Positions 1-64,000 of a DNA stretch of 64,000 nucleotides are shown here, piece after piece. Each line of letters opens with the position of its first letter. Positions within the stretch are counted from its first letter, which is position 1. Source of the DNA: Alphaproteobacteria bacterium. Lineage in GTDB: Bacteria; Pseudomonadota; Alphaproteobacteria; Rhizobiales; Rhizobiaceae. The position numbers and the translations under genes were made by a program. The DNA lies in assembly GCA_024742485.1 (NCBI GenBank), contig JANSYK010000002.1, positions 1,116,001 through 1,180,000 of the forward strand, given 5' to 3'. The notes under the pieces were generated by a model. That model made no database searches and was not told where the DNA came from. It saw nothing but the letters and a program-made list of their open reading frames with translations.

Positions 1-190
1 CACGAAGAACGTGCCAGCCTACGGCATTGTCGCCGGCAATCCGGCACGGCTGCTGCGTCTTCGATTTGACGAAGAAACCATTGCTGCCCTTCAGCGCATC
101 GCATGGTGGGATTGGACGGTTGAAAAGATCACCCGAAACATTGCTGCGATCCGCTCCAATGATGTGACTGCCATGGCTGCGGCAATGTGA
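1..190 (+). CDS. CatB/Vat-type hexapeptide acetyltransferase, C-terminal part
   Basis: Only the last 62 codons are inside the window; the frame enters at base 2 and stops at TGA 188-190. The visible protein contains the closing coil of a left-handed parallel beta-helix (PAYGIVAGNPARLLR) followed by a helical tail with WWDW, a pairing typical of the CatB/Vat xenobiotic O-acetyltransferases and close sugar or serine acetyltransferase relatives. These are trimeric acetyl-CoA-dependent cytosolic enzymes. The catalytic His lies upstream of the window edge, so the substrate (antibiotic, sugar or other hydroxyl acceptor) cannot be judged. No partner gene follows on the same strand within 300 bases. 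Confidence 0.85.
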   Translation, partial: TKNVPAYGIVAGNPARLLRLRFDEETIAALQRIAWWDWTVEKITRNIAAIRSNDVTAMAAAM

Positions 191-498
191 GGCAAGGGCG
201 CAGGCGCCTGAACCGCTGCTCCCTTTTCGGTGGTCGTCAGGTTTGTCTGAATGAAATGCGGTGGGATTTCCAGCGGGTTGAGGAGAACAGTCCGGAGCCT
301 GGCGGCGTCGCAATGACGGTGACCCGTCCCTATCGGTAAATATACCTAAAAAACCGGTACTTCTTCGCATGGCGCCAACCGGGCGCAATCGCCATCTTTT
401 GATGAGGCCGTGAGAGCACCCCGGATCCAATTGATGGAGCCCGGTTCAATCATCGAATATCGCTTCAGATAGGTCCCGGCGCATCAAGGAGAATTCAA
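191..498. other. intergenic region, no gene seen
   Basis: About 300 bases between the acetyltransferase stop and the TTG start of the secreted protein. It holds no ORF with a credible ribosome site. A short imperfect palindrome GGTAAATATACC (336-347) and AT-rich sequence around it could belong to the promoter of the downstream gene, but I see no convincing -35/-10 pair. Confidence 0.4.
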
Positions 499-1467
499 TT
501 GGCCTATAAATCCATCACATTCAGGGCTTTGGTCGTCATGGCCATTTGCCTTTCAGTGGCACTTCTGACGGCGGTGGCTGCCCGATCGCAGACCACCGGG
601 GGGCCGCCTGCCATGTTTGGTGAGGACGGCAGATGGAGCGTCGCGGCAGCGGGTGGCTTTCTTGGTGCGGTTGAGGGCTTGCGCGATGATCTGTTCAATG
701 TCGCCGGGGAGGACGCAACCTGCCAGGACGAATGGCGAATCTGTCAGGACATGCAAAACGCACTCATACAAGTATACGATCACACCTATTACGTGTTCCA
801 CTTCAATACCGACTTCAACAACAAGTGCCTGATCAGGCGGTTGAACGTTGTGCAGGCTGTGGCCAGTACCATCAACTATTGGGATGATTGGCTGCGGGAA
901 AGGTATTTCAATCTTGGCCTCGCGGACATGGCTTTTGAAATCAGCCAATATGCCAGTTGGCCACTATGTTCCCGTGCTGGTGGAACGGGCGTAGCCGGCG
1001 GTTCCGGCGCGGGCGGCAACACAGGCGGCGGCGGATTTGGCACTGGCAGCAGCTCAGGTGGCAGTAGCGGCTCTGGCGGAGGCGGGGGCTCAGGCAGTGG
1101 CTCCGGGATAACGCTCAATGAATCGAAAGTTGCGCTTTACGCTGCCCGTGCCTGTGGAAGTGCCAATCTGGAAACAGGCAGGAACTGGTATTTCTACAAT
1201 CCGAACAACTCGCTGTCCCGCGGCAACTACTATGAACATAGTGGCTATCTTTGCGGTGATGACGGGAAAAAATTCTATATGCTGGGTGACGAATTGCTGG
1301 CATTCAGCTGTACCTCCAACTGGAGCAATTGCCAACGAAATCCCGGTAGCGATGGCACACCAAAACCGCCTTATGAGAACCAGCAATTTAACGGGAAAAC
1401 ATACACTTCGGGCATGTTTGAGTGGTCGAATTCCACCTACGCGGCCTGGGTAGTTCTTGTCGAATAG
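499..1467 (+). CDS. secreted Cys-rich protein with Gly/Ser linker, unknown function
   Basis: 322 residues starting at TTG 499; AAGGAG at 486-491 with a 7-base spacer decides this start. Residues about 1-30 form a Sec signal peptide (positive start, hydrophobic core, AARS cleavage region), so the protein is probably periplasmic or exported. Residues about 30-158 are a folded domain with four or five cysteines (ATCQDEWRICQD, NNKCLIRR, WPLCSR). Residues about 160-205 are almost pure Gly/Ser, a flexible linker. The C-terminal part (about 206-322) has further cysteines (ARACGS, YLCGDD, FSCTSNWSNC) and many Asn, Tyr and Trp residues. The layout suggests two disulphide-bonded modules joined by a linker. 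I do not recognise either domain, and no neighbour suggests a role. Confidence 0.75.
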   Translation: MAYKSITFRALVVMAICLSVALLTAVAARSQTTGGPPAMFGEDGRWSVAAAGGFLGAVEGLRDDLFNVAGEDATCQDEWRICQDMQNALIQVYDHTYYVFHFNTDFNNKCLIRRLNVVQAVASTINYWDDWLRERYFNLGLADMAFEISQYASWPLCSRAGGTGVAGGSGAGGNTGGGGFGTGSSSGGSSGSGGGGGSGSGSGITLNESKVALYAARACGSANLETGRNWYFYNPNNSLSRGNYYEHSGYLCGDDGKKFYMLGDELLAFSCTSNWSNCQRNPGSDGTPKPPYENQQFNGKTYTSGMFEWSNSTYAAWVVLVE

Positions 1468-1546
1468 GAGAGGCAAAAGGTCCGGTCGTGTCTGTCGGGA
1501 TCCGGTGGCGGAACCGATCCCATTGAACCCAGACAGGCTTGAGAGT

Positions 1547-1639
1547 CATTCAGGTTTTGACGGAATCGGCAAAGCCTGAATGTATCAATAAAATCAAAGG
1601 CCGACACCGATTCACGTTTTTGACAAAACGTGAATCGGT
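1547..1639 (+). repeat. dispersed two-hairpin repeat, copy A
   Basis: First of three related intergenic elements in this window. Hairpin 1 pairs CATTCAGG (1547-1554) with CCTGAATG (1575-1582). A spacer rich in A and T follows. Hairpin 2 pairs ACCGATTCACGTTTT (1606-1620) with its exact complement at 1625-1639 around a TGAC loop, a perfect 15-bp stem. It lies between the converging ends of the secreted protein gene and fadB, within a gene-free stretch (1468-1791). The element probably also acts as a transcription barrier, although no T-run follows the stem. Confidence 0.85.
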
Positions 1640-1791
1640 CTGGGTGGTTGCCGGAAACGGGCCGGGGATCACATGCGTATATCCCTGTGGCGCCAGCCCA
1701 TTTCCCAATACAATCCGTTTGGGCCGCCTGTCAGCCGTTGGTGTTGTCGGCCCATTCCGGTCTTGCCGATTGGATCGGGGCCAGACTTGCT

Positions 1792-4005
1792 CTAGGCCGC
1801 CTCGCCAATACGCTCGCCAGCCCCGAAACGCCCATAGAACGTCTCGCCGTTTTTGGCCATTTCCAGAAGCAGGGGAGTCGGCTTGAAATGATTGCCGTGG
1901 CGGGTTGCCAGATCCGCGCACATGTCGACAAATGCCTGAACCCCGAGACCGTCGATATAGGACACGGCCCCGCCCGTATAGGGAGCAAATCCAAAGCCAA
2001 GGATGGAGCCGACATCAGCTTCACGCGGATCGGTGACGATGCCTTCTTCCATGGTTCGCGCCGCTTCAAGGGCGATGGTGGCGAGATAGCGTTTCTTCAA
2101 TTCCTCGACATCGATCGTCTCGGCATCCTGCTGCGGGTAAAGTTCTTTCAGCCCTGGCCACAGGTGTTTCTTGGCGGGTTTTTCCGGATAATCATAAAAG
2201 CCCCTGACATTCTTGCGCCCCAGCCTGCCATGCTTGTCGACCATGGTGTCGATCAGTTCCACATGGCGCGGGTCGATGGCATCGGTGCCGAGATCGGCAA
2301 TCGTCGCGCGGTTGATCTTTTGCGACAGGTCGATGGCCACCTCATCATTGAGCGCCAGTGGGCCGACCGGCATGCCAGTCATCTTGGCGACATTTTCGAT
2401 CATCGCCGGCGGTATGCCTTCGACAAGCATGCTGTAGGCTTCGCTCATATAGCGCATGACGCAGCGATTGACGTAGAAGCCGCGTGTATCGTTGACGACG
2501 ATCGGCGTTTTCTTGATCGCCTGGACATAATCAAGCGCCACCGCCAGTGCCTTGTCGCCAGTCTTCTCACCGAGAATGACTTCAACCAGCATCATCCGGT
2601 CGACCGGTGAAAAGAAGTGGATTCCGACAAAGTCATCCGGGCGGCTGGAATTCTCGGCCAGTCCAGTGATCGGCAAGGTCGATGTATTGGAGGCGAAGAC
2701 AGCGCCCGGCTTCAAAACCGCTTCGGTTGCCTCGGTCACGGTTTTCTTGATGTCGCGATCCTCGAAAACGGCCTCGACCACAAGCTCTGCACCATCCAGT
2801 GCACCATAGTCGGAGGTCGGGGTAATCAGCGAAAGCAGCGCATCGGCCTGCTCCTGGGTCATGCGGCGTTTCTTGACCGCAGCCGCCACAAGGCCTTCCG
2901 AATGCGCTTTGCCCTTGTCGGCAGCCTCCTGGTCCCGGTCGATCAGCACCACCGGAATGCCGGCCTTTGCGGTGGAATAGGCAATACCGGCGCCCATGAA
3001 ACCGGCACCGATGACGCCAACCTTGGTGAAGCTGGTTTTCTCCACGCCGTCCGGACGCCGGGCACCCTTGCCCAACTCCTGCAGGGAGACAAAGAGCGAG
3101 CGCACCATCGCATAGGCTTCCGGCGTCTGCAGAATCTCGGTGAAATAGCGTTGCTCGATCCGCAGACCCGTATCGAACGGCACCTGCAGGCCTTCAAAAA
3201 CACATTTGAGAATTGCGTAGGCGGCCGGGTAATTGCCATAGCTCTGTTTGCGGAGTGTCGCGGAAACGGCCGGCCAGAGCTGTGCGCCCTGCGGACTCCA
3301 GACCTTGCCGCCGGGCAGTTTGAAGCCCTTTTCGTCCCAGGGCTGAACGGGTTTGAGACCATCCAGGATCATTTTCCGGGCTGTGTCGATAAGCGCGTCC
3401 GGCTCGGCAATTTCGTGAATGAGGCCGAGTGACTTTGCCTTCTTCGGATTGAGATTCTGACCGGTGGTCATCATCATCAGCGCATCTTGCTGATTGGTCA
3501 GGCGCGGTACGCGCTGGGTTCCGCCGGCGCCGGGGAAGATCCCCACTTTGACTTCCGGCAGGGCCATCTTGACCGCATCGGCATCCGCAGCGACGCGGCC
3601 ATGGCAGGCCAGCGACATTTCGAAGGCACCGCCCATGCACACGCCATTGATGGCGGAGACCCATGGTTTGCCGCAGGTCTCCAGCTTGCGGAACAGACCC
3701 GTCATGCGGCCGACCTGATCGAACAGGATCTGTGCCGCTCCGTCCGGATTGCGCGTCTTTTCCTCGTGAATCCGGTCGAACATCGCGCCGATCATGGTCA
3801 GATCCGCACCGCCGGAAAAGCTCGACTTGCCGGAGGTGATGACCGCGCCCTTGATGGCGTCGTCTTCCGTGACCGCATCAACGATGGCATCGAGTTCCGC
3901 CATCACCTCTTCGGTGAAAACATTCATGCTCTTGCCGGGCATGTCCCAGGTCACCAGGGCAATGCCATCCGCATCCGTGTCGACGGTGAAATTCGTGTAG
4001 CTCAT
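1792..4005 (-). CDS. fadB: FadB-type enoyl-CoA hydratase / 3-hydroxyacyl-CoA dehydrogenase
   Basis: 737-residue bifunctional beta-oxidation enzyme that hydrates trans-2-enoyl-CoA and oxidises the 3-hydroxyacyl-CoA with NAD. The N-terminal crotonase domain (about 1-190) has the oxyanion/active-site segment GVCMGGAFEMSLAC and the second catalytic Glu in LPEVKVGIFPGAGGTQR. The dehydrogenase domain (about 315-490) begins with the nucleotide-binding GVIGAGFMGAGIA and carries the catalytic His in GIHFFSPVDRM; two C-terminal helical domains follow (about 495-725). The length is normal for the alpha subunit. It is the last gene of a four-gene operon and lies 17 bases after the thiolase, its usual alpha2beta2 partner. 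Confidence 0.96.
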   Translation of the reverse strand: MSYTNFTVDTDADGIALVTWDMPGKSMNVFTEEVMAELDAIVDAVTEDDAIKGAVITSGKSSFSGGADLTMIGAMFDRIHEEKTRNPDGAAQILFDQVGRMTGLFRKLETCGKPWVSAINGVCMGGAFEMSLACHGRVAADADAVKMALPEVKVGIFPGAGGTQRVPRLTNQQDALMMMTTGQNLNPKKAKSLGLIHEIAEPDALIDTARKMILDGLKPVQPWDEKGFKLPGGKVWSPQGAQLWPAVSATLRKQSYGNYPAAYAILKCVFEGLQVPFDTGLRIEQRYFTEILQTPEAYAMVRSLFVSLQELGKGARRPDGVEKTSFTKVGVIGAGFMGAGIAYSTAKAGIPVVLIDRDQEAADKGKAHSEGLVAAAVKKRRMTQEQADALLSLITPTSDYGALDGAELVVEAVFEDRDIKKTVTEATEAVLKPGAVFASNTSTLPITGLAENSSRPDDFVGIHFFSPVDRMMLVEVILGEKTGDKALAVALDYVQAIKKTPIVVNDTRGFYVNRCVMRYMSEAYSMLVEGIPPAMIENVAKMTGMPVGPLALNDEVAIDLSQKINRATIADLGTDAIDPRHVELIDTMVDKHGRLGRKNVRGFYDYPEKPAKKHLWPGLKELYPQQDAETIDVEELKKRYLATIALEAARTMEEGIVTDPREADVGSILGFGFAPYTGGAVSYIDGLGVQAFVDMCADLATRHGNHFKPTPLLLEMAKNGETFYGRFGAGERIGEAA

Positions 4006-4022
4006 TTTCTGTCTCCCTCGTC

Positions 4023-5231
4023 TCAGACGCGTTCGATGATCGTTGCGGTACCCATGCCGGAACCGATGCAGAGAGTTACGAGCGCGGTATTGAGATCGCG
4101 CCGCTCCAGCTCATCGAGCACGGTCCCGAGGATCATCGCGCCGGTTGCGCCGAGCGGATGGCCCATGGCAATGGCCCCGCCATTGACGTTGATCTTGTCG
4201 TGGGGAATTTCCAAGGCTTGCATGTAGCGCAAAACCACGGAAGCGAAGGCCTCATTCAATTCGAACAGGTCGATATCGGCGGTGGTCATGCCGGCACGGT
4301 CAAGCAGTTTGCGGCTGACATCCACCGGTCCGGTCAGCATCAGCGCCGGATCGGATCCGATATTGGAAAAGGCGCGTATTTTTGCGCGTGGCGTCTGCCC
4401 CAGTTTCTTGCCGCCTTCGACCGAACCGAGCAACACGCCCGCTGCGCCGTCGACGATACCGGACGAATTGCCGGCATGGTGGACGTGATTGACCGATTCC
4501 ACTTCCGGGTGTGCCTGAACGGCCACCGCGTTGAAGCCGCCCATTTCGCCGATCATTTCGAAAGAGGCGTTCAATGAGGCAAGGCTCTGCATGTTCGTTT
4601 CGGGACGCATATGTTCGTCATGGTCGAGGATTGTCAGGCCATTCTGGTCCTTGACGGGGATCACGGCATTGGCGAAATACCCGCTGTCCCAGGCGTGTGC
4701 GGCCCGCTTTTGACTTTCCACGGCATAGGCATCCACATCGTCGCGCGAAAATCCGTATTTGGTGGCGATCAGGTCAGCCGAAACACCCTGCGGCATGAAA
4801 TAGGACGGCATGTTGACGGAAGGATCCATGAACCATGCGCCACCCGACATGCCGAGGCCGATCCTGGACATGGATTCAACCCCGCCCGAGATCACGATGT
4901 CGTCTGCCCCCTGGGCAATTTTCGCTGCGCCCATATTGACCGCATCGAGACCGGATGCGCAGAACCGGTTGATCTGCATGCCGGGCGCTTCCGTGGCGTA
5001 ACCTGCTTCGAAGATCGAGGCGCGGGCGATGTCGCCACCGGCTTCCATCACCGGATCGACGCAGCCGAAGACCACATCGTCGACCTGCGATGTGTCGATT
5101 TCATTGCGCTCGCGCAGGGCATCCAGAACCCGGGCGCCGAGACGAACTGAAGGCACTTCGTGCAGGCTGCCGTCCTTTTTCCCGCGGCCTCGCGGCGTAC
5201 GGACATGATCGAAAATAAGGGCATCCGCCAT
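4023..5231 (-). CDS. fadA: acetyl-CoA acyltransferase (thiolase)
   Basis: 402-residue thiolase that cleaves 3-ketoacyl-CoA with CoA, the last step of the beta-oxidation cycle. The nucleophilic Cys is in INRFCASGLDAVN (about residue 90); NGGAIAMGHPLGATGA holds the catalytic His and CIGSGMG near the C-terminus the proton-transfer Cys. All three motifs are intact. It sits between an acyl-CoA dehydrogenase and fadB and so probably forms the multienzyme complex with the latter. The substrate chain length cannot be read from the sequence. Confidence 0.96.
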   Translation of the reverse strand: MADALIFDHVRTPRGRGKKDGSLHEVPSVRLGARVLDALRERNEIDTSQVDDVVFGCVDPVMEAGGDIARASIFEAGYATEAPGMQINRFCASGLDAVNMGAAKIAQGADDIVISGGVESMSRIGLGMSGGAWFMDPSVNMPSYFMPQGVSADLIATKYGFSRDDVDAYAVESQKRAAHAWDSGYFANAVIPVKDQNGLTILDHDEHMRPETNMQSLASLNASFEMIGEMGGFNAVAVQAHPEVESVNHVHHAGNSSGIVDGAAGVLLGSVEGGKKLGQTPRAKIRAFSNIGSDPALMLTGPVDVSRKLLDRAGMTTADIDLFELNEAFASVVLRYMQALEIPHDKINVNGGAIAMGHPLGATGAMILGTVLDELERRDLNTALVTLCIGSGMGTATIIERV

Positions 5232-5258
5232 GGTTGTTCTCCTTGGTCTCAGATCGCT

Positions 5259-6431
5259 CTACAGATTGCGGGCGATGAGCAGTTTCATGATCTCGTTGGT
5301 TCCGCCGTAGATGCGCTGAACACGCGCGTCGCGGAACATGCGGGCAATCGGATATTCATTCATATAGCCATAGCCACCGTGCAGTTGAAGGCACTCGTCC
5401 ATCACCTTGCACTGCAATTCGGTCAGCAGGTACTTTGCCATGGAGGCGGTGTCAGTCGTCAACTCACTTTTGAGATGCTGCTCAACACAGTGATTGACGA
5501 AGATCCGGGCCATGGTGGCTTCCGATTTCATCTCTGCCAGTTTGAACTGGGTGTTCTGAAAATCCATCACGGCTTTGCCGAACGCCTTGCGCTCACGCAC
5601 ATAGTCAATCGTCAGTGCCAATGCGCGTTCGATCATCGAGATCGCCTGGTTGGCGATCAGCAGCCGCTCCTGCGGCAATTCGGTCATCAATTGAACAAAG
5701 CCCTGTCCCTCTTCCGCACCCAGCAGATTGGCTGTCGGGATGCGGACATCGTTGAAGAACAGTTCCGATGTGTCATTGGCCTTCAGGCCGATCTTGTCGA
5801 GATTGCGGCCCCGTTCGAAACCCTCGACCTCATCGGTTTCAATGACCATCAATGACGTGCCGCGGGCACCGGCTGTCGGGTCGGTCTTGGTGACGACAAT
5901 GATCAGATTGGCATTCTGACCGTTGGTGATGAATGTCTTCGATCCATTGACGACATAATGGTTGCCGTCTTTTCGGGCGGTCGTCTTGATACCCTGCAGG
6001 TCCGACCCGGCGCCCGGCTCTGTCATCGCTATCGCGCCGATCAGTTCACCGCTCGCCAGTTTCGGCAGCCATTTGTGCTTCTGCTCTTCGGAGCCGCAAT
6101 GGAGAATATAGGGTGCAACAATGGCATTGTGCAGCGCAATGCCGAAGCCGTCGACCCCGACATGTCCGAGCGCCTCTGCAATCACCGCCTCATGGGCATA
6201 GGTGCCGCCCGAACCGCCATATTCCTCGGGAACCGCAGCGCACAGCAGGCCTGCCGCCCCGGCCTGTTCCCAGGCATCGCGGTCGACCTGCTGCTGTTGT
6301 TCATAGCGTTCGTAGTGCGGAGCGATTTCCGCTTCCAGGAAACGATTCGCCATGTCCTGCAGCATAACCAGATCATCGCTCATCCAGTCCGGCTGCGGGA
6401 CACCAAGAACCTGAGAGGGCAGGGACGCCAT
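5259..6431 (-). CDS. acyl-CoA dehydrogenase, LCAD-like
   Basis: 390-residue FAD-dependent acyl-CoA dehydrogenase of the three-domain type (alpha N-terminal, beta middle, four-helix C-terminal). [17 protein letters not shown] is the flavin/substrate strand motif and [35 protein letters not shown] the C-terminal signature, quoted here in parts: [18 protein letters not shown] and YGGTNEIM. The position that is Glu in medium- and short-chain enzymes (YEGT) is Gly here (YGGT), as in long-chain and isovaleryl-type enzymes where the base is on another helix. It lies 4 bases downstream of the large dehydrogenase gene and 27 bases before the thiolase, in one operon. Confidence 0.94.
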
Positions 6432-6435
6432 CAGG

Positions 6436-8232
6436 CTAAAATGCTGCCGCGTCGAGCGCCATCATCGAGCCGGCACCGGCTTCGACCCGCTGGCGGCGAA
6501 GGGCGGTTTCCGGCATGATCCGTTCCATGAAGAAACGTGCTGTGACCAGCTTGTTTTCCAGGTACTCCTTGTCGTCACCGGCACCTGCGTCGAGTTTTTC
6601 GGTCGCGACCTTTGCCATTTTGGCCCACATGTAACCGAGGGCCACCAGGCCGAAAAGGTGCATGTAGTCGGTCGAGCCGGCACCGGCATTGTCCGGTTCC
6701 GACATCGCGTTCTGCATGAACCACATGGTCGAGGCCTGCAAATCGTTGAGGCCCTTCTTGAGATGCTTGGTGAAGAAGGACAAATCCTCGTTGTCGCGGT
6801 TCTCTTCGCAGAAATCACCAACATCCTTGAAAAAGGCCGTGACGGCGCGACCACCATTTGCAGCCAGTTTGCGGCCCACAAGATCCAGCGCCTGGATGCC
6901 GTTGGCGCCCTCATAGATCATGGCGATACGGGCATCGCGCACATACTGGCTCATGCCCCATTCCTCGATATAGCCATGTCCGCCGAACATCTGCTGAGCA
7001 GCCACGGCATTGTCGAAACCGCGATCGGTCAACGCGCCCTTGAGAACCGGCGTCATCAGCCCAAGCAAATCGTCTGCGGCCTGTTTTTCATCGTCCGATT
7101 CAGCGCGATGTTTCAGGTCGGCTCTCAGTGCCGTCCACAGGAACAGTGCCCGGCTGGCTTCGTTAAAGGCGCGATTGGTCATCAATGTGCGGCGCACATC
7201 GGGATGAACGATAATCGGATCAGCCTTCTTGTCCGGATTTTTGGTCCCTGACAGGGCACGGCCCTGAAGGCGTTCGCGGGCGTAATCGACCGCATTCTGG
7301 GTGGCGATTTCCGACTGGCAAAGTCCCTGAAGTCCGACACCGAGCCGCGCCTCGTTCATCATCACGAACATGGCTTTCAGCCCCTTGTGCTCTTCGCCGA
7401 TCAGATAGCCGACGGCATCGTCATAATTCATGACGCAGGTGGCGTTGCCGTGAATGCCCATCTTTTCCTCGATCGATCCGCACGACACACCATTGGAGTC
7501 GCCGACCGTGCCGTTCTCATCGACCCGCAGTTTCGGCACGATGAAAAGGGAAATGCCCTTGACGCCCTCGGGTGCGCCCTCGATGCGGGCAAGCACAAGG
7601 TGAATGATGTTCTCCGACATGTCGTGTTCACCGGCGGAGATGAAGATTTTCTGGCCCGAAATCTTGTAGGAACCGTCATCCTGCGGCACAGCCTTGGTGC
7701 GCAACAGACCAAGATCGGTGCCGCAATGGGGTTCCGTCAGGTTCATCGTTCCGGTCCAGGCGCCTTCGATCATCTTCGGCAGCCATTTGGCTTTCTGGTC
7801 GTCGCTACCATGTTCGGAAATGGCGGCAATGGCGCCCTGTGTCAGTCCGGGGTACATCATCAGCGCCATGTTGGCCGCCGAGAAATACTCGCCAATCGCC
7901 GTGTGCAAGACCAGTGGCAGGCCCTGTCCGCCATATTCCGGATCAGCCGCCAGACCCATCCAGCCGCCTTCACGATATTGGTCATAGGCTGCCTTGAAGC
8001 CCTTGGGTGTCGTCACGGAGCCGTCTTCGTGACGCGCGCAACCTTCTTGGTCACCGACCTGGTTCAGTGGTAACAACACCTCTTCGGCGAGCCGTGATCC
8101 CTCCTGGAGTATGGCTTCGACGACGTCGGGCGTGGCGTCCGAAAATCCTGGCAGATTGTTGTAACGTTCATAACCAAGAACATCGTTGAGAATGAACAGT
8201 GTGTCTTGTACCGGGGCCTGATAACTGGGCAT
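6436..8232 (-). CDS. acyl-CoA dehydrogenase, ~600-residue type
   Basis: 598-residue acyl-CoA dehydrogenase of the long bacterial family with an N-terminal extension and an extra C-terminal helical domain. I place the start at ATG 8232 (MPSYQAP...) because AGGACAGAGAG precedes it; an upstream in-frame extension to 8286 would have no ribosome site and would approach the operator. Motifs include [15 protein letters not shown], the helix with [20 protein letters not shown], and [13 protein letters not shown] with the catalytic Glu in place. First gene of the beta-oxidation operon running to fadB. Enzymes of this type usually act on medium- to long-chain acyl-CoA; that is family knowledge, not seen here. 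Confidence 0.94.
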
Positions 8233-8290
8233 GGGGGCTCTCTGTCCTGATCGGTTCAGCGTGAATGATTGGGTGCCGCTATACAAATAA

Positions 8291-8312
8291 TTGACGTTTG
8301 CGTAAACGTCAA
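8291..8312. promoter_or_regulatory. ACGT-type palindromic operator of the beta-oxidation operon
   Basis: Inverted repeat with arms TTGACGTTT (8291-8299) and AAACGTCAA (8304-8312) around a 4-base centre, 59 bases upstream of the first acyl-CoA dehydrogenase ATG. The shape resembles the ACGTTTACGTAAACGT-like sites described by comparative genomics for MerR-family LiuR and related regulators of branched-chain and fatty acid breakdown in Proteobacteria. Assignment to a particular regulator is an inference; no such regulator is adjacent. Confidence 0.6.
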
Positions 8313-8732
8313 AGTTTTTGCGTCAAAATGGCGCACCCCAATCCGGCTTTTCCTATGGTTGGCAAGATCATCGTTACCCAAACCGCCGAAATGATGGCGG
8401 GTCGTTCCGAACTGCTCCGGCACCAGCCCTGTGCGCCGTTCTCTGGTTCCCGCATGGGGCTGCCGTTTTTCGGTAGCCGATTCCGGGTTTCATCGCCGTA
8501 TCTCGCCGAGCGTTAAGAAACGATTCATTTAAAAAATTTGCAGAAAAGTAAGATTGGTTAACGGCTTGTTTACCACGTTTCGCGGAATGTGCGTCGTAAC
8601 GGCGGTTAATCCCGATCATTTGTATCGAGTCTGCGACGGATTGCCATTTGTATCGGAACAGGTGCGGGATGTCCGATACGGCCAGGGCGGGAATGCCCAG
8701 TCCAAGTCACTTCTGTCGATACGGATAAGATA
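8313..8732. other. promoter region of podJ-like gene
   Basis: 420 bases without a supported gene between the divergent acyl-CoA dehydrogenase and podJ-like genes. An ORF spanning 8298-8516 has no ribosome site and no family look. The stretch contains an AT-rich block (about 8510-8580), one CtrA-like site and three GANTC methylation sites, listed separately. Confidence 0.5.
8558..8573 (+). promoter_or_regulatory. CtrA-like box and GANTC sites upstream of podJ-like gene
   Basis: TTAA, seven bases, then TTTAC: one mismatch from the TTAA-N7-TTAAC full site of the cell-cycle regulator CtrA, 160 bases before the podJ-like ATG. GANTC sites (CcrM methylation, GcrA-linked) are at 8479-8483, 8522-8526 and 8627-8631. 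Caulobacter podJ is known to be under cell-cycle control, so the combination fits, but binding is not shown by sequence alone. Confidence 0.45.
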
Positions 8733-11700
8733 ATGAATAGATCGAGAACACCGAGGAACTGGCAGCAGAACCGGGAGACATCGTCCGTCGATGCGCTGAA
8801 CCGCTCAATAGCGGATTTGGAAGCCCGTATCGAAGGGCTCAACGCGCGTTCGCGCAGGCCCAATGTCCGCGCCGATTCCATGGGCACCGCCTCCGAAATG
8901 GTCATGCGCCAGCGGCTCCTGGAGCGCGAGCAGCGCGGCCGTCAGGCTCCACCACCGCCACCGCCACAACGGCCGCGCCGCGAAGCCGTGCCGCAACAGG
9001 CCGCCGCGACCCAAAGCGCCATGCGCGAAACCAGTGGCGCTATGCGCGACATTGCCGAAGCGCTTGTTTCATTGCGTGATGATCTGCGCCACGACATTTC
9101 CGAGAGCATGAGCAGGGAGTTCGGTTCGCTGCGCCGCGATGTCGATGAAATCAAGGCCCTGAGCGGGACCGCGGCCACACGTCCGGACGTGAGTCAGGAC
9201 CTGGCGCATCTGGCCGATCAACTCGAAATGCTCGAAACGCGTAGATCGGAAAGCCAGGGTTCTGCCCTCCAGGCAGAACTCGACGACTTGCGCGCCATGG
9301 TCAATGAACTGGCGCGTGAAGACTCCATGCGCAGACTTGAAACTCGTTGGGATGGATTCGAAGAGCAGATTTCCGGCATGGATCCTGCGTCGATTCGCGA
9401 GGATTTGATCACGCTGTCCTACCGGCTTGACGACATCAAATCCTCCATTGGCCAGCTGCCGTCGGCACTGCCGCTGAATGCACTTGAAGACAAGATCAAA
9501 ATGCTGGTGGCGGCGATTGACGCCATGTCCCGCCAGCCCGGTGCGTCCGACCCCGAAGTCGCGCGACAATTTGCCATGCTGGATGAGCGGCTGGATGAAA
9601 TCAGCCGCGCCATTGTTGCCACGAGCGTCTCTCAACCATCGGGTGTCGATGCGGCTGATATCCAGCGGCTCGAAAGTCGCCTGGATGCAGTTGTCGATCA
9701 TATCGGTCAGCTAAGCCAGGCAGATCAGAGCAATGAGCTTGCGCACCGAATTGAACTCCTGAGCTCCCGCGTTGAGGACATCGCCGGTGATCAGACTTAC
9801 GGGACCTTGATGGATCGTCTCGATGCCCTGTCGGATTCGCTGAACGAACAGCCATCATCGCCCGATCCGCATTTGATCGGTCAGCTTGAGGACATTTCCC
9901 GCAAGGTCGATTCGCTTGATCTTGATACGGTCAATCAGCACCTGGCCGATCAACTCAAATCCCTGTCGATGAGGATCGACCACGTCAATGGCGACCTTGT
10001 GGCCACCAATAGCAATCAGGACATGCTCTACGGTCGTCTTGAAAACCTGGCCGAACGGGTGGAGGAAAGCGTTGCGCAACAAGCCTCAATGACGCTTGCG
10101 CCGCTCGAGGCACGTCTCGCCGACATCGCTTCTCGGCTTGATGACAGCCAGTCGCAACTGGTCCCGAGCGATGATGCAATCCGCAATCTGGAAAGCCAGG
10201 TCGCGGGTCTCTCGCAGCTTCTAGCCAGTCCCGGTGTTGCCGGCGGAGCAAACGCCGAACTGGAACCACGCCTGGCCGCCGTCGAGGATCATTTGCTCAG
10301 CGGGCAGGGCGGCAACCAGGATCTGGTCATCGAAACCGCCCGGCAGGCGGCTGAAGCGGCGGTCGCGAATTTTCAGCAAAATGGCGGAACGGCTGCCGAT
10401 GTGTCGGCGATCGAGGCTCTTGTCGCCGATCTTCGGTCCCTGGAAGATCTCAGCCGCAAGAGTGAAGAACGCAATTCGCGCACCATCGACGCGGTGCACG
10501 ACACCCTGATGAAGATAGCCACCCGCCTGGAACGGCTGGAAGGGTCACCCGAAACGCACCGTGCGGATCCAGCCGGCGCCGAAATGATGGCTGCCGGGTC
10601 ACCGGATTATGCCGCCTCTTCCGATCCGGCTTTTTCCGACGATGCCATTTTGCCTGAAGGACGCGACGATTCGCCTGGGGAAACATCCAGAGACAAGCCT
10701 TTCCTCTCCGGTTTGGTGTCCCGCGTCAAAGGATCGAAGGGCAAGGCCCGCGCGGGCGACGTCGAAGCTGCGCGTCGTGACATTGACGCAGCGCCGTCCA
10801 TTGATCCGGTGGCTGACATCGACCCCGAAACTGCCAATATGCCGTTGGAACCAGGTTCTGGCGCACCCGACATCAAACGGATCATGGCAAAGGTGCGGGA
10901 AGCGCAGACGGAAGCACAGGATGACAATCCCTATGCGGAGGAAGCCGATCAGGCCCGCACCGACAAGGCGGACTTCATCGCCGCGGCACGTCGCGCCGCG
11001 CGAGCTGCCGCCACCGAGGCGGCCGATCTGGAACAGGCTGAAGAAGAGGATGCGAAACCCGGATCCCTGAAAGAAACCATCAGTCGCCGCCGCAGACCGC
11101 TGCTCCTGGCGGCGGGTGCGATCCTTCTGGCCGTTCTGTCCTATCCATTGATCTCCGGATATATGGGTGGTGGTCAGACGCCGACACAGACGGCAGCGCT
11201 CGAACAGTCGCAGGAACCCCAGTCACCGGCCGTTACCGAGCCCGTTGCCGGTACGGACAGCGATCTTCCGAATGTCCGTGTCTCCGAGACCGAAGTTGCA
11301 GATGATGGCGGAATTCTGGTCACCAGAAGCACCGAGGCAACGGTGACCGACAATCCGCCTCAGATGCTGTCGACCAGCAATGAGGTCCAGTCGAGCGCGA
11401 GTTTCGTGCCGCCGGATACGATGGCCGGCCAGACCAATCCTGCGCAGAGCGAACCGGCCGCACCGGACAACATGCAGGCATCGGTTACTCCGGATGCCGT
11501 CGATCCGGCACCGTCAGCCATGCCTGAATCGACACTGGCGACAACGACCATTGAAATGCCGCCCGAGGCGGCGGGCCCGCTGGTGCTGCGTGAAGCCGCC
11601 GCAAATGGCGATGGCCTCGCACTGTTCGAAATCGGCGCGCGCTACACTGAGGGTCGCGGTGTTTCTCCGGACCTACGTGAAGCCGCCAAATGGTATCAAT

Positions 11701-12407
11701 ACGCCGCCGACCTCGGATTTGCGCCGGCGCAGTACCGGCTGGCGAATTTCTACGAGAAGGGCACCGGCCTCGACCGTGACCTTGCAAAGGCCAAGACCTG
11801 GTATCAGATGGCTGCCGAGCAGGGCAATGCCAGCGCCATGCACAATCTGGCCGTGCTGTACGCGATGGGCGAAAATGGTGTCGGCGACTATGACTCGGCG
11901 GGAAGCTGGTTCACCAAGGCCGCCGACCTCGGTGTCAAGGACAGCCAGTTCAACCTGGCGATTCTCCACGCCCGCGGCAGCGGCGTGACACAGGATTTGG
12001 AAGAGTCCTATAAATGGTTCGCCATCGCTGCCCAGTCCGGCGACAAGGATGCGGCCAAGAAACGTGACGAAGTGGCCAATGCCCTTCGTCCCGAGCAGTT
12101 GGAAAGCGCACGGGCAAAGGTTGAACTGTGGAAGCCGGCCGCACTCGTCGAAAGTGCAAATTCAGTGAAGATCCCACCTGAATGGCGTGGTTCGGAAACC
12201 CGCACGGCGTCGGTCGACATGAAAAAGGCCGTGCGCAATATCCAGGCCATTTTGACCAAGAACGGTTTTGACACTGGCGGGGTCGACGGGATCATGGGCA
12301 ACAACACGATCAATGCCATCAAGGCCTTTCAGACGTCGGTTGGCCTTGAGCCCACGGGTGAGGTCAATGATGCCCTCGTCAAGGAGCTTCTGGCCCGCAA
12401 CAATTAG
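8733..12407 (+). CDS. podJ: PodJ-like polar localization factor (coiled coil, TM, Sel1, PG-binding)
   Basis: 1224-residue single-pass inner-membrane protein. Residues about 15-650 are low-hydrophobicity heptad-rich coiled coil with a Pro-rich patch near 72-80 (PPPPPPQRPRR). A predicted cytoplasmic acidic/basic linker leads to one membrane segment at about 788-808 after RRRR. The periplasmic part has a Pro/Ala-rich spacer, four Sel1-like repeats (about 955-1110; GARYTEGRGV, ANFYEKGTGL, AVLYAMGENGV, AILHARGSGV) and a C-terminal peptidoglycan-binding domain (about 1162-1224; GGVDGIMGNNTINAIKAFQ). This order matches PodJ of Caulobacter and Rhizobiales, which organises one cell pole. Long coiled coils diverge fast, so orthology rests on architecture. 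GGATAAG precedes the ATG. Confidence 0.8.
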   Translation: MNRSRTPRNWQQNRETSSVDALNRSIADLEARIEGLNARSRRPNVRADSMGTASEMVMRQRLLEREQRGRQAPPPPPPQRPRREAVPQQAAATQSAMRETSGAMRDIAEALVSLRDDLRHDISESMSREFGSLRRDVDEIKALSGTAATRPDVSQDLAHLADQLEMLETRRSESQGSALQAELDDLRAMVNELAREDSMRRLETRWDGFEEQISGMDPASIREDLITLSYRLDDIKSSIGQLPSALPLNALEDKIKMLVAAIDAMSRQPGASDPEVARQFAMLDERLDEISRAIVATSVSQPSGVDAADIQRLESRLDAVVDHIGQLSQADQSNELAHRIELLSSRVEDIAGDQTYGTLMDRLDALSDSLNEQPSSPDPHLIGQLEDISRKVDSLDLDTVNQHLADQLKSLSMRIDHVNGDLVATNSNQDMLYGRLENLAERVEESVAQQASMTLAPLEARLADIASRLDDSQSQLVPSDDAIRNLESQVAGLSQLLASPGVAGGANAELEPRLAAVEDHLLSGQGGNQDLVIETARQAAEAAVANFQQNGGTAADVSAIEALVADLRSLEDLSRKSEERNSRTIDAVHDTLMKIATRLERLEGSPETHRADPAGAEMMAAGSPDYAASSDPAFSDDAILPEGRDDSPGETSRDKPFLSGLVSRVKGSKGKARAGDVEAARRDIDAAPSIDPVADIDPETANMPLEPGSGAPDIKRIMAKVREAQTEAQDDNPYAEEADQARTDKADFIAAARRAARAAATEAADLEQAEEEDAKPGSLKETISRRRRPLLLAAGAILLAVLSYPLISGYMGGGQTPTQTAALEQSQEPQSPAVTEPVAGTDSDLPNVRVSETEVADDGGILVTRSTEATVTDNPPQMLSTSNEVQSSASFVPPDTMAGQTNPAQSEPAAPDNMQASVTPDAVDPAPSAMPESTLATTTIEMPPEAAGPLVLREAAANGDGLALFEIGARYTEGRGVSPDLREAAKWYQYAADLGFAPAQYRLANFYEKGTGLDRDLAKAKTWYQMAAEQGNASAMHNLAVLYAMGENGVGDYDSAGSWFTKAADLGVKDSQFNLAILHARGSGVTQDLEESYKWFAIAAQSGDKDAAKKRDEVANALRPEQLESARAKVELWKPAALVESANSVKIPPEWRGSETRTASVDMKKAVRNIQAILTKNGFDTGGVDGIMGNNTINAIKAFQTSVGLEPTGEVNDALVKELLARNN

Positions 12408-12434
12408 TCTGCCGTCGTAGATCCCTCAAACCCG

Positions 12435-12463
12435 AATGCCGCTCATGACCTGTGGGCGGCATT
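12435..12463 (+). terminator. stem-loop after podJ-like gene
   Basis: AATGCCGC (12435-12442) pairs perfectly with GCGGCATT (12456-12463) 28 bases past the podJ-like stop. Only a short T-rich stretch (TTGCATTT) follows, so it is a weak candidate terminator between this gene and the converging XRE-cupin regulator. Confidence 0.4.
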
Positions 12464-12550
12464 GCATTTCCAGCGTCCCTTGAGCAATCCAGGTTGGCTG
12501 GCGTCATCCCCATCGTCACCGGAGAATTGTCGCTGCAGACAGGTGCGGTA

Positions 12551-13144
12551 TCAGAGTTTTTTGGCCACGACACTGAGGAACGAGACTCGGTCGGTCAGCA
12601 GGTCGTCGAATCCGTTGGTGATGCGGGCATCGAAACTGATGGAATCGCCTTCTCCAAGTTCGAAGAGGTTTTCGCCACAGCGATATTTGGCGCGGCCTTC
12701 ATGGATGCGGACAAAGACAAATCCCTCGCCATTGTAAACCGGATGCTTCCGGTTCTCTCCTTTTTTCAAGGTCACAAATGCCACGGAAAAGTTCAGATCC
12801 TCGTCGCTGTGTTGCGCCAGGATACTGTAGGCATGGGTGTCCCCCGGCGTAATTCGGACCGTGTGCAGCCCCTTGTCGGCCCGAACCACATTGATATCAG
12901 TCGAGTTCAGCGTGCGTTCGAACAGGGAGATGATCGGGATCGACATTGCTTTGGCAAGCTGGTTCAGCGAAGAGAGCGAGGCCGAGGATTGGCCGTTCTC
13001 GATGCGCGATATCATCGCCGAGGAAATGCCGGAGATACGGCTGAGCTGCGCCAGGGTCAGCCCGTTCTTCTTTCGATAGCGTTTGACCGCCTGTCCAAGC
13101 GAGACATCAAGATTTCCTGCCTCGTCTGTTCCCGTTCCCAACAA
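12551..13144 (-). CDS. XRE-cupin transcriptional regulator
   Basis: 197 residues. An XRE helix-turn-helix occupies about 14-70 (VKRYRKKNGLTLAQLSRISG, then ISSAMISRIENGQSSASL) and a small cupin barrel about 110-195 (GENRKHPVYNGEGFVFV, ELGEGDSISFDA). This two-domain form is the PuuR/HipB-like group whose cupin senses a small molecule, often an amine or an amino acid. The start appears to be TTG 13144; the ribosome site is poor, and a later start would still keep the HTH. It follows the MttB-like operon on the same strand after a 216-base gap holding repeat copy B, so it is the best local candidate to control that operon. That link is inference. Confidence 0.9.
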   Translation of the reverse strand: MLGTGTDEAGNLDVSLGQAVKRYRKKNGLTLAQLSRISGISSAMISRIENGQSSASLSSLNQLAKAMSIPIISLFERTLNSTDINVVRADKGLHTVRITPGDTHAYSILAQHSDEDLNFSVAFVTLKKGENRKHPVYNGEGFVFVRIHEGRAKYRCGENLFELGEGDSISFDARITNGFDDLLTDRVSFLSVVAKKL

Positions 13145-13193
13145 AACCCACTCCCGGCCCGATCGGACCGTCCTGTTACGCGCTACAATCTAG

Positions 13194-13294
13194 AGCAATT
13201 CAGGTTTTGACGGAATCGGCAAAACCCGAATGCTGAAACAATTATCAAGGGCCGACACCGTTGTCCCGTTTCTGACAAAATGTGAAACGGACTG
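13194..13294 (+). repeat. dispersed two-hairpin repeat, copy B (degenerate)
   Basis: Second copy of the family. Hairpin 1 is clear: ATTCAGGTTTTG (13198-13209) against CAAAACCCGAAT (13220-13231), one mismatch. Hairpin 2 is decayed: CCGTT...CGTTT against AAA...AACGG at 13258-13291. The central GGGCCGACACCG is shared with copy A. It fills the gap between the MttB-like gene stop and the start of the XRE-cupin regulator, so it may also separate the operon from the regulator transcript. Confidence 0.8.
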
Positions 13295-13360
13295 AATAAG
13301 GTGTTACGCCGGCAATTGGAACATTCGCCGCAGCACGATGGCGCGATACGCTCCTTACCT

Positions 13361-14932
13361 TCAAGCGGCCGTCCTGGAAACGATCTCGCCTTTGCGCCGG
13401 TCGACATAGGCCCGCAATTCCTCATCGACCGCCTCGTCGAGTTTCGGCTCCTCATACTCGCGCAGCACCCGTTTCCAGATGGTGTTGGCCCGCTGCTCGG
13501 CATCCTCGCGCCCCTGCTCACTCCATGTTTCGTAGTTGCGATTATCGGTCAGGATCGGATGGTAAAAAGCCGTCTCATAGCGCTGCAGCGTGTGGCTGGA
13601 CCCAAAGAAGTGCCCGCCCGGGCCAACTTCGCGGATTGCGTCAAAGCCGATTGTATCTTCATTGACGGCAATCGGCTCCATGCTCTTCATCATCAACTGC
13701 AGCAATTCGGCATCCAGGATCAGCTTTTCAAACGAGCCTGAGAGGCCACCCTCCAGCCAGCCGGCTGAGGCAAACAGGATGTTGGCGTGACCGAGCACGG
13801 CAGCCCAAAGACACATCTCCGTCTCATAGGCGGCCTGCGCATCCACCTTGTTGGAACCGGTATTGAGAGATGAGCGAAACGGTAGACCGTAGCGCCGTGC
13901 CAACTGGCCGGATGCCCAGGTGGTTTTGGCAAAGACCGGAGTGCCAAAGATCGGAGAACCCGTGCGCATGTCGACATTGGTCAGATAGGACCCGTACACT
14001 ACAGGCGCCCCTCTGCGGGCAACCTGCGCCAACACGCATCCGGCCAACGCTTCGGCATTCTGCACGGTCAGGGCACCGGCTTCCGTCGCCGGGCTCATGG
14101 CACCGGCCATGGTAAAGGGGGCGATCACAAGCGGTTGGCCGACCCGTGCCATTTCGATAATGCCTTCCGACATGGCAAGATCGATCTGTAATGGCGAATT
14201 GGTGTTGATCGGTGCGGTCAGCACGGGCTTTTCGATCAGTTGTTCCGTGGTGTAGCCCATCATGATCTTTGCCATCTCGATGGCGTCGCAAGCACGTTCT
14301 CGGCCGTTGCTCCACGCCTTCCAAGTCTTGTCCGTCAGCTTGGCATGGGCGTAACCGACATCCAGATGCCGTGTTTCCGCCGGTAGGTCGAGCGGCTCGA
14401 AACCGCCGCCACCGGCCTGGTGGACAGCATTCAGGCTGTGAATGATTTTCACATAGTCGCACATTTCAGAGAAAGTGCCGGCCCGCCGGCCGCGATCAAG
14501 ATCATTGGCAAAGGGCGGGCACATGACAGACGAGAAGATGATCTTGCGGCCACCCATCGTCAGGTCGTATTTCGGATTGCGGGCATGCAGGCGGACCTGC
14601 GAAGGCGCCAGGGCCACCATTTCCATGACAAAGTCAGGATCGAAGCGAACCATCTCCGCGCTGTGATCGACCAGGCATCCAGCCTCCTCCATCAACCGCC
14701 GGGCGCGCGGATCCAGAATGCGGATGCCGATATCCTTCAACACACGCATGGACGCGTCATGGATGCGGTCCAGATCGTCAGGCGGCAAAATCTCGATCGG
14801 CGGATACGGATTTTCGAATTCCGACCACTCGATCTGATCCAGTTTCTGATCGGCATTGCGCCGCGCTCTTGCTCGTCCGGATTTTCGTGCCACCTTGCGT
14901 CTCGCTTTGTCTGTGTCGTTCAGGGGTCTCAT
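13361..14932 (-). CDS. trimethylamine methyltransferase (MttB) family protein, non-pyrrolysine
   Basis: 523-residue member of the MttB superfamily, TIM-barrel enzymes that move a methyl group from a quaternary or tertiary amine to a corrinoid protein. Recognisable stretches are HDASMRVLKDIGIRILDP near residue 60, GGRKIIFSSVMCPPF, GQPLVIAPFTMAGAMSPAT and the C-terminal IREVGPGGHFFGSSHTLQRY. It has a normal length without an internal amber codon, so it is the non-pyrrolysine type, whose known members act on glycine betaine, proline betaine or carnitine. No corrinoid protein or reactivase is in this operon. It heads away from an M29-like gene by 16 bases and is the last gene of the operon that starts with a peptide-type importer. 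Confidence 0.88.
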   Translation of the reverse strand: MRPLNDTDKARRKVARKSGRARARRNADQKLDQIEWSEFENPYPPIEILPPDDLDRIHDASMRVLKDIGIRILDPRARRLMEEAGCLVDHSAEMVRFDPDFVMEMVALAPSQVRLHARNPKYDLTMGGRKIIFSSVMCPPFANDLDRGRRAGTFSEMCDYVKIIHSLNAVHQAGGGGFEPLDLPAETRHLDVGYAHAKLTDKTWKAWSNGRERACDAIEMAKIMMGYTTEQLIEKPVLTAPINTNSPLQIDLAMSEGIIEMARVGQPLVIAPFTMAGAMSPATEAGALTVQNAEALAGCVLAQVARRGAPVVYGSYLTNVDMRTGSPIFGTPVFAKTTWASGQLARRYGLPFRSSLNTGSNKVDAQAAYETEMCLWAAVLGHANILFASAGWLEGGLSGSFEKLILDAELLQLMMKSMEPIAVNEDTIGFDAIREVGPGGHFFGSSHTLQRYETAFYHPILTDNRNYETWSEQGREDAEQRANTIWKRVLREYEEPKLDEAVDEELRAYVDRRKGEIVSRTAA

Positions 14933-14947
14933 CGCTGGCCGCTGAAA

Positions 14948-16039
14948 CTAGGGAATACCGATATCCTGACGGATCGGCAGGCTGGCCAATTGATGCGCAG
15001 AAAGGATCGTCTTGACTTCAGGGTCATCGACAAAGACGAAATTTCCATCGATCCAGATCGGCCTGCCATCGAATTCGGCGCTGGCATCGAAGAGGGTCCA
15101 GGCGATTTCGCCCGGGGCATAGGCGCCGCAGGTGTGAAAATGCAGATATCGCGGATTGGCGAACGCCACCTTGCCCCAGCGCTCCAGGTCTACCGTCGCC
15201 TCGACTGGATAGAAAGCACCCGGATTGATCCCGGCATGCCATGAGTGGACGATCCACGGATCGATCCCGAACTGTCGTCCCACCCGTTCTCCATGTGTCC
15301 GCATCCGGGCAATCTGCTCGGCCGGTCCCTTGAAATCGACGACGCGGCCATTTTCTATTTCGGCCAGCACAATCTCGGGCAAGAGCAGTTCGTCATCATC
15401 ATATTTCTGGTTGCCGGACGCCATCAGCCAGTGAGTGACGGCGACAACACCATTCGCAGTCTTGCAGGAAATGGGGCGTGGTGCACAAACCGGATAGCGG
15501 ATGACCGTAAAATCCTCCGCATCACCTGCAGCGATTTTGTCCAAATCCTGCGTGCCGCTGATATCCGTGCCCAATGGGCAGCAAATCCGCCAGGTTTCCG
15601 CGCGGTCGACGACCGCATCATAGGCCGTCTGGATCTCACGCATCACGCCATGCGGGATCGTGCAGGCCGGTCCGCCAAGAACAGACAGATCCAGTGCATA
15701 GCTCATGGTTACCGAGGCCTTGCCCGGAATGGTGTCGAAGCGCAACGTGTCGCCCAATCGGGCGTGAAACAAGACATGTGTGGCGGTTTCCAGCGCGTCG
15801 AGAACCGGTTTGGGTATATCCGACAGTCCCGCATGGTCGCCGACGGGGATGATGGTTGCCGCAATGCCGAGTTCCCCCGCAACATCGGCCACGCACACCG
15901 GCACCATGGCGTCATAGATGCCCAGTCCGGCATCTTCAGCAATGATCGCCAATGTATCACCGCTTCTTGCGCCGATGGCCTCGGTGATCAGCGACCGGGC
16001 GCCCTTGCGTGGGTCGGATTGCCAGTTTTCCTCTACCAT
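14948..16039 (-). CDS. M29 aminopeptidase/NicX-fold protein, function unknown
   Basis: 363 residues from ATG 16039, which shares its A with the TGA of the upstream ABC ATPase (GGAGG six bases before). The C-terminal region holds clustered histidines, HSWHAGINPG (about 263) and RYLHFHTCGAYAPGE (about 300), followed by EFDGRPIWIDGNF. This arrangement resembles M29 aminopeptidases and the Fe-dependent 2,5-dihydroxypyridine dioxygenase NicX, which share a fold. No secretion signal, so cytosolic. Its place between an MttB-family methyltransferase and the ABC transporter suggests action on the imported compound. Family assignment is tentative: I am fairly sure it is a metal enzyme of this fold and unsure of the reaction. 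Confidence 0.65.
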   Translation of the reverse strand: MVEENWQSDPRKGARSLITEAIGARSGDTLAIIAEDAGLGIYDAMVPVCVADVAGELGIAATIIPVGDHAGLSDIPKPVLDALETATHVLFHARLGDTLRFDTIPGKASVTMSYALDLSVLGGPACTIPHGVMREIQTAYDAVVDRAETWRICCPLGTDISGTQDLDKIAAGDAEDFTVIRYPVCAPRPISCKTANGVVAVTHWLMASGNQKYDDDELLLPEIVLAEIENGRVVDFKGPAEQIARMRTHGERVGRQFGIDPWIVHSWHAGINPGAFYPVEATVDLERWGKVAFANPRYLHFHTCGAYAPGEIAWTLFDASAEFDGRPIWIDGNFVFVDDPEVKTILSAHQLASLPIRQDIGIP

Positions 16040-17664
16040 CACTGCCCTCCCGCCGCCATCTTTCGCTCCGATATCGCCCGCTCCAGCCAGCCTTCGGAGA
16101 TTTCCGGTGTCGACGAAATCAGCAGGTGCGTGTAGTCGGCAAATGGCGGAGAGAAGACCGCTTCCTTGCGGCCCTGTTCGCTGATCCGGCCGTGCTGCAT
16201 GACCACCACATCATCGGCGATGGCCCGCACCATGCCCATATCGTGAGTAATGAAGATGTAGGATACGCCAAGCTGTTCCTGCAGGCGCATCAGCAGATCA
16301 AGGATCCCGTCCGCCACCAGCGGATCGAGCGCCGATGTCACCTCGTCGCAGATGATCAGTTCAGGATCGGCCGCGAGCGCCCGGGCAATACAGACCCTCT
16401 GCTTCTGACCTCCGGAGAGCTGACCCGGATACCGGTCGATCAGTTCCGGAGACAGATCCACCAGGTCCAGCAATTCGGCGGCGCGGGATCGGGCGGCGGA
16501 TCTGGAGAGGCTTCGAAACACCTGTGCGGCCCGGCCGATGATCTCGCTGATTGTCTGGCGCGGGTTCATGGCCACATCGGGCAGCTGATAGACCATTTGC
16601 AGGTTCCGGCGCTGGTCGGCGGAGCGTCCTGCAAGTCCGGGAGAAAGCGTTTCACCCTTGAACGCGACGGAGCCTTGGCTTGGCTGCAACAGGCCCATGA
16701 TCAGCCGCGCCAGCGTTGATTTCCCGCTGCCCGATTCCCCGACAATGGCCAGATTGCTTCCCTGACGAAGGTTGACGCTGATATCATGCAGGATCGTTGC
16801 ATTGCCATAGCCGGCCGTCACATCGCGCACGGAAAGAATCGGCTCCAGGTGATTTTTCGACGGCACATGCTGCTGTCTGCTGCGAGCCTTCAGCAACTCC
16901 CTGGTATAGGATTGCGTCGGATTGTTCAGCAGGTCATGAGTCGGCTGTTCCTCGACCTCTTCGCCGTGGCGCAGCACCTTGATCCGGTCGGAGATCTGCG
17001 CAACCACCGCGATGTCATGCGTGATGTAGATGGCTGCGGTTTTCAAGTCGCGAATGACGGCCTTGATGATCGCCAGAACATCGATCTGGGTGGTCACGTC
17101 CAGCGCCGTTGTTGGTTCGTCGAATACGATCAGGTCAGGCTCGCCGATCAGCGCCATGGCGGTCATGGCCCGTTGCAACTGTCCGCCCGAAACCTCGTGC
17201 GGATAACGGTCGCCGAAATGCTCCGGATCAGGCAGTTTCATCCGGTCAAACAGGTCGATCGCCTTGGACCGAACATCGCTGTTGCTCAGGTCGTGATGAA
17301 TGCGGGTGACCTCCAGCACCTGCTGCATCAGCTTGTGTGCCGGATTGAAGGCAGCTGCTGCGCTTTGCGCCACATAGGACGTTTTGCGGCCGCGCAAATG
17401 GCGCAGACCCTCATCGCCGGCGGAACGAAGTTCCTGCCCTTCCAGATAAATCTCACCACCGGACAGGACCAGGCCGCGCCGGGCATAACCCATGGCGGCA
17501 AGGCCGAGCGTTGATTTGCCGGCGCCTGACTCGCCGATCAGCCCGACGACTTCACCGCGATGGACGGTGAGATCCACGCCCTTGAGAATATCCAGCTGCG
17601 CCTTGTTCCGCGCCGGCTCCGTCGAAATGCGCAAGCCGCGTATATCCAGCAGGGGTGCGCTCAT
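16039..17664 (-). CDS. peptide-type ABC transporter, fused DppD-DppF ATPase
   Basis: 541 residues holding two complete nucleotide-binding domains. Domain 1 has Walker A GESGAGKSTLG (about 42), signature VSGGQLQRAM and Walker B LIVFDEPTTALD. Domain 2 has GESGSGKSTLAR (about 313), LSGGQKQRVCIA and LIICDEVTSALD. This fusion is common in alphaproteobacterial peptide/nickel/opine importers and powers uptake from the periplasm. The gene overlaps the upstream permease by 4 bases and the downstream M29-like start by one base, so it is translationally coupled within the operon. Confidence 0.95.
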   Translation of the reverse strand: MSAPLLDIRGLRISTEPARNKAQLDILKGVDLTVHRGEVVGLIGESGAGKSTLGLAAMGYARRGLVLSGGEIYLEGQELRSAGDEGLRHLRGRKTSYVAQSAAAAFNPAHKLMQQVLEVTRIHHDLSNSDVRSKAIDLFDRMKLPDPEHFGDRYPHEVSGGQLQRAMTAMALIGEPDLIVFDEPTTALDVTTQIDVLAIIKAVIRDLKTAAIYITHDIAVVAQISDRIKVLRHGEEVEEQPTHDLLNNPTQSYTRELLKARSRQQHVPSKNHLEPILSVRDVTAGYGNATILHDISVNLRQGSNLAIVGESGSGKSTLARLIMGLLQPSQGSVAFKGETLSPGLAGRSADQRRNLQMVYQLPDVAMNPRQTISEIIGRAAQVFRSLSRSAARSRAAELLDLVDLSPELIDRYPGQLSGGQKQRVCIARALAADPELIICDEVTSALDPLVADGILDLLMRLQEQLGVSYIFITHDMGMVRAIADDVVVMQHGRISEQGRKEAVFSPPFADYTHLLISSTPEISEGWLERAISERKMAAGGQ

Positions 17665-18485
17665 TTGTGCCGGTCCCGTCTCGCATTGTGGCGCAGCAGA
17701 CCGTCCACCACCAGATTGACACCGATTGCCAGAAACGCCAGGGCCAATGCCGGCAGGATCGGCGCAGCCCGGCCGAAAGTGATTGCCAGCGCGTTTTCCT
17801 TCACCATGCCGCCGAGATCCGCATTCGGGGGCTGAATGCCCAGTCCCAGAAAGGAAAGCGACGAAATGAGGATGGCTGCATAGACAAAGCGCAGGCCGAA
17901 TTCGGTAACCAGTGTCGGCGCGACATTGGGCAGGATTTCCTTGAACAGGAACCAGCGCATGCTCTCGCCGCGCAGCCGCGCGATTTCAATATATTCCATC
18001 GCGGCAACATCCGCCGCGACGGCGCGGGTCAGCCGAAACACGATGGTCGATGCCAAAACCGACATCATCGCGATCAGCGCCGGAATGGATGTGCCGATCG
18101 CTGAAAGGACAATCAGCGCAAGGATCAGCCCGGGAAAGGCCATCACTGCGTCCACGGCGCGGGTCACGATCAGGTCGAACCAGCCGCCTATTACAGCAGC
18201 AGCGATGCCCAACGGGCAGCCAATCGCAAAGGCGCCGCAGGTCGCAATCAGCGAGACGATCACCGTCATCCGGCCACCGGTGAGGATGCGCACCAGCAAG
18301 TCACGACCGATGTAATCCGTGCCGAGCCAGTTGGCGGCGCTTGGCGGCGCCCACACACCGCCGACGATCTCGACCTCGGAATAGGGAGACAGCACGGGCC
18401 CGAAGATGACCGCCGCCAGGAAAAACACGACGATCGCCAGGCCGATTTTCGCGCCGATATCGAAATCCCGTATCATGGCGATCAT
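17661..18485 (-). CDS. peptide-type ABC transporter permease, DppC-like
   Basis: 274 residues with five to six membrane segments. The inner-membrane permease signature is seen as MEYIEIARLRGESMRWFLFKEILPN (shown in part: YIEIARLRGES and ILPNVAPTLVT), the EAA loop that docks the ATPase. The N-terminal short cytoplasmic stretch before the first helix and the WLGTDYIGRDLLVR segment are typical of the DppC/OppC subfamily. It overlaps by 4 bases with both neighbours, the DppB-like permease upstream and the ATPase downstream. Confidence 0.95.
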   Translation of the reverse strand: MIAMIRDFDIGAKIGLAIVVFFLAAVIFGPVLSPYSEVEIVGGVWAPPSAANWLGTDYIGRDLLVRILTGGRMTVIVSLIATCGAFAIGCPLGIAAAVIGGWFDLIVTRAVDAVMAFPGLILALIVLSAIGTSIPALIAMMSVLASTIVFRLTRAVAADVAAMEYIEIARLRGESMRWFLFKEILPNVAPTLVTEFGLRFVYAAILISSLSFLGLGIQPPNADLGGMVKENALAITFGRAAPILPALALAFLAIGVNLVVDGLLRHNARRDRHK

Positions 18486-19444
18486 TTCGGACGCCTCCGC
18501 CGTGGATTTGCCAGCAGGGACAAGATGTCCGCGGTCAGGTTCAGGGCGACATAGACACTGGCGAAGATCAGCCCGCAGGCCTGCACAAGGGGCATGTCAC
18601 GTTTGGAGACCGCGTCGATCATCAGCCGCCCCATGCCCGAATAGTTGAACACAGCCTCCACCACGACCACGCCTACGATGAGATAGGCAAGGGTCAGCAT
18701 GACGATGTTCAACACCGGGGCGAGTGCATTCGGAAAGGCGTGGTACAGGATGATGCGCTGCCGGGTCGCGCCCTTCAGTTCGGCCATTTCGATATAGGGC
18801 TGGTTCATCACCGACAGGATCGCCGCCCGGGTCAGCCGCATCGTGTGGGCCGATACCACAAGAGCAAGGGTCAGACAGGGCAGGGCAATGGCGTGCAGTT
18901 GCTCGATGAAGCTCATGGAGTCTGAAATCCGCGAGAGCGCCGGAAACCAGCCGAGCGTGACGGCGCCCCATAGCAGCAGCAAATACCCGATGAGGAAATC
19001 GGGCGTTGAAACGAAAATCAGGGTGGAAATGGTGATGCTCTTGTCGGCCAGCTTGTCTTCATAAAGAGCCGCCAGCAGGCCCAACCCCACCGAGACAGGG
19101 ATGGCAATGATGGCCGCCGTCAAGGCCAGGAAGAGCGTGTTGCCCAATCGCCCGGCGATCAGATCCGAAACCTCCCGTCCGCTGGCGAGCGACTGTCCCA
19201 GGTCGCCATGGGCGAAATCCCACAGCCACAGCCCGTATCGCTCGATGGCCGGCCGGTCGAGATCGAGTTTGTCACGCAGCGCCTGGACCGCATCAGGCGT
19301 TGCCTGCTGTCCGAGAATGGCTTCTGCGACGTCGCCGGGAAGGATTTCCGTCCCGACAAAGACCATCAATGATACGAGAAACAGGGTCACCAGTCCTGAA
19401 ACCAGACGTTTCAGGACCAGTGTGGTGACCGATGCGCCACCCAT
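18482..19444 (-). CDS. peptide-type ABC transporter permease, DppB-like
   Basis: 320 residues, about six membrane helices, of the DppB/OppB group. The first helix (LKRLVSGLVTLFLVSLMVF) and following periplasmic loop with FVGTEILPGD are typical of this family, as is the EAA region IEMAELKGATRQRIILYHAFPN (in part). It pairs with the DppC-like permease to form the channel. Six bases separate it from the binding-protein gene. Ligand specificity cannot be read from the permeases. Confidence 0.95.
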   Translation of the reverse strand: MGGASVTTLVLKRLVSGLVTLFLVSLMVFVGTEILPGDVAEAILGQQATPDAVQALRDKLDLDRPAIERYGLWLWDFAHGDLGQSLASGREVSDLIAGRLGNTLFLALTAAIIAIPVSVGLGLLAALYEDKLADKSITISTLIFVSTPDFLIGYLLLLWGAVTLGWFPALSRISDSMSFIEQLHAIALPCLTLALVVSAHTMRLTRAAILSVMNQPYIEMAELKGATRQRIILYHAFPNALAPVLNIVMLTLAYLIVGVVVVEAVFNYSGMGRLMIDAVSKRDMPLVQACGLIFASVYVALNLTADILSLLANPRRRRPK

Positions 19445-19450
19445 GGCGGC

Positions 19451-21007
19451 TTACGCCGTCAGCCAGACCCGTTCGGCTATCCGCATGCCTGACATCTCGA
19501 AGGAGCCGGCCGGGTAGTAGCCCTGAACCTCGTCGCGCACGCCGTCGACATTGTTGGTGAAGAACGGAATGGCCGCACCGCCATCCTCGTGGATCATCAT
19601 CTGCAGGTCGTGATAGATCGCCTTGCGTTTGTCGAAATCGGTCTCCGCCCGCGCCATTGCGAGTTTCTGATCGAAAGCCTCGCGGCGCCATGCCGTGTCG
19701 TTCCACTTGGCGTCGGACGCATAGGCGGTCGACAGCATGATATCGGCCGTTGGGCGTCCGCCCCAGGATCCGCTGATAAACGGTTTCTTCATCCACACAT
19801 TCGACCAGAACCCGTCCGAGGGCTCGCGGATGATTTCAACGTTCAGGCCACCTTTGGCGGCAGTTTGCTGAAACAGCGCTGCCATGGCCTCGGCACCGGC
19901 GAATGTCACGTTCGATGTGTGCAGCTCGAGTTTGCCGTCAAAGCCGGATTTTTTCAGATGATGTGCCGCCTTGTCCGGATCGTATTGCCGTTGCGGAATG
20001 TCCGCCGCGTGGAACGGGTCGAACGGCGGGATCGGATGGTCATTGGCCAGCGATCCAAAGCCAGCCATCACCTTGTCCAGGATTTCCTCGCGGTTGAGTG
20101 AGTATTTCACAGCCAGGCGCAGATCGGCATTGTCGAAAGGCGGACTGTCGGACTGCATCAGCAGGGGCCTGTGTCCGGCGGCCGGATGGTTCTCGATCCC
20201 GACGCCGGGGGCGCTGGCAATCAGTGCCGCCGATTGCGGGTCGACACGGCCGGCCACGTGAACTTCACCGGTGATCAGGGCGGAAATTCTCGACGTCGTG
20301 TCGTCGATGAAGAGAATTTCGACCTCGTCCACATGGGCGCGGTCCGGCTTCCAGTAATTCGGATTTTTCACTGCCACCAGTTTTTCGCCGGGGACGAATT
20401 CTTTCAGCATGTACGGCCCGGTAAACATGCCCGCGGCGTAATCGGTGGTGCCGTCGGGAAGAATCAGCAGATGAAAATCGCCCATCAGATAGGGCAGATC
20501 GGCATTGCCCGATGACAGTGTCACCGTAATGGCGTGGGGACCGTCCGCGCTCAGGTCAGTGATCGGGGTGAGCAGACCTTTTGCGCCCGATGCGCTGTCT
20601 TCGCCCCGGTGCAGATTGATCGAATAGATCACGTCCGCCGACGTCATCTCGCGTCCGTCGTGAAACGTCACACCCTTGCGAAGATTGAATTTCCATTTGG
20701 TGGCGTCATCTGACGATTCCCAGCTCTCGGCCAGTTCTCCGACCAGTTCGCCGTCTTTCTCGATCTCTGTCAGCCCGTTTGCCAGCGTGTATCCGATGAC
20801 ACCATGTCCGACTGATGTCAGCTTGGTCGGATCGAGAGAATCGCCGGCGCCACCGCCGGTGGTTCCAAGGACAAGTCTGCCACCGGATTGCGGCGCGGCC
20901 GCTGCGATTTTGGGCAGTCCCAGCGTTAGCAGGCCGGCAGCCGCCGTCGATTTCAAGAAGGTCCGGCGATCCGGACGCGCCCATACACCCATTTTCCGTT
21001 GATTCAT
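19451..21007 (-). CDS. peptide-type ABC transporter substrate-binding protein (family 5), Tat-exported
   Basis: 518 residues from ATG 21007. The AAGGAG at 21017-21022 lies directly against an earlier ATG at 21016 and 9 bases from 21007, which favours the latter. The N-terminus has a twin-arginine signal (PDRRTFLKSTAAAGLL) ending near AAAAP, so it is exported folded to the periplasm. The mature part shows the family 5 pattern: YTLANGLTEIEKDGEL, LRKGVTFHDGREMTSADVIYS, and the lobe-crossing RLAVKYSLNREEIL. First gene of the operon running through the two permeases, fused ATPase, M29-like and MttB-like genes. The associated enzymes hint at a methylated amine or a modified amino acid or peptide as ligand. 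Confidence 0.94.
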   Translation of the reverse strand: MNQRKMGVWARPDRRTFLKSTAAAGLLTLGLPKIAAAAPQSGGRLVLGTTGGGAGDSLDPTKLTSVGHGVIGYTLANGLTEIEKDGELVGELAESWESSDDATKWKFNLRKGVTFHDGREMTSADVIYSINLHRGEDSASGAKGLLTPITDLSADGPHAITVTLSSGNADLPYLMGDFHLLILPDGTTDYAAGMFTGPYMLKEFVPGEKLVAVKNPNYWKPDRAHVDEVEILFIDDTTSRISALITGEVHVAGRVDPQSAALIASAPGVGIENHPAAGHRPLLMQSDSPPFDNADLRLAVKYSLNREEILDKVMAGFGSLANDHPIPPFDPFHAADIPQRQYDPDKAAHHLKKSGFDGKLELHTSNVTFAGAEAMAALFQQTAAKGGLNVEIIREPSDGFWSNVWMKKPFISGSWGGRPTADIMLSTAYASDAKWNDTAWRREAFDQKLAMARAETDFDKRKAIYHDLQMMIHEDGGAAIPFFTNNVDGVRDEVQGYYPAGSFEMSGMRIAERVWLTA

Positions 21008-21066
21008 GGTCCTCATCTCCTTCGGATGTTGTGTTCCTGTGCCCTCTTTATTTGTTCAGAATTTGC

Positions 21067-21078
21067 ATGGTGCACAAT
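21067..21078. promoter_or_regulatory. possible operator ATGGTGCACAAT upstream of the importer operon
   Basis: A 12-base near-palindrome (one mismatched pair) 60 bases before the binding-protein ATG. Such TTGTGCACAA-like sites are known for some GntR and other dimeric regulators. The rest of the gap 21017-21367 between divergent genes shows AT-rich promoter-like sequence (TTTATTTAACTA) but no further gene. Low certainty. Confidence 0.3.
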
Positions 21079-21367
21079 TTATTTAACTACATGGAAGACG
21101 AAGAATCATTTCGGGTCAAGGCAAAAACCGAAAAAACCTGTTCCAATTAGGGGAAACCAGACCCCACGAACCAGGGGCGGTCTTTGCCGACGGATCAGAT
21201 GGCGCAAAAAAGGCGCCGGAAACGAGAATACAACACTCATGACAACGCTGGTAACCACGGCGCGCTGTCAAACAACCTCCGAAAACAGTGTTTTCAGATC
21301 GACAATCAGTCGAAATGCACCGTGCCTGCCACTGTGTGAAATCGCCGTATATTCAGAGGAATTCATC

Positions 21368-22771
21368 ATGTTTGAGACATCGAGACGCAAATTGCTGGGC
21401 GCATCCATGATCGGTGCCGGAGCATTGCTCAACACCGTCGGCGCGCGCGCGTCAGCGGCCACGATGAACAGCAAGGGCAATATCATGCTCAACCGGATGC
21501 CGGATCTTCCCCGGGGACTCGTTGAGGCAGCACACTTCCCGCTGATCGAAGCCATCCATGGGCGGCGCTCACGCCGGTTCGCAAAGGGCGCCTCAATCCC
21601 AGACGGTCCGCTAGCCTATACGTCGGATCAAAAGCCGGAGCCCCTCTCGGAGCTTGAGCAACTGATCCTGCTCACCACTGTTGCCGGAAACACCGGCTGG
21701 TCGAACCTCATCCCTCACAATCGCATGTACAGATCCAACATCCCCAATTACGCCGGCGCAGCCGGCGGACGAACATTTCCCTCCGCGGCGGGATTTCACA
21801 CGACCGAGTTCTTCTACACGGACGATGATGGAGTCTATTTTCTGCCAACCAAGGATATGCCGGGAACCGGCGCCCGAAATGACAAGGGTGAAACGGACCT
21901 GAAAGCCTATCTCGATCTTCACCGGGCAAGGATCATCAAACTGTCCGACAAGCGGCTGCACATTCCGGCTGAACCGCAGCACATGGAATTGCACAATGAA
22001 TGGTGTGGGAACGTACCCGGCAGCACATTTGTCATCCCGGTCGCCGATCTCGCCCAGCACATGATCCTGGTTCTGTGTTATCTGGTTCAGAGCGGTGCCT
22101 GCATCTATGATGATGTGCACGACGAAGCGATCCCCGGAATCGAGAAATTCGCAAACCGCGTCGATGTGGATAACCCCTATCCGATTTCTTTCATGGAACA
22201 GTTCAGCCTGGCTGAGGTCACGGTGGAATTGGCCACGTCGTGCTATTCAGGTGCTCTGATGTTGCAGGCGATGGGCCTCGGCGGCTGGATGTATGACGGC
22301 ATCAACCAGTTCAGCGTGTTGGGGGCCAGCGGCGACCCGGCTGTTCCGGGGCTTGGATTCCGCTTCGATATGCTTCCCGGTCAACCCTTGCCGCATGTAA
22401 CGGGGCTGGAGGGTGTCTTTGAGGGCCATTGCCCACCGCACTTCAAGGATATGCGCGCTGCCGTGGAAGCAGTGGTTTCCAGGAAGTTCGGATCGGGCGG
22501 TCCCTTCAATGCAAAGACCGCCGGACCCTACAAGGAGACCGATGCAATTCGCTCACGCGCTGCACCGATCGACGATGAATTCATTGATTGCGTTGCCACC
22601 ATGGCGCAGCACCTCCATGACCGGTTCGGCCGTTTCCCGGCGACCGTGCCGGCGATCTTCAGCCTGACCTATCTCCAGGCCCATAAGCTCGACAAGGGCT
22701 TTTATGACCGGTTTTTCACCCCGGGTGCCTACCTTCGCACCCATGCGGATCACGAAAAAAACTGGGCATGA
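21368..22771 (+). CDS. Tat-exported nitroreductase-fold protein, function unknown
   Basis: 467 residues from ATG 21368, preceded by AGAGGA; longer readings upstream have no ribosome site. It starts with a twin-arginine signal (TSRRKLLGASMIGAGALL, cut near ARASA), which implies export of a folded, possibly flavin-bearing protein. The mature part has IHGRRSRRFAKGA, LSELEQLILLTTVAGNTGWSN and MLQAMGLGGWMYDGIN, a set reminiscent of nitroreductase-family proteins. The rest, rich in His, Pro and Tyr, is unfamiliar. A stem-loop and an MddA-like methyltransferase gene follow on the same strand. I cannot assign a reaction. Confidence 0.7.
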   Translation: MFETSRRKLLGASMIGAGALLNTVGARASAATMNSKGNIMLNRMPDLPRGLVEAAHFPLIEAIHGRRSRRFAKGASIPDGPLAYTSDQKPEPLSELEQLILLTTVAGNTGWSNLIPHNRMYRSNIPNYAGAAGGRTFPSAAGFHTTEFFYTDDDGVYFLPTKDMPGTGARNDKGETDLKAYLDLHRARIIKLSDKRLHIPAEPQHMELHNEWCGNVPGSTFVIPVADLAQHMILVLCYLVQSGACIYDDVHDEAIPGIEKFANRVDVDNPYPISFMEQFSLAEVTVELATSCYSGALMLQAMGLGGWMYDGINQFSVLGASGDPAVPGLGFRFDMLPGQPLPHVTGLEGVFEGHCPPHFKDMRAAVEAVVSRKFGSGGPFNAKTAGPYKETDAIRSRAAPIDDEFIDCVATMAQHLHDRFGRFPATVPAIFSLTYLQAHKLDKGFYDRFFTPGAYLRTHADHEKNWA

Positions 22772-22783
22772 TCAGCATCTTGG

Positions 22784-22831
22784 TTCCGGATCCAGCGCCT
22801 CCGCTTTTCAGGCGTAACGCTGGACCCGGAA
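22784..22831 (+). terminator. long stem-loop between the nitroreductase-like and MddA-like genes
   Basis: TTCCGGATCCAGCG (22784-22797) pairs with CGCTGGACCCGGAA (22818-22831) with one mismatch; GCCT/AGGC can extend the stem inside the loop. It lies 12 bases after one stop and 41 bases before the next start. No T-run follows, so it may be a processing or mRNA-stabilising hairpin or a factor-dependent end rather than a classical terminator. Confidence 0.55.
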
Positions 22832-22872
22832 TCGATGGCCACACAACCCCATGATTACGATTGGAGATTGCG

Positions 22873-23622
22873 ATGATCCGCAAAGGTCTGATGCTTGCCT
22901 ATGCCTTCTGTGCCTACCTGTTGGCGACCTTCAACATACTCTACATCATCGGCTTCCTTGCCGATATTGGCGTCCCGAAAGGCATCGGTGACGGGCCGGA
23001 ATCGCCTATCTGGATCGCTGTGTTCATCGATGCGAGCCTTGTCGGCCTGTTTGGTCTGCTCCACTCGATCACCGCAAGGTCGTCCTTCAAGCGCTGGTGG
23101 ACAACGATCATACCCGCCCCCATCGAGCGTGCGACCTATCTTTACATAACAGCCGTCCTGACCACTGTTCTTGTCGTGTTCTGGCGACCCATTCCCCTAA
23201 CGGTCTGGCATTTGGGATCTGTCGTCTCGGCGACCGCGATATACGTCGCCTATGGTCTGACCTGGGCGATGATGTTTGCCGCGACGTTTCACTTCGGCCA
23301 TTTTCGCTTTCTTGGTCTGGCACAGGCCTGGGAGAATTTCCGAAACGAACCGCCGGAGAACTCGTCGATGACCGTTCGTTATCTTTATGCCCTGGTCCGT
23401 CATCCGATCAGCCTGGGGTGGATGGTGACGCCGCTGCTGACACCCCATTTGACGGTTGGCCATCTGGTTTTTGCCGCCAGCACGGTTGCCTATATCCTGA
23501 TCGCGACACGCTTCGAAGAGGCGGATCTGGTCGAGGCTCTTGGGGAGAATTATCTGAGTTACCGCCAGCACGTGCCCGCATTCCTGCCGTTGAGCCGACA
23601 CCGTTCTCAACCCGACTGTTGA
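22873..23622 (+). CDS. MddA-like methanethiol S-methyltransferase (NnrU/ICMT-type membrane protein)
   Basis: 249 residues from ATG 22873 with GGAG six bases upstream; a TTG at 22861 is a poorer choice. Five to six membrane helices. The C-terminal motif LVRHPISLGWMVTPLLTPHLTVGHLVF (in part: VRHPISLGW, TPHLTVGHL) followed by EEADLVEALGENYLSYRQHVPAFLP is the SAM-binding end shared by isoprenylcysteine methyltransferases, NnrU and MddA; the combination with TVGHLVFAASTVAYIL is closest to MddA. MddA methylates methanethiol to dimethyl sulfide in the inner membrane. Exact substrate is inference. It follows the Tat-exported nitroreductase-like gene by 101 bases. Confidence 0.8.
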   Translation: MIRKGLMLAYAFCAYLLATFNILYIIGFLADIGVPKGIGDGPESPIWIAVFIDASLVGLFGLLHSITARSSFKRWWTTIIPAPIERATYLYITAVLTTVLVVFWRPIPLTVWHLGSVVSATAIYVAYGLTWAMMFAATFHFGHFRFLGLAQAWENFRNEPPENSSMTVRYLYALVRHPISLGWMVTPLLTPHLTVGHLVFAASTVAYILIATRFEEADLVEALGENYLSYRQHVPAFLPLSRHRSQPDC

Positions 23623-23635
23623 CAGGCGGCTACGT

Positions 23636-24442
23636 CTACGAAGCGTCATCAGCCGTCAGCAACCGCGCAACGTGTGCCTCCATCGCCAGCGGAAGCCAAT
23701 GGGAGAATTTCGGGCTCAGCGTTTCATAACGCGCCACGAAATCAGGATGTGAGCGGTACAGTTTTGCCAGCCCGTCATACCCTTCGGGCGGGCAATCCTG
23801 TCCCCACAATTGGGCCATCAGCCTCCGGTGGTCTTCCAGTGTCTCACGGATCTGGTCCGAAGACGGGTCCGTAGCCGTTTCGAATGCCGCGACGAGGCGA
23901 GCTTCGATATCCCTGAGGCGCGCCATGGCGCCTTCCATCCCATCGGGCAGGTGACGGATGGCCTCATTGGATGTTTTGATCCGTTCAGCAATGTCGCCGC
24001 CACAGGTTGATATGAGCCAGTCCTGATATTCGGACTGTTTGGCGGTGGAAAAAGGGCGATAGAGTTCCTCTGTCGTCATGTCCTGTATTCCCTTCAGATG
24101 CGCGATGGTGGCATCGAGCGTTTCAATGGTCCTTGCTGTTCTTTGCGCCTCGGCGGCCAGGCGGTTGCGGTGCCGCGTCAGCCTGTCGACCGCATCGACG
24201 GGGGCATCCAGAATGGCGACGATCTCCGACAGTGACATGCCGACATCCCGGTAAAACAGGATTTCCTGCAACCGAAGCGCTTCCTTGTGTCCATAGATGC
24301 GATAGCCGTTTTCAGCCAAATGGGCCGGTTTCAGCAGTCCGACATGGTCATAGTGATGCAGCGTTCGCACCGACACGCCAGAAATCCGGGCAAGTTGGCC
24401 AACTGAATAGTCCCGTGATTGAATGTGTTTTCGCTTTGACAT
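23636..24442 (-). CDS. TipA-type MerR family transcriptional regulator
   Basis: 268 residues. The N-terminal MerR winged helix is at about 11-78 (YSVGQLARISGVSVRTLHHYDHVGLL; shown in part SVRTLHHYDHVGLLKP), followed by a dimerisation coiled coil (about 85-125) and a TipAS-like alpha-helical ligand domain (about 145-265). Proteins of this kind bind hydrophobic drugs or peptides and activate promoters with an over-long spacer. Exactly such a promoter lies immediately upstream and overlaps the start region, so autoregulation is very likely. The gene converges on the MddA-like gene with a 13-base gap. Confidence 0.92.
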   Translation of the reverse strand: MSKRKHIQSRDYSVGQLARISGVSVRTLHHYDHVGLLKPAHLAENGYRIYGHKEALRLQEILFYRDVGMSLSEIVAILDAPVDAVDRLTRHRNRLAAEAQRTARTIETLDATIAHLKGIQDMTTEELYRPFSTAKQSEYQDWLISTCGGDIAERIKTSNEAIRHLPDGMEGAMARLRDIEARLVAAFETATDPSSDQIRETLEDHRRLMAQLWGQDCPPEGYDGLAKLYRSHPDFVARYETLSPKFSHWLPLAMEAHVARLLTADDAS

Positions 24443-24448
24443 GACCCC

Positions 24449-24479
24449 CTCTTAGCGCCTGACGCTACGTCAGGGTCAA
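24449..24479 (-). promoter_or_regulatory. MerR-type promoter with 19-bp spacer and palindrome
   Basis: Read on the minus strand: -35 TTGACC (24474-24479), 19-base spacer, -10 TAAGAG (24449-24454). The spacer holds a perfect inverted repeat CCTGACG-TAG-CGTCAGG (24458-24474). A 19-bp spacer with a dyad between the hexamers is the hallmark of MerR-activated promoters. The -10 is only 7 bases before the ATG, so the transcript should be leaderless or nearly so unless the start codon lies further in. Confidence 0.8.
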
Positions 24480-24517
24480 CATCCGTTTTCATTGATTTGC
24501 GATCTGGGTTCGGGCTG

Positions 24518-25240
24518 TCACGATCCGCGCAGCATGATCTCGCGGGCGGCAACAATCAGGTCCGAATTGCTGCTGGCCGCTTGGCGTGTCGGCAGCAACA
24601 GGCAGTCTTCGAAACCCATGCGCGTATCGTGGCCCTGCCGCGCCGCCAGTTCCACCATGCGCCAGGCGCTCGGACCGTCGCCATGCAGGAGGATGGGAGC
24701 GGCAATGCCGGCATCGTCCAACAGGGTTTTGCATGCCAGATATTCCCGTTCGGCATCGGCCGGGTCGTCGAAAATCATTTCAATGAGGATACGCAGGCAC
24801 ATGCCGCTAAGACCCAGATTGATGAATTGCCGCACGTCCTTGGTGTTCCACAGCCCGGCTTCGATGCCGATCCCCTTGGCGAGCAGCGCGTCGATGACAT
24901 CGATGGCGCCTGTCTCGTTGAGATTGACCGAAGCATAATCGGGCGTGATCTCCCAGGCTTCGATCTGCTTCAGGCGTGTTGCCAGATGCGGCTCGATCCA
25001 GGCACCGGTGCCCACACCGATCGGTATATTGGGCACCTTGCGCCTGATGTTCTCCAGACATCGGGCTACATCTTCCGGTGCAAGACTTTCCGAACCATCT
25101 GCGTTGCGGGGGTGAATATGGAGCTCCTGTGCGCCGGCAGCCCTTGCAGCCGCAGCATCAGCAGCGATTTCCGCAGCACTGACGGGAACCGACGGGTGGT
25201 CCGCTTTCGATCGTCCGCCATTCAAACAAGCCTGCAACAT
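24518..25240 (-). CDS. beta-keto acid cleavage enzyme (BKACE, DUF849)
   Basis: 240 residues from ATG 25240 (AGGA seven bases upstream; a GTG two codons earlier is less well placed). DUF849 TIM-barrel enzymes condense a beta-keto acid with acetyl-CoA to give acetoacetate and a new acyl-CoA; the founder is Kce of lysine fermentation. Seen here: MLQACLNGGR at the start, a zinc ligand pair in AQELHIHPRN, EPHLATRLKQIEAW, ASVNLNETGA and the final strand LLHGDG with TRMGFED. It is somewhat shorter than Kce (about 275) but keeps the HxH pair and the Glu. It follows an MFS carrier gene by 18 bases, so the carrier may bring in the substrate. Confidence 0.9.
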   Translation of the reverse strand: MLQACLNGGRSKADHPSVPVSAAEIAADAAAARAAGAQELHIHPRNADGSESLAPEDVARCLENIRRKVPNIPIGVGTGAWIEPHLATRLKQIEAWEITPDYASVNLNETGAIDVIDALLAKGIGIEAGLWNTKDVRQFINLGLSGMCLRILIEMIFDDPADAEREYLACKTLLDDAGIAAPILLHGDGPSAWRMVELAARQGHDTRMGFEDCLLLPTRQAASSNSDLIVAAREIMLRGS

Positions 25241-25258
25241 GAACACTTCCTGACGGGA

Positions 25259-26629
25259 CTATGCAGTGGACGCCTGGCTGGACGGGTCATCTTTGATCGT
25301 GCGCCACGTCAGAACGAACACCGTTCCCGCGAGAATGGCGGTCGCAAGCAATGGCAATTGATAGCTGCCGGTGGCCGCAAGCAACGTCCCGCACACCGTC
25401 ATGCCGATGGTGCCGCCGGCAAGCTGTGCCGTCAGCATGATGCCGCCAACCTGCCCCTGATTTTCAAGCGGAACGCTATTGGCAGCACCGCGCAGCCCGG
25501 GCAGGAAGACCATGGACGTCACGATCCCCCAGAGAACAAGAGGTGCAAACATCAACCAGTAACTCTTCGCATCAAGCGCGAGGGTCAGCCAGACAAAGGC
25601 GATGAAAGTGCCTCCCAAACCCAACAATGCCGGGCGGCGGGATCCCAGACGGTCGGTCATGTTGCCGCCGATTATCGCCGACAAGGGGGCTGGCACAACA
25701 CCGGCCAGAAGCGCAACACCGGCCATGAGGGGGCTCATGTCCATCTCCTTTTGCAGGAAAATGGAATAGATCACGAGCACGGCGATTTTGGTGAATTGCC
25801 CGGTAAATACCATAAGGCTGCAAACGGCAAAGGCAGGCGTGCGCAACAGATCGATTTCGATCAACGGGTTGCCGGCTGGCAACTCCAAACGAATGAAGAG
25901 GGTAAGGAACAGCAGTCCGGCGAGCAGCAACACCCAGATTAAAGGTTGGGACCAGCCCCATTCCGGCCCCTGCATGGTCGCAAAAATAACAAGGCCAATC
26001 CCGCTGATCAGCGTTACGAGACCGGCGAAATCAAACCGTTCACGGTTGGGGTTTGGTGGCGGATCCGACCACATGGTCCAGATGACGGCTACGGCGGCGA
26101 TCACGACAACCGGATTGATCCAGAAGATCCATCGCCACGACAAGGTGTCGGTCAAAAGTCCGCCGACAAACGGTCCTGATGCCAGAAAGACGGTGCCCAC
26201 TGCACCGTATATGCCAAGTGCGCGGCCGCGCTCCTCCTCGGGAAAGATGATGGCGATCATCGCCATGGAGGCCGGAAAGATGATCGCCGCGCCGAATCCC
26301 TGCAAGGCGCGCGCGGCCAGCAGCTCAGTCAGGTTGGTCGCCAGGCCGCAGCCGATTGAGGCCAGCCCAAACAACACGATACCGGTCAGGAACAGTCGTT
26401 TGAACCCGAAGACGTCACAGAGCCGGCCACAGGCCGCCGCCAGGCAAGTCAGCACCAGCAAGTAAATGTTCACCACCCAATGGCTGCCGACAGTGCTCAG
26501 ATCAAGGTCCTGTTGAATGGTCGGCAGCGCCACGCCCACCACTGTTTCGTCCAGCAGGAACATTCCCAGCGCAGCGCCCATCGCGCCCAGGACCCACCAC
26601 TTCCGTCGGATTTGCTCAATTGCAATCAT
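25259..26629 (-). CDS. MFS transporter, DHA2 (EmrB/QacA) type
   Basis: 456 residues with about 14 membrane segments. Motif A appears as GRLCDVFGFKRLFLTG, motif C-like GAVGTVFLASGPFVGGLL in helix 5, and the N-terminal DETVVGVALPTIQQDL is the D-x-T(I)-V-x-VALP element of the 14-TM drug/proton antiporters (motif D1). This points to proton-driven efflux, though metabolite carriers also occur in this group. It is the first gene of a two-gene unit with the BKACE. The divergent gap to the TauE-type gene holds an inverted repeat (26736-26755). Confidence 0.92.
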   Translation of the reverse strand: MIAIEQIRRKWWVLGAMGAALGMFLLDETVVGVALPTIQQDLDLSTVGSHWVVNIYLLVLTCLAAACGRLCDVFGFKRLFLTGIVLFGLASIGCGLATNLTELLAARALQGFGAAIIFPASMAMIAIIFPEEERGRALGIYGAVGTVFLASGPFVGGLLTDTLSWRWIFWINPVVVIAAVAVIWTMWSDPPPNPNRERFDFAGLVTLISGIGLVIFATMQGPEWGWSQPLIWVLLLAGLLFLTLFIRLELPAGNPLIEIDLLRTPAFAVCSLMVFTGQFTKIAVLVIYSIFLQKEMDMSPLMAGVALLAGVVPAPLSAIIGGNMTDRLGSRRPALLGLGGTFIAFVWLTLALDAKSYWLMFAPLVLWGIVTSMVFLPGLRGAANSVPLENQGQVGGIMLTAQLAGGTIGMTVCGTLLAATGSYQLPLLATAILAGTVFVLTWRTIKDDPSSQASTA

Positions 26630-26735
26630 GGTGTGTCCGTGTGTCGGATTGAGAGGTTGCCGTACGAGCGTATCGTTGTTCCCGTGTCAGGGAAAGGTGC
26701 CAACTGCACCCCCATTGCGACCGAGGTGAAAGCCA

Positions 26736-26755
26736 TTGCAAAGCTGTGTTTGCAA
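26736..26755. promoter_or_regulatory. inverted repeat TTGCAAA-N6-TTTGCAA in divergent promoter region
   Basis: Perfect 7-bp arms (26736-26742 and 26749-26755) lie between the divergent MFS and TauE-type genes, 107 bases before the MFS start and 154 bases before the exporter start. The geometry suits a dimeric TetR or LysR-type regulator. No regulator gene is adjacent. Confidence 0.4.
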
Positions 26756-26908
26756 AGAAAATCCCGGAAGACGGCCTGAACACCGACACTTGTGAGTTTG
26801 GCCCCGGTGACGGCAATTGACACGGCCAAACAGAAGGCGCATGACAGACTGCAGGGGGGCGTCCGCGCCCGTTCCAATTCACATCGCCAACACCTTGTCG
26901 GGACAGGG

Positions 26909-27835
26909 ATGACTATTTATCTGCCCATCGCCGAAATTTCGGTCAATGTATTTTTGATCTTGGGCATGGGCGCAGCAGTCGGTTTTCTGTCGGGCATGTT
27001 CGGTGTGGGTGGCGGTTTCCTGATCACACCACTGCTGATTTTCTACAATATTCCGCCCGCTGTGGCAGTCGCCACAGGTGCCAATCAGGTCGTCGCATCG
27101 TCGTTCTCCGGAGCCTTGTCGCATTTCCGGCGCGGCACACTTGATATCAAGCTGGGAGGGATGCTGCTTGCCGGCGGTCTGGTCGGCGCGTCAGTCGGCA
27201 TTTATCTATTCATGCTGCTCCGAGACCTCGGCCAGCTCGATCTCATCATCTCGCTGTTCTATGTGATCTTCTTGAGCGTCGTTGGCGGGTTGATGCTGGT
27301 GGAAAGTGTCAATTCGCTGATGCGCGCGGCCGCCAACAAACCCGTGTCCTTGCGCAAGCCCGGGCAGCATATCTGGGTCCATCGCCTGCCTTTCAAAATG
27401 CGCTTCAAGCGCTCGAAGATTTATCTCAGCGTGATCCCGATACTGGCGCTGGGTTTCGGCATCGGCGTGTTGACATCCATCATGGGTGTTGGCGGCGGGT
27501 TCATCATGGTGCCCGCGATGATCTATCTGTTGCACGTACCGACCAATGTGGTCATCGGCACCTCGCTGTTTCAGATCATTTTCGTAACGGCGTTTACGAC
27601 TGTCGTTCAGGCAACGGCCAACCAGTCAGTGGACATCTTTCTGGCAGGCCTTTTGATGATCGCCGGTGTGATCGGTGCACAATACGGTGTCCGGGTCGGC
27701 CAGAAGTTACGCGGCGAGCAGTTGCGGGCTCTACTGGCATTGCTTGTACTGGCGGTCGGCGTCCGGCTGGCGCTGGATCTGGTGTTGACGCCGGACGAGT
27801 TCTATTCGGTCGTCGTCACCGGGATCGGCTTTTGA
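26909..27835 (+). CDS. TauE/SafE family sulfite/anion exporter
   Basis: 308 residues from ATG 26909 (GGACAGG just upstream); the reading frame is open further upstream but without a start signal. Two repeats, each opening with the family glycine motif: GFLSGMFGVGGGFLITPLL near residue 27 and GVLTSIMGVGGGFIMVPAM near 190. About eight to nine membrane helices, with a cytoplasmic middle loop containing HRLPFKMRFKRSK. Members export sulfite, sulfoacetate or related anions or take up sulfur compounds. It overlaps the next gene, which is its usual TIGR02186 partner. Confidence 0.92.
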   Translation: MTIYLPIAEISVNVFLILGMGAAVGFLSGMFGVGGGFLITPLLIFYNIPPAVAVATGANQVVASSFSGALSHFRRGTLDIKLGGMLLAGGLVGASVGIYLFMLLRDLGQLDLIISLFYVIFLSVVGGLMLVESVNSLMRAAANKPVSLRKPGQHIWVHRLPFKMRFKRSKIYLSVIPILALGFGIGVLTSIMGVGGGFIMVPAMIYLLHVPTNVVIGTSLFQIIFVTAFTTVVQATANQSVDIFLAGLLMIAGVIGAQYGVRVGQKLRGEQLRALLALLVLAVGVRLALDLVLTPDEFYSVVVTGIGF

Positions 27836-27837
27836 TC

Positions 27838-28620
27838 ATGCGGCGCTCATTAACACAGGTCGGTGCTGCCCTGCTGTTTCTGCTGACGATGATGTCGTCG
27901 GCGCTGGCGGTCGATGAACGCCTCGATATCGGCATATCGACCAATGAAATCGCCATCACCGCGAATTTCACCGGTGCCGACCTGACCGTTTTCGGTGCGC
28001 TCGACAATGCGGACCGGTTCCTGCTGGAACTGGGGCAATACGACATTATCGTTGCCTTGGAAGGCCCCGCCCGCGAAACCGTCGTGCGCAAGAAGGAACG
28101 GGTTTTCGGCATCTGGATCAACCGGTTTTCCATGCGGTTCGAACCGGTGCCCGTATCCTATTCCCTGTCCAGCACGCTGCCCATTGACCGCATCGCCCGA
28201 GAAATAGAGCTGAGCGGTCGGACCATCGGCATCGAGCATATTCACCTGCTGCCATCCGGTCGGGTCGGCGACGGAAGCCGTGTCCCGGAGTTTCGCGAGG
28301 CCCTGCTGCGGCTCAAGGTCGATGACGGACTTTACCAGAGCGAGCCGGTGGGCGTTGAATTCGTCAGTTCAAGCCTGTTTCGCGCGACCATCAGGCTGCC
28401 TGCCAATGTACCGGTCGGGCAGCACAAATTGCGGGCCTTCCTCTTCAAGAACAATGAATTCGTGATGGAGCGCGAATTGACCCTGCGGGTTGTCAAAACC
28501 GGTGCCGAGCAGTTTGTCTACGAACTTGCCCACGAACAATCATTCCTCTACGGAATTCTGGCCGTGCTTTTGGCCATGTTTACCGGCTGGGCCGCAAGTG
28601 TCATGTTCCGACGGGATTAG
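27838..28620 (+). CDS. TIGR02186 family protein (TauE partner)
   Basis: 260 residues from ATG 27838 (a TTG six bases earlier is possible and would overlap the exporter stop by four bases). An N-terminal signal peptide (LTQVGAALLFLLTMMSSALA), a mostly beta-stranded periplasmic domain, and one C-terminal membrane helix (about 235-255; LYGILAVLLAMFTGWAAS) with a short Arg-containing tail give a periplasm-facing anchored protein. TIGR02186 proteins are found beside TauE-type exporters in alphaproteobacteria; their biochemical role is unknown to me. The overlap supports joint synthesis. Confidence 0.85.
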   Translation: MRRSLTQVGAALLFLLTMMSSALAVDERLDIGISTNEIAITANFTGADLTVFGALDNADRFLLELGQYDIIVALEGPARETVVRKKERVFGIWINRFSMRFEPVPVSYSLSSTLPIDRIAREIELSGRTIGIEHIHLLPSGRVGDGSRVPEFREALLRLKVDDGLYQSEPVGVEFVSSSLFRATIRLPANVPVGQHKLRAFLFKNNEFVMERELTLRVVKTGAEQFVYELAHEQSFLYGILAVLLAMFTGWAASVMFRRD

Positions 28621-28727
28621 AGCGAGTCTGAATTTGTTGGAAGTGTCAAACCGGCATGAAACGTTGAAGTTAACGACCCTTGGCCTTGTCTTATCCCTGA
28701 GATAAAGGGAAGCGGCGTGACACTGGT

Positions 28728-30107
28728 TCAATAACACTTTCGCCATTCATCGACCGCGGTGATCACACAGGCATCCGCGATCGCGGTCGCGTCCGGGGTG
28801 ATGACAATCGTCAGCATTTCGTCGAATGGCGGGTAGTTGGCCATGATCGTATCGTTCACGGCGGTTCGCTCCAGGGCTTCAATACGGTTTGCCAATGTTT
28901 CGAAATCTTCCGCTGACCCCGCATTCAACCTGTTTTCCATCAGCATGGTTGCCATGCCGGCCGGCCGGCTGAGATTCTGCTCGATCCTCTGGAGATGAAA
29001 ATTTCGCGCGATTGGAAACTCCTCCCGAGCAATGCCCTCCCTTCGAAAGGTCTCGTAGGATTGGCGCATGGCGTCGAGTGCCTGCGGCAGGAGCGCCGTG
29101 TCGACTTCTCCACCCATCCTCAGCAATCGGTGATGACGAGCCACGGATTCCATGCCCGCGCCGAAGCCGTAGGCCGCGCGCAATTGAGAGCGAATGGCCT
29201 TGAAGAGACGTGACTGTTTGCCCAGCCCAAGAACCGCGGTGGCGATCCCGTAGATATCGTCATCGGTCGCCGGAGCGCCTGGCAGTTCGCCGAGCGTCAT
29301 GATCAGTGATTTCGGCGAATCGGGATCATGCAAGACAATTGTGCCTGGCCTGATACGGGGACCCTGGAAAGCAACAGGGTTTGGGTTTGCCGATTTTGGC
29401 AAGCCGGCCAGAGCGAGGTCAATCGCCCTTGCCACCGTTTCTGGGCCGGCCGTGCCGGCTGCTGTAATTGTCAGATCGGCGGTTCCGAAGGCACCCTTGT
29501 GCCAGGTATCGATCTGGGGTGCGGAAATACTTTGTATTTCGTCCACTGGAGCGGCAGTCCAGAAGCGCTTGAACGGATGATCTTCCAGCATGATTTCGCG
29601 GGCCAATGACCAGGCAAGGCCAGTCGCCGTCGCATTGCGGATCCGGGTATCGCGAAGCAGGTTGCGCTTTTGTCGTTCCAGCCATCTATTGTCGAGCGCC
29701 GGCTGCGCCAGCACCAGATTGGCGATTTCCGCCGCCCGGTCCAGCTGGTCGTCCGGTGCCACGACGAAGCCACGTATTTCCCCCGGTTGAACCCACAGCC
29801 GGGATCCGGCATCGAGGTCCTCGAAATCGGCCGAGATTTCATCCGGCGGCAGTCCCCCGGCACCACCATTCAGCATCAGCTCAATGCCCAGCCGGGCTGT
29901 GGCTTCGTGAATACCCGGCCCTGTTGGCAGGCCCGATGCCCACGTGATGGCCACGGCGGTGCGCTGAGCATCGTCCATCGGAACATAAAAAAACTGATGT
30001 CCGGCCGGCGAGACATGTGCGGTCATTTTTGGAGAACTGAACGCCGTTTGTGGGATCAACGCGAGGGAAAGGAGTGATGCCGCGATAAGCCTGACCGAAT
30101 TTCGCAT
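28728..30107 (-). CDS. M16 family peptidase-like protein, non-catalytic partner
   Basis: 459 residues with a signal peptide (AASLLSLALIPQTAFS). It has the M16 (insulinase/processing peptidase) fold: GLPTGPGIHEATARLGIELML sits where active members have the zinc-binding HxxEH, but here the residues read HEATA, so the metal site is absent. The Arg/Tyr substrate-binding segment of the second half is present in part (RAAYGFGAGMESVARHHRLL). It begins 4 bases after the intact M16 gene. Inactive M16 chains commonly dimerise with active ones to shape the chamber. Periplasmic location is expected. Confidence 0.88.
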   Translation of the reverse strand: MRNSVRLIAASLLSLALIPQTAFSSPKMTAHVSPAGHQFFYVPMDDAQRTAVAITWASGLPTGPGIHEATARLGIELMLNGGAGGLPPDEISADFEDLDAGSRLWVQPGEIRGFVVAPDDQLDRAAEIANLVLAQPALDNRWLERQKRNLLRDTRIRNATATGLAWSLAREIMLEDHPFKRFWTAAPVDEIQSISAPQIDTWHKGAFGTADLTITAAGTAGPETVARAIDLALAGLPKSANPNPVAFQGPRIRPGTIVLHDPDSPKSLIMTLGELPGAPATDDDIYGIATAVLGLGKQSRLFKAIRSQLRAAYGFGAGMESVARHHRLLRMGGEVDTALLPQALDAMRQSYETFRREGIAREEFPIARNFHLQRIEQNLSRPAGMATMLMENRLNAGSAEDFETLANRIEALERTAVNDTIMANYPPFDEMLTIVITPDATAIADACVITAVDEWRKCY

Positions 30108-30111
30108 GTCT

Positions 30112-31431
30112 TCAGGACCCCGTATTTGTCAGATTGACCTCCACAGTTCTGTGGCTGTCCGCCACGGCTCTGATCAGCGCGTCCACTTCGGCCTTGGTCA
30201 CCGACGCAATACGCGCCACATGATCCGCCGATGTGTTGGGCTCAAGACCGGCCGTCAGGTTGCGAAGCGCACGGTTCAGTATGTAATCCGGTTCGTCACC
30301 GCGCCGGCTCGCTTCCCGCGCCATCCGTTTTCGGATCCGTTCCAGGCTTTTTTCAGGCACGCCCCTGCCGGCGAGTTCAGCAAGGCTGGCGCGCAGCTTT
30401 TCGGCAACCGTTGGCGGGGCAACACCCTCATCGGGTCTTGACTGGAAAAAGAACTGGATCTGGTTGCGCAGTTTCCGGTCCAGCCGAACATTGTAGGCGC
30501 TGACCACGAAATTATCGATCTTCAAAGGTTTGGCCAGGCTTCCCGGCAGGTTTGAACTGAGCAACTCTGCAAGAAAGCGAGTCGTGTAGATGTCTTGCAG
30601 ACCATCGCCTGAACCCTTCCATTCGGACAGGGAAGCATATTGATAGGCATTGGAATTGGCCCGGTCGTCGGCAATGTCGAGCGTGTTATGCAATGGCTCC
30701 GAAATCGGATTGTCACGCCAGCTTTGGGGATTGGGAATTCCGGCCGGAACGTTGCCGAAGGTCTTGAGCACATGTTTGCGCAGCTCCGGTTCGCTGAGAT
30801 TGCCGGATGCCAGGAGCACCATGTTCGCTGCGTTGTAGTGGGCCCTGCGAAATTGGTCGACCTGCTCGAGATTGAGCGCGGCGATGCTGTCGGGTGTGCC
30901 GATCAGGCTGCGGCCGACCGGATTTGCGCCATAAAGGGCCCTGTTGATCTGTTCGCGGACCTGCCATTTCGAATTCTCCGACACGCGGAGATCATATTCA
31001 CGAGAAACGATTTTCTTTTCGTCGCGCATGAATTTCTCATCGAGTGACAACGGTGTCAGCAATCGCCCGGCGAAAGTGAACAGATCGTCCAGATCGTCCT
31101 TTCCACCCTCATTGTAGTAATTGGTCACGATACCATTGACCCAAGCATTGCCACCGCGATTGTGGAACGTTCGATTGCTTACATTGTCCGCGTGCCAGAA
31201 CATCAGGTGTTCCAGATAATGCGCCAGACCTTCCGGCCCGTCCGAATCGGCTTCGCCGGCCAGAATGATGGCGCTGACGCGGATCGTGTCGGATTTGGTG
31301 TCCGGGATCAGATAGACACCCCGCAAGGATGTGCCCGTTTCAACCTTGATGAGCTCAGCGCTTGCCGGTCCGGCAAGCAAGCCTGCCAGCAGCAAGAACA
31401 ACAACACCAGCCTTGTTCGAATCTTTCGCAT
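30112..31431 (-). CDS. M16 family zinc metallopeptidase, catalytic
   Basis: 439 residues, signal peptide at 1-25 (LVLLFLLLAGLLAGPASA). The inverted zinc motif HYLEH is at residues 71-75, and DEKKIVSREY about 65-70 residues later provides the third ligand Glu (E138 or E145) in the usual E-x6-E pattern. The C-terminal M16 domain shows FFFQSRPDEGV. It is half the length of pitrilysin and therefore probably works as a heterodimer with the non-catalytic protein encoded 4 bases downstream, like mitochondrial processing peptidase or PqqL-related systems. Substrate unknown; periplasmic peptides are likely. Confidence 0.93.
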   Translation of the reverse strand: MRKIRTRLVLLFLLLAGLLAGPASAELIKVETGTSLRGVYLIPDTKSDTIRVSAIILAGEADSDGPEGLAHYLEHLMFWHADNVSNRTFHNRGGNAWVNGIVTNYYNEGGKDDLDDLFTFAGRLLTPLSLDEKFMRDEKKIVSREYDLRVSENSKWQVREQINRALYGANPVGRSLIGTPDSIAALNLEQVDQFRRAHYNAANMVLLASGNLSEPELRKHVLKTFGNVPAGIPNPQSWRDNPISEPLHNTLDIADDRANSNAYQYASLSEWKGSGDGLQDIYTTRFLAELLSSNLPGSLAKPLKIDNFVVSAYNVRLDRKLRNQIQFFFQSRPDEGVAPPTVAEKLRASLAELAGRGVPEKSLERIRKRMAREASRRGDEPDYILNRALRNLTAGLEPNTSADHVARIASVTKAEVDALIRAVADSHRTVEVNLTNTGS

Positions 31432-31517
31432 GGGGACAGCTTAATCACCACGATTCAGCCTGTCAGCATTTCTCACGGCGTCGTAACAATTTGTTATCAA
31501 ACGTGAGATGGCAGTGT

Positions 31518-32249
31518 CTAACCGACCAGCCGATCGAAGGGAACCGAATAGATGCGTTCCCGGCCCAGCAGATGGGCCGTCAGCTTTCTGCGGTCGAACA
31601 GGCCGTTGAAAGCCGGGTGGCGCAGATTCATGCCGCCTGTCATGACGCCAAAGGAAGGCAGGACAAGACGTGACCCGTCTGTTGCGAAACACGGTCGCCG
31701 CACGCCTTTGTTGCGGCGGACCACCCGTGCTGCCGGATGCAGATGACCGGCAATCTCGCCATTGGCCGTCTGCGGATCGGCGACGGGTTCATGGCGAAAG
31801 CACAAACCGTCAAAATACAATTCCTGGACGCAGTGCCCCTCAAGGTCTGCAGGCTGGTCCGGATCGTGATTGCCGGCAATCCAGAACCACTCCCGGCCAG
31901 AAATGAGTGCCCGCAATTTGCCGTCGCTGGCGCTTGGCAGGCCGGCGGCACCATGCCGGTCATGAAAACTGTCGCCAAGACTGATGACGCGGACCGGATC
32001 GTAACGGCCGATCACCAGCTCCAGCAATTGCAGGGTCAGCGCCGTATCGTAGGGCGGCAGCATCATGCCGCGCCGGGCAAAGGCCGCGCCCTTTTCAAGA
32101 TGCAGGTCGGAGACCACCAGGGTTTGGCTTTCGGGAAGGAAAAGTGCGCCGAGCGGATCGCAAACCGCCGGGACGCCTGAAATCTCGATATCGGCAGTCT
32201 GGATCGTCATTTCCTCGGTCATGACCCGGGCGGCGTTCATCCTGTTCAT
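31518..32249 (-). CDS. pdeM: ligase-associated DNA damage response endonuclease PdeM
   Basis: 243-residue calcineurin-like metallophosphoesterase. The metal-binding motifs appear in order: VVSDLHLEKGAAFARRG, VISLGDSFHD, IAGNHD and EIAGHLHPAARV. The first with its EKGAAFARRG continuation is characteristic of PdeM, found with Lhr-type helicase and DNA ligase in bacterial repair islands. The gene overlaps the helicase stop region by 4 bases, so the two are coupled. The ligase and exonuclease members of the set are not in the window. Confidence 0.92.
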   Translation of the reverse strand: MNRMNAARVMTEEMTIQTADIEISGVPAVCDPLGALFLPESQTLVVSDLHLEKGAAFARRGMMLPPYDTALTLQLLELVIGRYDPVRVISLGDSFHDRHGAAGLPSASDGKLRALISGREWFWIAGNHDPDQPADLEGHCVQELYFDGLCFRHEPVADPQTANGEIAGHLHPAARVVRRNKGVRRPCFATDGSRLVLPSFGVMTGGMNLRHPAFNGLFDRRKLTAHLLGRERIYSVPFDRLVG

Positions 32250-34819
32250 TCCCGGGCAGCCTCTTCCGTCAATCCCATCGCCTCCGCGATGATGGTATCC
32301 GCAGCTTCGGCAAGGATGTCGTCCTGCGCCTCGCCAACCACTGGTTCCTTGCCGATTTCCAGCATGATGGGAACGGCAAGCGGTGAAATCTGATCCAGCC
32401 GATTCAACATGATTCGGCCCTTGATCCGCAACAGCATATCGCCGAGCCGGCGAATATCCAGCAATCCGCTGGCAGCGTCGTTGCGCGTGGCCTGCAAGAG
32501 AATGTGGTCGGGCTCATGGCTGCGCAAGACATCATAGATGAGATCGGCCGACACGGTGACCTGCCGGCCAGTCTTTTCCTTGCCGGGGTGGCGGCGCTCG
32601 ATCAGTCCGGAAATCAGAGCACAGTTGCGGAAGGTCCGCTTCAGCATCCAAGATTCGGCGAGCCAGGCTTCCAGATCGTCTCCCAGCATGTCCTCGTCGA
32701 ACAGCGTGGCCAGGGACACTTCGCCCCGTTCGATCATCAACCCCATGTCGCGCAGGCCCCAGATAGCCATGGCATAATCCGTTGCCACAAATCCCAGCGG
32801 CCGTGCGCGCGCGCGCTCAAGCCGACGGGTCAGCAGCATGCCCAGCGTCTGGTGCGCCAGCCGGCCTTCGAACGGATACATCACCATGTAATACCGGCTC
32901 GCATTGGGAAAAGTTTCGACAAGCAGATCGGAACGCGACGGCAGCACGGACTTCAGTTTCTGGATTTCCAGCCATTCGCGCACCTGGTCGGGCAGGTCGG
33001 TCCATCGCTCGGGCTCGGCCAGCATCGAGCGAACCTGATCGGCAAGGTAGGTTGAAAGTGGAAATTTGCCGCCCGCATAGGCGGGAATTTTGGGACTGCC
33101 GGCGCCGCCCTTTGAAACGATGCATTCATTTTCCCTTATGCCTTCGAAACGGAGCACCTTCCCGGCAAACAGGAACGTGTCACCCGGAGACATCATCTCG
33201 ACAAAGCTTTCTTCGATCTTTCCAAGGATCGGCCCGCCACGGACATTGGTGCCGCGGCCGCTGTGTCTTGTCAGCCTGATCTTCAGTTCGGGCGCTTCGA
33301 TGATCGTCCCGATATTGAGCCGGTACTGCTGCGCGATCCGTGGATTGCTGACCCGCCAGGTCCCATCAGCCGTCAACCGGATCCGGGCGTAACGGTCATA
33401 GGTCTTTAGCGCATATCCACCGGTGGCGACGAAATCCAGTATCCGGTCGAACTGTTCCCGTTCCAGCGATGCATAGGGTGACGCGGTGGTGATTTCATCA
33501 TAAAGATCATCGGCCGAGAACGGTTCGGCGCAAGCCATGCCGAGCACGTGCTGGGCCAGCACATCATAGGTTCCTTCGCCGACCGGCGGTGTATCCTGTG
33601 CGCCCAGATAGTTGGCATCAAGAGCCGCCCGGCATTCCAGCACCTCGAAGCGATTGGCCGGCACCAGGATCGCCTGGCTTGGCTCGTCCATGCGGTGGTT
33701 TGAGCGACCGATACGCTGCGCCAGCCGGCTGGCGCCCTTGGGCGCACCGATGTGAACAACGAGGTCAACGTCGCCCCAGTCGATCCCCAGATCCAGCGTT
33801 GACGTGGCGACCACCGCGCGCAGACGGTTGGCGGCCATTGCCGCCTCGACCTTGCGCCGCTGGCTGGCATCGAGTGACCCATGATGCAGCGCGATCGGCA
33901 GGCTGTCTTCGTTGATCCGCCACAGCTCCTGAAACAACATTTCCGCCTGGCTTCGCGTATTGACGAACAGCAGCGTCGTCTGGTGTTTTCTGATGGCCTC
34001 ATAGACATCGGGCATGGCGTAACGTGCCGAGTGGCCGGACCATGGCACCCGGTCATCGGTCTCCAATATGCGGATCTGTGGCTTGGCGCCCCCTTCGATC
34101 TGGATGCATTGCGACAGGTCGGCCTTGGGGCCAGACGACTGTGGCACCAGCCAGGCCTGCAGGGCTTCGGGTTCAGCCACGGTTGCCGACAGACCGATGG
34201 TCTGCAGGTCAGGGCGGTGCTTGCGAAGTCGCGCCAGTCCCAGAGACAACAGGTGCCCGCGCTTGGAACTGACGAGCGAGTGCAGCTCGTCCAGAATCAC
34301 ATAGCGCAACCCGTCAAACAGCGTCGATGCCTCGCGGCTGGCGATCAGCAGCGCGACTTGTTCTGGCGTTGTCAGGAGAATATCCGGAGGATCGCGTTTT
34401 TGACGTTGCCGCTTGTGCTGCGGCGTATCGCCGGTGCGCGTTTCGATGCGCAGCGGCAAGGCCATTTCATCAATCGGCTTGGCCAGGTTGCGCTCAATGT
34501 CGACGGCCAGTGCCTTCAAGGGAGAAATGTAGAGCGTATGGATTCCACGTCGTGCAGCCGCCCGTGCAGCGCCGGGTTTGCGCCGTGCCCTGGGCGCGCT
34601 CAGGTCAATGAGTGACGGCAGAAAGCCGGCCAATGTCTTGCCGGCACCGGTCGGCGCGATCAGCAGTGATGACAGACCGGATTGTGCCATGTCGAGCAAT
34701 TGCAGCTGATGGAGCCTGGGCTGCCACCCGCGCTGCTGAAACCAGCCGCTGAAGGGCTCGGGCAGCACCGGTGGTCGTTTTGTTTTAGAATCATCGCTCA
34801 CCGTCAAAGGGTAAACCAT
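32246..34819 (-). CDS. ligase-associated DEXH helicase (Lhr family)
   Basis: About 857 residues if started at ATG 34819 (MVYPLTV); the frame is open to 34846 and a GTG at MVYPLT+V is also possible, so the exact start is uncertain. Helicase motifs: Walker A APTGAGKTLAGFLPS, motif II VILDELHSLVSSKRG, motif III GLSATVAEPE, and in domain 2 RAVVATSTLDLGIDWGDVDLV with RIGRSNHR (motif VI). A winged-helix and Lhr-specific C-terminal domain follow. Lhr-core enzymes are 3'-5' translocating DNA helicases; with PdeM it makes up the ligase-associated repair pair. It opens the operon. Confidence 0.94.
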   Translation of the reverse strand: MVYPLTVSDDSKTKRPPVLPEPFSGWFQQRGWQPRLHQLQLLDMAQSGLSSLLIAPTGAGKTLAGFLPSLIDLSAPRARRKPGAARAAARRGIHTLYISPLKALAVDIERNLAKPIDEMALPLRIETRTGDTPQHKRQRQKRDPPDILLTTPEQVALLIASREASTLFDGLRYVILDELHSLVSSKRGHLLSLGLARLRKHRPDLQTIGLSATVAEPEALQAWLVPQSSGPKADLSQCIQIEGGAKPQIRILETDDRVPWSGHSARYAMPDVYEAIRKHQTTLLFVNTRSQAEMLFQELWRINEDSLPIALHHGSLDASQRRKVEAAMAANRLRAVVATSTLDLGIDWGDVDLVVHIGAPKGASRLAQRIGRSNHRMDEPSQAILVPANRFEVLECRAALDANYLGAQDTPPVGEGTYDVLAQHVLGMACAEPFSADDLYDEITTASPYASLEREQFDRILDFVATGGYALKTYDRYARIRLTADGTWRVSNPRIAQQYRLNIGTIIEAPELKIRLTRHSGRGTNVRGGPILGKIEESFVEMMSPGDTFLFAGKVLRFEGIRENECIVSKGGAGSPKIPAYAGGKFPLSTYLADQVRSMLAEPERWTDLPDQVREWLEIQKLKSVLPSRSDLLVETFPNASRYYMVMYPFEGRLAHQTLGMLLTRRLERARARPLGFVATDYAMAIWGLRDMGLMIERGEVSLATLFDEDMLGDDLEAWLAESWMLKRTFRNCALISGLIERRHPGKEKTGRQVTVSADLIYDVLRSHEPDHILLQATRNDAASGLLDIRRLGDMLLRIKGRIMLNRLDQISPLAVPIMLEIGKEPVVGEAQDDILAEAADTIIAEAMGLTEEAARE

Positions 34820-34976
34820 GTGACCGGAGCAACAAACGCCAATCATTCAGGACCGGCGATCACGGTGCGGTCGGTCAATTCGCAGGCCGTTCCGAACCGG
34901 GATTTCGGAAGAACACGTTGAACAGCCAACACGAAATCATTACCTAAGGGGCGATCGATTCACGGAGAATGGCGGC

Positions 34977-35243
34977 ATGTCGGGCAAGATGACGCGTTTC
35001 CTGGGTGACACACCCGGACGCACACTGGTCAAGCTGGTGGTGATTTCATTCATCGTCGGCGCTGTCATGAGCGCCTTTCACTGGTCACCCTTTGACGTTG
35101 TTTATGCGGTCCGCGACTTCCTGATGAATGTCTGGAACCTTGGGTTTGCAGCGCTCGGCCGCTTTGGCGACTATCTGATCCTCGGTGCCGTCATCGTGGT
35201 TCCGGTCTTTCTGGTCTTGCGGATCTTGAGCTATCGGCGCTAG
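34977..35243 (+). CDS. DUF6460 small membrane protein
   Basis: 88 residues with two membrane helices (about 17-38 and 62-83) and a central SAFHWSPFDVVYAVRDF loop that I associate with DUF6460 of Rhizobiales. A GGAGAATGGCGGC stretch precedes the ATG. Short conserved inner-membrane protein of unknown role. It runs toward the MATE gene with a 75-base gap containing a weak hairpin, and is divergent from the Lhr helicase. Confidence 0.85.
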   Translation: MSGKMTRFLGDTPGRTLVKLVVISFIVGAVMSAFHWSPFDVVYAVRDFLMNVWNLGFAALGRFGDYLILGAVIVVPVFLVLRILSYRR

Positions 35244-35259
35244 AAACGGGCAGTTGTTT

Positions 35260-35278
35260 CGGCGTCATCGAAACGCCG
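35260..35278 (+). terminator. weak stem-loop after DUF6460 gene
   Basis: CGGCGT (35260-35265) pairs with ACGCCG (35273-35278), 16 bases past the stop. There is no strong T-run, so termination may be partial and the MATE gene may be co-transcribed. Confidence 0.3.
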
Positions 35279-35318
35279 GCTAATTCTTACGCCCTTTCCG
35301 TGGATCAGGTTCTACGTC

Positions 35319-36689
35319 ATGTCGAAGTCAGATGCAGCGCTGGCTGCCGGAAACGGCCAGCGGCCATTTACGGTGAGTCACCGCCTGGTGCTTTCGATCG
35401 CCGTGCCGATGACGCTGGCCTATCTGACGACCCCGCTGCTCGGTCTGGTCGACATGGCCGTGGTCGGCCGGCTTGGCGATCCAGCCCTGATCGGTGGATT
35501 GGCGGTCGGGGCCATCATATTCGATCTCGTCTTCGCAACCTTCAATTTCCTGCGCTCTGCCACTACGGGCCTCGTGGCCCAGGCCTTTGGTCGCGATGAT
35601 GTAACCGAGCAGCAAGCTGTTTTCTGGCGTTCGCTGCTGATCGGTCTCTTCAGTGGTATTGTCCTGCTGATCCTGTCTACGCTCATCATTCAGTTTGGTA
35701 TCTGGGCGATGGCGCCCGGTGAGGCGGTGCGCGGCGCGACACAGACCTATGCGTCAATTCGCATGATATCGGCACCGGCAAGCCTCGCAAATTACGCCAT
35801 TCTTGGATTCGTGCTCGGCAGGGGGCAGGGGCTGGCCGGCCTTGGATTGCAGGCGGTGATAAATGGCACCAACATCGTTCTTTCGATCCTGTTCGGGCTC
35901 CATTTTGGTTGGGGCCTGGAAGGCGTCGCCTGGGCAACCGTTACCGGAGAGTGCATCGGTCTGATTGTTGGTTTTGCCTTTATCAGATTGACGGTCGGCA
36001 GGTCGAATGCGCCATCATGGCAAAGGATTTTCGATCGATCCGCTATCCGACCTCTCCTCACGCTCAACCGGGATATCATGATACGATCACTGGCATTGCT
36101 GACGGCCTTTGCGCTGTTTGTGCGCCAGGGCGCTCAATTTGGTGCCGTCACGCTGGCAGCCAACGCGATCCTGATGAATTTTTTCATGGTGGCGGGCTAT
36201 TATCTTGACGGATTTGCTACGGCGGCAGAACAGTTGGCCGGCCGTGCCATCGGAGCGAGATACCGGCCGGCATTCGACGGTGCTGTCCGCCTCACCTTGA
36301 TCTGGGGCTTTTGCCTTGCCGCCATAACGACGGCATTTTTTCTCATTTTTGGCACTGTGGTGGTCGATCTCCTGACGACGTCAGAGGAAGTGCGGGCCGC
36401 GTCCAGAGATTATATCATCTGGGCCTCTTTGACGGCGTTGGTCGGCGTTTTGGCGTTTGAGATGGACGGCGTCTATATCGGCGCCACCTGGTCGGTCGAC
36501 ATGCGCAACATGATGCTGGCCTCGCTGGCCCTTTTTGCCGTCCTGTCCTGGCTTTTGGTGCCGGTGCTCGGCAATCACGGGCTTTGGATCGCCTTGCTGG
36601 CCTTTCTTGGAATACGCGGTCTGACCCTCTATGCGCTGCTTGACCGCAGAGCCCGTTCCACGTTCCCGGCTAGTCCAGATGCGGCTTAG
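35319..36689 (+). CDS. MATE family efflux transporter (DinF-like)
   Basis: 456 residues, about 12 membrane helices in two halves. The first-half signature [28 protein letters not shown] is the DinF/MATE element (D in [10 protein letters not shown]). The second half repeats with [36 protein letters not shown], seen here in segments such as [20 protein letters not shown] pumps exchange Na+ or H+ for cationic drugs or metabolites. Its last 20 bases overlap the antisense end of pyrD. Confidence 0.93.
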
Positions 36690-37767
36690 CAGCCCACTGG
36701 TCTACCTTCGTGTCGCGCAGGTCTGAAATGGAAGAGACACCGGCCAGTGTCACCAGATCAGAGAAGTCCAGCAGCATTTTTCGCGCCAGATCCGGCCCCT
36801 CATAGATGAAACCTGTATAGAGCTGTACCAGATCGGCGCCGGCACGGATCTTTTCCATCGCCTTTGTGGCGCCATCAATACCGCCAATCCCGATAAGGGC
36901 CATCGACGGACCGACCCGCTGGCGCACCTTTGCCAGAAGCGCGGTCGACCGCTCGAACAGGGGCTCGCCGGACAGCCCTCCCGTTTCAGGCGCATGGCGG
37001 CTCTTCAGACCAGTGCGCGACAGCGTTGTGTTGGAAATGGCAAGCCCATCCAACGGGTGCAATTTCACCTCGTCACAGATATCGTCCATCTCGCCTTCGC
37101 TCAGATCGGGTGAGATCTTCAGGAAAATCGGTCGGCTGTCCTTGCCCTTGTCGATTTGATGCGCGCGCGCGGTGCAGACGGCCTCCATCAATGCTGCCAG
37201 GCTGGACCGTGCCTGCAAATCGCGCAAGCCGGGTGTGTTCGGTGATGAAATATTGACGGTGAAATAGTCGGCGACGTCGTAGAAGCATTCCACACCACGC
37301 ACATAATCAGCGATGCGGTCTTCGGCGTCCTTGTTGGCACCAATATTGACGCCGACGGGTTGTCCCGGTTGCCGGGTGCGGGACCGCAAACGCGACAGGA
37401 CAGCCTGATGCCCTTCATTGTTGAAGCCAAGCCTGTTGATCACGGCGCGATCTTCGCGCAACCGAAATATTCGCCGCTTCGGGTTGCCTTCCTGCGGCAG
37501 CGGCGTGACCGATCCGATTTCGGTAAAGCCGAATCCGAGACGCAACACGGCATCGGGAACCTCGGCGTTTTTGTCGAACCCCGCAGCAACGCCGACGGGA
37601 TTGTCGAAATCCAGCCCGGCGACATGAACCGCCAGTCTTTTGTCATGGGAGGAGGACCAGGACGGCAGCAACCCCGATTGAAGCGCCTGGATGGAAAGGC
37701 GGTGCGCCGTTTCCGGCTCCAGCGCGAACAGCGCTTGTCGGCCGGCCTGCCGGAGCAGTTTTTTCAT
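36670..37767 (-). CDS. pyrD: quinone-dependent dihydroorotate dehydrogenase
   Basis: 365 residues, class 2 PyrD: FMN TIM-barrel with an N-terminal amphipathic extension that inserts in the membrane and passes electrons to ubiquinone in pyrimidine synthesis. Seen: [14 protein letters not shown] (FMN), [31 protein letters not shown], the catalytic-Ser segment [15 protein letters not shown], and ISNTTLSR. It starts 4 bases inside the upstream DUF952 gene, so the two are coupled, and its 3' end overlaps the MATE gene on the opposite strand by 20 bases. Confidence 0.97.
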
Positions 37768-38108
37768 GGCGCCAGATCCGGCACCACATGCCGGCCCGAC
37801 TCATCGAGCGGCATGGGTTTGGCCCACAATGCCGCATTGACGGGCAGTTTTGCATAGAGATGCGGGAACAGATCGCCGCCGCGTGACGGCTCATATTTCA
37901 GCGTGTCGCCAAATCCGGAACCTTCGACTGCAATCAGAAGCAGATCGTCCTGACCTGCAAAATGCAGAGCGGCTGTTTCGGCGACCTGTTCGGCGGTTGA
38001 AAAATGGATATAGCCGTCCGTAAAATCGATCGGAGCGCCCTCGAAGACACCCGATTGTTCGGCCTCCATCCAGAGGGATCGGGAGACGATTTTATAGATG
38101 ATGGACAT
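37764..38108 (-). CDS. DUF952 family protein
   Basis: 114 residues from ATG 38108 ([13 protein letters not shown]); the frame is open six codons further. DUF952 features are seen: [26 protein letters not shown] and [19 protein letters not shown] (both longer than quoted in practice; key parts [11 protein letters not shown] and GDLFPHLY). The fold is related to ADP-ribosyltransferase-like RNA-processing proteins, but no function is proven for stand-alone members. It commonly sits directly before pyrD in Rhizobiales, as here with a 4-base overlap. Confidence 0.88.
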
Positions 38109-38241
38109 GTTTTCGATCCGGGGCATCAGACAGTTGACGGGGTGCCGTATAGGGGCAGAACAGGTCCCGCTATCGCAATTTCGGCACGATTTTGCGATAC
38201 CTACACGCTTGGTAGAAAGAAATCACGGGGGAAGAACGACA

Positions 38242-38661
38242 ATGAACCGATTTGTCGCAATGATTGCGTCCAGCACCTTGCTGGTGTCCCTCAGTGGGCC
38301 AGCATCGCTGGCACAGGAAGGCCGATATGTCATGCAACGCGCTGATGACGGCTTTGTGCGCCTTGACACCCAGACGGGAGAAATGTCGCTGTGCCGCAAG
38401 CAGGATGAGCAGTTCGTTTGCCGCATGTCGGCCGATGACCGCCGTGCATTGGAAGCCGAGATTGGCCTGCTTGAGGAACGCATCGCCCGTCTGGAGGCGG
38501 AGGGTTCGGATCGCCGGGACGGCCTGACGACCGAGGATGAAATCGATCGCACCATGGGGATCATGGAAAACATGATGCGGCGCTTCATGGGCGTCATTGA
38601 GGAATTCGAAAGCGAATTGCGCGACGAAACCCCGGACAAGGCGCAACCCGAAAAGACCTGA
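38242..38661 (+). CDS. small secreted coiled-coil protein, unknown function
   Basis: 139 residues from ATG 38242; GGGGGAAGAACGACA upstream offers a ribosome site. A signal peptide (MIASSTLLVSLSGPASLA, cleavage after LAQ) is followed by a short domain with two cysteines (MSLCRKQDEQFVCRMS), perhaps a disulphide, then a charged helix likely to form a coiled coil (about 75-95) and a Met-rich helix (IMENMMRRFMGVIEEF). Such proteins are common next to housekeeping genes in Rhizobiales, but I know no function. It is divergent from DUF952-pyrD. Confidence 0.75.
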   Translation: MNRFVAMIASSTLLVSLSGPASLAQEGRYVMQRADDGFVRLDTQTGEMSLCRKQDEQFVCRMSADDRRALEAEIGLLEERIARLEAEGSDRRDGLTTEDEIDRTMGIMENMMRRFMGVIEEFESELRDETPDKAQPEKT

Positions 38662-39006
38662 CCAACACCGGTGAATGGCGAATTGGCAGCAAGCGAACCG
38701 GCACCGAGCCCGGACGACTCACCGTGCCGATATCCGGCTTTCATTATGGCATTCCAACACGCGAGGCGCCCTGAACGGGTTCCTCCACATTCGCCACAGC
38801 GCCTTATGGTCAAAGGGGCGTCAAATCGGTAATACTGTTATCCAACCGGCGGTTGACCATCAGATGGACCTATCGTCCCTCTGCTGCGGTCTCGCGGGCA
38901 CCCCATAATGCGGGTGCCGGCGGACGTAACCGGTCCGGTCGGATTGTTCAGGTGTTCGGATGCGCATGATCTTCGTGGCACCTGACCCTGGGAGGGGACG
39001 ATCGAA
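38662..39006. other. intergenic region with hairpin upstream of the response regulator
   Basis: 345 bases without a credible gene. One perfect stem-loop, GGCACCC (38894-38900) with GGGTGCC (38909-38915), lies about 90 bases before the regulator start, and a strong ribosome site GGGAGGGGA is near 38990. Otherwise I see nothing definite; the regulator promoter must be here. Confidence 0.4.
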
Positions 39007-39672
39007 TTGACGAAGACGATTATTATTGCTGATGACCATCCGCTGTTCCGGGGTGCCCTGCGGCAGGCTCTGGCCGGGATGGATGACGGTCTGCAGATTA
39101 TCGAGGCCGGTGATTTTTCCGACGCCCGAAAGGCGGCGGCCGAAAATCAGGAAGCGGAATTGATGTTGCTTGACCTGACAATGCCTGGTGTCAGCGGATT
39201 GTCGGGCCTGATCGCACTGCGTGCCGAATATGTGGAACTTCCCGTGGTGATCGTGTCAGCGTCCGATGACCCCGCAACAATTCGCCGAGCGCTCGATCTC
39301 GGCGCTTCGGGGTTCATTTCGAAATCGGCCAGCATCGATGACATCCGCCAGGCGGTCCGTGCGGTTCTCGATGGTGATCTGTGGACGCCGCCCGGCTTCG
39401 ATCTGGGTGCCGAACAGGATCCGGAAATGGCGGAATTGATCGGCCGCCTGCAAACTCTGACACCACAGCAAAGCCGTGTTCTCGGCATGTTGGGCGAAGG
39501 CCTCCTGAACAAACAGATTGCGTACGAATTGGGTGTATCGGAAGCAACGATCAAGGCGCATGTGTCAGCGGTGCTGCAAAAACTCGGGGTCGACAGCCGA
39601 ACACAGGCGGTTATCCAGCTGACGAAGATCGGAGCCGAAATCATCGATCAGGAATCCCGGTCGATGACCTGA
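39007..39672 (+). CDS. CrbR-like LuxR-type response regulator
   Basis: 221 residues starting at TTG 39007, supported by GGGAGGGGA about ten bases upstream. The receiver domain (1-~120) has the acidic pair in IIADDHPLF, phospho-acceptor Asp in LMLLDLTMPG and the Lys in FISKSAS. A LuxR/GerE helix-turn-helix follows at about 150-212 (LTPQQSRVLGMLGEGLLNKQ, ELGVSEATIKAHVSAVLQKL). The gene converges on a solute-symporter histidine kinase with 12 bases between, the same partnership as CrbS/CrbR (MxtR/ErdR), which controls acetyl-CoA synthetase and acetate use. Cognate pairing is inferred from location and architecture. Confidence 0.9.
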   Translation: MTKTIIIADDHPLFRGALRQALAGMDDGLQIIEAGDFSDARKAAAENQEAELMLLDLTMPGVSGLSGLIALRAEYVELPVVIVSASDDPATIRRALDLGASGFISKSASIDDIRQAVRAVLDGDLWTPPGFDLGAEQDPEMAELIGRLQTLTPQQSRVLGMLGEGLLNKQIAYELGVSEATIKAHVSAVLQKLGVDSRTQAVIQLTKIGAEIIDQESRSMT

Positions 39673-39684
39673 TCGAGTTTTGCG

Positions 39685-42600
39685 CTATTCCGCCGCAGAC
39701 CGCCGGGCCGCTGCTATCTGATTGAGAAAGGCCCTGAGGGCCGCCGGTTTCATGGGCTTGTGGAAGATAGAAATGGACTGCGCTTCCGCGCGGCTTCGGA
39801 CCCCGGGTGAACGGTCGGCCGTTGCGAGGATGGCTGGAACATCAAAACCCCAGCGTTTGCGTACAAGCCCAACGGCCTGGATACCGTCACCATCATCCAG
39901 ATGATAGTCCGCGATGATGGCATGGGGCGGTTCGTCCTGCTCAGTCAGAACCGCTTCCAGCGCCCGCACGGATTCAACCGATTCGACACGGCAATCCCAG
40001 CCTGTCATCAACAGGTTCAACCCATCGAGTATCTTCAACTCGTTGTCGATACAAAGGACCGACAGCCCGTCAAGATTGGACGAAACGCGCACCGGCGGTG
40101 ACCCGGTTTTGGATTCAAGCACACGACTGATGTTGGTCTCGACCGGTATTTCCACCCGGAAATCGGATCCCTTGCCGGCAATCGAGGCCAGATGGACCGG
40201 ATGGTCGAGGACATGTGAGATCCGGTCGACGATGGACAATCCGAGACCGAGGCCGGCTGCCGCCCGTGTGCCCTCGTCAAGCCTGGTGAACTCGTTGAAG
40301 ACGGTTTTCAGGCTGCCGGAGGGAATGCCGATACCCGTATCCACCACCTGAACCGAAACCTTGTCGCCTCGGTGGCGGATGCCGACAAGAACCCGGCCGT
40401 GATGGCTGTATTTGATCGCATTGGAAACGAGGTTCTGTATCAGCCGGCGCAACAGATTGGGATCGGACCGCACGACGACCGAAGTTGAGAGAACCTTCAG
40501 GTCCACCTTGCTGTTGGCCGCTACCGGCAGAAAATCGGTCTCGATCCGGCGCAGCACCTCGTTGAGCGGGAAGCTGGAGACTTGCGGTTTCATTGCGCCC
40601 GTATCGAGGCGTGAGATGTCGAGCACGGCGCCGAGTATCGATTCAACCGATTCCAGCGATGAGTCGATATTGTTGACCAGACCGCGGTTTTCCGATTCGC
40701 CAAGCCGTTCAACAAGTGAGGACGAATAGAGCCGGGCGGCGTTGAGCGGCTGCAGAATATCGTGCCCCGCGGCAGCCAGAAAGCGGGTCTTGCCCAGATT
40801 GGCGTCTTCTGCAATCGCCCGGGCCTGTGCCAGCTCCTCATTGACCCGAACGAGCTCAGCTGTTCGGGCCGCCACCCGCTGTTCCAGTGTCTCATTGACC
40901 CGGCTGAGCGCCTTGGCGGATGCGACCCGGTCGGTGATGTCCGCATAGGTGGTCACCACGGCATTGTCCGGCATCGGATTGGATCTGATTTCGATGATGC
41001 GCTGGGATTGCGCCAGGGTCAGTGTCCAGGACGCATCCATGGTCAGGAAGTTATCGATCGTCTTCCTGACCTGGCCGCGTTCAATGTCACCGCGTTCGGC
41101 CAGAATTGTAATGACATCCTCCAGCGGAACGCCAACTTGGCCAATGGATTCGGGCAGATCGAGAAGCGAACGAAATCGCCGGTTCCAGACACTCAGCCGG
41201 TTCGAACGGTCGAACACGGTAATGCCCTGGTTCATCTGTGCAAGAGCCGACTGAAGGAGGTCGCGATTATAGTGCAGCGCTTCTGAGGCCTCATCCAGCA
41301 GGCGCGCCGTATCGGATGATCGGTCATCATCTTTCTGAAACAGCAAGGACAGAACGAGACGGGCTGACGCCGATCCGATGGCGCTGCCGAGCAATTGTTC
41401 CGAATAGCGCACCAGCTCCATATCAGCCGGCGCGCCGGGTTCGAGGGCCCGGCCGCGGGTTGTCTCGAACGTTCGGAACGAGCGTTCGGCTCTTTGCGCA
41501 CCGAGATACTTTGTCGTCGCCTGCTGCAGCTGCTCGACCGTTATGCTGGTCTGCCAGTCATCCTGCACCGGGAGTGTTTTCGAGCGTTGTAGGATGAACA
41601 CGCCGGCCTGAATGCGCTCCAGCGATCTTGATGGGCGGCTGAGCGATCCGAGAACATAGAGCGATGTGTTGACGATCAGACTGAGAACGACGCCGTTGAC
41701 CAGCGGATCGGCCTGCGGTCCTGAAAAGATATCGGTAAACGGAACCAGGAAACTCAGCGTGGCGGAGGCGATCGCCGTGTTTTCCGGGCCACCCAAACTT
41801 GGGAGAAACAGGAAGTAGGCCCAGACAAGCATTCCTCCACAAAGACCCGCAACGGCGCCACGGGCATTGGCCCGCTTCCAGATCAGGCCGCCAAACAGGG
41901 CCGGTGCGATTTGCGCGATGCTGGCAAAGGACAGCAAGCCGATCGAGGCCAGGCCTGCATTGACGCTGGCCGCCCGGTAATAGGCATATCCGAGCAGCAG
42001 GACAATGAAGATCGAAGTGCGCCTTATGTTCAGGATCGTACCGGTAGAGTCGCTCCAGTCTGCATCCCGCCGGATGACGTTTCGCCGCAGCAGGATCGGC
42101 ATGACCAGATCGTTGGAAATCATGATGGCCACCGCGACCGACGCCACAATCACCATCGCCGTGGCGGCGGAAAAGCCGCCGATAAATGTTGCGACCGAAA
42201 GCCAACTCATGTCGTTTGCCAACGGCAACTGAAGAACGAACTGATCGCCGCTTCCCGTGTCCCCGAAAACCAATAGTCCCGCGATTGCAATCGGTATGAC
42301 GAACAGGTTGATCGCAACCAGATAGAGGGGAAACAGGTATCGAGCCGTTCGCAATTCGCGCTCGGTCCGGTTTTCCACGACGGTCACATGAAACTGCCGC
42401 GGCAGGATGACGATGGCGAATGCCGACATCATTGTGAGCACAATCCAGCGAGCCGGCGCGGTCTCGTAGGTCAACGCCGCCAACACCCGGTCGCTTTGAC
42501 CAGCCTGCTCGATCAGATCGCCCGGCCCCGAAAACAGAATGAATGTCACAAACAGGCCAACAGCCGTGAACGCGACAAGCTTGACGACCGATTCGGCCGC

Positions 42601-43191
42601 CACAGCCAGAATGAGACCGTCCTGATGTTCTGTTGCATCGGCGTGCCGTGTCCCGAACATGATTGCGAAGCCGGCCAGCAGCAGCGCCAGCAGCAGGGAA
42701 ATATCCGAAGGGAAGAGGGGGCCGAGCCCTTCCAGTGCTGCATCGGGAACCATGATCGCAACGGAGGAGGAAACGGCCTTCAGTTGCAACGCAATATAGG
42801 GAATGGTGCCGATGACCGCGATGAGTGCGACAACGCCTGCAATGGTCGGATTCTTGCCATAACGCGCGCCGACAAAATCGGCAATTGACGTCAACCGTTC
42901 GGCTTTGGCCAGATTGACGATACGGCGAATGATCGGCATTCCGATCGTGAACATGATGATCGGACCGATATAGATTGCCAGAAACTCAAACCCGCGCTCG
43001 GCCGCAAGGCCGACACCCCCGAAATAGGTCCAGGATGTGCAATAGACGGCGAGGCTCAGCGCGTAGATGAGCGGGCGCCCGCGCCGCTTGCTGCGCTTGG
43101 TCGCGGCCTGACGGTCGCCGTAGCTCGCAACGGCGAACAACAGCAGCAGGTAAAGCAGAGTGGTGCCGATGATAGCCCAGCCTGACAGCAT
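39685..43191 (-). CDS. CrbS-like hybrid histidine kinase with sodium:solute symporter domain
   Basis: 1168 residues from ATG 43191 (GGAGGAGAAGG upstream; the frame runs on to 43323 without support). Residues 1-~520 are an SLC5/SSS transporter-like domain with about 13 membrane helices (CTSWTYFGGVGLAAERG, ERLTSIADFVGARYG). A STAC-like linker (about 540-620), PAS domain (about 640-740), coiled coil, HisKA with the phospho-His in LAAAGHDILQPLNAARL (about 805), HATPase (LVSNAIKYSHHG about 927; GLGLGLSIVDR) and a C-terminal receiver (about 1044-1165, Asp in IIADYHLDDGDG) follow. The order is that of CrbS/CbrA-type kinases thought to link substrate flux to gene control. Confidence 0.94.
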   Translation of the reverse strand: MLSGWAIIGTTLLYLLLLFAVASYGDRQAATKRSKRRGRPLIYALSLAVYCTSWTYFGGVGLAAERGFEFLAIYIGPIIMFTIGMPIIRRIVNLAKAERLTSIADFVGARYGKNPTIAGVVALIAVIGTIPYIALQLKAVSSSVAIMVPDAALEGLGPLFPSDISLLLALLLAGFAIMFGTRHADATEHQDGLILAVAAESVVKLVAFTAVGLFVTFILFSGPGDLIEQAGQSDRVLAALTYETAPARWIVLTMMSAFAIVILPRQFHVTVVENRTERELRTARYLFPLYLVAINLFVIPIAIAGLLVFGDTGSGDQFVLQLPLANDMSWLSVATFIGGFSAATAMVIVASVAVAIMISNDLVMPILLRRNVIRRDADWSDSTGTILNIRRTSIFIVLLLGYAYYRAASVNAGLASIGLLSFASIAQIAPALFGGLIWKRANARGAVAGLCGGMLVWAYFLFLPSLGGPENTAIASATLSFLVPFTDIFSGPQADPLVNGVVLSLIVNTSLYVLGSLSRPSRSLERIQAGVFILQRSKTLPVQDDWQTSITVEQLQQATTKYLGAQRAERSFRTFETTRGRALEPGAPADMELVRYSEQLLGSAIGSASARLVLSLLFQKDDDRSSDTARLLDEASEALHYNRDLLQSALAQMNQGITVFDRSNRLSVWNRRFRSLLDLPESIGQVGVPLEDVITILAERGDIERGQVRKTIDNFLTMDASWTLTLAQSQRIIEIRSNPMPDNAVVTTYADITDRVASAKALSRVNETLEQRVAARTAELVRVNEELAQARAIAEDANLGKTRFLAAAGHDILQPLNAARLYSSSLVERLGESENRGLVNNIDSSLESVESILGAVLDISRLDTGAMKPQVSSFPLNEVLRRIETDFLPVAANSKVDLKVLSTSVVVRSDPNLLRRLIQNLVSNAIKYSHHGRVLVGIRHRGDKVSVQVVDTGIGIPSGSLKTVFNEFTRLDEGTRAAAGLGLGLSIVDRISHVLDHPVHLASIAGKGSDFRVEIPVETNISRVLESKTGSPPVRVSSNLDGLSVLCIDNELKILDGLNLLMTGWDCRVESVESVRALEAVLTEQDEPPHAIIADYHLDDGDGIQAVGLVRKRWGFDVPAILATADRSPGVRSRAEAQSISIFHKPMKPAALRAFLNQIAAARRSAAE

Positions 43192-43511
43192 GGAACCCTT
43201 CTCCTCCCAAAGGTCCAAAGTTTGTTCCGTAGCGCGCAGCATAAACCCAAAGCTGAACAGGGCAAATTGGGCCATAGTGGTAGGGTGTGGTGATCCATTG
43301 ACGTGCGCGTTTGCCTGGCGCACCCCCTTTCCGGGGCCGCCACTGCCGGGATCGCGAAGCCGGCAGGGATAAACCTTTCACGGAGCCTTGTTGCGGAATG
43401 TGTTGGGAAAAACAGAGCCCGTTGGTTGACTTAACCGATGCCTGGGTCGACATTTTCCCGGATGGGGTAGCTCTTCTGTCCCGCAGGGATCCGAAACAAG
43501 GGGGAACAAAC

Positions 43512-43928
43512 GTGTTGAAAGAATTCAAGGAATTCATTGCCAAGGGCAATGTGATGGACCTGGCGGTCGGTGTGATCATCGGAGGCGCGTTCGGTCTCAT
43601 CGTCAAATCATTGACCGATGACATTATCATGCCGATCGTCGGTGCGATTTTCGGAGGATTTGATTTCTCCGATTTCTTCATCCCGCTGAGCGACAGTGTG
43701 ACGGCGAGCACGCTGGAGGCGGCACGTGAGCAGGGCGCGGTTCTGGCCTACGGCAACTTTATCACCATTGCCCTCAATTTCCTGATCCTGGCATGGATCA
43801 TCTTTCTGATGGTCAAGGGCGTCAACAACATGCGGCGCAAGGAAGAGGAAACCAAAGCCGCTGAACCGGCACCGCCGCCGGCGGATGTCCAGTTGTTGAC
43901 CGAAATTCGGGATCTATTGAAGAAATAG
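43512..43928 (+). CDS. mscL: large-conductance mechanosensitive channel MscL
   Basis: 138 residues from GTG 43512, with AAGGGGGAA about six bases upstream. The N-terminal amphipathic helix [20 protein letters not shown] and TM1 [22 protein letters not shown] (in part) contain the hydrophobic gate and the conserved glycines. TM2 is [17 protein letters not shown], followed by RRKEEE and a C-terminal helix ([11 protein letters not shown]) that forms the cytoplasmic bundle. MscL is a homopentameric emergency valve of the inner membrane. It converges on hemA, separated by a bidirectional hairpin. Confidence 0.97.
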
Positions 43929-43941
43929 GCGACGTCAGAAC

Positions 43942-43964
43942 ATCCGGCGGGTCAGCCGCCGGAT
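43942..43964. terminator. bidirectional hairpin between mscL and hemA
   Basis: ATCCGGCGG (43942-43950) pairs perfectly with CCGCCGGAT (43956-43964) around a GTCAG loop. It lies 13 bases past the mscL stop, with ATTTGTTG after the stem. The hemA stop codon (43952-43954 on the minus strand) is inside the loop and the last glycine codons form one stem arm. Confidence 0.75.
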
Positions 43965-45229
43965 TTGTTGACGGTCAACTGAACAACACGGTCCGAGTTG
44001 ACGACGCTGGTGCTGGTCTCGGTCGTCAAGGCGATGCCCAGCGTATCCCAGACCTCGATCAAGGCGTCGCGCAACGCGTGAATCAATGCGTCGTCATGGA
44101 AGGGAGAGGGCGTGATACGCAGCCGCTCGGTTCCACGCGGAACGGTGGGGTAGTTGATCGGCTGGATGTAGATTCCATGCACATCCATCAGCCGGTCTGA
44201 TGCCCTTTTGCAAAGCTCGGGATCACCGACCAGAATCGGAACGATATGGGTTTGCGATGGCATGACCGGCAAGCCGGCATCCAGCAGCACGTCCTTTGTT
44301 TTCTGGGCCTGCTGTTGATGCTGTTGGCGCTCAGTCTGTGACGTTTTGAGATGGCGGATGGATGTTGTTGCGGCGGCGGCCATCGCCGGCGGCAGCGCAG
44401 TTGTGAATATGAAACCCGGCGCATAGGAACGAACAGCATCGATCACGGCCCGCGGACCGGTGATGTAGCCGCCAAGTGCTCCGAAAGCCTTGGCCAGCGT
44501 GCCCTCGATGATGTCAATTCGGTCAGCAAGGCCGTCGCGGTCGCAAATGCCGCCGCCTCGTGTGCCGTACATTCCGACCGCGTGAACCTCGTCTATATAG
44601 GTCATGGCGCCATATTTGTCGGCAAGATCCGCGATTGCCTCGATTGGAGCGATGTCGCCATCCATCGAATAGACGGATTCAAAGACGATCAGCTTGGCCC
44701 GGTCGGGATCAGCCGCACGAAGCAACTCCTCCAGATGTTCAAGATCGTTGTGGCGAAAAATCTTTTTCTCGGTGCCGGACCGGCGCACGCCCTCGATCAT
44801 CGAGGAATGGTTGAGTTCATCGGACAGGATAAGACAATTGGGCAGCAGCCGGGCAATCGTCGAAATGGATGCTTCATTGGAAATGAAGCCGGATGTAAAG
44901 ACCAGTGCCGCTTCCTTGCCGTGCAGGTCGCTCAGCTCGAGTTCCAGTTCGACAAGTGGATGATTGGTCCCGGAAATATTCCGTGTGCCACCGGCACCGG
45001 ATCCCATTTTCCCTGCCGCCTCGCAAAGCGCTGCGATGACATTCTCGTTCTGTCCCATGCCCAGATAGTCATTCGAACACCAGACTGTCACCTCCCGCGC
45101 CGAGCCGCCGGACCGATGGATGGCACGGGGGAATTTGCCCACGATGCGTTCCAGATTGGCAAATACCCGGTAGCGTTTTTCGCTATGCAGCTGATCGACC
45201 GCGTCCTGAAAGATGCTGCGGTAATCCAT
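43952..45229 (-). CDS. hemA: 5-aminolevulinate synthase
   Basis: 425 residues, pyridoxal-phosphate enzyme that condenses glycine with succinyl-CoA in the first step of the C4 tetrapyrrole pathway of alphaproteobacteria. [23 protein letters not shown] is the usual start (shown in part). The PLP Lys is in [16 protein letters not shown] (about 245); [28 protein letters not shown] and [10 protein letters not shown] with GGGICDRDG are standard family blocks. The gene is full length. It is transcribed away from the ABC binding-protein gene; the gap holds an FNR/FixK-like box. Confidence 0.97.
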
Positions 45230-45394
45230 TGTGGCACTTCTCCTGCTGGCCGCGCATGAACAATCCGGCCCTTTGCGAAACGGTCATCAGGTGTGTCTTG
45301 CAGGGCCGCACCCCCGGTTTCACAGTGCCCGTTTTCAGTGAAAATTCCCTATCAGACTTTAGACGCACTCTAAACAGGAAAAAATGCCGCAACA

Positions 45395-45408
45395 CTGACC
45401 TGGATCAA
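45395..45408. promoter_or_regulatory. FNR/FixK-like box upstream of hemA
   Basis: CTGACCTGGATCAA is two bases off the TTGAT-N4-ATCAA consensus of FNR/FixK-type oxygen regulators and lies 166 bases before the hemA ATG (and about 185 before the binding-protein ATG on the other strand). FnrL control of hemA is known in Rhodobacter. The rest of the gap 45230-45593 holds AT-rich promoter-like sequence (TATAATATA at 45470-45478) and no gene. Confidence 0.5.
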
Positions 45409-45593
45409 GTTCTCACGACATTTTGCCGCGTTATGCGAGCCAAGCGGGGCATCGCATTCTAGGAAAAAAGTATAATATACCAAAGTCTTATACACGAATG
45501 GATTATTGCACCTCGGAATCTCCCGGTTAGCATCCGGTCGTGTCTCGCCCTCAATGGCGGAACGCTCGATCAGTGACATTCGGGAGGATATCA

Positions 45594-46937
45594 ATGTCCA
45601 AACTATTCATGACGCGTCGTGGCTTGCTCAAGGCGGGTGCGGCATCAGGTGTGGCGCTTGCGGCGCCCATGAGCTTTGTTCGCGGCGCCTATGCGGAGGA
45701 ATTCTGCAACCTGCCGACCGGGAGCAGTGTGACGCTCGGATTCAATGTGCCGCAGTCCGGCCCCTATGCCGATGAAGGCGCCGACGAATTGCGCGCCTAC
45801 CAATTGGCCGTCAAACACCTCAACGGTGAAGGCGATGGCGGAATGTTGAGCACATTCAGTTCCAAGGCGCTGAAGGGCAACGGTATCCTCGGCAAGAAGG
45901 TCGAATATGTAACCGGCGACACGCAGACCAAATCAGATGCAGCCAGAGCTTCCGCCAAGCGGATGATCGAAAAGGACGGTGCCATCATGATCACCGGCGG
46001 ATCATCCTCCGGTGTTGCCGTTGCGGTGCAGGGCCTGTGCCAGGAAACCGGTATCATCTTCATGGCTGGCCTGACCCATTCCAACGACACGACGGGCAAG
46101 GACAAGAAGCGGTTCGGTTTCCGGCACTTCTTCAATGCCTATCAATCCGGCCTTGCCCTCGGCCCGATCCTCGCTGAACAGCTTGGCAAGGAAAGGCGTG
46201 CCTACCACCTCACGGCCGACTACAACTGGGGCTGGACCCAGGAAGAGTCGATCAAGAACACCACCGAAGGTCTCGGATGGCAGACGGTCAATGCCGTACG
46301 CACACCGCTCGGCGCCGGCGATTTCTCGCAGTATCTGACACCCGTGCTCAACTCGGGCGCCGATGTTCTGGTGCTCAACCACTACGGCAAGGACATGGTC
46401 AACTCACTGACCCAGGCTGTGCAGTTCGGCATGCGGGCCAAGCAGGTCAATGGCAAGGACTTCGAGGTTGTTGTTCCGCTGTTCTCGCGTCTCATGGCGC
46501 AGGGTGCCGGCGAAAACATCAAGGGAATCCTGGGCACGACCAACTGGAACTGGTCGCTCAAGGATGATGCGTCGGCAACCTTCGTCAAATCCTTCGGCCA
46601 GGAATATGGCGCACCGCCATCCCAGGCCGCACAGACCTGTTATGTGCAGACGCTGCTTTATGCGGATGCCGTCGAGCGGGCCGGAACCTTTGCACCGCCG
46701 GAGGTCATCGCTGCCCTCGAAGGATTCGAGTTCGATGGTCTGGGCAATGGCAAGACACTCTACCGCGCCGCTGACCACCAGTGCATGAAAGACGTACTCG
46801 TGGTGCGCGGAAACGCCAATCCGACGTCGCAGTTCGACCTGCTGGAAGTCGTCAAGATTGTGCCGCGCGAAGAGGTGACCTACGATCCGTCCATCTTCGG
46901 TGGGGATCTCGGACCGGCAGACGTCAAGGCCTGCTAG
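45594..46937 (+). CDS. branched-chain-amino-acid-type ABC binding protein, Tat-exported
   Basis: 447 residues from ATG 45594 with GGGAGGA six bases upstream. A twin-arginine signal (TRRGLLKAGAASGVALAAP) ends near AYAEE, so it is a folded-exported periplasmic protein. The mature part is a type I periplasmic binding fold: VTLGFNVPQSGPYADEGADELRAY at the start (in part), ITGGSSSGVAVAVQGLCQETG, and HLTADYNWGWTQEE. First gene of a five-gene HAAT-type importer. Ligands of this family range from branched amino acids to urea and amides; nothing here fixes the ligand. Confidence 0.93.
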   Translation: MSKLFMTRRGLLKAGAASGVALAAPMSFVRGAYAEEFCNLPTGSSVTLGFNVPQSGPYADEGADELRAYQLAVKHLNGEGDGGMLSTFSSKALKGNGILGKKVEYVTGDTQTKSDAARASAKRMIEKDGAIMITGGSSSGVAVAVQGLCQETGIIFMAGLTHSNDTTGKDKKRFGFRHFFNAYQSGLALGPILAEQLGKERRAYHLTADYNWGWTQEESIKNTTEGLGWQTVNAVRTPLGAGDFSQYLTPVLNSGADVLVLNHYGKDMVNSLTQAVQFGMRAKQVNGKDFEVVVPLFSRLMAQGAGENIKGILGTTNWNWSLKDDASATFVKSFGQEYGAPPSQAAQTCYVQTLLYADAVERAGTFAPPEVIAALEGFEFDGLGNGKTLYRAADHQCMKDVLVVRGNANPTSQFDLLEVVKIVPREEVTYDPSIFGGDLGPADVKAC

Positions 46938-46962
46938 GTCATCCTGTCAGGCAATAGCTGAT

Positions 46963-46989
46963 GGACCGGCCGTCTCGAACGGCCGGTCC
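46963..46989 (+). promoter_or_regulatory. strong intercistronic hairpin between binding protein and permease genes
   Basis: GGACCGGCCGT (46963-46973) pairs perfectly with ACGGCCGGTCC (46979-46989) around CTCGA, 25 bases past the binding-protein stop and 35 bases before the permease start. No T-run follows. Such hairpins often protect the 3' end of the binding-protein mRNA so that it is made in excess over the membrane subunits. Confidence 0.75.
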
Positions 46990-47024
46990 CCATGAATATC
47001 CGGTCGTGCGGAGGGTGGTTCATC

Positions 47025-48050
47025 ATGGACGCGATACTTCTTCAATTTCTGAATGGTCTGGACAAGGGAGGCGCTTACGCGCTGATCGCTCTTGGCCTGA
47101 CACTGGTTTTCGGAACCCTGGGCGTGGTGAATTTCGCCCATGGCGCGCTCTTCATGCTGGGCGCCTTTTGCGCCGTCACATTCAACAAGCTACTCAATCT
47201 CGAGCAAGTGGTGCTGGACGAGACCCAGAAAACGGCCTGGGGATCGGCGTTGGAAATCCGCACACCCTATGTCGAAACCCTGTTCGGCGATTTCGGTCAC
47301 TTTCTGATCGACTATTCGGTTCCGATATCCATACTGATCACCATTCCTGTGATGCTGCTGATCGGCATAGCCATGGAACGGGGACTGATCAAATATTTCT
47401 ACAAGCGACCACACGCCGACCAGATTCTGGTGACCTTCGGTCTTGCCATCGTCATTCAGGAAATCGTCAAACACTATTTCGGCGCCAATCCGATCCCGCA
47501 GTCGGCACCGGAAATCGTTGCCGGAAGCGCCAATATCGGGGCCTGGTTCGGATTGAGTGACAACATCGTCTATCCTTGGTGGCGTCTGGTCTATTTCGGA
47601 TTTTCCGCGTTCATCATCGCCGCGGTCTTCTCTTTCCTGCAATTTACGACCTACGGAATGGTCGTGCGCGCCGGGATGCGCGACAGCGAAACAGTCGGAC
47701 TACTCGGTATCAATATCCAGAGGCGGTTTACGGTTGTTTTCGGCCTTGCTGCTGTCGTCGCCGGCCTGGCCGGTGTCATGTACACACCGATTTTGCCGCC
47801 TGACTACCATATGGGGATGGACTTCCTCGTCCTGTCTTTTGTCGTTGTTGTGGTCGGTGGCATGGGTTCCCTTCCGGGCGCGGTCCTTGCCGGTTTCCTG
47901 CTCGGCATTTTGCAATCCTTTGCATCAATGAATGAAATCACGAGCATTTTCCCGGGGATCGATCAGATCATCATCTATCTGGTTGCCGTCGTGATCTTGC
48001 TGACGATGCCGCGCGGGCTTTTGGGTCGCGAAGGCGTGATGGAGGAATAG
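47025..48050 (+). CDS. branched-chain-amino-acid-type ABC permease, LivH-like
   Basis: 341 residues from ATG 47025, preceded by GGAGGGTGG; an ATG 11 codons earlier is not supported. About eight membrane helices. LivH signatures: [22 protein letters not shown] and [15 protein letters not shown] at the start (in part), [20 protein letters not shown] for the ATPase-docking loop, and [21 protein letters not shown] near the end. Somewhat longer than E. coli LivH (308) because of a periplasmic insert after helix 2 (about 60-90). It is followed by the LivM-like gene after 4 bases. Confidence 0.95.
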
Positions 48051-48054
48051 AGCC

Positions 48055-49194
48055 ATGAAACAGATCGTTTCCCGGGAACCCTTCGCGCTGCTGGCTTTCG
48101 CCGTGGTGATCCTGACAATGCCGCTCTGGCTCACGCCGCTGGGTGCGAACTATCCCGACCTGTTGCAGAAGTTCGCGATTTTCGCGATTTTCGCGATGGG
48201 CTTCAACATTCTGTTCGGCCTGACCGGATACTTGTCCTTCGGCCATGCGGCATTCCTTGGTGTCGGGTCCTATGCAGCGGTTTGGTCGTTCAAGCTGTTC
48301 ACGATGAACGTGCTTCCGGCGATTGCCTTCGGCATGGCGTTTTCAGGTCTGTTCGCGCTTTTGATCGGTTACGTCAGCCTGCGCCGATCGGGAATCTACT
48401 TTTCGATCCTGACGCTTGCTTTCGCCCAGATGTGCTACAATCTGGCCTATTCCGTGCTGACACCCATCACCAATGGAGAGACGGGTCTGCAATTGACCCT
48501 GCAGGATCCGCGCATCATTGACAGGATATTTGTTGAACCGGGTCCCGGGCTGCCGGAGACCAACCTCTTCGGCATCGACATGAGCGGATATCCGGGTTTT
48601 TATTTTTGCGCCGTGGTGCTCATCATCTGCTTCTTCATTACGCGCCGGATCTTCAAATCACCTTTCGGCCTGACCTTGCGTGGAATCAAATCCAATCAGG
48701 GACGCATGGGCTATACCGGCTACAGCACCCGACCCTACACGTTGGCGGCCTTCGTGATATCAGGCATGTTTGCGGGGCTGGCCGGTTCGCTGCTCGCGGT
48801 GACCGATCCGCTCGCCGGTGCCGAGCGCCTGCAGTGGACCGCATCGGGTGAGGTGGTTCTGATGACCATATTGGGTGGTGTCGGAACATTGATCGGTCCG
48901 ATGCTGGGTGCCTGGATCATCAAATATTTCGAGAACATCTTTTCCTCGTTCAACAAGTCGACATTGTCGGAGATCTTCTCCTTCCTTCCCGAAAACCTTC
49001 AGGCATTCGCGGTCGATATCTCCAGCCTCTTTGTTGGCGAGGGCTGGCACCTGACCCTCGGATTGCTGTTCATGTTGGTCGTGATCTTCCTTCCGGGCGG
49101 CGTGATGGAAGGCTGGCGTCGCCTCGTGAAGCGCTTCAGCGGTGGCGGTGGCGGTTCACCGGAATCTGCCCCGGTCCCCCAGGCAGCTGAATAG
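48055..49194 (+). CDS. branched-chain-amino-acid-type ABC permease, LivM-like
   Basis: 379 residues with about ten membrane helices. [25 protein letters not shown] is the LivM equivalent of the LivH N-terminal block (in part: [16 protein letters not shown]). [21 protein letters not shown] is the EAA loop and [21 protein letters not shown] the last conserved block. It ends in a cytoplasmic Gly-rich tail ([10 protein letters not shown]). GGAGGAATAGAGCC precedes the start inside the end of the LivH-like gene, and the LivG-like gene starts 11 bases after the stop. Confidence 0.95.
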
Positions 49195-49205
49195 GAGCAT
49201 CGGCC

Positions 49206-49964
49206 ATGAAAAACAGCGTTCTTCATGTCACGGACGTCCACAAGAGCTTTGGCGGATTGCAGGCGCTCTCCGATGTCGACCTGAATGTTGAGGAGGGAAC
49301 GACCCACGCGATAATCGGCCCCAACGGTGCCGGCAAGTCGACCTTGCTCAATGTATGTGTCGGCCGGTTGAAGCCGGACCACGGCCATGTTGTTTTCAAT
49401 GGCGAGGTTCTGGATGAGCACACGCCGGATGAAATCAACCAGCTTGGTGTCTCTAGGGTGTTCCAGACACCGGAGATCTTTCCGGATCTGACACTGCTCG
49501 AAAATGTTCTCATCCCCGCCTTCGCCAGCCGCGACGGGTCTTTCAGCCTTCGGCCGTTTTCGAAACTGCGCAAGGAGACCGAAATCCGCGACCGCGCTGA
49601 ACAGGCGCTGGCCGATGTCGGCCTTGCGGCCCTGAAGGATCGCGAGGCAGCGGCGCTCTCGCGTGGCGACAAGCGGCGGCTGGAACTGGCAATGTGCCTC
49701 ATTCAACAGCCCAAACTGCTTCTGCTGGATGAACCGACGGCGGGAATGTCGCGCCATGACACCAACAGGACGGTTGATCTTTTGAAGACCATCAAGGCCC
49801 GTGGTATGACCAAGGTGATCATCGAACACGACATGCATGTCGTGTTTTCACTGGCCGATAAGATTTCGGTTCTGGCGCAGGGGAAAATTATCGCGTCGGG
49901 AACACCGGATGAAATCAAGGGAAACCCGAAAGTACAGGAAGCATATCTTGGTGGAGCACACTGA
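49206..49964 (+). CDS. branched-chain-amino-acid-type ABC ATPase, LivG-like
   Basis: 252 residues. Walker A GPNGAGKSTLLN (about 39), Q-loop region VSRVFQTPEIFPDLTLLENV, Walker B LLLLDEPTAGMS and switch His in VIIEHDMHV. The ABC signature is unusual: LSRGDKRRLELAM instead of LSGGQ or LSYGQ, though LivG/UrtD relatives are known to deviate at this place. The A-x-x-S-R-G-D-K-R-R form keeps the key Ser and Gly. The ATG of the LivF-like gene follows the stop by one base. Confidence 0.94.
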   Translation: MKNSVLHVTDVHKSFGGLQALSDVDLNVEEGTTHAIIGPNGAGKSTLLNVCVGRLKPDHGHVVFNGEVLDEHTPDEINQLGVSRVFQTPEIFPDLTLLENVLIPAFASRDGSFSLRPFSKLRKETEIRDRAEQALADVGLAALKDREAAALSRGDKRRLELAMCLIQQPKLLLLDEPTAGMSRHDTNRTVDLLKTIKARGMTKVIIEHDMHVVFSLADKISVLAQGKIIASGTPDEIKGNPKVQEAYLGGAH

Positions 49965-49965
49965 C

Positions 49966-50739
49966 ATGCTGAAAAAAACCGACATGAGTGACTTGCAGCT
50001 AGCCGGCGAATCGACGGAGACGGGGCCATCAAAGGACGCCTTTTTCTCCGTTCGCGACATTCACGCCTATTACGGTGAATCCTACATCGTCCAGGGCATT
50101 TCCTTCGATTTGCAGGAAGGCGAAATCCTGGCCCTTCTGGGGCGCAACGGAGCAGGCAAGACCTCAACACTGAGAACGCTCGCGCGGGTCGATGATCCAG
50201 CACTCAAAAGCGGCGAGATTTACCTGGCCGGAGAAAGCCTTCACGACAAGAAAGCCTATCAGGCTGCACAGATGGGCATCCAGCTTGTGCCCGAGGACCG
50301 ACGGATAATCGGTGGATTGACGGTCGAGGAAAACCTCATTCTGGCGCAGGTATCGGAGCCTCGCGGTTGGGAGCTGGAGCGCATTTACGAGCATTTTCCA
50401 CGGCTGGCGGAACGCCGTACCCAGATCGGTACCACCCTCTCGGGTGGTGAACAGCAGATGCTGGCCGTCGCCCGTGCCCTGGCCCGTGAGGTCAAATTGC
50501 TGTTTCTGGATGAACCCTATGAGGGACTGGCGCCCGTTATCGTCCAGGAAATCGAAAAGATTGTCCGCCAGATCAAGGAGCTCGGAATCACGACGATCAT
50601 TGTCGAGCAAAACGCGGTTGCCGCACTGAAGCTTGCCGACCGGGCCATCATCGTGGACATGGGCGAGATCGTTTACAGCGGATCGGCGCAGGATGTGCTC
50701 GATGATGAGGATCTGCGAAACGAATATCTGGCGATATAG
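49966..50739 (+). CDS. branched-chain-amino-acid-type ABC ATPase, LivF-like
   Basis: 257 residues from ATG 49966 (GGTGGAG upstream, inside the LivG-like gene). A 25-residue N-terminal extension precedes the ABC domain; ATG 49984 is an alternative. Walker A LGRNGAGKTSTLR, signature LSGGEQQMLAVARAL, Walker B LLFLDEPYEGLAP, switch His replaced by Gln in IIVEQNA, which is usual for LivF. It ends the operon and is followed by an inverted repeat (50747-50774). Confidence 0.95.
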   Translation: MLKKTDMSDLQLAGESTETGPSKDAFFSVRDIHAYYGESYIVQGISFDLQEGEILALLGRNGAGKTSTLRTLARVDDPALKSGEIYLAGESLHDKKAYQAAQMGIQLVPEDRRIIGGLTVEENLILAQVSEPRGWELERIYEHFPRLAERRTQIGTTLSGGEQQMLAVARALAREVKLLFLDEPYEGLAPVIVQEIEKIVRQIKELGITTIIVEQNAVAALKLADRAIIVDMGEIVYSGSAQDVLDDEDLRNEYLAI

Positions 50740-50746
50740 ACCTTGG

Positions 50747-50774
50747 AGTATCCGTATTGATCAAGACGGATACT
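50747..50774 (+). terminator. stem-loop after the ABC importer operon
   Basis: AGTATCCGT (50747-50755) pairs perfectly with ACGGATACT (50766-50774), 7 bases beyond the LivF-like stop, with a 10-base loop. No T-run follows, so this may be a 3'-end stabiliser or a factor-dependent end. Confidence 0.5.
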
Positions 50775-50953
50775 GTGTCTCGAGAAAGGAAGATCACGTC
50801 GCTGTCGGCAGACCCGGATAACGGACTGCCCGGAAACTGCGTTTGGGAACGGCTTGAAGGCAAAGCCACCCGGTGAATTGCGTTTGGCGTCCGAAGATGC
50901 GTTTTCTCAGAGACCGACATCGTTCGGACAACGATCTGTCAAATTACTTTCTG

Positions 50954-51139
50954 TCACAGCAGACCCCTGTACGACGATGTGTCGGCGGCACCTTGATTTT
51001 CCGTGTATTTCCAAAAGGCGTTTGCGAAGAGCCGCCAGAAGCCTGTCTGAGTGTGTGATGTTTCATCACTCGCTGATTTTGCTGTTTTGCTGAGCATGCT
51101 GTTGGTGTTAGCCTTGAGATGAGCTGTCGTTGCGGCCAT
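50954..51139 (-). CDS. 61-residue small protein, unknown function
   Basis: Reads from ATG 51139 with an excellent ribosome site AGGAGG (51145-51150) five bases upstream. The protein is Ser/Thr/Ala-rich in the first half (MAATTAHLKANTNSMLSKTA) and has an aromatic amphipathic patch (TGFWRLFANAFWKYTENQ) in the second. There is no signal peptide or membrane helix, and I do not recognise a family. It lies alone in the 478-base gap 50740-51217 after the ABC importer and is divergent from the winged-helix/TPR gene. The strong ribosome site is the main support. Confidence 0.5.
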   Translation of the reverse strand: MAATTAHLKANTNSMLSKTAKSASDETSHTQTGFWRLFANAFWKYTENQGAADTSSYRGLL

Positions 51140-51212
51140 GGGAACCTCCTGTCGATTTGGTGATTCCAGACTAGCCAGTTCCGCTCGGCAGGGCTTGAAC
51201 GGGGGAAAGTCA

Positions 51213-51263
51213 ATGCGTTGTCAATTCGTGAATTTCACTTGCCTAAGGCTTGCCTGCCTATGA
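51213..51263 (+). CDS. 16-residue leader ORF overlapping the winged-helix/TPR gene
   Basis: ATG 51213, six bases after GGGGGA, opens a 16-codon frame (MRCQFVNFTCLRLACL) that ends at TGA 51261-51263. Its stop overlaps the next ATG (51260) in an ATGA arrangement, the usual geometry of translational coupling. The peptide is short, has three cysteines and three leucines, and is probably a leader whose translation loads ribosomes on the following gene. No independent function is implied. Confidence 0.45.
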   Translation: MRCQFVNFTCLRLACL

Positions 51264-52783
51264 ATTATCGGTTTGGGCCCTATCAAATCGATACCGGGCG
51301 GCTGGAATTGACCTGTTCAGATGAAGTGGTGCCGGTTCAGCCGCAGGTCTTTGCCTTGATGGTTTTTCTTCTCGAGAACCGTGACCGGGTGGTCTCGAAG
51401 GATGAGATCATCGAAAATGTCTGGCAGGGTCGCATCGTGGGCGATGGAACACTGAACGCGCGCATCAATGCCATTCGCCGTGCCTTGGGTGACGACGGGC
51501 AGACCCAGTCCATGATACGAACGATGCCCCGGCAGGGCTTTCGGTTTGTCGGTGAACTTTTGGATTCCGGATCAACATCGCAGGACAATAACGAACAGGA
51601 TGGTCGCGAACGAAAGCAGGCTTCGATCGCCGTTTTGCCGTTCGTGAACATCAGCGGCGACCAGGAGCAGGTCTATTTTGCAGACGGGCTCACCGAAGAT
51701 CTCATCACTGACCTATCCAAAATCCGCGACCTTTTCGTCATCGCCCGAAATTCGTCATTTTCCTACCGGAACTCTCCGAAGAATGTCTCGGAAATCGGAC
51801 GGGAACTGGGCGTTGCGAGCGTACTGGAAGGAAGTGTCAGGAAAGCGGGCAACCGCATCAGGATCAATGCACAATTGGTGGATGCAAAAACGGGTGGCCA
51901 TGTCTGGGCTGAGCGATACGACAGTGATGTTCAGGATATTTTCGAAGTCCAGGACGAAATCACGGCAAAGATCATTGCGGCGCTTCACATTAGTCTCACC
52001 GGCGCCACCGGTGGCGACAGAAGCACACACAGTGTTGAGGCCTACGAATTGAGCCTGAAGGGTCGTGCGAAATTTTTCATGTTTTCGCCGGAAACAAACG
52101 CCGAGTGCATTCACTTGCTGGACCAGGCGATCGCCATTGATCCATCCTTCTCGAATGCCTGGGCAGAACAGGTGTTTCCCTACCAAAGCGGCTGGTCATT
52201 TGCGTGGAACGGTTATGATGATGGCCTGAATATCGCAGAGGAAAAGGCGACGCGAGCAGTCGAACTCGGCCCCAATTCATCTTTGGCACACAGCAGGCTG
52301 GGTTGGGTCCAGACTTTTTTGCAAGAACCCAAACTTTCAATTCAGAGTTTCGAGCGGGCGCTCGAACTTGATGCAAACAATGCGGACACACATACTTGGT
52401 TTTGCGAAGCGCTCAATTATGCTGGCCAACCCCAGCGCGCATTGGAAATTGGGGAGAAATCCCTTCGCTTCGATCCGGTTGCACCACCAAATTGCCTGCA
52501 CCACATCGCCCACGCCTATTTTCTCATGGGAGAACTGGAAAAAGCGGCTGAATACGACCAAAGGGCGATCCGCATGGCGCCATCATTCCCGCCTGCCAGG
52601 ATTGTGATGTCCGCCATTCTTGTGGAAAGCGGCAGGATCGAAGAGGCAAGGGAGCAAATCGCCGATTTGCTCTCGATAGATCCCGGATACAATTTCTTGC
52701 GCTATGACGAACGCTATCCATATTATAGCGCCGAACATCGCGAGCGTATGAGTGCGGCGCTGAAAACTGCAGGACTTGCCTGA
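51260..52783 (+). CDS. CadC-type winged helix / TolB-like / TPR regulatory protein
   Basis: 507 residues from ATG 51260; a TTG at 51218 in the same frame is possible, but the ATG overlaps the stop of a 16-codon leader ORF. An OmpR/CadC-type winged helix fills about 1-97 (YRFGPYQIDTGRLEL, NRDRVVSKDEIIENVWQGR, RTMPRQGFRFVG). A TolB N-terminal-like domain (about 118-235; IAVLPFVNISGD, YFADGLTEDLITDLSKI, ASVLEGSVRKAGNRIRINAQ) and TPR repeats (about 250-500) follow. No membrane segment, unlike CadC itself. In Rhizobiales the TolB/TPR part is often joined to adenylate cyclase domains; here a separate membrane cyclase gene lies 660 bases downstream. Target genes are unknown. Confidence 0.88.
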   Translation: MNYRFGPYQIDTGRLELTCSDEVVPVQPQVFALMVFLLENRDRVVSKDEIIENVWQGRIVGDGTLNARINAIRRALGDDGQTQSMIRTMPRQGFRFVGELLDSGSTSQDNNEQDGRERKQASIAVLPFVNISGDQEQVYFADGLTEDLITDLSKIRDLFVIARNSSFSYRNSPKNVSEIGRELGVASVLEGSVRKAGNRIRINAQLVDAKTGGHVWAERYDSDVQDIFEVQDEITAKIIAALHISLTGATGGDRSTHSVEAYELSLKGRAKFFMFSPETNAECIHLLDQAIAIDPSFSNAWAEQVFPYQSGWSFAWNGYDDGLNIAEEKATRAVELGPNSSLAHSRLGWVQTFLQEPKLSIQSFERALELDANNADTHTWFCEALNYAGQPQRALEIGEKSLRFDPVAPPNCLHHIAHAYFLMGELEKAAEYDQRAIRMAPSFPPARIVMSAILVESGRIEEAREQIADLLSIDPGYNFLRYDERYPYYSAEHRERMSAALKTAGLA

Positions 52784-52795
52784 GCCGGGCTCCTG

Positions 52796-52895
52796 ACCGT
52801 TGTCGCGTTTTGTAGGAAACGTGACAACGGTTTCGGTCATTGATTTTGTTGATGCATTGAGGTTTTGCCGATTTCGTCAAAATCTGAATTGCTCC
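52796..52895 (-). repeat. dispersed two-hairpin repeat, copy C (inverted)
   Basis: Third copy, opposite orientation, 13 bases past the stop of the winged-helix/TPR gene. Hairpin 2: ACCGTTGTCGCGTTT (52796-52810) against AAACGTGACAACGGT (52817-52831), one mismatch. Hairpin 1: ATTGAGGTTTTG (52856-52867) against CAAAATCTGAAT (52878-52889), two mismatches. Stem 2 differs from copy A in sequence on both arms together (GATTC/GAATC there, GTTGTC/GACAAC here), so the pairing is kept. Confidence 0.85.
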
Positions 52896-52970
52896 AGATA
52901 TCGGGATTCAAATGGTCCCGTTCCGCTGACGAACACAAATGATTGCCCGTCTGACAGGGCAAAATAAAAA

Positions 52971-52990
52971 GGGGGTGCCTGAGCACCCCC
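52971..52990 (-). terminator. intrinsic terminator of the 26-codon gene
   Basis: On the minus strand GGGGGTGC pairs perfectly with GCACCCCC around a TCAG loop, followed at once by TTTTTATTTT (52961-52970). This is a textbook intrinsic terminator, 48 bases past the stop of the 26-codon ORF. On the plus strand no T-run follows, so it serves the minus-strand transcript. Confidence 0.85.
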
Positions 52991-53038
52991 CGTGAGACCG
53001 GATAACACCGATTTCAGTCTGCTTGAGACAGTCAGGAT

Positions 53039-53119
53039 TCACGCGGTCGCCAGAGGCTGCTCCGATGTCCGCGAACATCCCTCAAATCGGGTGTTACTCC
53101 TGGTAAACTCACTCGACAT
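53039..53119 (-). CDS. 26-residue small protein with perfect Shine-Dalgarno element
   Basis: ATG 53119 to TGA 53039-53041 on the minus strand. The leader carries AGGAGGTGATC (53122-53132), complementary over 11 bases to the usual 16S rRNA 3' tail, with 7 bases between AGGAGG and the ATG. The product is hydrophilic (starts MSSEFTRSNTRFEG, then CSRTSEQPLATA), with one Cys, four Arg or so and no membrane segment. A matching intrinsic terminator follows, and a -10-like TATGAT (53155-53160) lies upstream, giving a transcript of about 180 bases. I know no family. Either a small protein or a dual-function small RNA; the gene lies alone in the gap 52784-53446. Confidence 0.6.
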   Translation of the reverse strand: MSSEFTRSNTRFEGCSRTSEQPLATA

Positions 53120-53446
53120 CTGATCACCTCCTCTCGTTGATTGAACACGAATCGATCATAACCTTCTCTTGAATGAACGGAAACCAAAATATTCGCGTGC
53201 CGATGGCCTGTGTAGACGCTTCATCCCATGGGCAGGAGATTGGGCAGGCGCTATTGAAGTTCCCATGTAGAAACAGATGTTTACGGGATCGTCTGACAGG
53301 ATTTGCGATGCCTTCACGCCGTCTTCACTGGGCTATCACAGGCGGTTCAAGCGATTTGATCGGCAGCGCCAGCGGAAACTGCTAAACTGAAATTGCCTCC
53401 CTTGCCGCTGCAATAACGAAGACAGTATCGGCAATCGGGCACAGGC

Positions 53447-54871
53447 ATGGAGTTGGAATTGGCCCTGATAGAATTCGTGACAAAACATTTCCGTCGGGGC
53501 GTCCGTCGCGACCAGCTGCCAATGCATGTACGGGCGGCGCTCTCAGAGCGCGAACGGGCCAATGAAATCATGGCACGTCTCATCCAGCTGACAATCGTGA
53601 TTCTCTTTTCACTGATCTATGCCGTCAGTCCGAAAACCAGCCCGGACGAAGCCCTTTCGCCCGTACCCTATGTACTGGGAGCCTATATGGTTGTCAGCAT
53701 TATCGGTCTGGTCTGGTCCATTCGACAAAAACTGCCCCACTGGTCGGTCTATGGTTCCATCCTGTTTGACTTTGGCCTGCTGTACGGCCTGATGATCAGT
53801 TTCCACATTCAGTATATGCAGCCGGCATCCTTCATCCTGAAGGCGCCGACATTGCTTTATGTCTTCATCTTCATTGCCATTCGCGCGCTCCGATTCGAAT
53901 CGCGCTTTGTCATCGCTTCCGGCCTTGTTGCGGCGATCGGTTGGGCGGCGATGATTTTCTATGTCATGCGCATCGATCCCGGCGACAATATGCTGACGCG
54001 ATCCTACGTGGACTATCTGACATCGAACTCCATCCTGATCGGCGCCGAGATGGACAAGATTCTGTCTATCCTGCTGGTCACCGCGGTGCTGACTCTCGTC
54101 GTCAATGCGTCGAACAATCTTCTGGTCAGCGCCATTACCGAGGAAGTCGCCGCGAAAAACCTGTCTCGGTTTTTCGATACCAGCATTGCCAGCGGCATCC
54201 GTAACAATGCCGATCAACTGGAAGCCGGCAAGGGCGAGAGCCGGGAAGCGGCCATTGCATTTATCGACATTCGCGGATTCACGACAATGGCGGCCAAGAT
54301 GCCGGCATCGGATGTCATGCAGATTCTGTCGCGCTATCAGAGCCGTATCGTGCCGATCGTCCAGGAATGCGGCGGGGTTATCGACAAATTCATGGGGGAT
54401 GGCATCATGGCGACATTCGGCATTGCCGGTGACGCCGGGGCCGGCCCGGTGCGGGCAATCGAGGCGGCGGAACGCATCCTGCGCGACTTCGACCGGTGGC
54501 GGATCGAGGAACCAGGCCTGGCCCCCATCTGCGATGCGGGCATTGGCATTGGTATAGCATCGGGCCCGGTCGCCTTTGGCGCCGTTGGGCAGGAAAACCG
54601 CCTGGAAATCACGGTCATCGGATCAGCGGTCAACAATTCGGCCAAGCTCGAAAAACACAATCGGGTGCTGGGCTCCCGGTTGATCGTTGCGGCGAACACC
54701 TATCGTGAGGCGCTTGAAAACGGCTATGACGGCCATCTTCACGCCGAGCATCAGACCGCTCGTCCGGATGGTGCGGAGCCGCAGGAAATCGTGATCCTGT
54801 CCCTGCCTCCATCCGCCGACATTCCCTTGCCGGTCGAGCCGGTCGCCCCTGCGGTCAAGCGCCCTGCCTGA
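53447..54871 (+). CDS. membrane adenylate/guanylate cyclase (class III)
   Basis: 474 residues. Six membrane helices at about 45-220 form a MASE-like sensor region (LIQLTIVILFSLIYAVSP first). The class III cyclase domain covers about 264-440: AAIAFIDIRGFTTMAAKMPA with the first metal Asp, CGGVIDKFMGDGIMATFG with the second, and GIGIASGPVAFGAVGQENRLEITVIGSAVNNSAKLE (in part) for the dimer/catalytic region. The Asn of VNNSAKLE and following Arg-containing helix are compatible with activity. It makes cAMP (or cGMP) from NTP. Upstream are the winged-helix/TolB/TPR gene and the 26-codon gene. It converges on an MFS gene with 14 bases between. Confidence 0.93.
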   Translation: MELELALIEFVTKHFRRGVRRDQLPMHVRAALSERERANEIMARLIQLTIVILFSLIYAVSPKTSPDEALSPVPYVLGAYMVVSIIGLVWSIRQKLPHWSVYGSILFDFGLLYGLMISFHIQYMQPASFILKAPTLLYVFIFIAIRALRFESRFVIASGLVAAIGWAAMIFYVMRIDPGDNMLTRSYVDYLTSNSILIGAEMDKILSILLVTAVLTLVVNASNNLLVSAITEEVAAKNLSRFFDTSIASGIRNNADQLEAGKGESREAAIAFIDIRGFTTMAAKMPASDVMQILSRYQSRIVPIVQECGGVIDKFMGDGIMATFGIAGDAGAGPVRAIEAAERILRDFDRWRIEEPGLAPICDAGIGIGIASGPVAFGAVGQENRLEITVIGSAVNNSAKLEKHNRVLGSRLIVAANTYREALENGYDGHLHAEHQTARPDGAEPQEIVILSLPPSADIPLPVEPVAPAVKRPA

Positions 54872-54885
54872 TCTTGCCTTGAGTC

Positions 54886-56118
54886 TCAGGTCGCGCCGCT
54901 AGTTGCCGCTCGGCCACGCTCGATCCAGATCATCAACAAAGCCGCCAACAGTCCAAAAAGGGCAAATCCACCGACCAGCGGCAGAACGGTTCCGTTATAC
55001 ATAAGCCCGAGCGTTGCGCCGAAGGGCACGGATATCAGCGTGGAAATGGAACCGACGACAGCCGCTCCGACACCGGCGATATGGCCCAACGGCACCATCG
55101 CAAGGGCGTTGAGGTTGCCGAACAGGAAACCAAAGAGGAAAAAAATAACCGCAAAATAGGCCATCGTTGCCCAAAAACCCGGCGTGCCGCCCACAAGTGA
55201 TGCATGCACGAAAAAGCCGATGGAGATGACGGTCACCATTGCCAGGGCATAACCCGACAGAAAACGCATACCCAGCCGTTCAACCAGCATGGCATTGGCG
55301 ATTGTCGAAACACCCATGGAAATCGCCAGCGCGGCGAAGTAGAGCGGGAAGGTGGTGGTCACGCCATAGATGCCGCTGAAAATCTGTTGAGCGGATGAAA
55401 GATAGGCAATGAAGGCTGCGAAAATCAGGCCGGCGACGATGGTGTAGCCGAGTGTCTGTCGGTAACTGCAGGCTTCCTTCACACCGGCCCATACAATGGA
55501 AAGTGAAAAGCCAACGCGGGCGCTGCGCGGCAGTGTTTCCGGTTGGCGCAGGGCAAACCAGGTCCAGGTGATGCAGGCAAGCAAGAGGAAAACAACGAAG
55601 ATGCCACGCCAGTGTGTCAACATGACAATGACTTGCCCGACCGCCGGGGCAAGAGCCGGAACAATGATGAAAACGCCCATGATGAACGACATGATTCGGG
55701 CCATCTCGCGACCCTCATATTGATCGCGCACCACGGCAATGCTGACGATGCGCGGACTGGCTGCTCCGATCCCCTGCAGCACCCTGCCGATCAACATCAC
55801 CTCGAAATTTGTCGCGATGATCGACAGAACGCATCCCAGGACGAAGGCGACATAGCCGAGATAAATGGTTCGCTTGCGGCCAAGACTGTCAGACAACGGG
55901 CCGAACAGCAACTGACCAAACCCCAATCCCAACAGCAATGCGGAGACGACCAGTTGCTGATCGTTTTCTGTCCCTACTTTCAGATCCGAGCCGATATGCG
56001 GGAGAACCGGCAGCATCGCATCGATGGACAGGGCGACGAGCGAGACCATCAGCGCCAGAAGCGGCACGAACTCAGCCAGTGACAGTTTCGGATCGCTTGG
56101 TTGGTTCACGGATTGCAT
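54886..56118 (-). CDS. MFS multidrug transporter, Bcr/CflA type
   Basis: 410 residues, 12 membrane helices. Bcr/CflA features: LSIDAMLPVLPHIGSDL in helix 1, motif A as GPLSDSLGRKRTIYLGY, RVLQGIGAASPRIVSIAVVRDQYEGREMARIMS for the helix 4-5 region (in part: RVLQGIGAASPRI), and VPALAPAVGQVI for motif C. These pumps expel drugs such as bicyclomycin or chloramphenicol and sometimes metabolites such as cysteine. The start MQSVNQPSD lies 229 bases from a strong palindrome (56347-56366). Confidence 0.92.
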   Translation of the reverse strand: MQSVNQPSDPKLSLAEFVPLLALMVSLVALSIDAMLPVLPHIGSDLKVGTENDQQLVVSALLLGLGFGQLLFGPLSDSLGRKRTIYLGYVAFVLGCVLSIIATNFEVMLIGRVLQGIGAASPRIVSIAVVRDQYEGREMARIMSFIMGVFIIVPALAPAVGQVIVMLTHWRGIFVVFLLLACITWTWFALRQPETLPRSARVGFSLSIVWAGVKEACSYRQTLGYTIVAGLIFAAFIAYLSSAQQIFSGIYGVTTTFPLYFAALAISMGVSTIANAMLVERLGMRFLSGYALAMVTVISIGFFVHASLVGGTPGFWATMAYFAVIFFLFGFLFGNLNALAMVPLGHIAGVGAAVVGSISTLISVPFGATLGLMYNGTVLPLVGGFALFGLLAALLMIWIERGRAATSGAT

Positions 56119-56346
56119 GGTCCTTGCGGGCGACGCGGGGCAAGGGTCACCGCGCCGGAGATGGTGGAACAGGTCTTCGCTGCTATTGCATTAGGCGCCA
56201 AGTTGCAAATCGAACAGGATGAGGGCGTTTGCATCCGATCGGGTCATCTTCCTCCCGAGTCGCCAAATGCACCGGAATCTGGCCTGGCGCGCAGGACATA
56301 TCCGGCCGGATTCTGATTATCTGCTTGCATGGCGCACCATTTTATA

Positions 56347-56366
56347 TTATATAGCAAGCTATATAA
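56347..56366. promoter_or_regulatory. palindrome TTATATAGC-AA-GCTATATAA, MarR-like operator
   Basis: Perfect 9-bp arms around AA. Three bases later an ATG opens a 12-codon frame (MTETGKTGDESS) that stops at 56407; it has no ribosome site and looks like a remnant or a leaderless mini-ORF. Palindromes of this shape over a promoter are typical of MarR-family operators. The rest of the gap 56119-56514 between the MFS and cytochrome b561 genes holds nothing else I can support. Confidence 0.5.
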
Positions 56367-56514
56367 AAATGACCGAAACCGGAAAGACAGGTGATGAAAG
56401 CAGTTAATGTCGTGCTTGTCGCGGTGCTTCATGGGTCAGCATCGCGCAGTTGCGGAACTGTCGTTCAATACTGCCTGCCCCTGTAGCAAGTCATTCGAAT
56501 CGATGGAGGGTCTC

Positions 56515-57069
56515 ATGACCGTTAAGAGCACATCCCAATCCTACGGATCGGTGGCCATTGCCATTCACTGGTTGAGTGCCATACTCATTGTCATCTTGCT
56601 TGCCAGCGGCTTCCGGATGGCGAACATGTCGGACGCGATTGCAAAGGCAGGCGTGCTGACGGTCCATGCGCCGGCGGGCGTCCTGTTGCTGGTACTGACC
56701 CTGGCGCGCATTGCGTGGTGGCTGTTTGCCGACAGCAAGCCGGAGCCGCTCGGCAACAGCCCGCGCTGGCAGGAGCAGGCGGCAAGAGCCGTCCACCTGT
56801 TGTTCTACGTGGTTATCCTTGGCATGGTGGCAAGTGGACTCGGCATGTTCATTCTGTCCGGAGCCGGGCCCGTTCTGTTTGGAGGCGCTGAGGGCACCTT
56901 GCCGGACTTTTGGAACTTTCTCCCACGCTATCCTCATGCCATAGGTGCGCGAATCCTGCTGGTTTTGTTGGTGGCTCACATCGGTGCCGCGCTTTATCAC
57001 CACTTTGCCCTGAAAGATGGGGTCTTGCGCCGCATGTGGTTCACCGGTCGCGGGCACCGGCCCACGTAA
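56515..57069 (+). CDS. cytochrome b561 family protein
   Basis: 184 residues from ATG 56515 with GGAGGG four bases upstream. Four membrane helices with the haem-ligand histidines in IHWLSAILIV, VHAPAGVLLL, VHLLFYVVI and AHIGAALYHHF, i.e. the CybB pattern of two b haems. It passes electrons from ubiquinol, or in SodM/CybB systems removes superoxide at the membrane. Orientation is convergent with the IPP isomerase gene (42-base gap). It may be regulated through the palindrome 150 bases upstream. Confidence 0.93.
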   Translation: MTVKSTSQSYGSVAIAIHWLSAILIVILLASGFRMANMSDAIAKAGVLTVHAPAGVLLLVLTLARIAWWLFADSKPEPLGNSPRWQEQAARAVHLLFYVVILGMVASGLGMFILSGAGPVLFGGAEGTLPDFWNFLPRYPHAIGARILLVLLVAHIGAALYHHFALKDGVLRRMWFTGRGHRPT

Positions 57070-57111
57070 TTGGGCCACATCGGCCAGACCGTCAGCAGCA
57101 GAAGGTCGGAC

Positions 57112-58140
57112 CTACAACCCGTTGCGGTGCTGCAGTTCAGACGTCTTCAAGGCCAAGAGGTCCGCTGAACCGGTGCAAAAACACGTCACGCGCAGTTCCT
57201 GGATGGTCGTCTCGAAATGACGGATCAGCAGGTCGGGGGAGGTATTGGCCGCATCCAGCAGTGCCGCTGCCTGGCCCGCCAGGTCCGCGCCGCAGCGAAT
57301 GGCCTTGGCGATATCGATGCCGTTGCGAATGCCGCCGGATGCGATGATGGTCGCATCCGGGCACGCGGCCCGTGCGCCATAAACGGCCTGTGCGGTTGGT
57401 ATGCCCCAATCCGCAAAGGCATTGGCCAGGCGCGCCCGATCCGGATCCTCGATCCGCGCCGCCTCGACGGCGGCCCAGTTGGTCCCTCCGGCGCCGGCCA
57501 CATCAATGATCGCAATGCCGGCTTCGCCGAACCGCCTTGCAAGGGACGCGGAGATACCGGAACCGACTTCCTTGATCGCGACAGGAACGGGAAGAGCCTC
57601 CGCCACGGCCACGATCTTTTCAAACAGACCGGACCAGTCGCCGTCTCCTTCCGGTTGCACCGCCTCCTGAAGCGGGTTCAGATGGATATAGAGAGCGTCC
57701 GCATCGATCATTTCGACCGCTTTCAGCGCCTCCTGAATGCCAAATCCGCGATTGAGCTGTGCCGCGCCGAAATTGCCGAGAATGGGGACCGAAGGCGCCA
57801 ATGTGCGCAGATTCAGATTCAACCCTCCAATTCCGCCCTCCTCAATGGCCACGCGTTGCGACCCGACCGCGAAGGGCAGTTTCAATACCTCACAGGCGCG
57901 TGCCAGATTCTCATTGATGGATGCGGCGCGTTTTGGTCCACCGGTCATGGAACTGACCAGCAGCGGCGCACTGATCCGTTTGCCAAGAAATGACGTAGTA
58001 ACGTCAACATCATCGAGCCGCATCTCCGGAAGGGCGCAATGAACAAAATCCAAAGCTTCGAAACCGGTTGATTTGCCGGACGTCTTGTGGAGCTTTCCAA
58101 GCACCACCGAAAGGTGCTCATCTTTTCGGTCGGTCAGCAT
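57112..58140 (-). CDS. fni: type 2 isopentenyl-diphosphate delta-isomerase
   Basis: 342-residue FMN- and NADPH-dependent enzyme that interconverts IPP and DMAPP. Seen: DRKDEHL at the start, SSMTGGPKRAASINENLA, AVGSQRVAIEE, the active-site block YIHLNPLQEAVQPEGD with the catalytic Gln, PVAIKEVGSGIS and the C-terminal ASGGIRNGIDIAKAIRCGADLAG (in part). The length is normal for Fni. It is divergent from the GGPP synthase gene over a 205-base promoter gap with a TTGACG hexamer (58196-58201), so the two isoprenoid genes are probably controlled together. Confidence 0.96.
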   Translation of the reverse strand: MLTDRKDEHLSVVLGKLHKTSGKSTGFEALDFVHCALPEMRLDDVDVTTSFLGKRISAPLLVSSMTGGPKRAASINENLARACEVLKLPFAVGSQRVAIEEGGIGGLNLNLRTLAPSVPILGNFGAAQLNRGFGIQEALKAVEMIDADALYIHLNPLQEAVQPEGDGDWSGLFEKIVAVAEALPVPVAIKEVGSGISASLARRFGEAGIAIIDVAGAGGTNWAAVEAARIEDPDRARLANAFADWGIPTAQAVYGARAACPDATIIASGGIRNGIDIAKAIRCGADLAGQAAALLDAANTSPDLLIRHFETTIQELRVTCFCTGSADLLALKTSELQHRNGL

Positions 58141-58345
58141 GGGTCCTCATTGATGACTAACTTAATGTGGCCATATACTAGGTGGAGAAAAATATTTGAC
58201 GGTCAAGCAGATGTTTTCGGTTGCGCCGGGGTGCGTCGTTGTACAGTCTGTGCCGGGGCGTTGTAAAAAAGATCCTTCCGGCAACCGGTTGGAGGCATCT
58301 GCTCGGCAAAGAACCGGGGCATGACCAAAAAAATACGTCGCGAAC

Positions 58346-59290
58346 TTGGGGAACAACCACATCAATCCATTTGCTCAAACCCTGAACAGGGAAGACACAA
58401 GAACATCGGATGACGGAATCGCCGCATTGCGCGATGAAGTCAATGCACGCCTTGATCAGCTTTTGCCTGACAGTGATCATCATCCGGCCAGCCTTCACGA
58501 GGCCATGCGATACAGCCTGCTCGGCTCGGGCAAGCGGGTGCGACCGCTTTTGTGTGTGCTGGTGAGCGAAGCGGCGGATGGGGCCGGCCGGTCATTTGCG
58601 CTGGATGCGGGCTGTGCTGTTGAAATGGTCCACACGGCATCACTGATTCTGGACGACCTGCCCTGCATGGACGATGCCGGCATGCGCCGTGGCCGGCCAA
58701 CGACCCACAGGGAATTTGGGCAGGCAACGTCGATCCTGGCATCCGTTGGTCTGTTGAACCGTGCCTTTGGCGTCATTTCCGAGCAGCATGATATCGCACC
58801 GGCCATCAGGAGTCGGGCGCTTGAAGTGTTGAGCGAGGCTGTCGGATCCAACGGAATGATCGCCGGTCAGGAAATCGATCTCCACGAGCGCAGGAAATAT
58901 GATCACGCAACGCCGATTGAAAGTGTCAACTGGCTCAAAACAGGGGTACTTTTCGTCGCCTCCGCCCATATTGGTGCATTGGCAGCGGATTTGCGGCCCG
59001 AAATCATTGGTTCCGTGAACGATTTTGCCCGACATGTGGGCCTTGCCTTTCAAACGGCGGATGATCTGATCGATCGCATGGGTGATGCCCAGTCGATCGG
59101 AAAGGATGTCGGGCAGGACGCCGATATCCCCACACTGGCGTCGATTTCGGGGACCCAGTCGGCACGCCTGTCCTGTGAGGACAATCTGCGTCAGGCGCAC
59201 AACGCGCTCAATGAGAGTGGTCTCCACCCCGCCGGACTGACGGCGCTTGTTGACAGCATATTCGGGGCATCGCTGGGCTCAGGAGCGTAG
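58346..59290 (+). CDS. crtE: geranylgeranyl diphosphate synthase (polyprenyl synthetase)
   Basis: About 314 residues if started at TTG 58346; an in-frame stop at 58322-58324 limits the start and no ATG precedes the first motif, so either this TTG or a later TTG is used. First Asp-rich motif LILDDLPCMDDAGMRRGRPTTH with DD-x4-D (the two-residue insertion form of bacterial GGPP synthases), second motif FQTADDLIDRMGD, and GSGKRVRPLL for IPP binding. It builds C20 diphosphate for carotenoids. The location between IPP isomerase and an ABC exporter followed by CrtZ supports CrtE over IspA. The ABC ATPase starts 17 bases later. Confidence 0.88.
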   Translation: MGNNHINPFAQTLNREDTRTSDDGIAALRDEVNARLDQLLPDSDHHPASLHEAMRYSLLGSGKRVRPLLCVLVSEAADGAGRSFALDAGCAVEMVHTASLILDDLPCMDDAGMRRGRPTTHREFGQATSILASVGLLNRAFGVISEQHDIAPAIRSRALEVLSEAVGSNGMIAGQEIDLHERRKYDHATPIESVNWLKTGVLFVASAHIGALAADLRPEIIGSVNDFARHVGLAFQTADDLIDRMGDAQSIGKDVGQDADIPTLASISGTQSARLSCEDNLRQAHNALNESGLHPAGLTALVDSIFGASLGSGA

Positions 59291-59307
59291 CCCGACAGGA
59301 TCACGCA

Positions 59308-60297
59308 ATGCTACAAACCGATCCACCGAACGAGGCCGCGGCGATCGACGTGCCGGCTGCTGCACCATTGCCGGCGCTGGACGTTCGGCAATTGTCGGTC
59401 CAATACGGTGCGCGCCGGGTTCTGAACGGGTTGAACCTGTCCATCGACAGCGGCGAGATTTTTGGGCTCCTTGGACCGAACGGCGCTGGCAAGACGACGC
59501 TGATCCGGGCCATTTGCGGGCGAGTGAAACATGCATCGGGCCACGTCCACATCGCTGGGCAATCAAACAGGAAGCGTCAGTCGTTGCGCCGCATCGGACT
59601 GGTGCCCCAGGAGATCGCGCTCTATCAGCACCTGACGGTCCGCGAAAACCTCACGACCTTCGGGCGGCTGTCAGGATTGTCAGCCCGCCAGGCCGCCAAC
59701 GCTCTGACCTTTGCCATGAAGGCGACCCGGTTGAACAAGCGCGCGGATGAGTATGTGCACACACTTTCAGGCGGTTGGAAACGCCGGTGCAACATCGCCG
59801 CGGCGATTTTGCATCGTCCGTCGCTGCTCATTCTGGATGAACCCACGGTCGGTGTCGACATCGATGCCCGCAACGCGCTGCACACGGTCATCCGCGACCT
59901 CAGCCGCACGGGTCTGGCTGTTCTCCTTGCGACCCACGACCTGGATCAGGCTCAGACATTGTGCGGGCGGGTTGGCTTCCTGCGCGATGGTTCGGTCACG
60001 CATGTTGGTGGTCCGGCAGAATTGCTGCATGACATGTTCGGGACAAAGCGCGAATTGCATGTTGATCTTTTCGAGCCTGCGGAATGGGCAACCGCGAGCA
60101 AAATGAAGCGCGTCGGATTTTCCGATCATCCCAATGGAATGGAATGGAGCATGTTGATCGATGCGTCCGCGCAACGGCAGACCGAACTGACCAATGCTTT
60201 GCGCCAGACCGATCTTCGGATCAAGGAAATTCGTTTTCGCGAGCCAGGCCTCGACAGCCTGTTTCTTCGCCTGACCACCGAGGATCGGTCGACATGA
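59308..60297 (+). CDS. ABC-2 type exporter ATPase in the carotenoid cluster
   Basis: 329 residues with an N-terminal Pro/Ala-rich stretch and one ATPase domain (about 28-240). Walker A GPNGAGKTTLIRAICG, Q-loop LVPQEIALYQHLTVRENL, signature LSGGWKRRCNIAAAI (Trp for Gln in SGGQ), Walker B LLILDEPTVGVDI and switch His LLATHDLDQ. The C-terminal 85 residues are typical of DrrA/CcmA-type ATPases. Overlaps the permease by 4 bases. The operon position after crtE and before crtZ suggests export or membrane handling of an isoprenoid or carotenoid; that is inference. Confidence 0.93.
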   Translation: MLQTDPPNEAAAIDVPAAAPLPALDVRQLSVQYGARRVLNGLNLSIDSGEIFGLLGPNGAGKTTLIRAICGRVKHASGHVHIAGQSNRKRQSLRRIGLVPQEIALYQHLTVRENLTTFGRLSGLSARQAANALTFAMKATRLNKRADEYVHTLSGGWKRRCNIAAAILHRPSLLILDEPTVGVDIDARNALHTVIRDLSRTGLAVLLATHDLDQAQTLCGRVGFLRDGSVTHVGGPAELLHDMFGTKRELHVDLFEPAEWATASKMKRVGFSDHPNGMEWSMLIDASAQRQTELTNALRQTDLRIKEIRFREPGLDSLFLRLTTEDRST

Positions 60298-61508
60298 TTG
60301 CCGCGGTGCTGCGTGTCATGGTTCTGGGCCTCGTGCGTGACCGCGGCGCCCTCGCAATGGCTTTTTTGCTGCCGCCGCTGATCTTCGTCATCTTCGCGGC
60401 GATCCTGTCCGGCGTCAGCGGCGATGAGATGCGCCTCAAGGTCGCCATTGTTGACGAGGTGCGATCCAACCAGACCGATAGGTTGGTTCGGGCAATCGAC
60501 CAGGAGCCCGCCTTGCGGCGTCACAGGCTTGAAAGTGCCGACGAGCAGGGCCTTCGCGCCGCCGTTCTTGCAGGTCGGGCGGATGTTGGCCTGATCATAC
60601 GCGAGGCGCTGGCCGGGCAAGCCGAAGGGCCGCCGATCCTGGTGATTGCCGATGCCGGCCGCTCAATGACCGGTCCGATCCTGGCCGGTCATGTACAAAG
60701 GCTGGTCGCACGCGAATTGCCCGGCGTCAGCATGCGACGCATGGTGCCGGCGGTAGAGGAACTGGCCGGCGGTCTTTCGCCACAACAAAATGCCGCACTC
60801 GATGCAGGCATGCAGGCGATGGATGAGTCCGGCGGCGACAATGATCAGCAATCGGAAGATGGCGGGCTTGTCCTGATTGAGACGCTGGCAGGCCGCAGTG
60901 GCGGCGCCAATGTCAGTTATTATGCCGGGGCAGTGGCGGTCATGTTCCTGCTCTTTTCCGCCATGCAGGGCGCTGCAACACTGATTGAAGAGCGCAATTC
61001 CGGCATAATTGACCGCCTGGCGGTCGGACCCGCCGGAACGGACGTCATCGTGATCGCGAAGTTCTTGTATCTGACACTCCAGGGTCTGGTGCAGGTGACG
61101 CTGATCTTCCTGGTGGCCTGGCTCGCCTATGGGGTGGATGTGCCCGGCCGGATCTTGCCCTGGCTGGCCACCACATTGCTGGCCGCAACGGCCGCGGCCG
61201 GTCTCGCCCTGGTCATGGCGTCGGCCTGTACCACAAAACAACAGGCCAACACGATATCGAGCTTTCTTGTTCTGGTCGCATCGGCGATTGGCGGATCGAT
61301 GGTGCCGCGTTTCATGATGCCACCCTGGCTGCAGGATGTCGGCTGGTTCACGCCGAATGCGTGGGCGATTGAAGCCTATCACGGAGCTCTGTGGCGTGAC
61401 GAAACCATCGGACAATTGCTGCCGGCCTTCTGGCCGCTGGCAATGGCCGCAATCGTCGGTCTGCTGGCTGCGCTGTTGCTTTCGCGCTACCGGCTTCAAC
61501 TTGGATAA
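60294..61508 (+). CDS. ABC-2 type exporter permease in the carotenoid cluster
   Basis: 404 residues from ATG 60294, overlapping the ATPase stop as ATGA. One N-terminal helix (LAMAFLLPPLIFVIFAAIL) is followed by a periplasmic domain of about 200 residues (about 45-225), then five membrane helices. YYAGAVAVMFLLFSAMQGA, LIEERNSGIIDRLAVGPAGT and WFTPNAWAIEAYHG are conserved ABC-2 blocks of the YhhJ/NatB-like group with a large external domain. The protein would dimerise and work with the preceding ATPase. Ligand not determinable. Confidence 0.93.
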   Translation: MIAAVLRVMVLGLVRDRGALAMAFLLPPLIFVIFAAILSGVSGDEMRLKVAIVDEVRSNQTDRLVRAIDQEPALRRHRLESADEQGLRAAVLAGRADVGLIIREALAGQAEGPPILVIADAGRSMTGPILAGHVQRLVARELPGVSMRRMVPAVEELAGGLSPQQNAALDAGMQAMDESGGDNDQQSEDGGLVLIETLAGRSGGANVSYYAGAVAVMFLLFSAMQGAATLIEERNSGIIDRLAVGPAGTDVIVIAKFLYLTLQGLVQVTLIFLVAWLAYGVDVPGRILPWLATTLLAATAAAGLALVMASACTTKQQANTISSFLVLVASAIGGSMVPRFMMPPWLQDVGWFTPNAWAIEAYHGALWRDETIGQLLPAFWPLAMAAIVGLLAALLLSRYRLQLG

Positions 61509-61649
61509 ACCCGCCATGAAGGACGGTAAATTACGGATTGGCCTATTCGGGCCGCTGCAAAGGGTTGTTTCTCTGCCCGAGCTGCCCCAGATCAGATACA
61601 CTGCCATTATACAAACGCTCCGTCGTTCAAATCGTCCAGGGCCAACAAC

Positions 61650-62165
61650 ATGATTTCGTTTCTGCTGGCGCTCGCCATTGTCATTGCCACCGTGGCCTTC
61701 ATGGAGGGGTTCGCCTGGTGGGCGCACAAATATGTCATGCATGGCTGGGGTTGGGGCTGGCATCGTTCTCATCACGAACCCCATGATGAGACGTTCGAGA
61801 AGAACGATCTTTACGCGGTTGTATTTGCCGGTGTCGCCATCGTCCTGTTTTGGGTCGGAACCACCAACTGGGTGATCTGGTGGATTGCCGTCGGCATCAC
61901 CGCCTATGGCGCTTTGTATTTCATCGCCCATGACGGTCTGGTTCACCACCGCTGGCCGTTTCGCTACGTTCCGAAATCCGGCTATTTCAAGCGGCTCTAC
62001 CAGGCCCACCGGCTGCATCATGCGGTCAAGGGGAAGGACGGGTGCGTTTCCTTCGGATTCATCTGGGCGCCGGCGCTCGATACGCTGAAGCAGCAACTTC
62101 GTCAAAACCAGAAAGAACAGGATTTGACGCTCTACGAGTCCGAGAGAGACACGCTGGCGGAATAG
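61650..62165 (+). CDS. crtZ: beta-carotene hydroxylase CrtZ
   Basis: 171-residue di-iron membrane hydroxylase that adds 3-OH groups to beta-ionone rings (beta-carotene to zeaxanthin). The eight-histidine pattern is complete: HKYVMHGWGWGWHRSHH, then FIAHDGLVHHRWPF and HRLHHAVKGKDGCVSFGF. Four membrane helices, normal length. A CAGGG site precedes the ATG; 141 bases separate it from the exporter permease, so it may be in the same operon or have its own promoter (TACACT at 61596-61601). CrtB, CrtI and CrtY are not in this window. Confidence 0.96.
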   Translation: MISFLLALAIVIATVAFMEGFAWWAHKYVMHGWGWGWHRSHHEPHDETFEKNDLYAVVFAGVAIVLFWVGTTNWVIWWIAVGITAYGALYFIAHDGLVHHRWPFRYVPKSGYFKRLYQAHRLHHAVKGKDGCVSFGFIWAPALDTLKQQLRQNQKEQDLTLYESERDTLAE

Positions 62166-62168
62166 ACG

Positions 62169-62837
62169 CTACGCTGCGGCGTCCACCAACGCATCGACAT
62201 GAACCTGGGCGCAATCGACAATCTGGAAGTCGGCGTCGCCTCGGTCAAAGACCATGAACAGGTCTGTCCCGGCGAGAGCAACGGCGTCCGCCCCCTGTTC
62301 ATGACAGAGTTTGCGGCCCATTTGGTGAAAAAAGCTGCGGTGCTCCGATGTGGCGCGGCCTGCCGTAGCGATCTCGATATAATTGGTGTGCGTTTTCTCA
62401 AGATCATCACCTGCCGGCACGATCAGATTGGCGGATGTGATGCCGCCATAGAGCCGCGATTCAAGGACCGTCCGTGTGCCCAGCAGCCCGACTGTTTGGA
62501 AGCCCTGCTGGTCAAATTGGGTGTTGAGCGCCGGGATCGCGCTGATCAGTGGCAATGGGGAAATGGCTTCAAGTTCCTTGATGCAGAAGTGACCGGCCAG
62601 GGAGGTGACAGCCGCGATATCTGCACCGGCCGCCTTCAATCGTTGAACGAACCCGAGGAAAATCTGCGCTTGTCGGGCAGCATCTCCCTTGGACAAATTG
62701 TCCAGAAGAACGCGGGTATCGGCGTGAACGATGGTCAGGTCGAGGGTCTTTCCCATCTTTGAGTAGGCGCGTACGAGCCCTCGATAATAATACTCGGTTG
62801 CCGCGGGGCCGATGCCGCCAATAAGTCCGATATGCAT
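62169..62837 (-). CDS. Asp/Glu racemase-fold protein lacking both catalytic cysteines
   Basis: 222 residues with the aspartate/glutamate racemase fold: MHIGLIGGIGPAATEYYYRGL at the start (in part GLIGGIGPAATEYYY) and LLGTRTVLESRLYG in the middle are typical of the YgeA-like group. The first catalytic Cys (CNTAH in racemases) is replaced in AVTSLAGHF, and the second (GCTE) in ALAGTDLF. So it should not racemise by the two-base Cys mechanism; the fold is also used by maleate isomerase-like and decarboxylase-like enzymes. Cytosolic. Its stop is 3 bases from the crtZ stop on the opposite strand. Confidence 0.88.
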   Translation of the reverse strand: MHIGLIGGIGPAATEYYYRGLVRAYSKMGKTLDLTIVHADTRVLLDNLSKGDAARQAQIFLGFVQRLKAAGADIAAVTSLAGHFCIKELEAISPLPLISAIPALNTQFDQQGFQTVGLLGTRTVLESRLYGGITSANLIVPAGDDLEKTHTNYIEIATAGRATSEHRSFFHQMGRKLCHEQGADAVALAGTDLFMVFDRGDADFQIVDCAQVHVDALVDAAA

Positions 62838-62864
62838 AGCCTGTCCTCTGCCGTTTCGCCCGGT

Positions 62865-63416
62865 TCAATCGCCGACCACGATTGCGGAATCGATAATGCG
62901 CATCATTCCCGATCCGAATGCCTCGCTGCTGTTGGATTTGAGGAGCAATCCCTTTGCTGCCGTCAACAGAAGGAACGTCTTGTCATCGGCTTCCCGGTCG
63001 GTCTTGCAGATGCCGGTTTTCAGCAGGAATTGGCTAAGAGATTTTTCGAACCGAATATGCGGATCCGCGTCCGAACGCTTCAGTGCGGCCATCCCAAGAT
63101 CGAGGATTTCGGCGCCGTGGGGCGAATTGTGGATGACGGATACACCGTCTCCGATCCATCTCATGAAGGCGTTCAACAGCCTTTGCCTGACCGGAACATC
63201 CGTTGCGTTCAACTGTTCTTCGGCCAGTGATCCGGCATTGGCCGCATAGCCTTCAAGGGCCCATTCCAGCACTGCATCCTTTGTCCCGAAACGATTGTAC
63301 AATGTCTGCCGGGAGATGTTTGCGGCAGCTGCCAGTTCGGACATTGATGTCTTTCTGAATCCGTAATGGGCGAACACGCCCAGAACGTTCTGAAACACCG
63401 TTCCGTCGTCCATCAA
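62865..63416 (-). CDS. TetR family transcriptional regulator
   Basis: 183 residues. The N-terminal helix-turn-helix is clear (FAHYGFRKTSMSELAAAANI, SRQTLYNRFGTKDAVLEWAL; residues about 15-60), followed by the all-helical ligand domain. M2 is as likely a start as M1. The gene is divergent from the SDR gene, with an inverted repeat in between, so the regulator probably represses itself and the SDR gene. The ligand is unknown. It is 27 bases from the racemase-fold gene on the same strand and may be co-transcribed with it. Confidence 0.92.
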   Translation of the reverse strand: MMDDGTVFQNVLGVFAHYGFRKTSMSELAAAANISRQTLYNRFGTKDAVLEWALEGYAANAGSLAEEQLNATDVPVRQRLLNAFMRWIGDGVSVIHNSPHGAEILDLGMAALKRSDADPHIRFEKSLSQFLLKTGICKTDREADDKTFLLLTAAKGLLLKSNSSEAFGSGMMRIIDSAIVVGD

Positions 63417-63480
63417 ACAACCTCATTTACGATGACGCTCTTATAGTGGTGTCGTTCATGAATGCACCTCTTGAAGCGCA

Positions 63481-63512
63481 ATTTTTACATTTTATATAAT
63501 GTTTGTAAAAAT
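63481..63512. promoter_or_regulatory. nested palindrome between TetR and SDR genes
   Basis: ATTTTTACA (63481-63489) and TGTAAAAAT (63504-63512) are perfect arms around 14 bases; inside, ACATT (63487-63491) and AATGT (63498-63502) form a second dyad. The site is 65 bases from the TetR ATG and 46 bases from the SDR ATG and covers the likely promoters. It is the natural operator for the TetR protein. Confidence 0.6.
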
Positions 63513-63557
63513 TGACAAAAGATGGATCGATTTCAAGGTGTAGAGGGAGTGAGCAGC

Positions 63558-64000
63558 ATGTCGAATGGAAACTGGAACAGTGACAATGTCCCGGATCAGG
63601 CAGGGCGCGTGGTTCTGATCACCGGGGCAAGCAGCGGGATTGGCAAGGAAGCTGCACGAGTTATCGCCGGCAAGGGCGGACGGGTCGTCATTGCAGCCCG
63701 AAACATGGACAAGGCCAACCGCGCCGCCGAAGACATCCGCCGACAGTCTCCCGGCGCCGAGATCGCTGTCCGCCAGCTCGATCTGTCCGATCTTCAATCG
63801 GTCAGCGCCTTCGCGGATGCGTTCTCGAAGGAGTATGACCGGCTTGATGTGCTGATCAACAATGCCGGCATCATGATGTGTCCCTACGCCAAGACGAAGG
63901 ATGGCTTCGAAATCCAGATGGGAACCAACCATCTTGGCCACTTCGCCCTGACCGGGCACCTGTTGCCGTTTCTTAAACAGACCAGGGATTCCCGGATCGT
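63558..64000 (+). CDS. short-chain dehydrogenase/reductase, N-terminal part
   Basis: 147 codons are visible before the window ends; the 3' part is missing. ATG 63558 follows GGGAG by about eight bases. The Rossmann NAD(P) motif TGASSGIGKEAARV (about 21-34), the ARNMDKANRAAE region that sets cofactor choice (Arg suggests NADP), LDLSDLQSV, and LINNAGIMMCPYAKTKDGFEIQMGTNHLGHF (in part NNAGIMMCP and TNHLGHF) are those of retinol dehydrogenase-like SDRs. The catalytic Tyr-Lys pair lies outside the window. Substrate unknown. It is likely controlled by the divergent TetR gene. Confidence 0.93.
   Translation, partial: MSNGNWNSDNVPDQAGRVVLITGASSGIGKEAARVIAGKGGRVVIAARNMDKANRAAEDIRRQSPGAEIAVRQLDLSDLQSVSAFADAFSKEYDRLDVLINNAGIMMCPYAKTKDGFEIQMGTNHLGHFALTGHLLPFLKQTRDSRI

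Follow-up and report, generated by a model that had tools for sequence, protein, structure and literature searches.

A stand-alone alphaproteobacterial mini-gene related to the small RNA CC2171, with a conserved short reading frame and a drifting peptide

Introduction

The described RNA closest to the element considered here is the little-studied CC2171 of Caulobacter crescentus, which was reportedly described by Landt et al. in 2008. The family (RF01867) is typed as an sRNA gene in Rfam; its reading frame, its freely varying peptide and its stretch resembling the 16S rRNA tail (hereafter the mimic) are readings made in the present analysis. The literature consulted, mostly abstracts, describes neither a frame nor a mimic in CC2171, and an earlier remark may stand in the original description of that RNA. 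The R-scape-revised Rfam structure of CC2171 gains one more covarying pair (PMC11701678). A study of Mesorhizobium huakuii labels the candidate MH_s33 as RF01867/CC2171 and gives RNA-seq products for 34 of 35 non-riboswitch candidates, all but MH_s6 (PMC5596092); this CC2171 homologue is probably transcribed in that species.

Two other kinds of alphaproteobacterial RNA invite comparison. The rnTrpL/peTrpL RNA of Sinorhizobium (PMC10117765) and Pos19 of Rhodobacter are dual-function short RNAs with a translatable frame, and in this they are like the element described below. However, rnTrpL is the leaderless attenuator RNA of trpE (PMC10117765), whereas our element has an extended Shine-Dalgarno sequence (SD), no downstream gene in the window and no sign of selection on its peptide. 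The rhizobial anti-SD (CCUCCUCCC) sRNAs SmelA075 and SmelA099 (PMC3927594) share with it anti-SD-like C/U stretches; in those RNAs the stretch lies in hairpin loops, whereas here it lies inside the frame and opposite the element's own extended SD.

The element lies in a 64,000-nucleotide stretch of a Rhizobiaceae genome (contig JANSYK010000002.1), referred to here as the window. It is like CC2171 in its leader (CAAC..GAAAGGAGGUGAUCC), in the position of its start codon and in its terminator, and is of similar size.

Results

A complete mini-gene on the minus strand

A preliminary description of the window had proposed a self-contained transcript between two larger genes. Reading of the sequence bears this out: a complete minus-strand mini-gene runs from about 53148 to 52961, with an extended SD, a 26-codon frame and a terminator (Table 1). 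The TATGAT hexamer, 11-mer, ATG, 26 codons, TGA and 8-bp GC stem of that description are all present on this strand. Its spacing of 7 bases holds as the distance from the GGAGG core to the ATG; measured from the 11-mer it does not, as only 2 bases (AG) precede the ATG.

Table 1. Features of the mini-gene, in window coordinates
Feature	Sequence	Position	Strand	Remark
-35 candidate	TTTCCG	53183-53178	-	poor; read by eye
-10-like hexamer	TATGAT	53155..53160	-	read in sequence
Short 5' leader	GTGTTCAATCAACGAGAGGAGGTGATCAG	53120..53148	-	most conserved part of the family; 5' end assumed
Extended Shine-Dalgarno	GAGAGGAGGTGATC	53122..53135	-	complementary to an alphaproteobacterial 16S rRNA 3' end
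11-mer	AGGAGGTGATC	53132-53122	-	read in sequence
26-codon open frame	MSSEFTRSNTRFEGCSRTSEQPLATA	53039..53119	-	ATG at 53119, TGA 53041-53039
16S-tail mimic	GGAGCAGCCTCT	53052..53063	-	resembles 16S 3' end GGATCACCTCCT; can pair with the SD
Block directly ahead of terminator	TCTCACG	52991..52997	-	frequent in relatives
Intrinsic terminator, then T-rich tail	GGGGGGTGCTCAGGCACCCCCT	52970..52991	-	8 perfect stem pairs

A scan for sigma-70-type promoters detected none at the window locus. Among relatives, a -35 signal (TTG[ACG]) is found 45-54 nt upstream of GGAGG in 101 of 219, as compared with 9 shuffled, and a terminator-like hairpin follows in 61 of 64; in many copies from the window's order the terminator is preceded by a TCTCACG(G) block. 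The full window RNA folds better than its shuffles (z -3.2), with the predicted stems mainly 3' of the SD.

The neighbours are as first named: a divergent adenylate/guanylate cyclase (PF00211) on one side and, on the other, a convergent winged-helix/TPR regulator (Trans_reg_C plus TPR). Past the terminator, the next gene is convergent and ends at 52783, so no gene in the same direction follows directly. Among the 72 loci of relatives compared for their surroundings, a given neighbour cluster recurs at 7 at most; a four-locus cluster (L006, L038, L039 and L064) crosses families, at differing positions. With no downstream gene in the window and no widely shared neighbour in relatives, a leader peptide or attenuator was rejected. 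At one locus (L004:1742-1863, minus), Rfam finds the sRNA ar14, which we take to be of the same kind as the rhizobial anti-SD sRNAs, at 61.7 bits and above its cut-off, on the opposite strand and about 60 nt behind the element's terminator. It adjoins only this one of the 15 loci scanned.

Relation to CC2171

The element had been called unannotated, and this is true in that Rfam at its own cut-offs finds nothing in the window. It does not hold in a wider sense, in that the mini-gene is, by sequence comparison, a divergent homologue of the Caulobacter sRNA CC2171 (RF01867). Specifically, the window copy aligns with CC2171 over the same leader at 17.6 bits (E 0.07-0.2), below the gathering cut-off of 75, and because that cut-off is not reached we do not file it as a formal member. 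The cut-off is passed by loci from Methylobacterium tarhaniae (L223, 89.9 bits) and Brevundimonas nasdae (L240, 86.1 bits); the other six of these eight named loci match below it, with E up to 0.043. Among 12 further loci, eight score 29-54 bits (E up to 0.015) and two stand at 24 bits (E 0.23-0.25); the remaining two, L066 and the locus of the window itself (L037), are absent from the match list of this set.

On three other points the window copy agrees with CC2171. The loci grade from one side of the cut-off to the other, so that the window copy is connected to CC2171 by intermediates. The 5' block CAAC-N-GAAAGGAGGUGAUCC followed by NUG UC is present, the window reading CAATCAACGAGAGGAGGTGATCAGATGTC with two of the GAAAGGAGGUGAUCC positions differing. 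In addition, a 3' intrinsic terminator is found on the same RNA, although Rfam's alignment of the window did not use it. As we read the CC2171 consensus, it runs GAAAGGAGGUGAUCCA-GUG-UCU and continues into an open frame of about 22 codons.

Distribution of the family

As judged from sequence, conservation is the main evidence that the mini-gene exceeds chance. The counts that follow are not independent samples, because they come from related loci, many of which were retrieved with patterns that contain the SD. A blastn search of 41 genomes gave matches in 8, the window's own included (in one, G020, at two places, with the element only at L009), and a 20-base pattern with 18 fixed positions was found in 42 of 297 genomes of the order, again including the window's own, with none for the reversed control. 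A covariance model (R1) was built from 31 copies, the window's among them. In the family it has matches in 150 of 199 genomes, which represent 86 of 109 genera; in the class sample it has them in 74 of 289 genomes (E up to 0.01), where the weakest include false matches. Most genomes carry a single match. Within the family, 45 loci were inspected, three places twice, and the element was recognised by script in 44 and by eye in L342. In the window's own genus it is present by eye in 4 of 8 genomes (six R1 rows, two of them chance); the other four have no R1 match or, in G002 and G005 as judged by eye, chance matches only.

A scan of named genomes matched at least 117 stretches, and R1 matches 79 of the 80 of these loci supplied to it (E up to 0.1), missing L207. 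Titles are available for 80 of the 117 listed and include Mesorhizobium, Bradyrhizobium, Bosea, Methylobacterium, Ancylobacter, Sphingomonas, Novosphingobium, Ruegeria, Brevundimonas, Azospirillum and others; two of the 80 read Gemmatimonadetes (L176 and L207). Clade labels of rows without a listed title rest on peptide likeness. Outside the class, weak R1 matches occur in 12 genomes of other classes, and of six inspected five are not elements and one is. The latter (L289 in G712, from another class of the phylum) reads AAGGAGGTGATCATATG and has, by eye, an 18-codon frame and a terminator-like tail. One genome (G332) carries two differing copies, L109 and L111, one of MSHCH type and the other of MSHGSA type. 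A plasmid-borne gene was considered and rejected, with no match in 72,556 plasmid records.

The frame is kept and the peptide drifts

The proposal of an independent mini-gene with a translatable frame is upheld among the relatives. This was seen in a set of 106 elements, for which the script required ATG, GTG or TTG followed by TC, TT, CA or AA and accepted a frame of any length. Every one of them reaches a stop in frame 0 after 18-36 codons, whereas the other two frames close at 16-36 codons in 28 and 21 cases. The frame +2 control is partly inherited, in that a stop in this frame lies within the conserved block at the start codon. Two loci were left out of the set: L042, in which a leader of this kind precedes a frame of 56 codons, and L045, a chance match. 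When the first base of the start codon was left free, the 117 matches listed gave GTG 57 times, ATG 56 times, TTG 4 times and CTG never, so that all 117 begin with one of the three accepted codons. Frames usually span 14-36 codons across the family; three of the 117 listed fall outside this range, namely L183, which ends at a contig end, L247 (59 codons) and L260 (44 codons). The frames of L247 (Azospirillum sp. B21) and of L042 (G665) follow the same kind of leader and SD and by eye resemble a small exported protein.

Among 259 unique frames, which leave out those outside 10-40 codons, all three stop codons are used (138, 73 and 48 times). In the Sphingomonadales- and Rhodobacterales-type groups, set by their first residues, 47 of 49 frames have 18 codons. 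L017 has a single-base gap relative to L018-L023, yet keeps both motif and stop.

The peptide itself behaves differently. A small protein had been one of the options offered, with the expectation that third codon positions would vary while the peptide was kept. In 19 disjoint equal-length pairs (0.68-0.985 identical, codons 4 onward), changes are instead spread equally over codon positions 1, 2 and 3 (72, 57 and 60). Of the changed codons 32 are synonymous, where random placement would give 33.2 +- 4.4. The sample thus gives no sign of purifying selection on the peptide, and a small-protein gene was rejected on these codon statistics. Many rows begin with MSS and carry EQP(L/S) close to the end, and among relatives the EQPL codons are a motif that is also read in other frames (RSSL, SNL). 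Seven copies (L216, L226, L230, L234, L253, L275 and L280) are just 14 codons long and encode a nearly constant peptide that ends in KRCHLAGIAR, unlike the drifting peptides elsewhere; the first four are titled Bradyrhizobium, the last three were placed by peptide alone, and the codon sample lies outside these Bradyrhizobium-type rows.

The extended Shine-Dalgarno sequence

Against a 16S 3' end (CTGGATCACCTCCTTTCTAAGG) read in the relative G502 only, the window SD forms 11 contiguous Watson-Crick pairs, or 14 pairs with one G-U, and the predicted duplex reaches -26.4 kcal/mol in the window and -29.9 in the consensus, whereas an invented leader with an ordinary GGAG gives -6.4. A search of 12 genomes for the exact 16S tail located it in one, which was not the window's own, and a shorter form was likewise absent from the window's assembly; complementarity to the organism's own 16S is therefore assumed. 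The chance expectation for the 11-mer in the window is 0.04 occurrences. The sequence GGAGGTGATC occurs 24 times in the 6.87-Mb genome, and among the other 23 sites an ATG stands 0-2 nt behind it in three (L148, L153 and L156). The SD block varies little among model matches, with GGAAGG and GGTGGTC among its variants, and takes the forms GGAAGGTGATCC and GGTGGTCC in some genera of the window's family. In 4 of 71 loci inspected after the genus and class scans (L136 and L139-L141), the script found no SD.

A stretch resembling the 16S tail within the frame

Near the end of the frame lies the mimic, which reads GGAGCAGCCTCT, or GGATCGnnGCCTCC in other rows, and resembles GGATCACCTCCT. The motif GCARYCT occurs in 98 of the 259 unique frames against a shuffled mean of 3.15, whereas the reversed, complemented and scrambled motifs occur 5, 14 and 1 times. 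It ends 1-15 nt before the stop in 90 of the 98, and is divided 75/15/8 over the reading frames, two of which are clear and the third less so. Most rows of Sphingomonadales or Rhodobacterales type have a weak mimic or none, L180 being an exception.

Several calculations bear on whether the mimic pairs with the SD, with p-values that are optimistic because the sequences are related. In 99 representatives the SD x frame duplex averages -13.04 against -10.34 when shuffled (58 of 99 at p up to 0.1), and in 87 representatives drawn from the 117 matches listed, with frames limited to 10-40 codons, it averages -12.1 against -10.3 (32 of 87 at p up to 0.1). The only consensus pairs returned by RNAalifold join the SD to the mimic. 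These columns are paired in 95.1% of 185 cells as compared with 40-51% when slid by one, a control biased toward a structure that comes from the same alignment; the shuffled control of this column test was uninformative. Because the SD hardly varies, no two-sided changes are visible in these pairs. For the nascent window RNA, the expected number of SD:mimic pairs is 8.5 at 105 nt, 4.6 at 115 nt, 0.1-0.3 at 125-135 nt and 0 in the full RNA. Folds of whole molecules do not pair the SD significantly more than shuffles do (0.718 vs 0.683, p 0.10), and in the named set the SD finds as much complementarity behind the frame as within it (-11.8 vs -12.1, p 0.31). Neither the whole-molecule folds nor the named-set comparison supports a universal SD:mimic hairpin.

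Discussion

Taken together, sequence comparison establishes the gene, its leader, frame and terminator, the homology to CC2171, the drift of the peptide and, in the window's clade, the mimic. The explanation that we favour, and hold to be on balance probable, is that of a stand-alone CC2171-homologous mini-gene in which translation rather than the peptide matters, and whose RNA would adopt one of two states set by ribosome supply through SD:mimic pairing. With no ribosome on the RNA, the SD would pair with the mimic (in the window, as predicted, in the nascent RNA only). A 30S subunit would then displace this pairing and the frame would be translated; on termination, the ribosome would sit on or beside the mimic and keep the SD open for the next one. 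If a terminating ribosome holds the SD open in this way, then translation, not the peptide, would be the function, and the resulting RNA would be a two-state element reporting ribosome supply. In the least certain step, the C/U-rich mimic, freed or masked, might be a seed acting on the SDs of other mRNAs. A bolder formulation, which we offer tentatively and think rather unlikely, is that of an ancient RNA, widespread in alphaproteobacteria, in which both sides of the SD/anti-SD contact are present: an extended sequence that pairs with the 16S tail, and a copy of this tail at the site where its own ribosome terminates. Such an RNA would be a self-reading gauge of free ribosomes with the peptide as a by-product.

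It is worth considering how the same observations fare under other explanations. The element may be a usual trans-acting sRNA that is incidentally translated, its C/U-rich stretch being an anti-SD seed that blocks mRNAs and its frame serving only to protect or recycle the RNA. The Rfam typing of CC2171, the retention of the C/U motif in more than one reading frame, the terminator-like hairpin in 61 of 64 relatives and the anti-SD CCUCCUCCC loops of rhizobial sRNAs (PMC3927594) are consistent with this; however, neither the closing of the frame at 18-36 codons (106 of 106) nor the ATG, GTG or TTG start (117 of 117 listed) is required of a plain sRNA, and we regard this explanation as unlikely. 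Titration or parking of ribosomes, in which the long 16S complement would hold 30S subunits or slow their release and the short frame would free them at termination, gains from the 14 pairs, the predicted energies (-26.4 kcal/mol in the window, -29.9 for the consensus) and the low variation of the SD block. Such an RNA would need to be very abundant, and titration leaves the mimic unexplained, which makes this distinctly less probable.

A functional small protein or leader peptide appears very unlikely. The frame is kept, many rows have the MSS start and EQP(L/S) near the end, and the nearly constant 14-residue peptide in Bradyrhizobium-type rows lies outside the codon test; however, the 19 pairs have no synonymous excess, the EQPL codons recur in relatives as a motif read in other frames (RSSL, SNL), and a leader peptide would find no gene behind the window terminator to control and no widely shared neighbour. 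We give hardly any credence to an antisense or sponge RNA directed at anti-SD-bearing sRNAs or at precursor 16S rRNA, with the frame incidental. The SD stretch is complementary to the 16S tail and to CCUCC loops, and ar14 lies about 60 nt behind one element (L004), but ar14 adjoins just 1 of 15 loci scanned, and both start codon and frame are kept.

What appears to be new, as far as sequence can tell, is that a family catalogued as an sRNA can be re-read as a translated gene with no apparent selection on its peptide. Such a gene would be unusual, and the reading is directly testable. The element is found in three quarters of the family genomes and a quarter of the class genomes sampled, and is therefore open to study in model strains. 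The favoured explanation of a mini-gene whose translation matters also points to a possible RNA sensor of ribosome supply, acting through SD/anti-SD contact.
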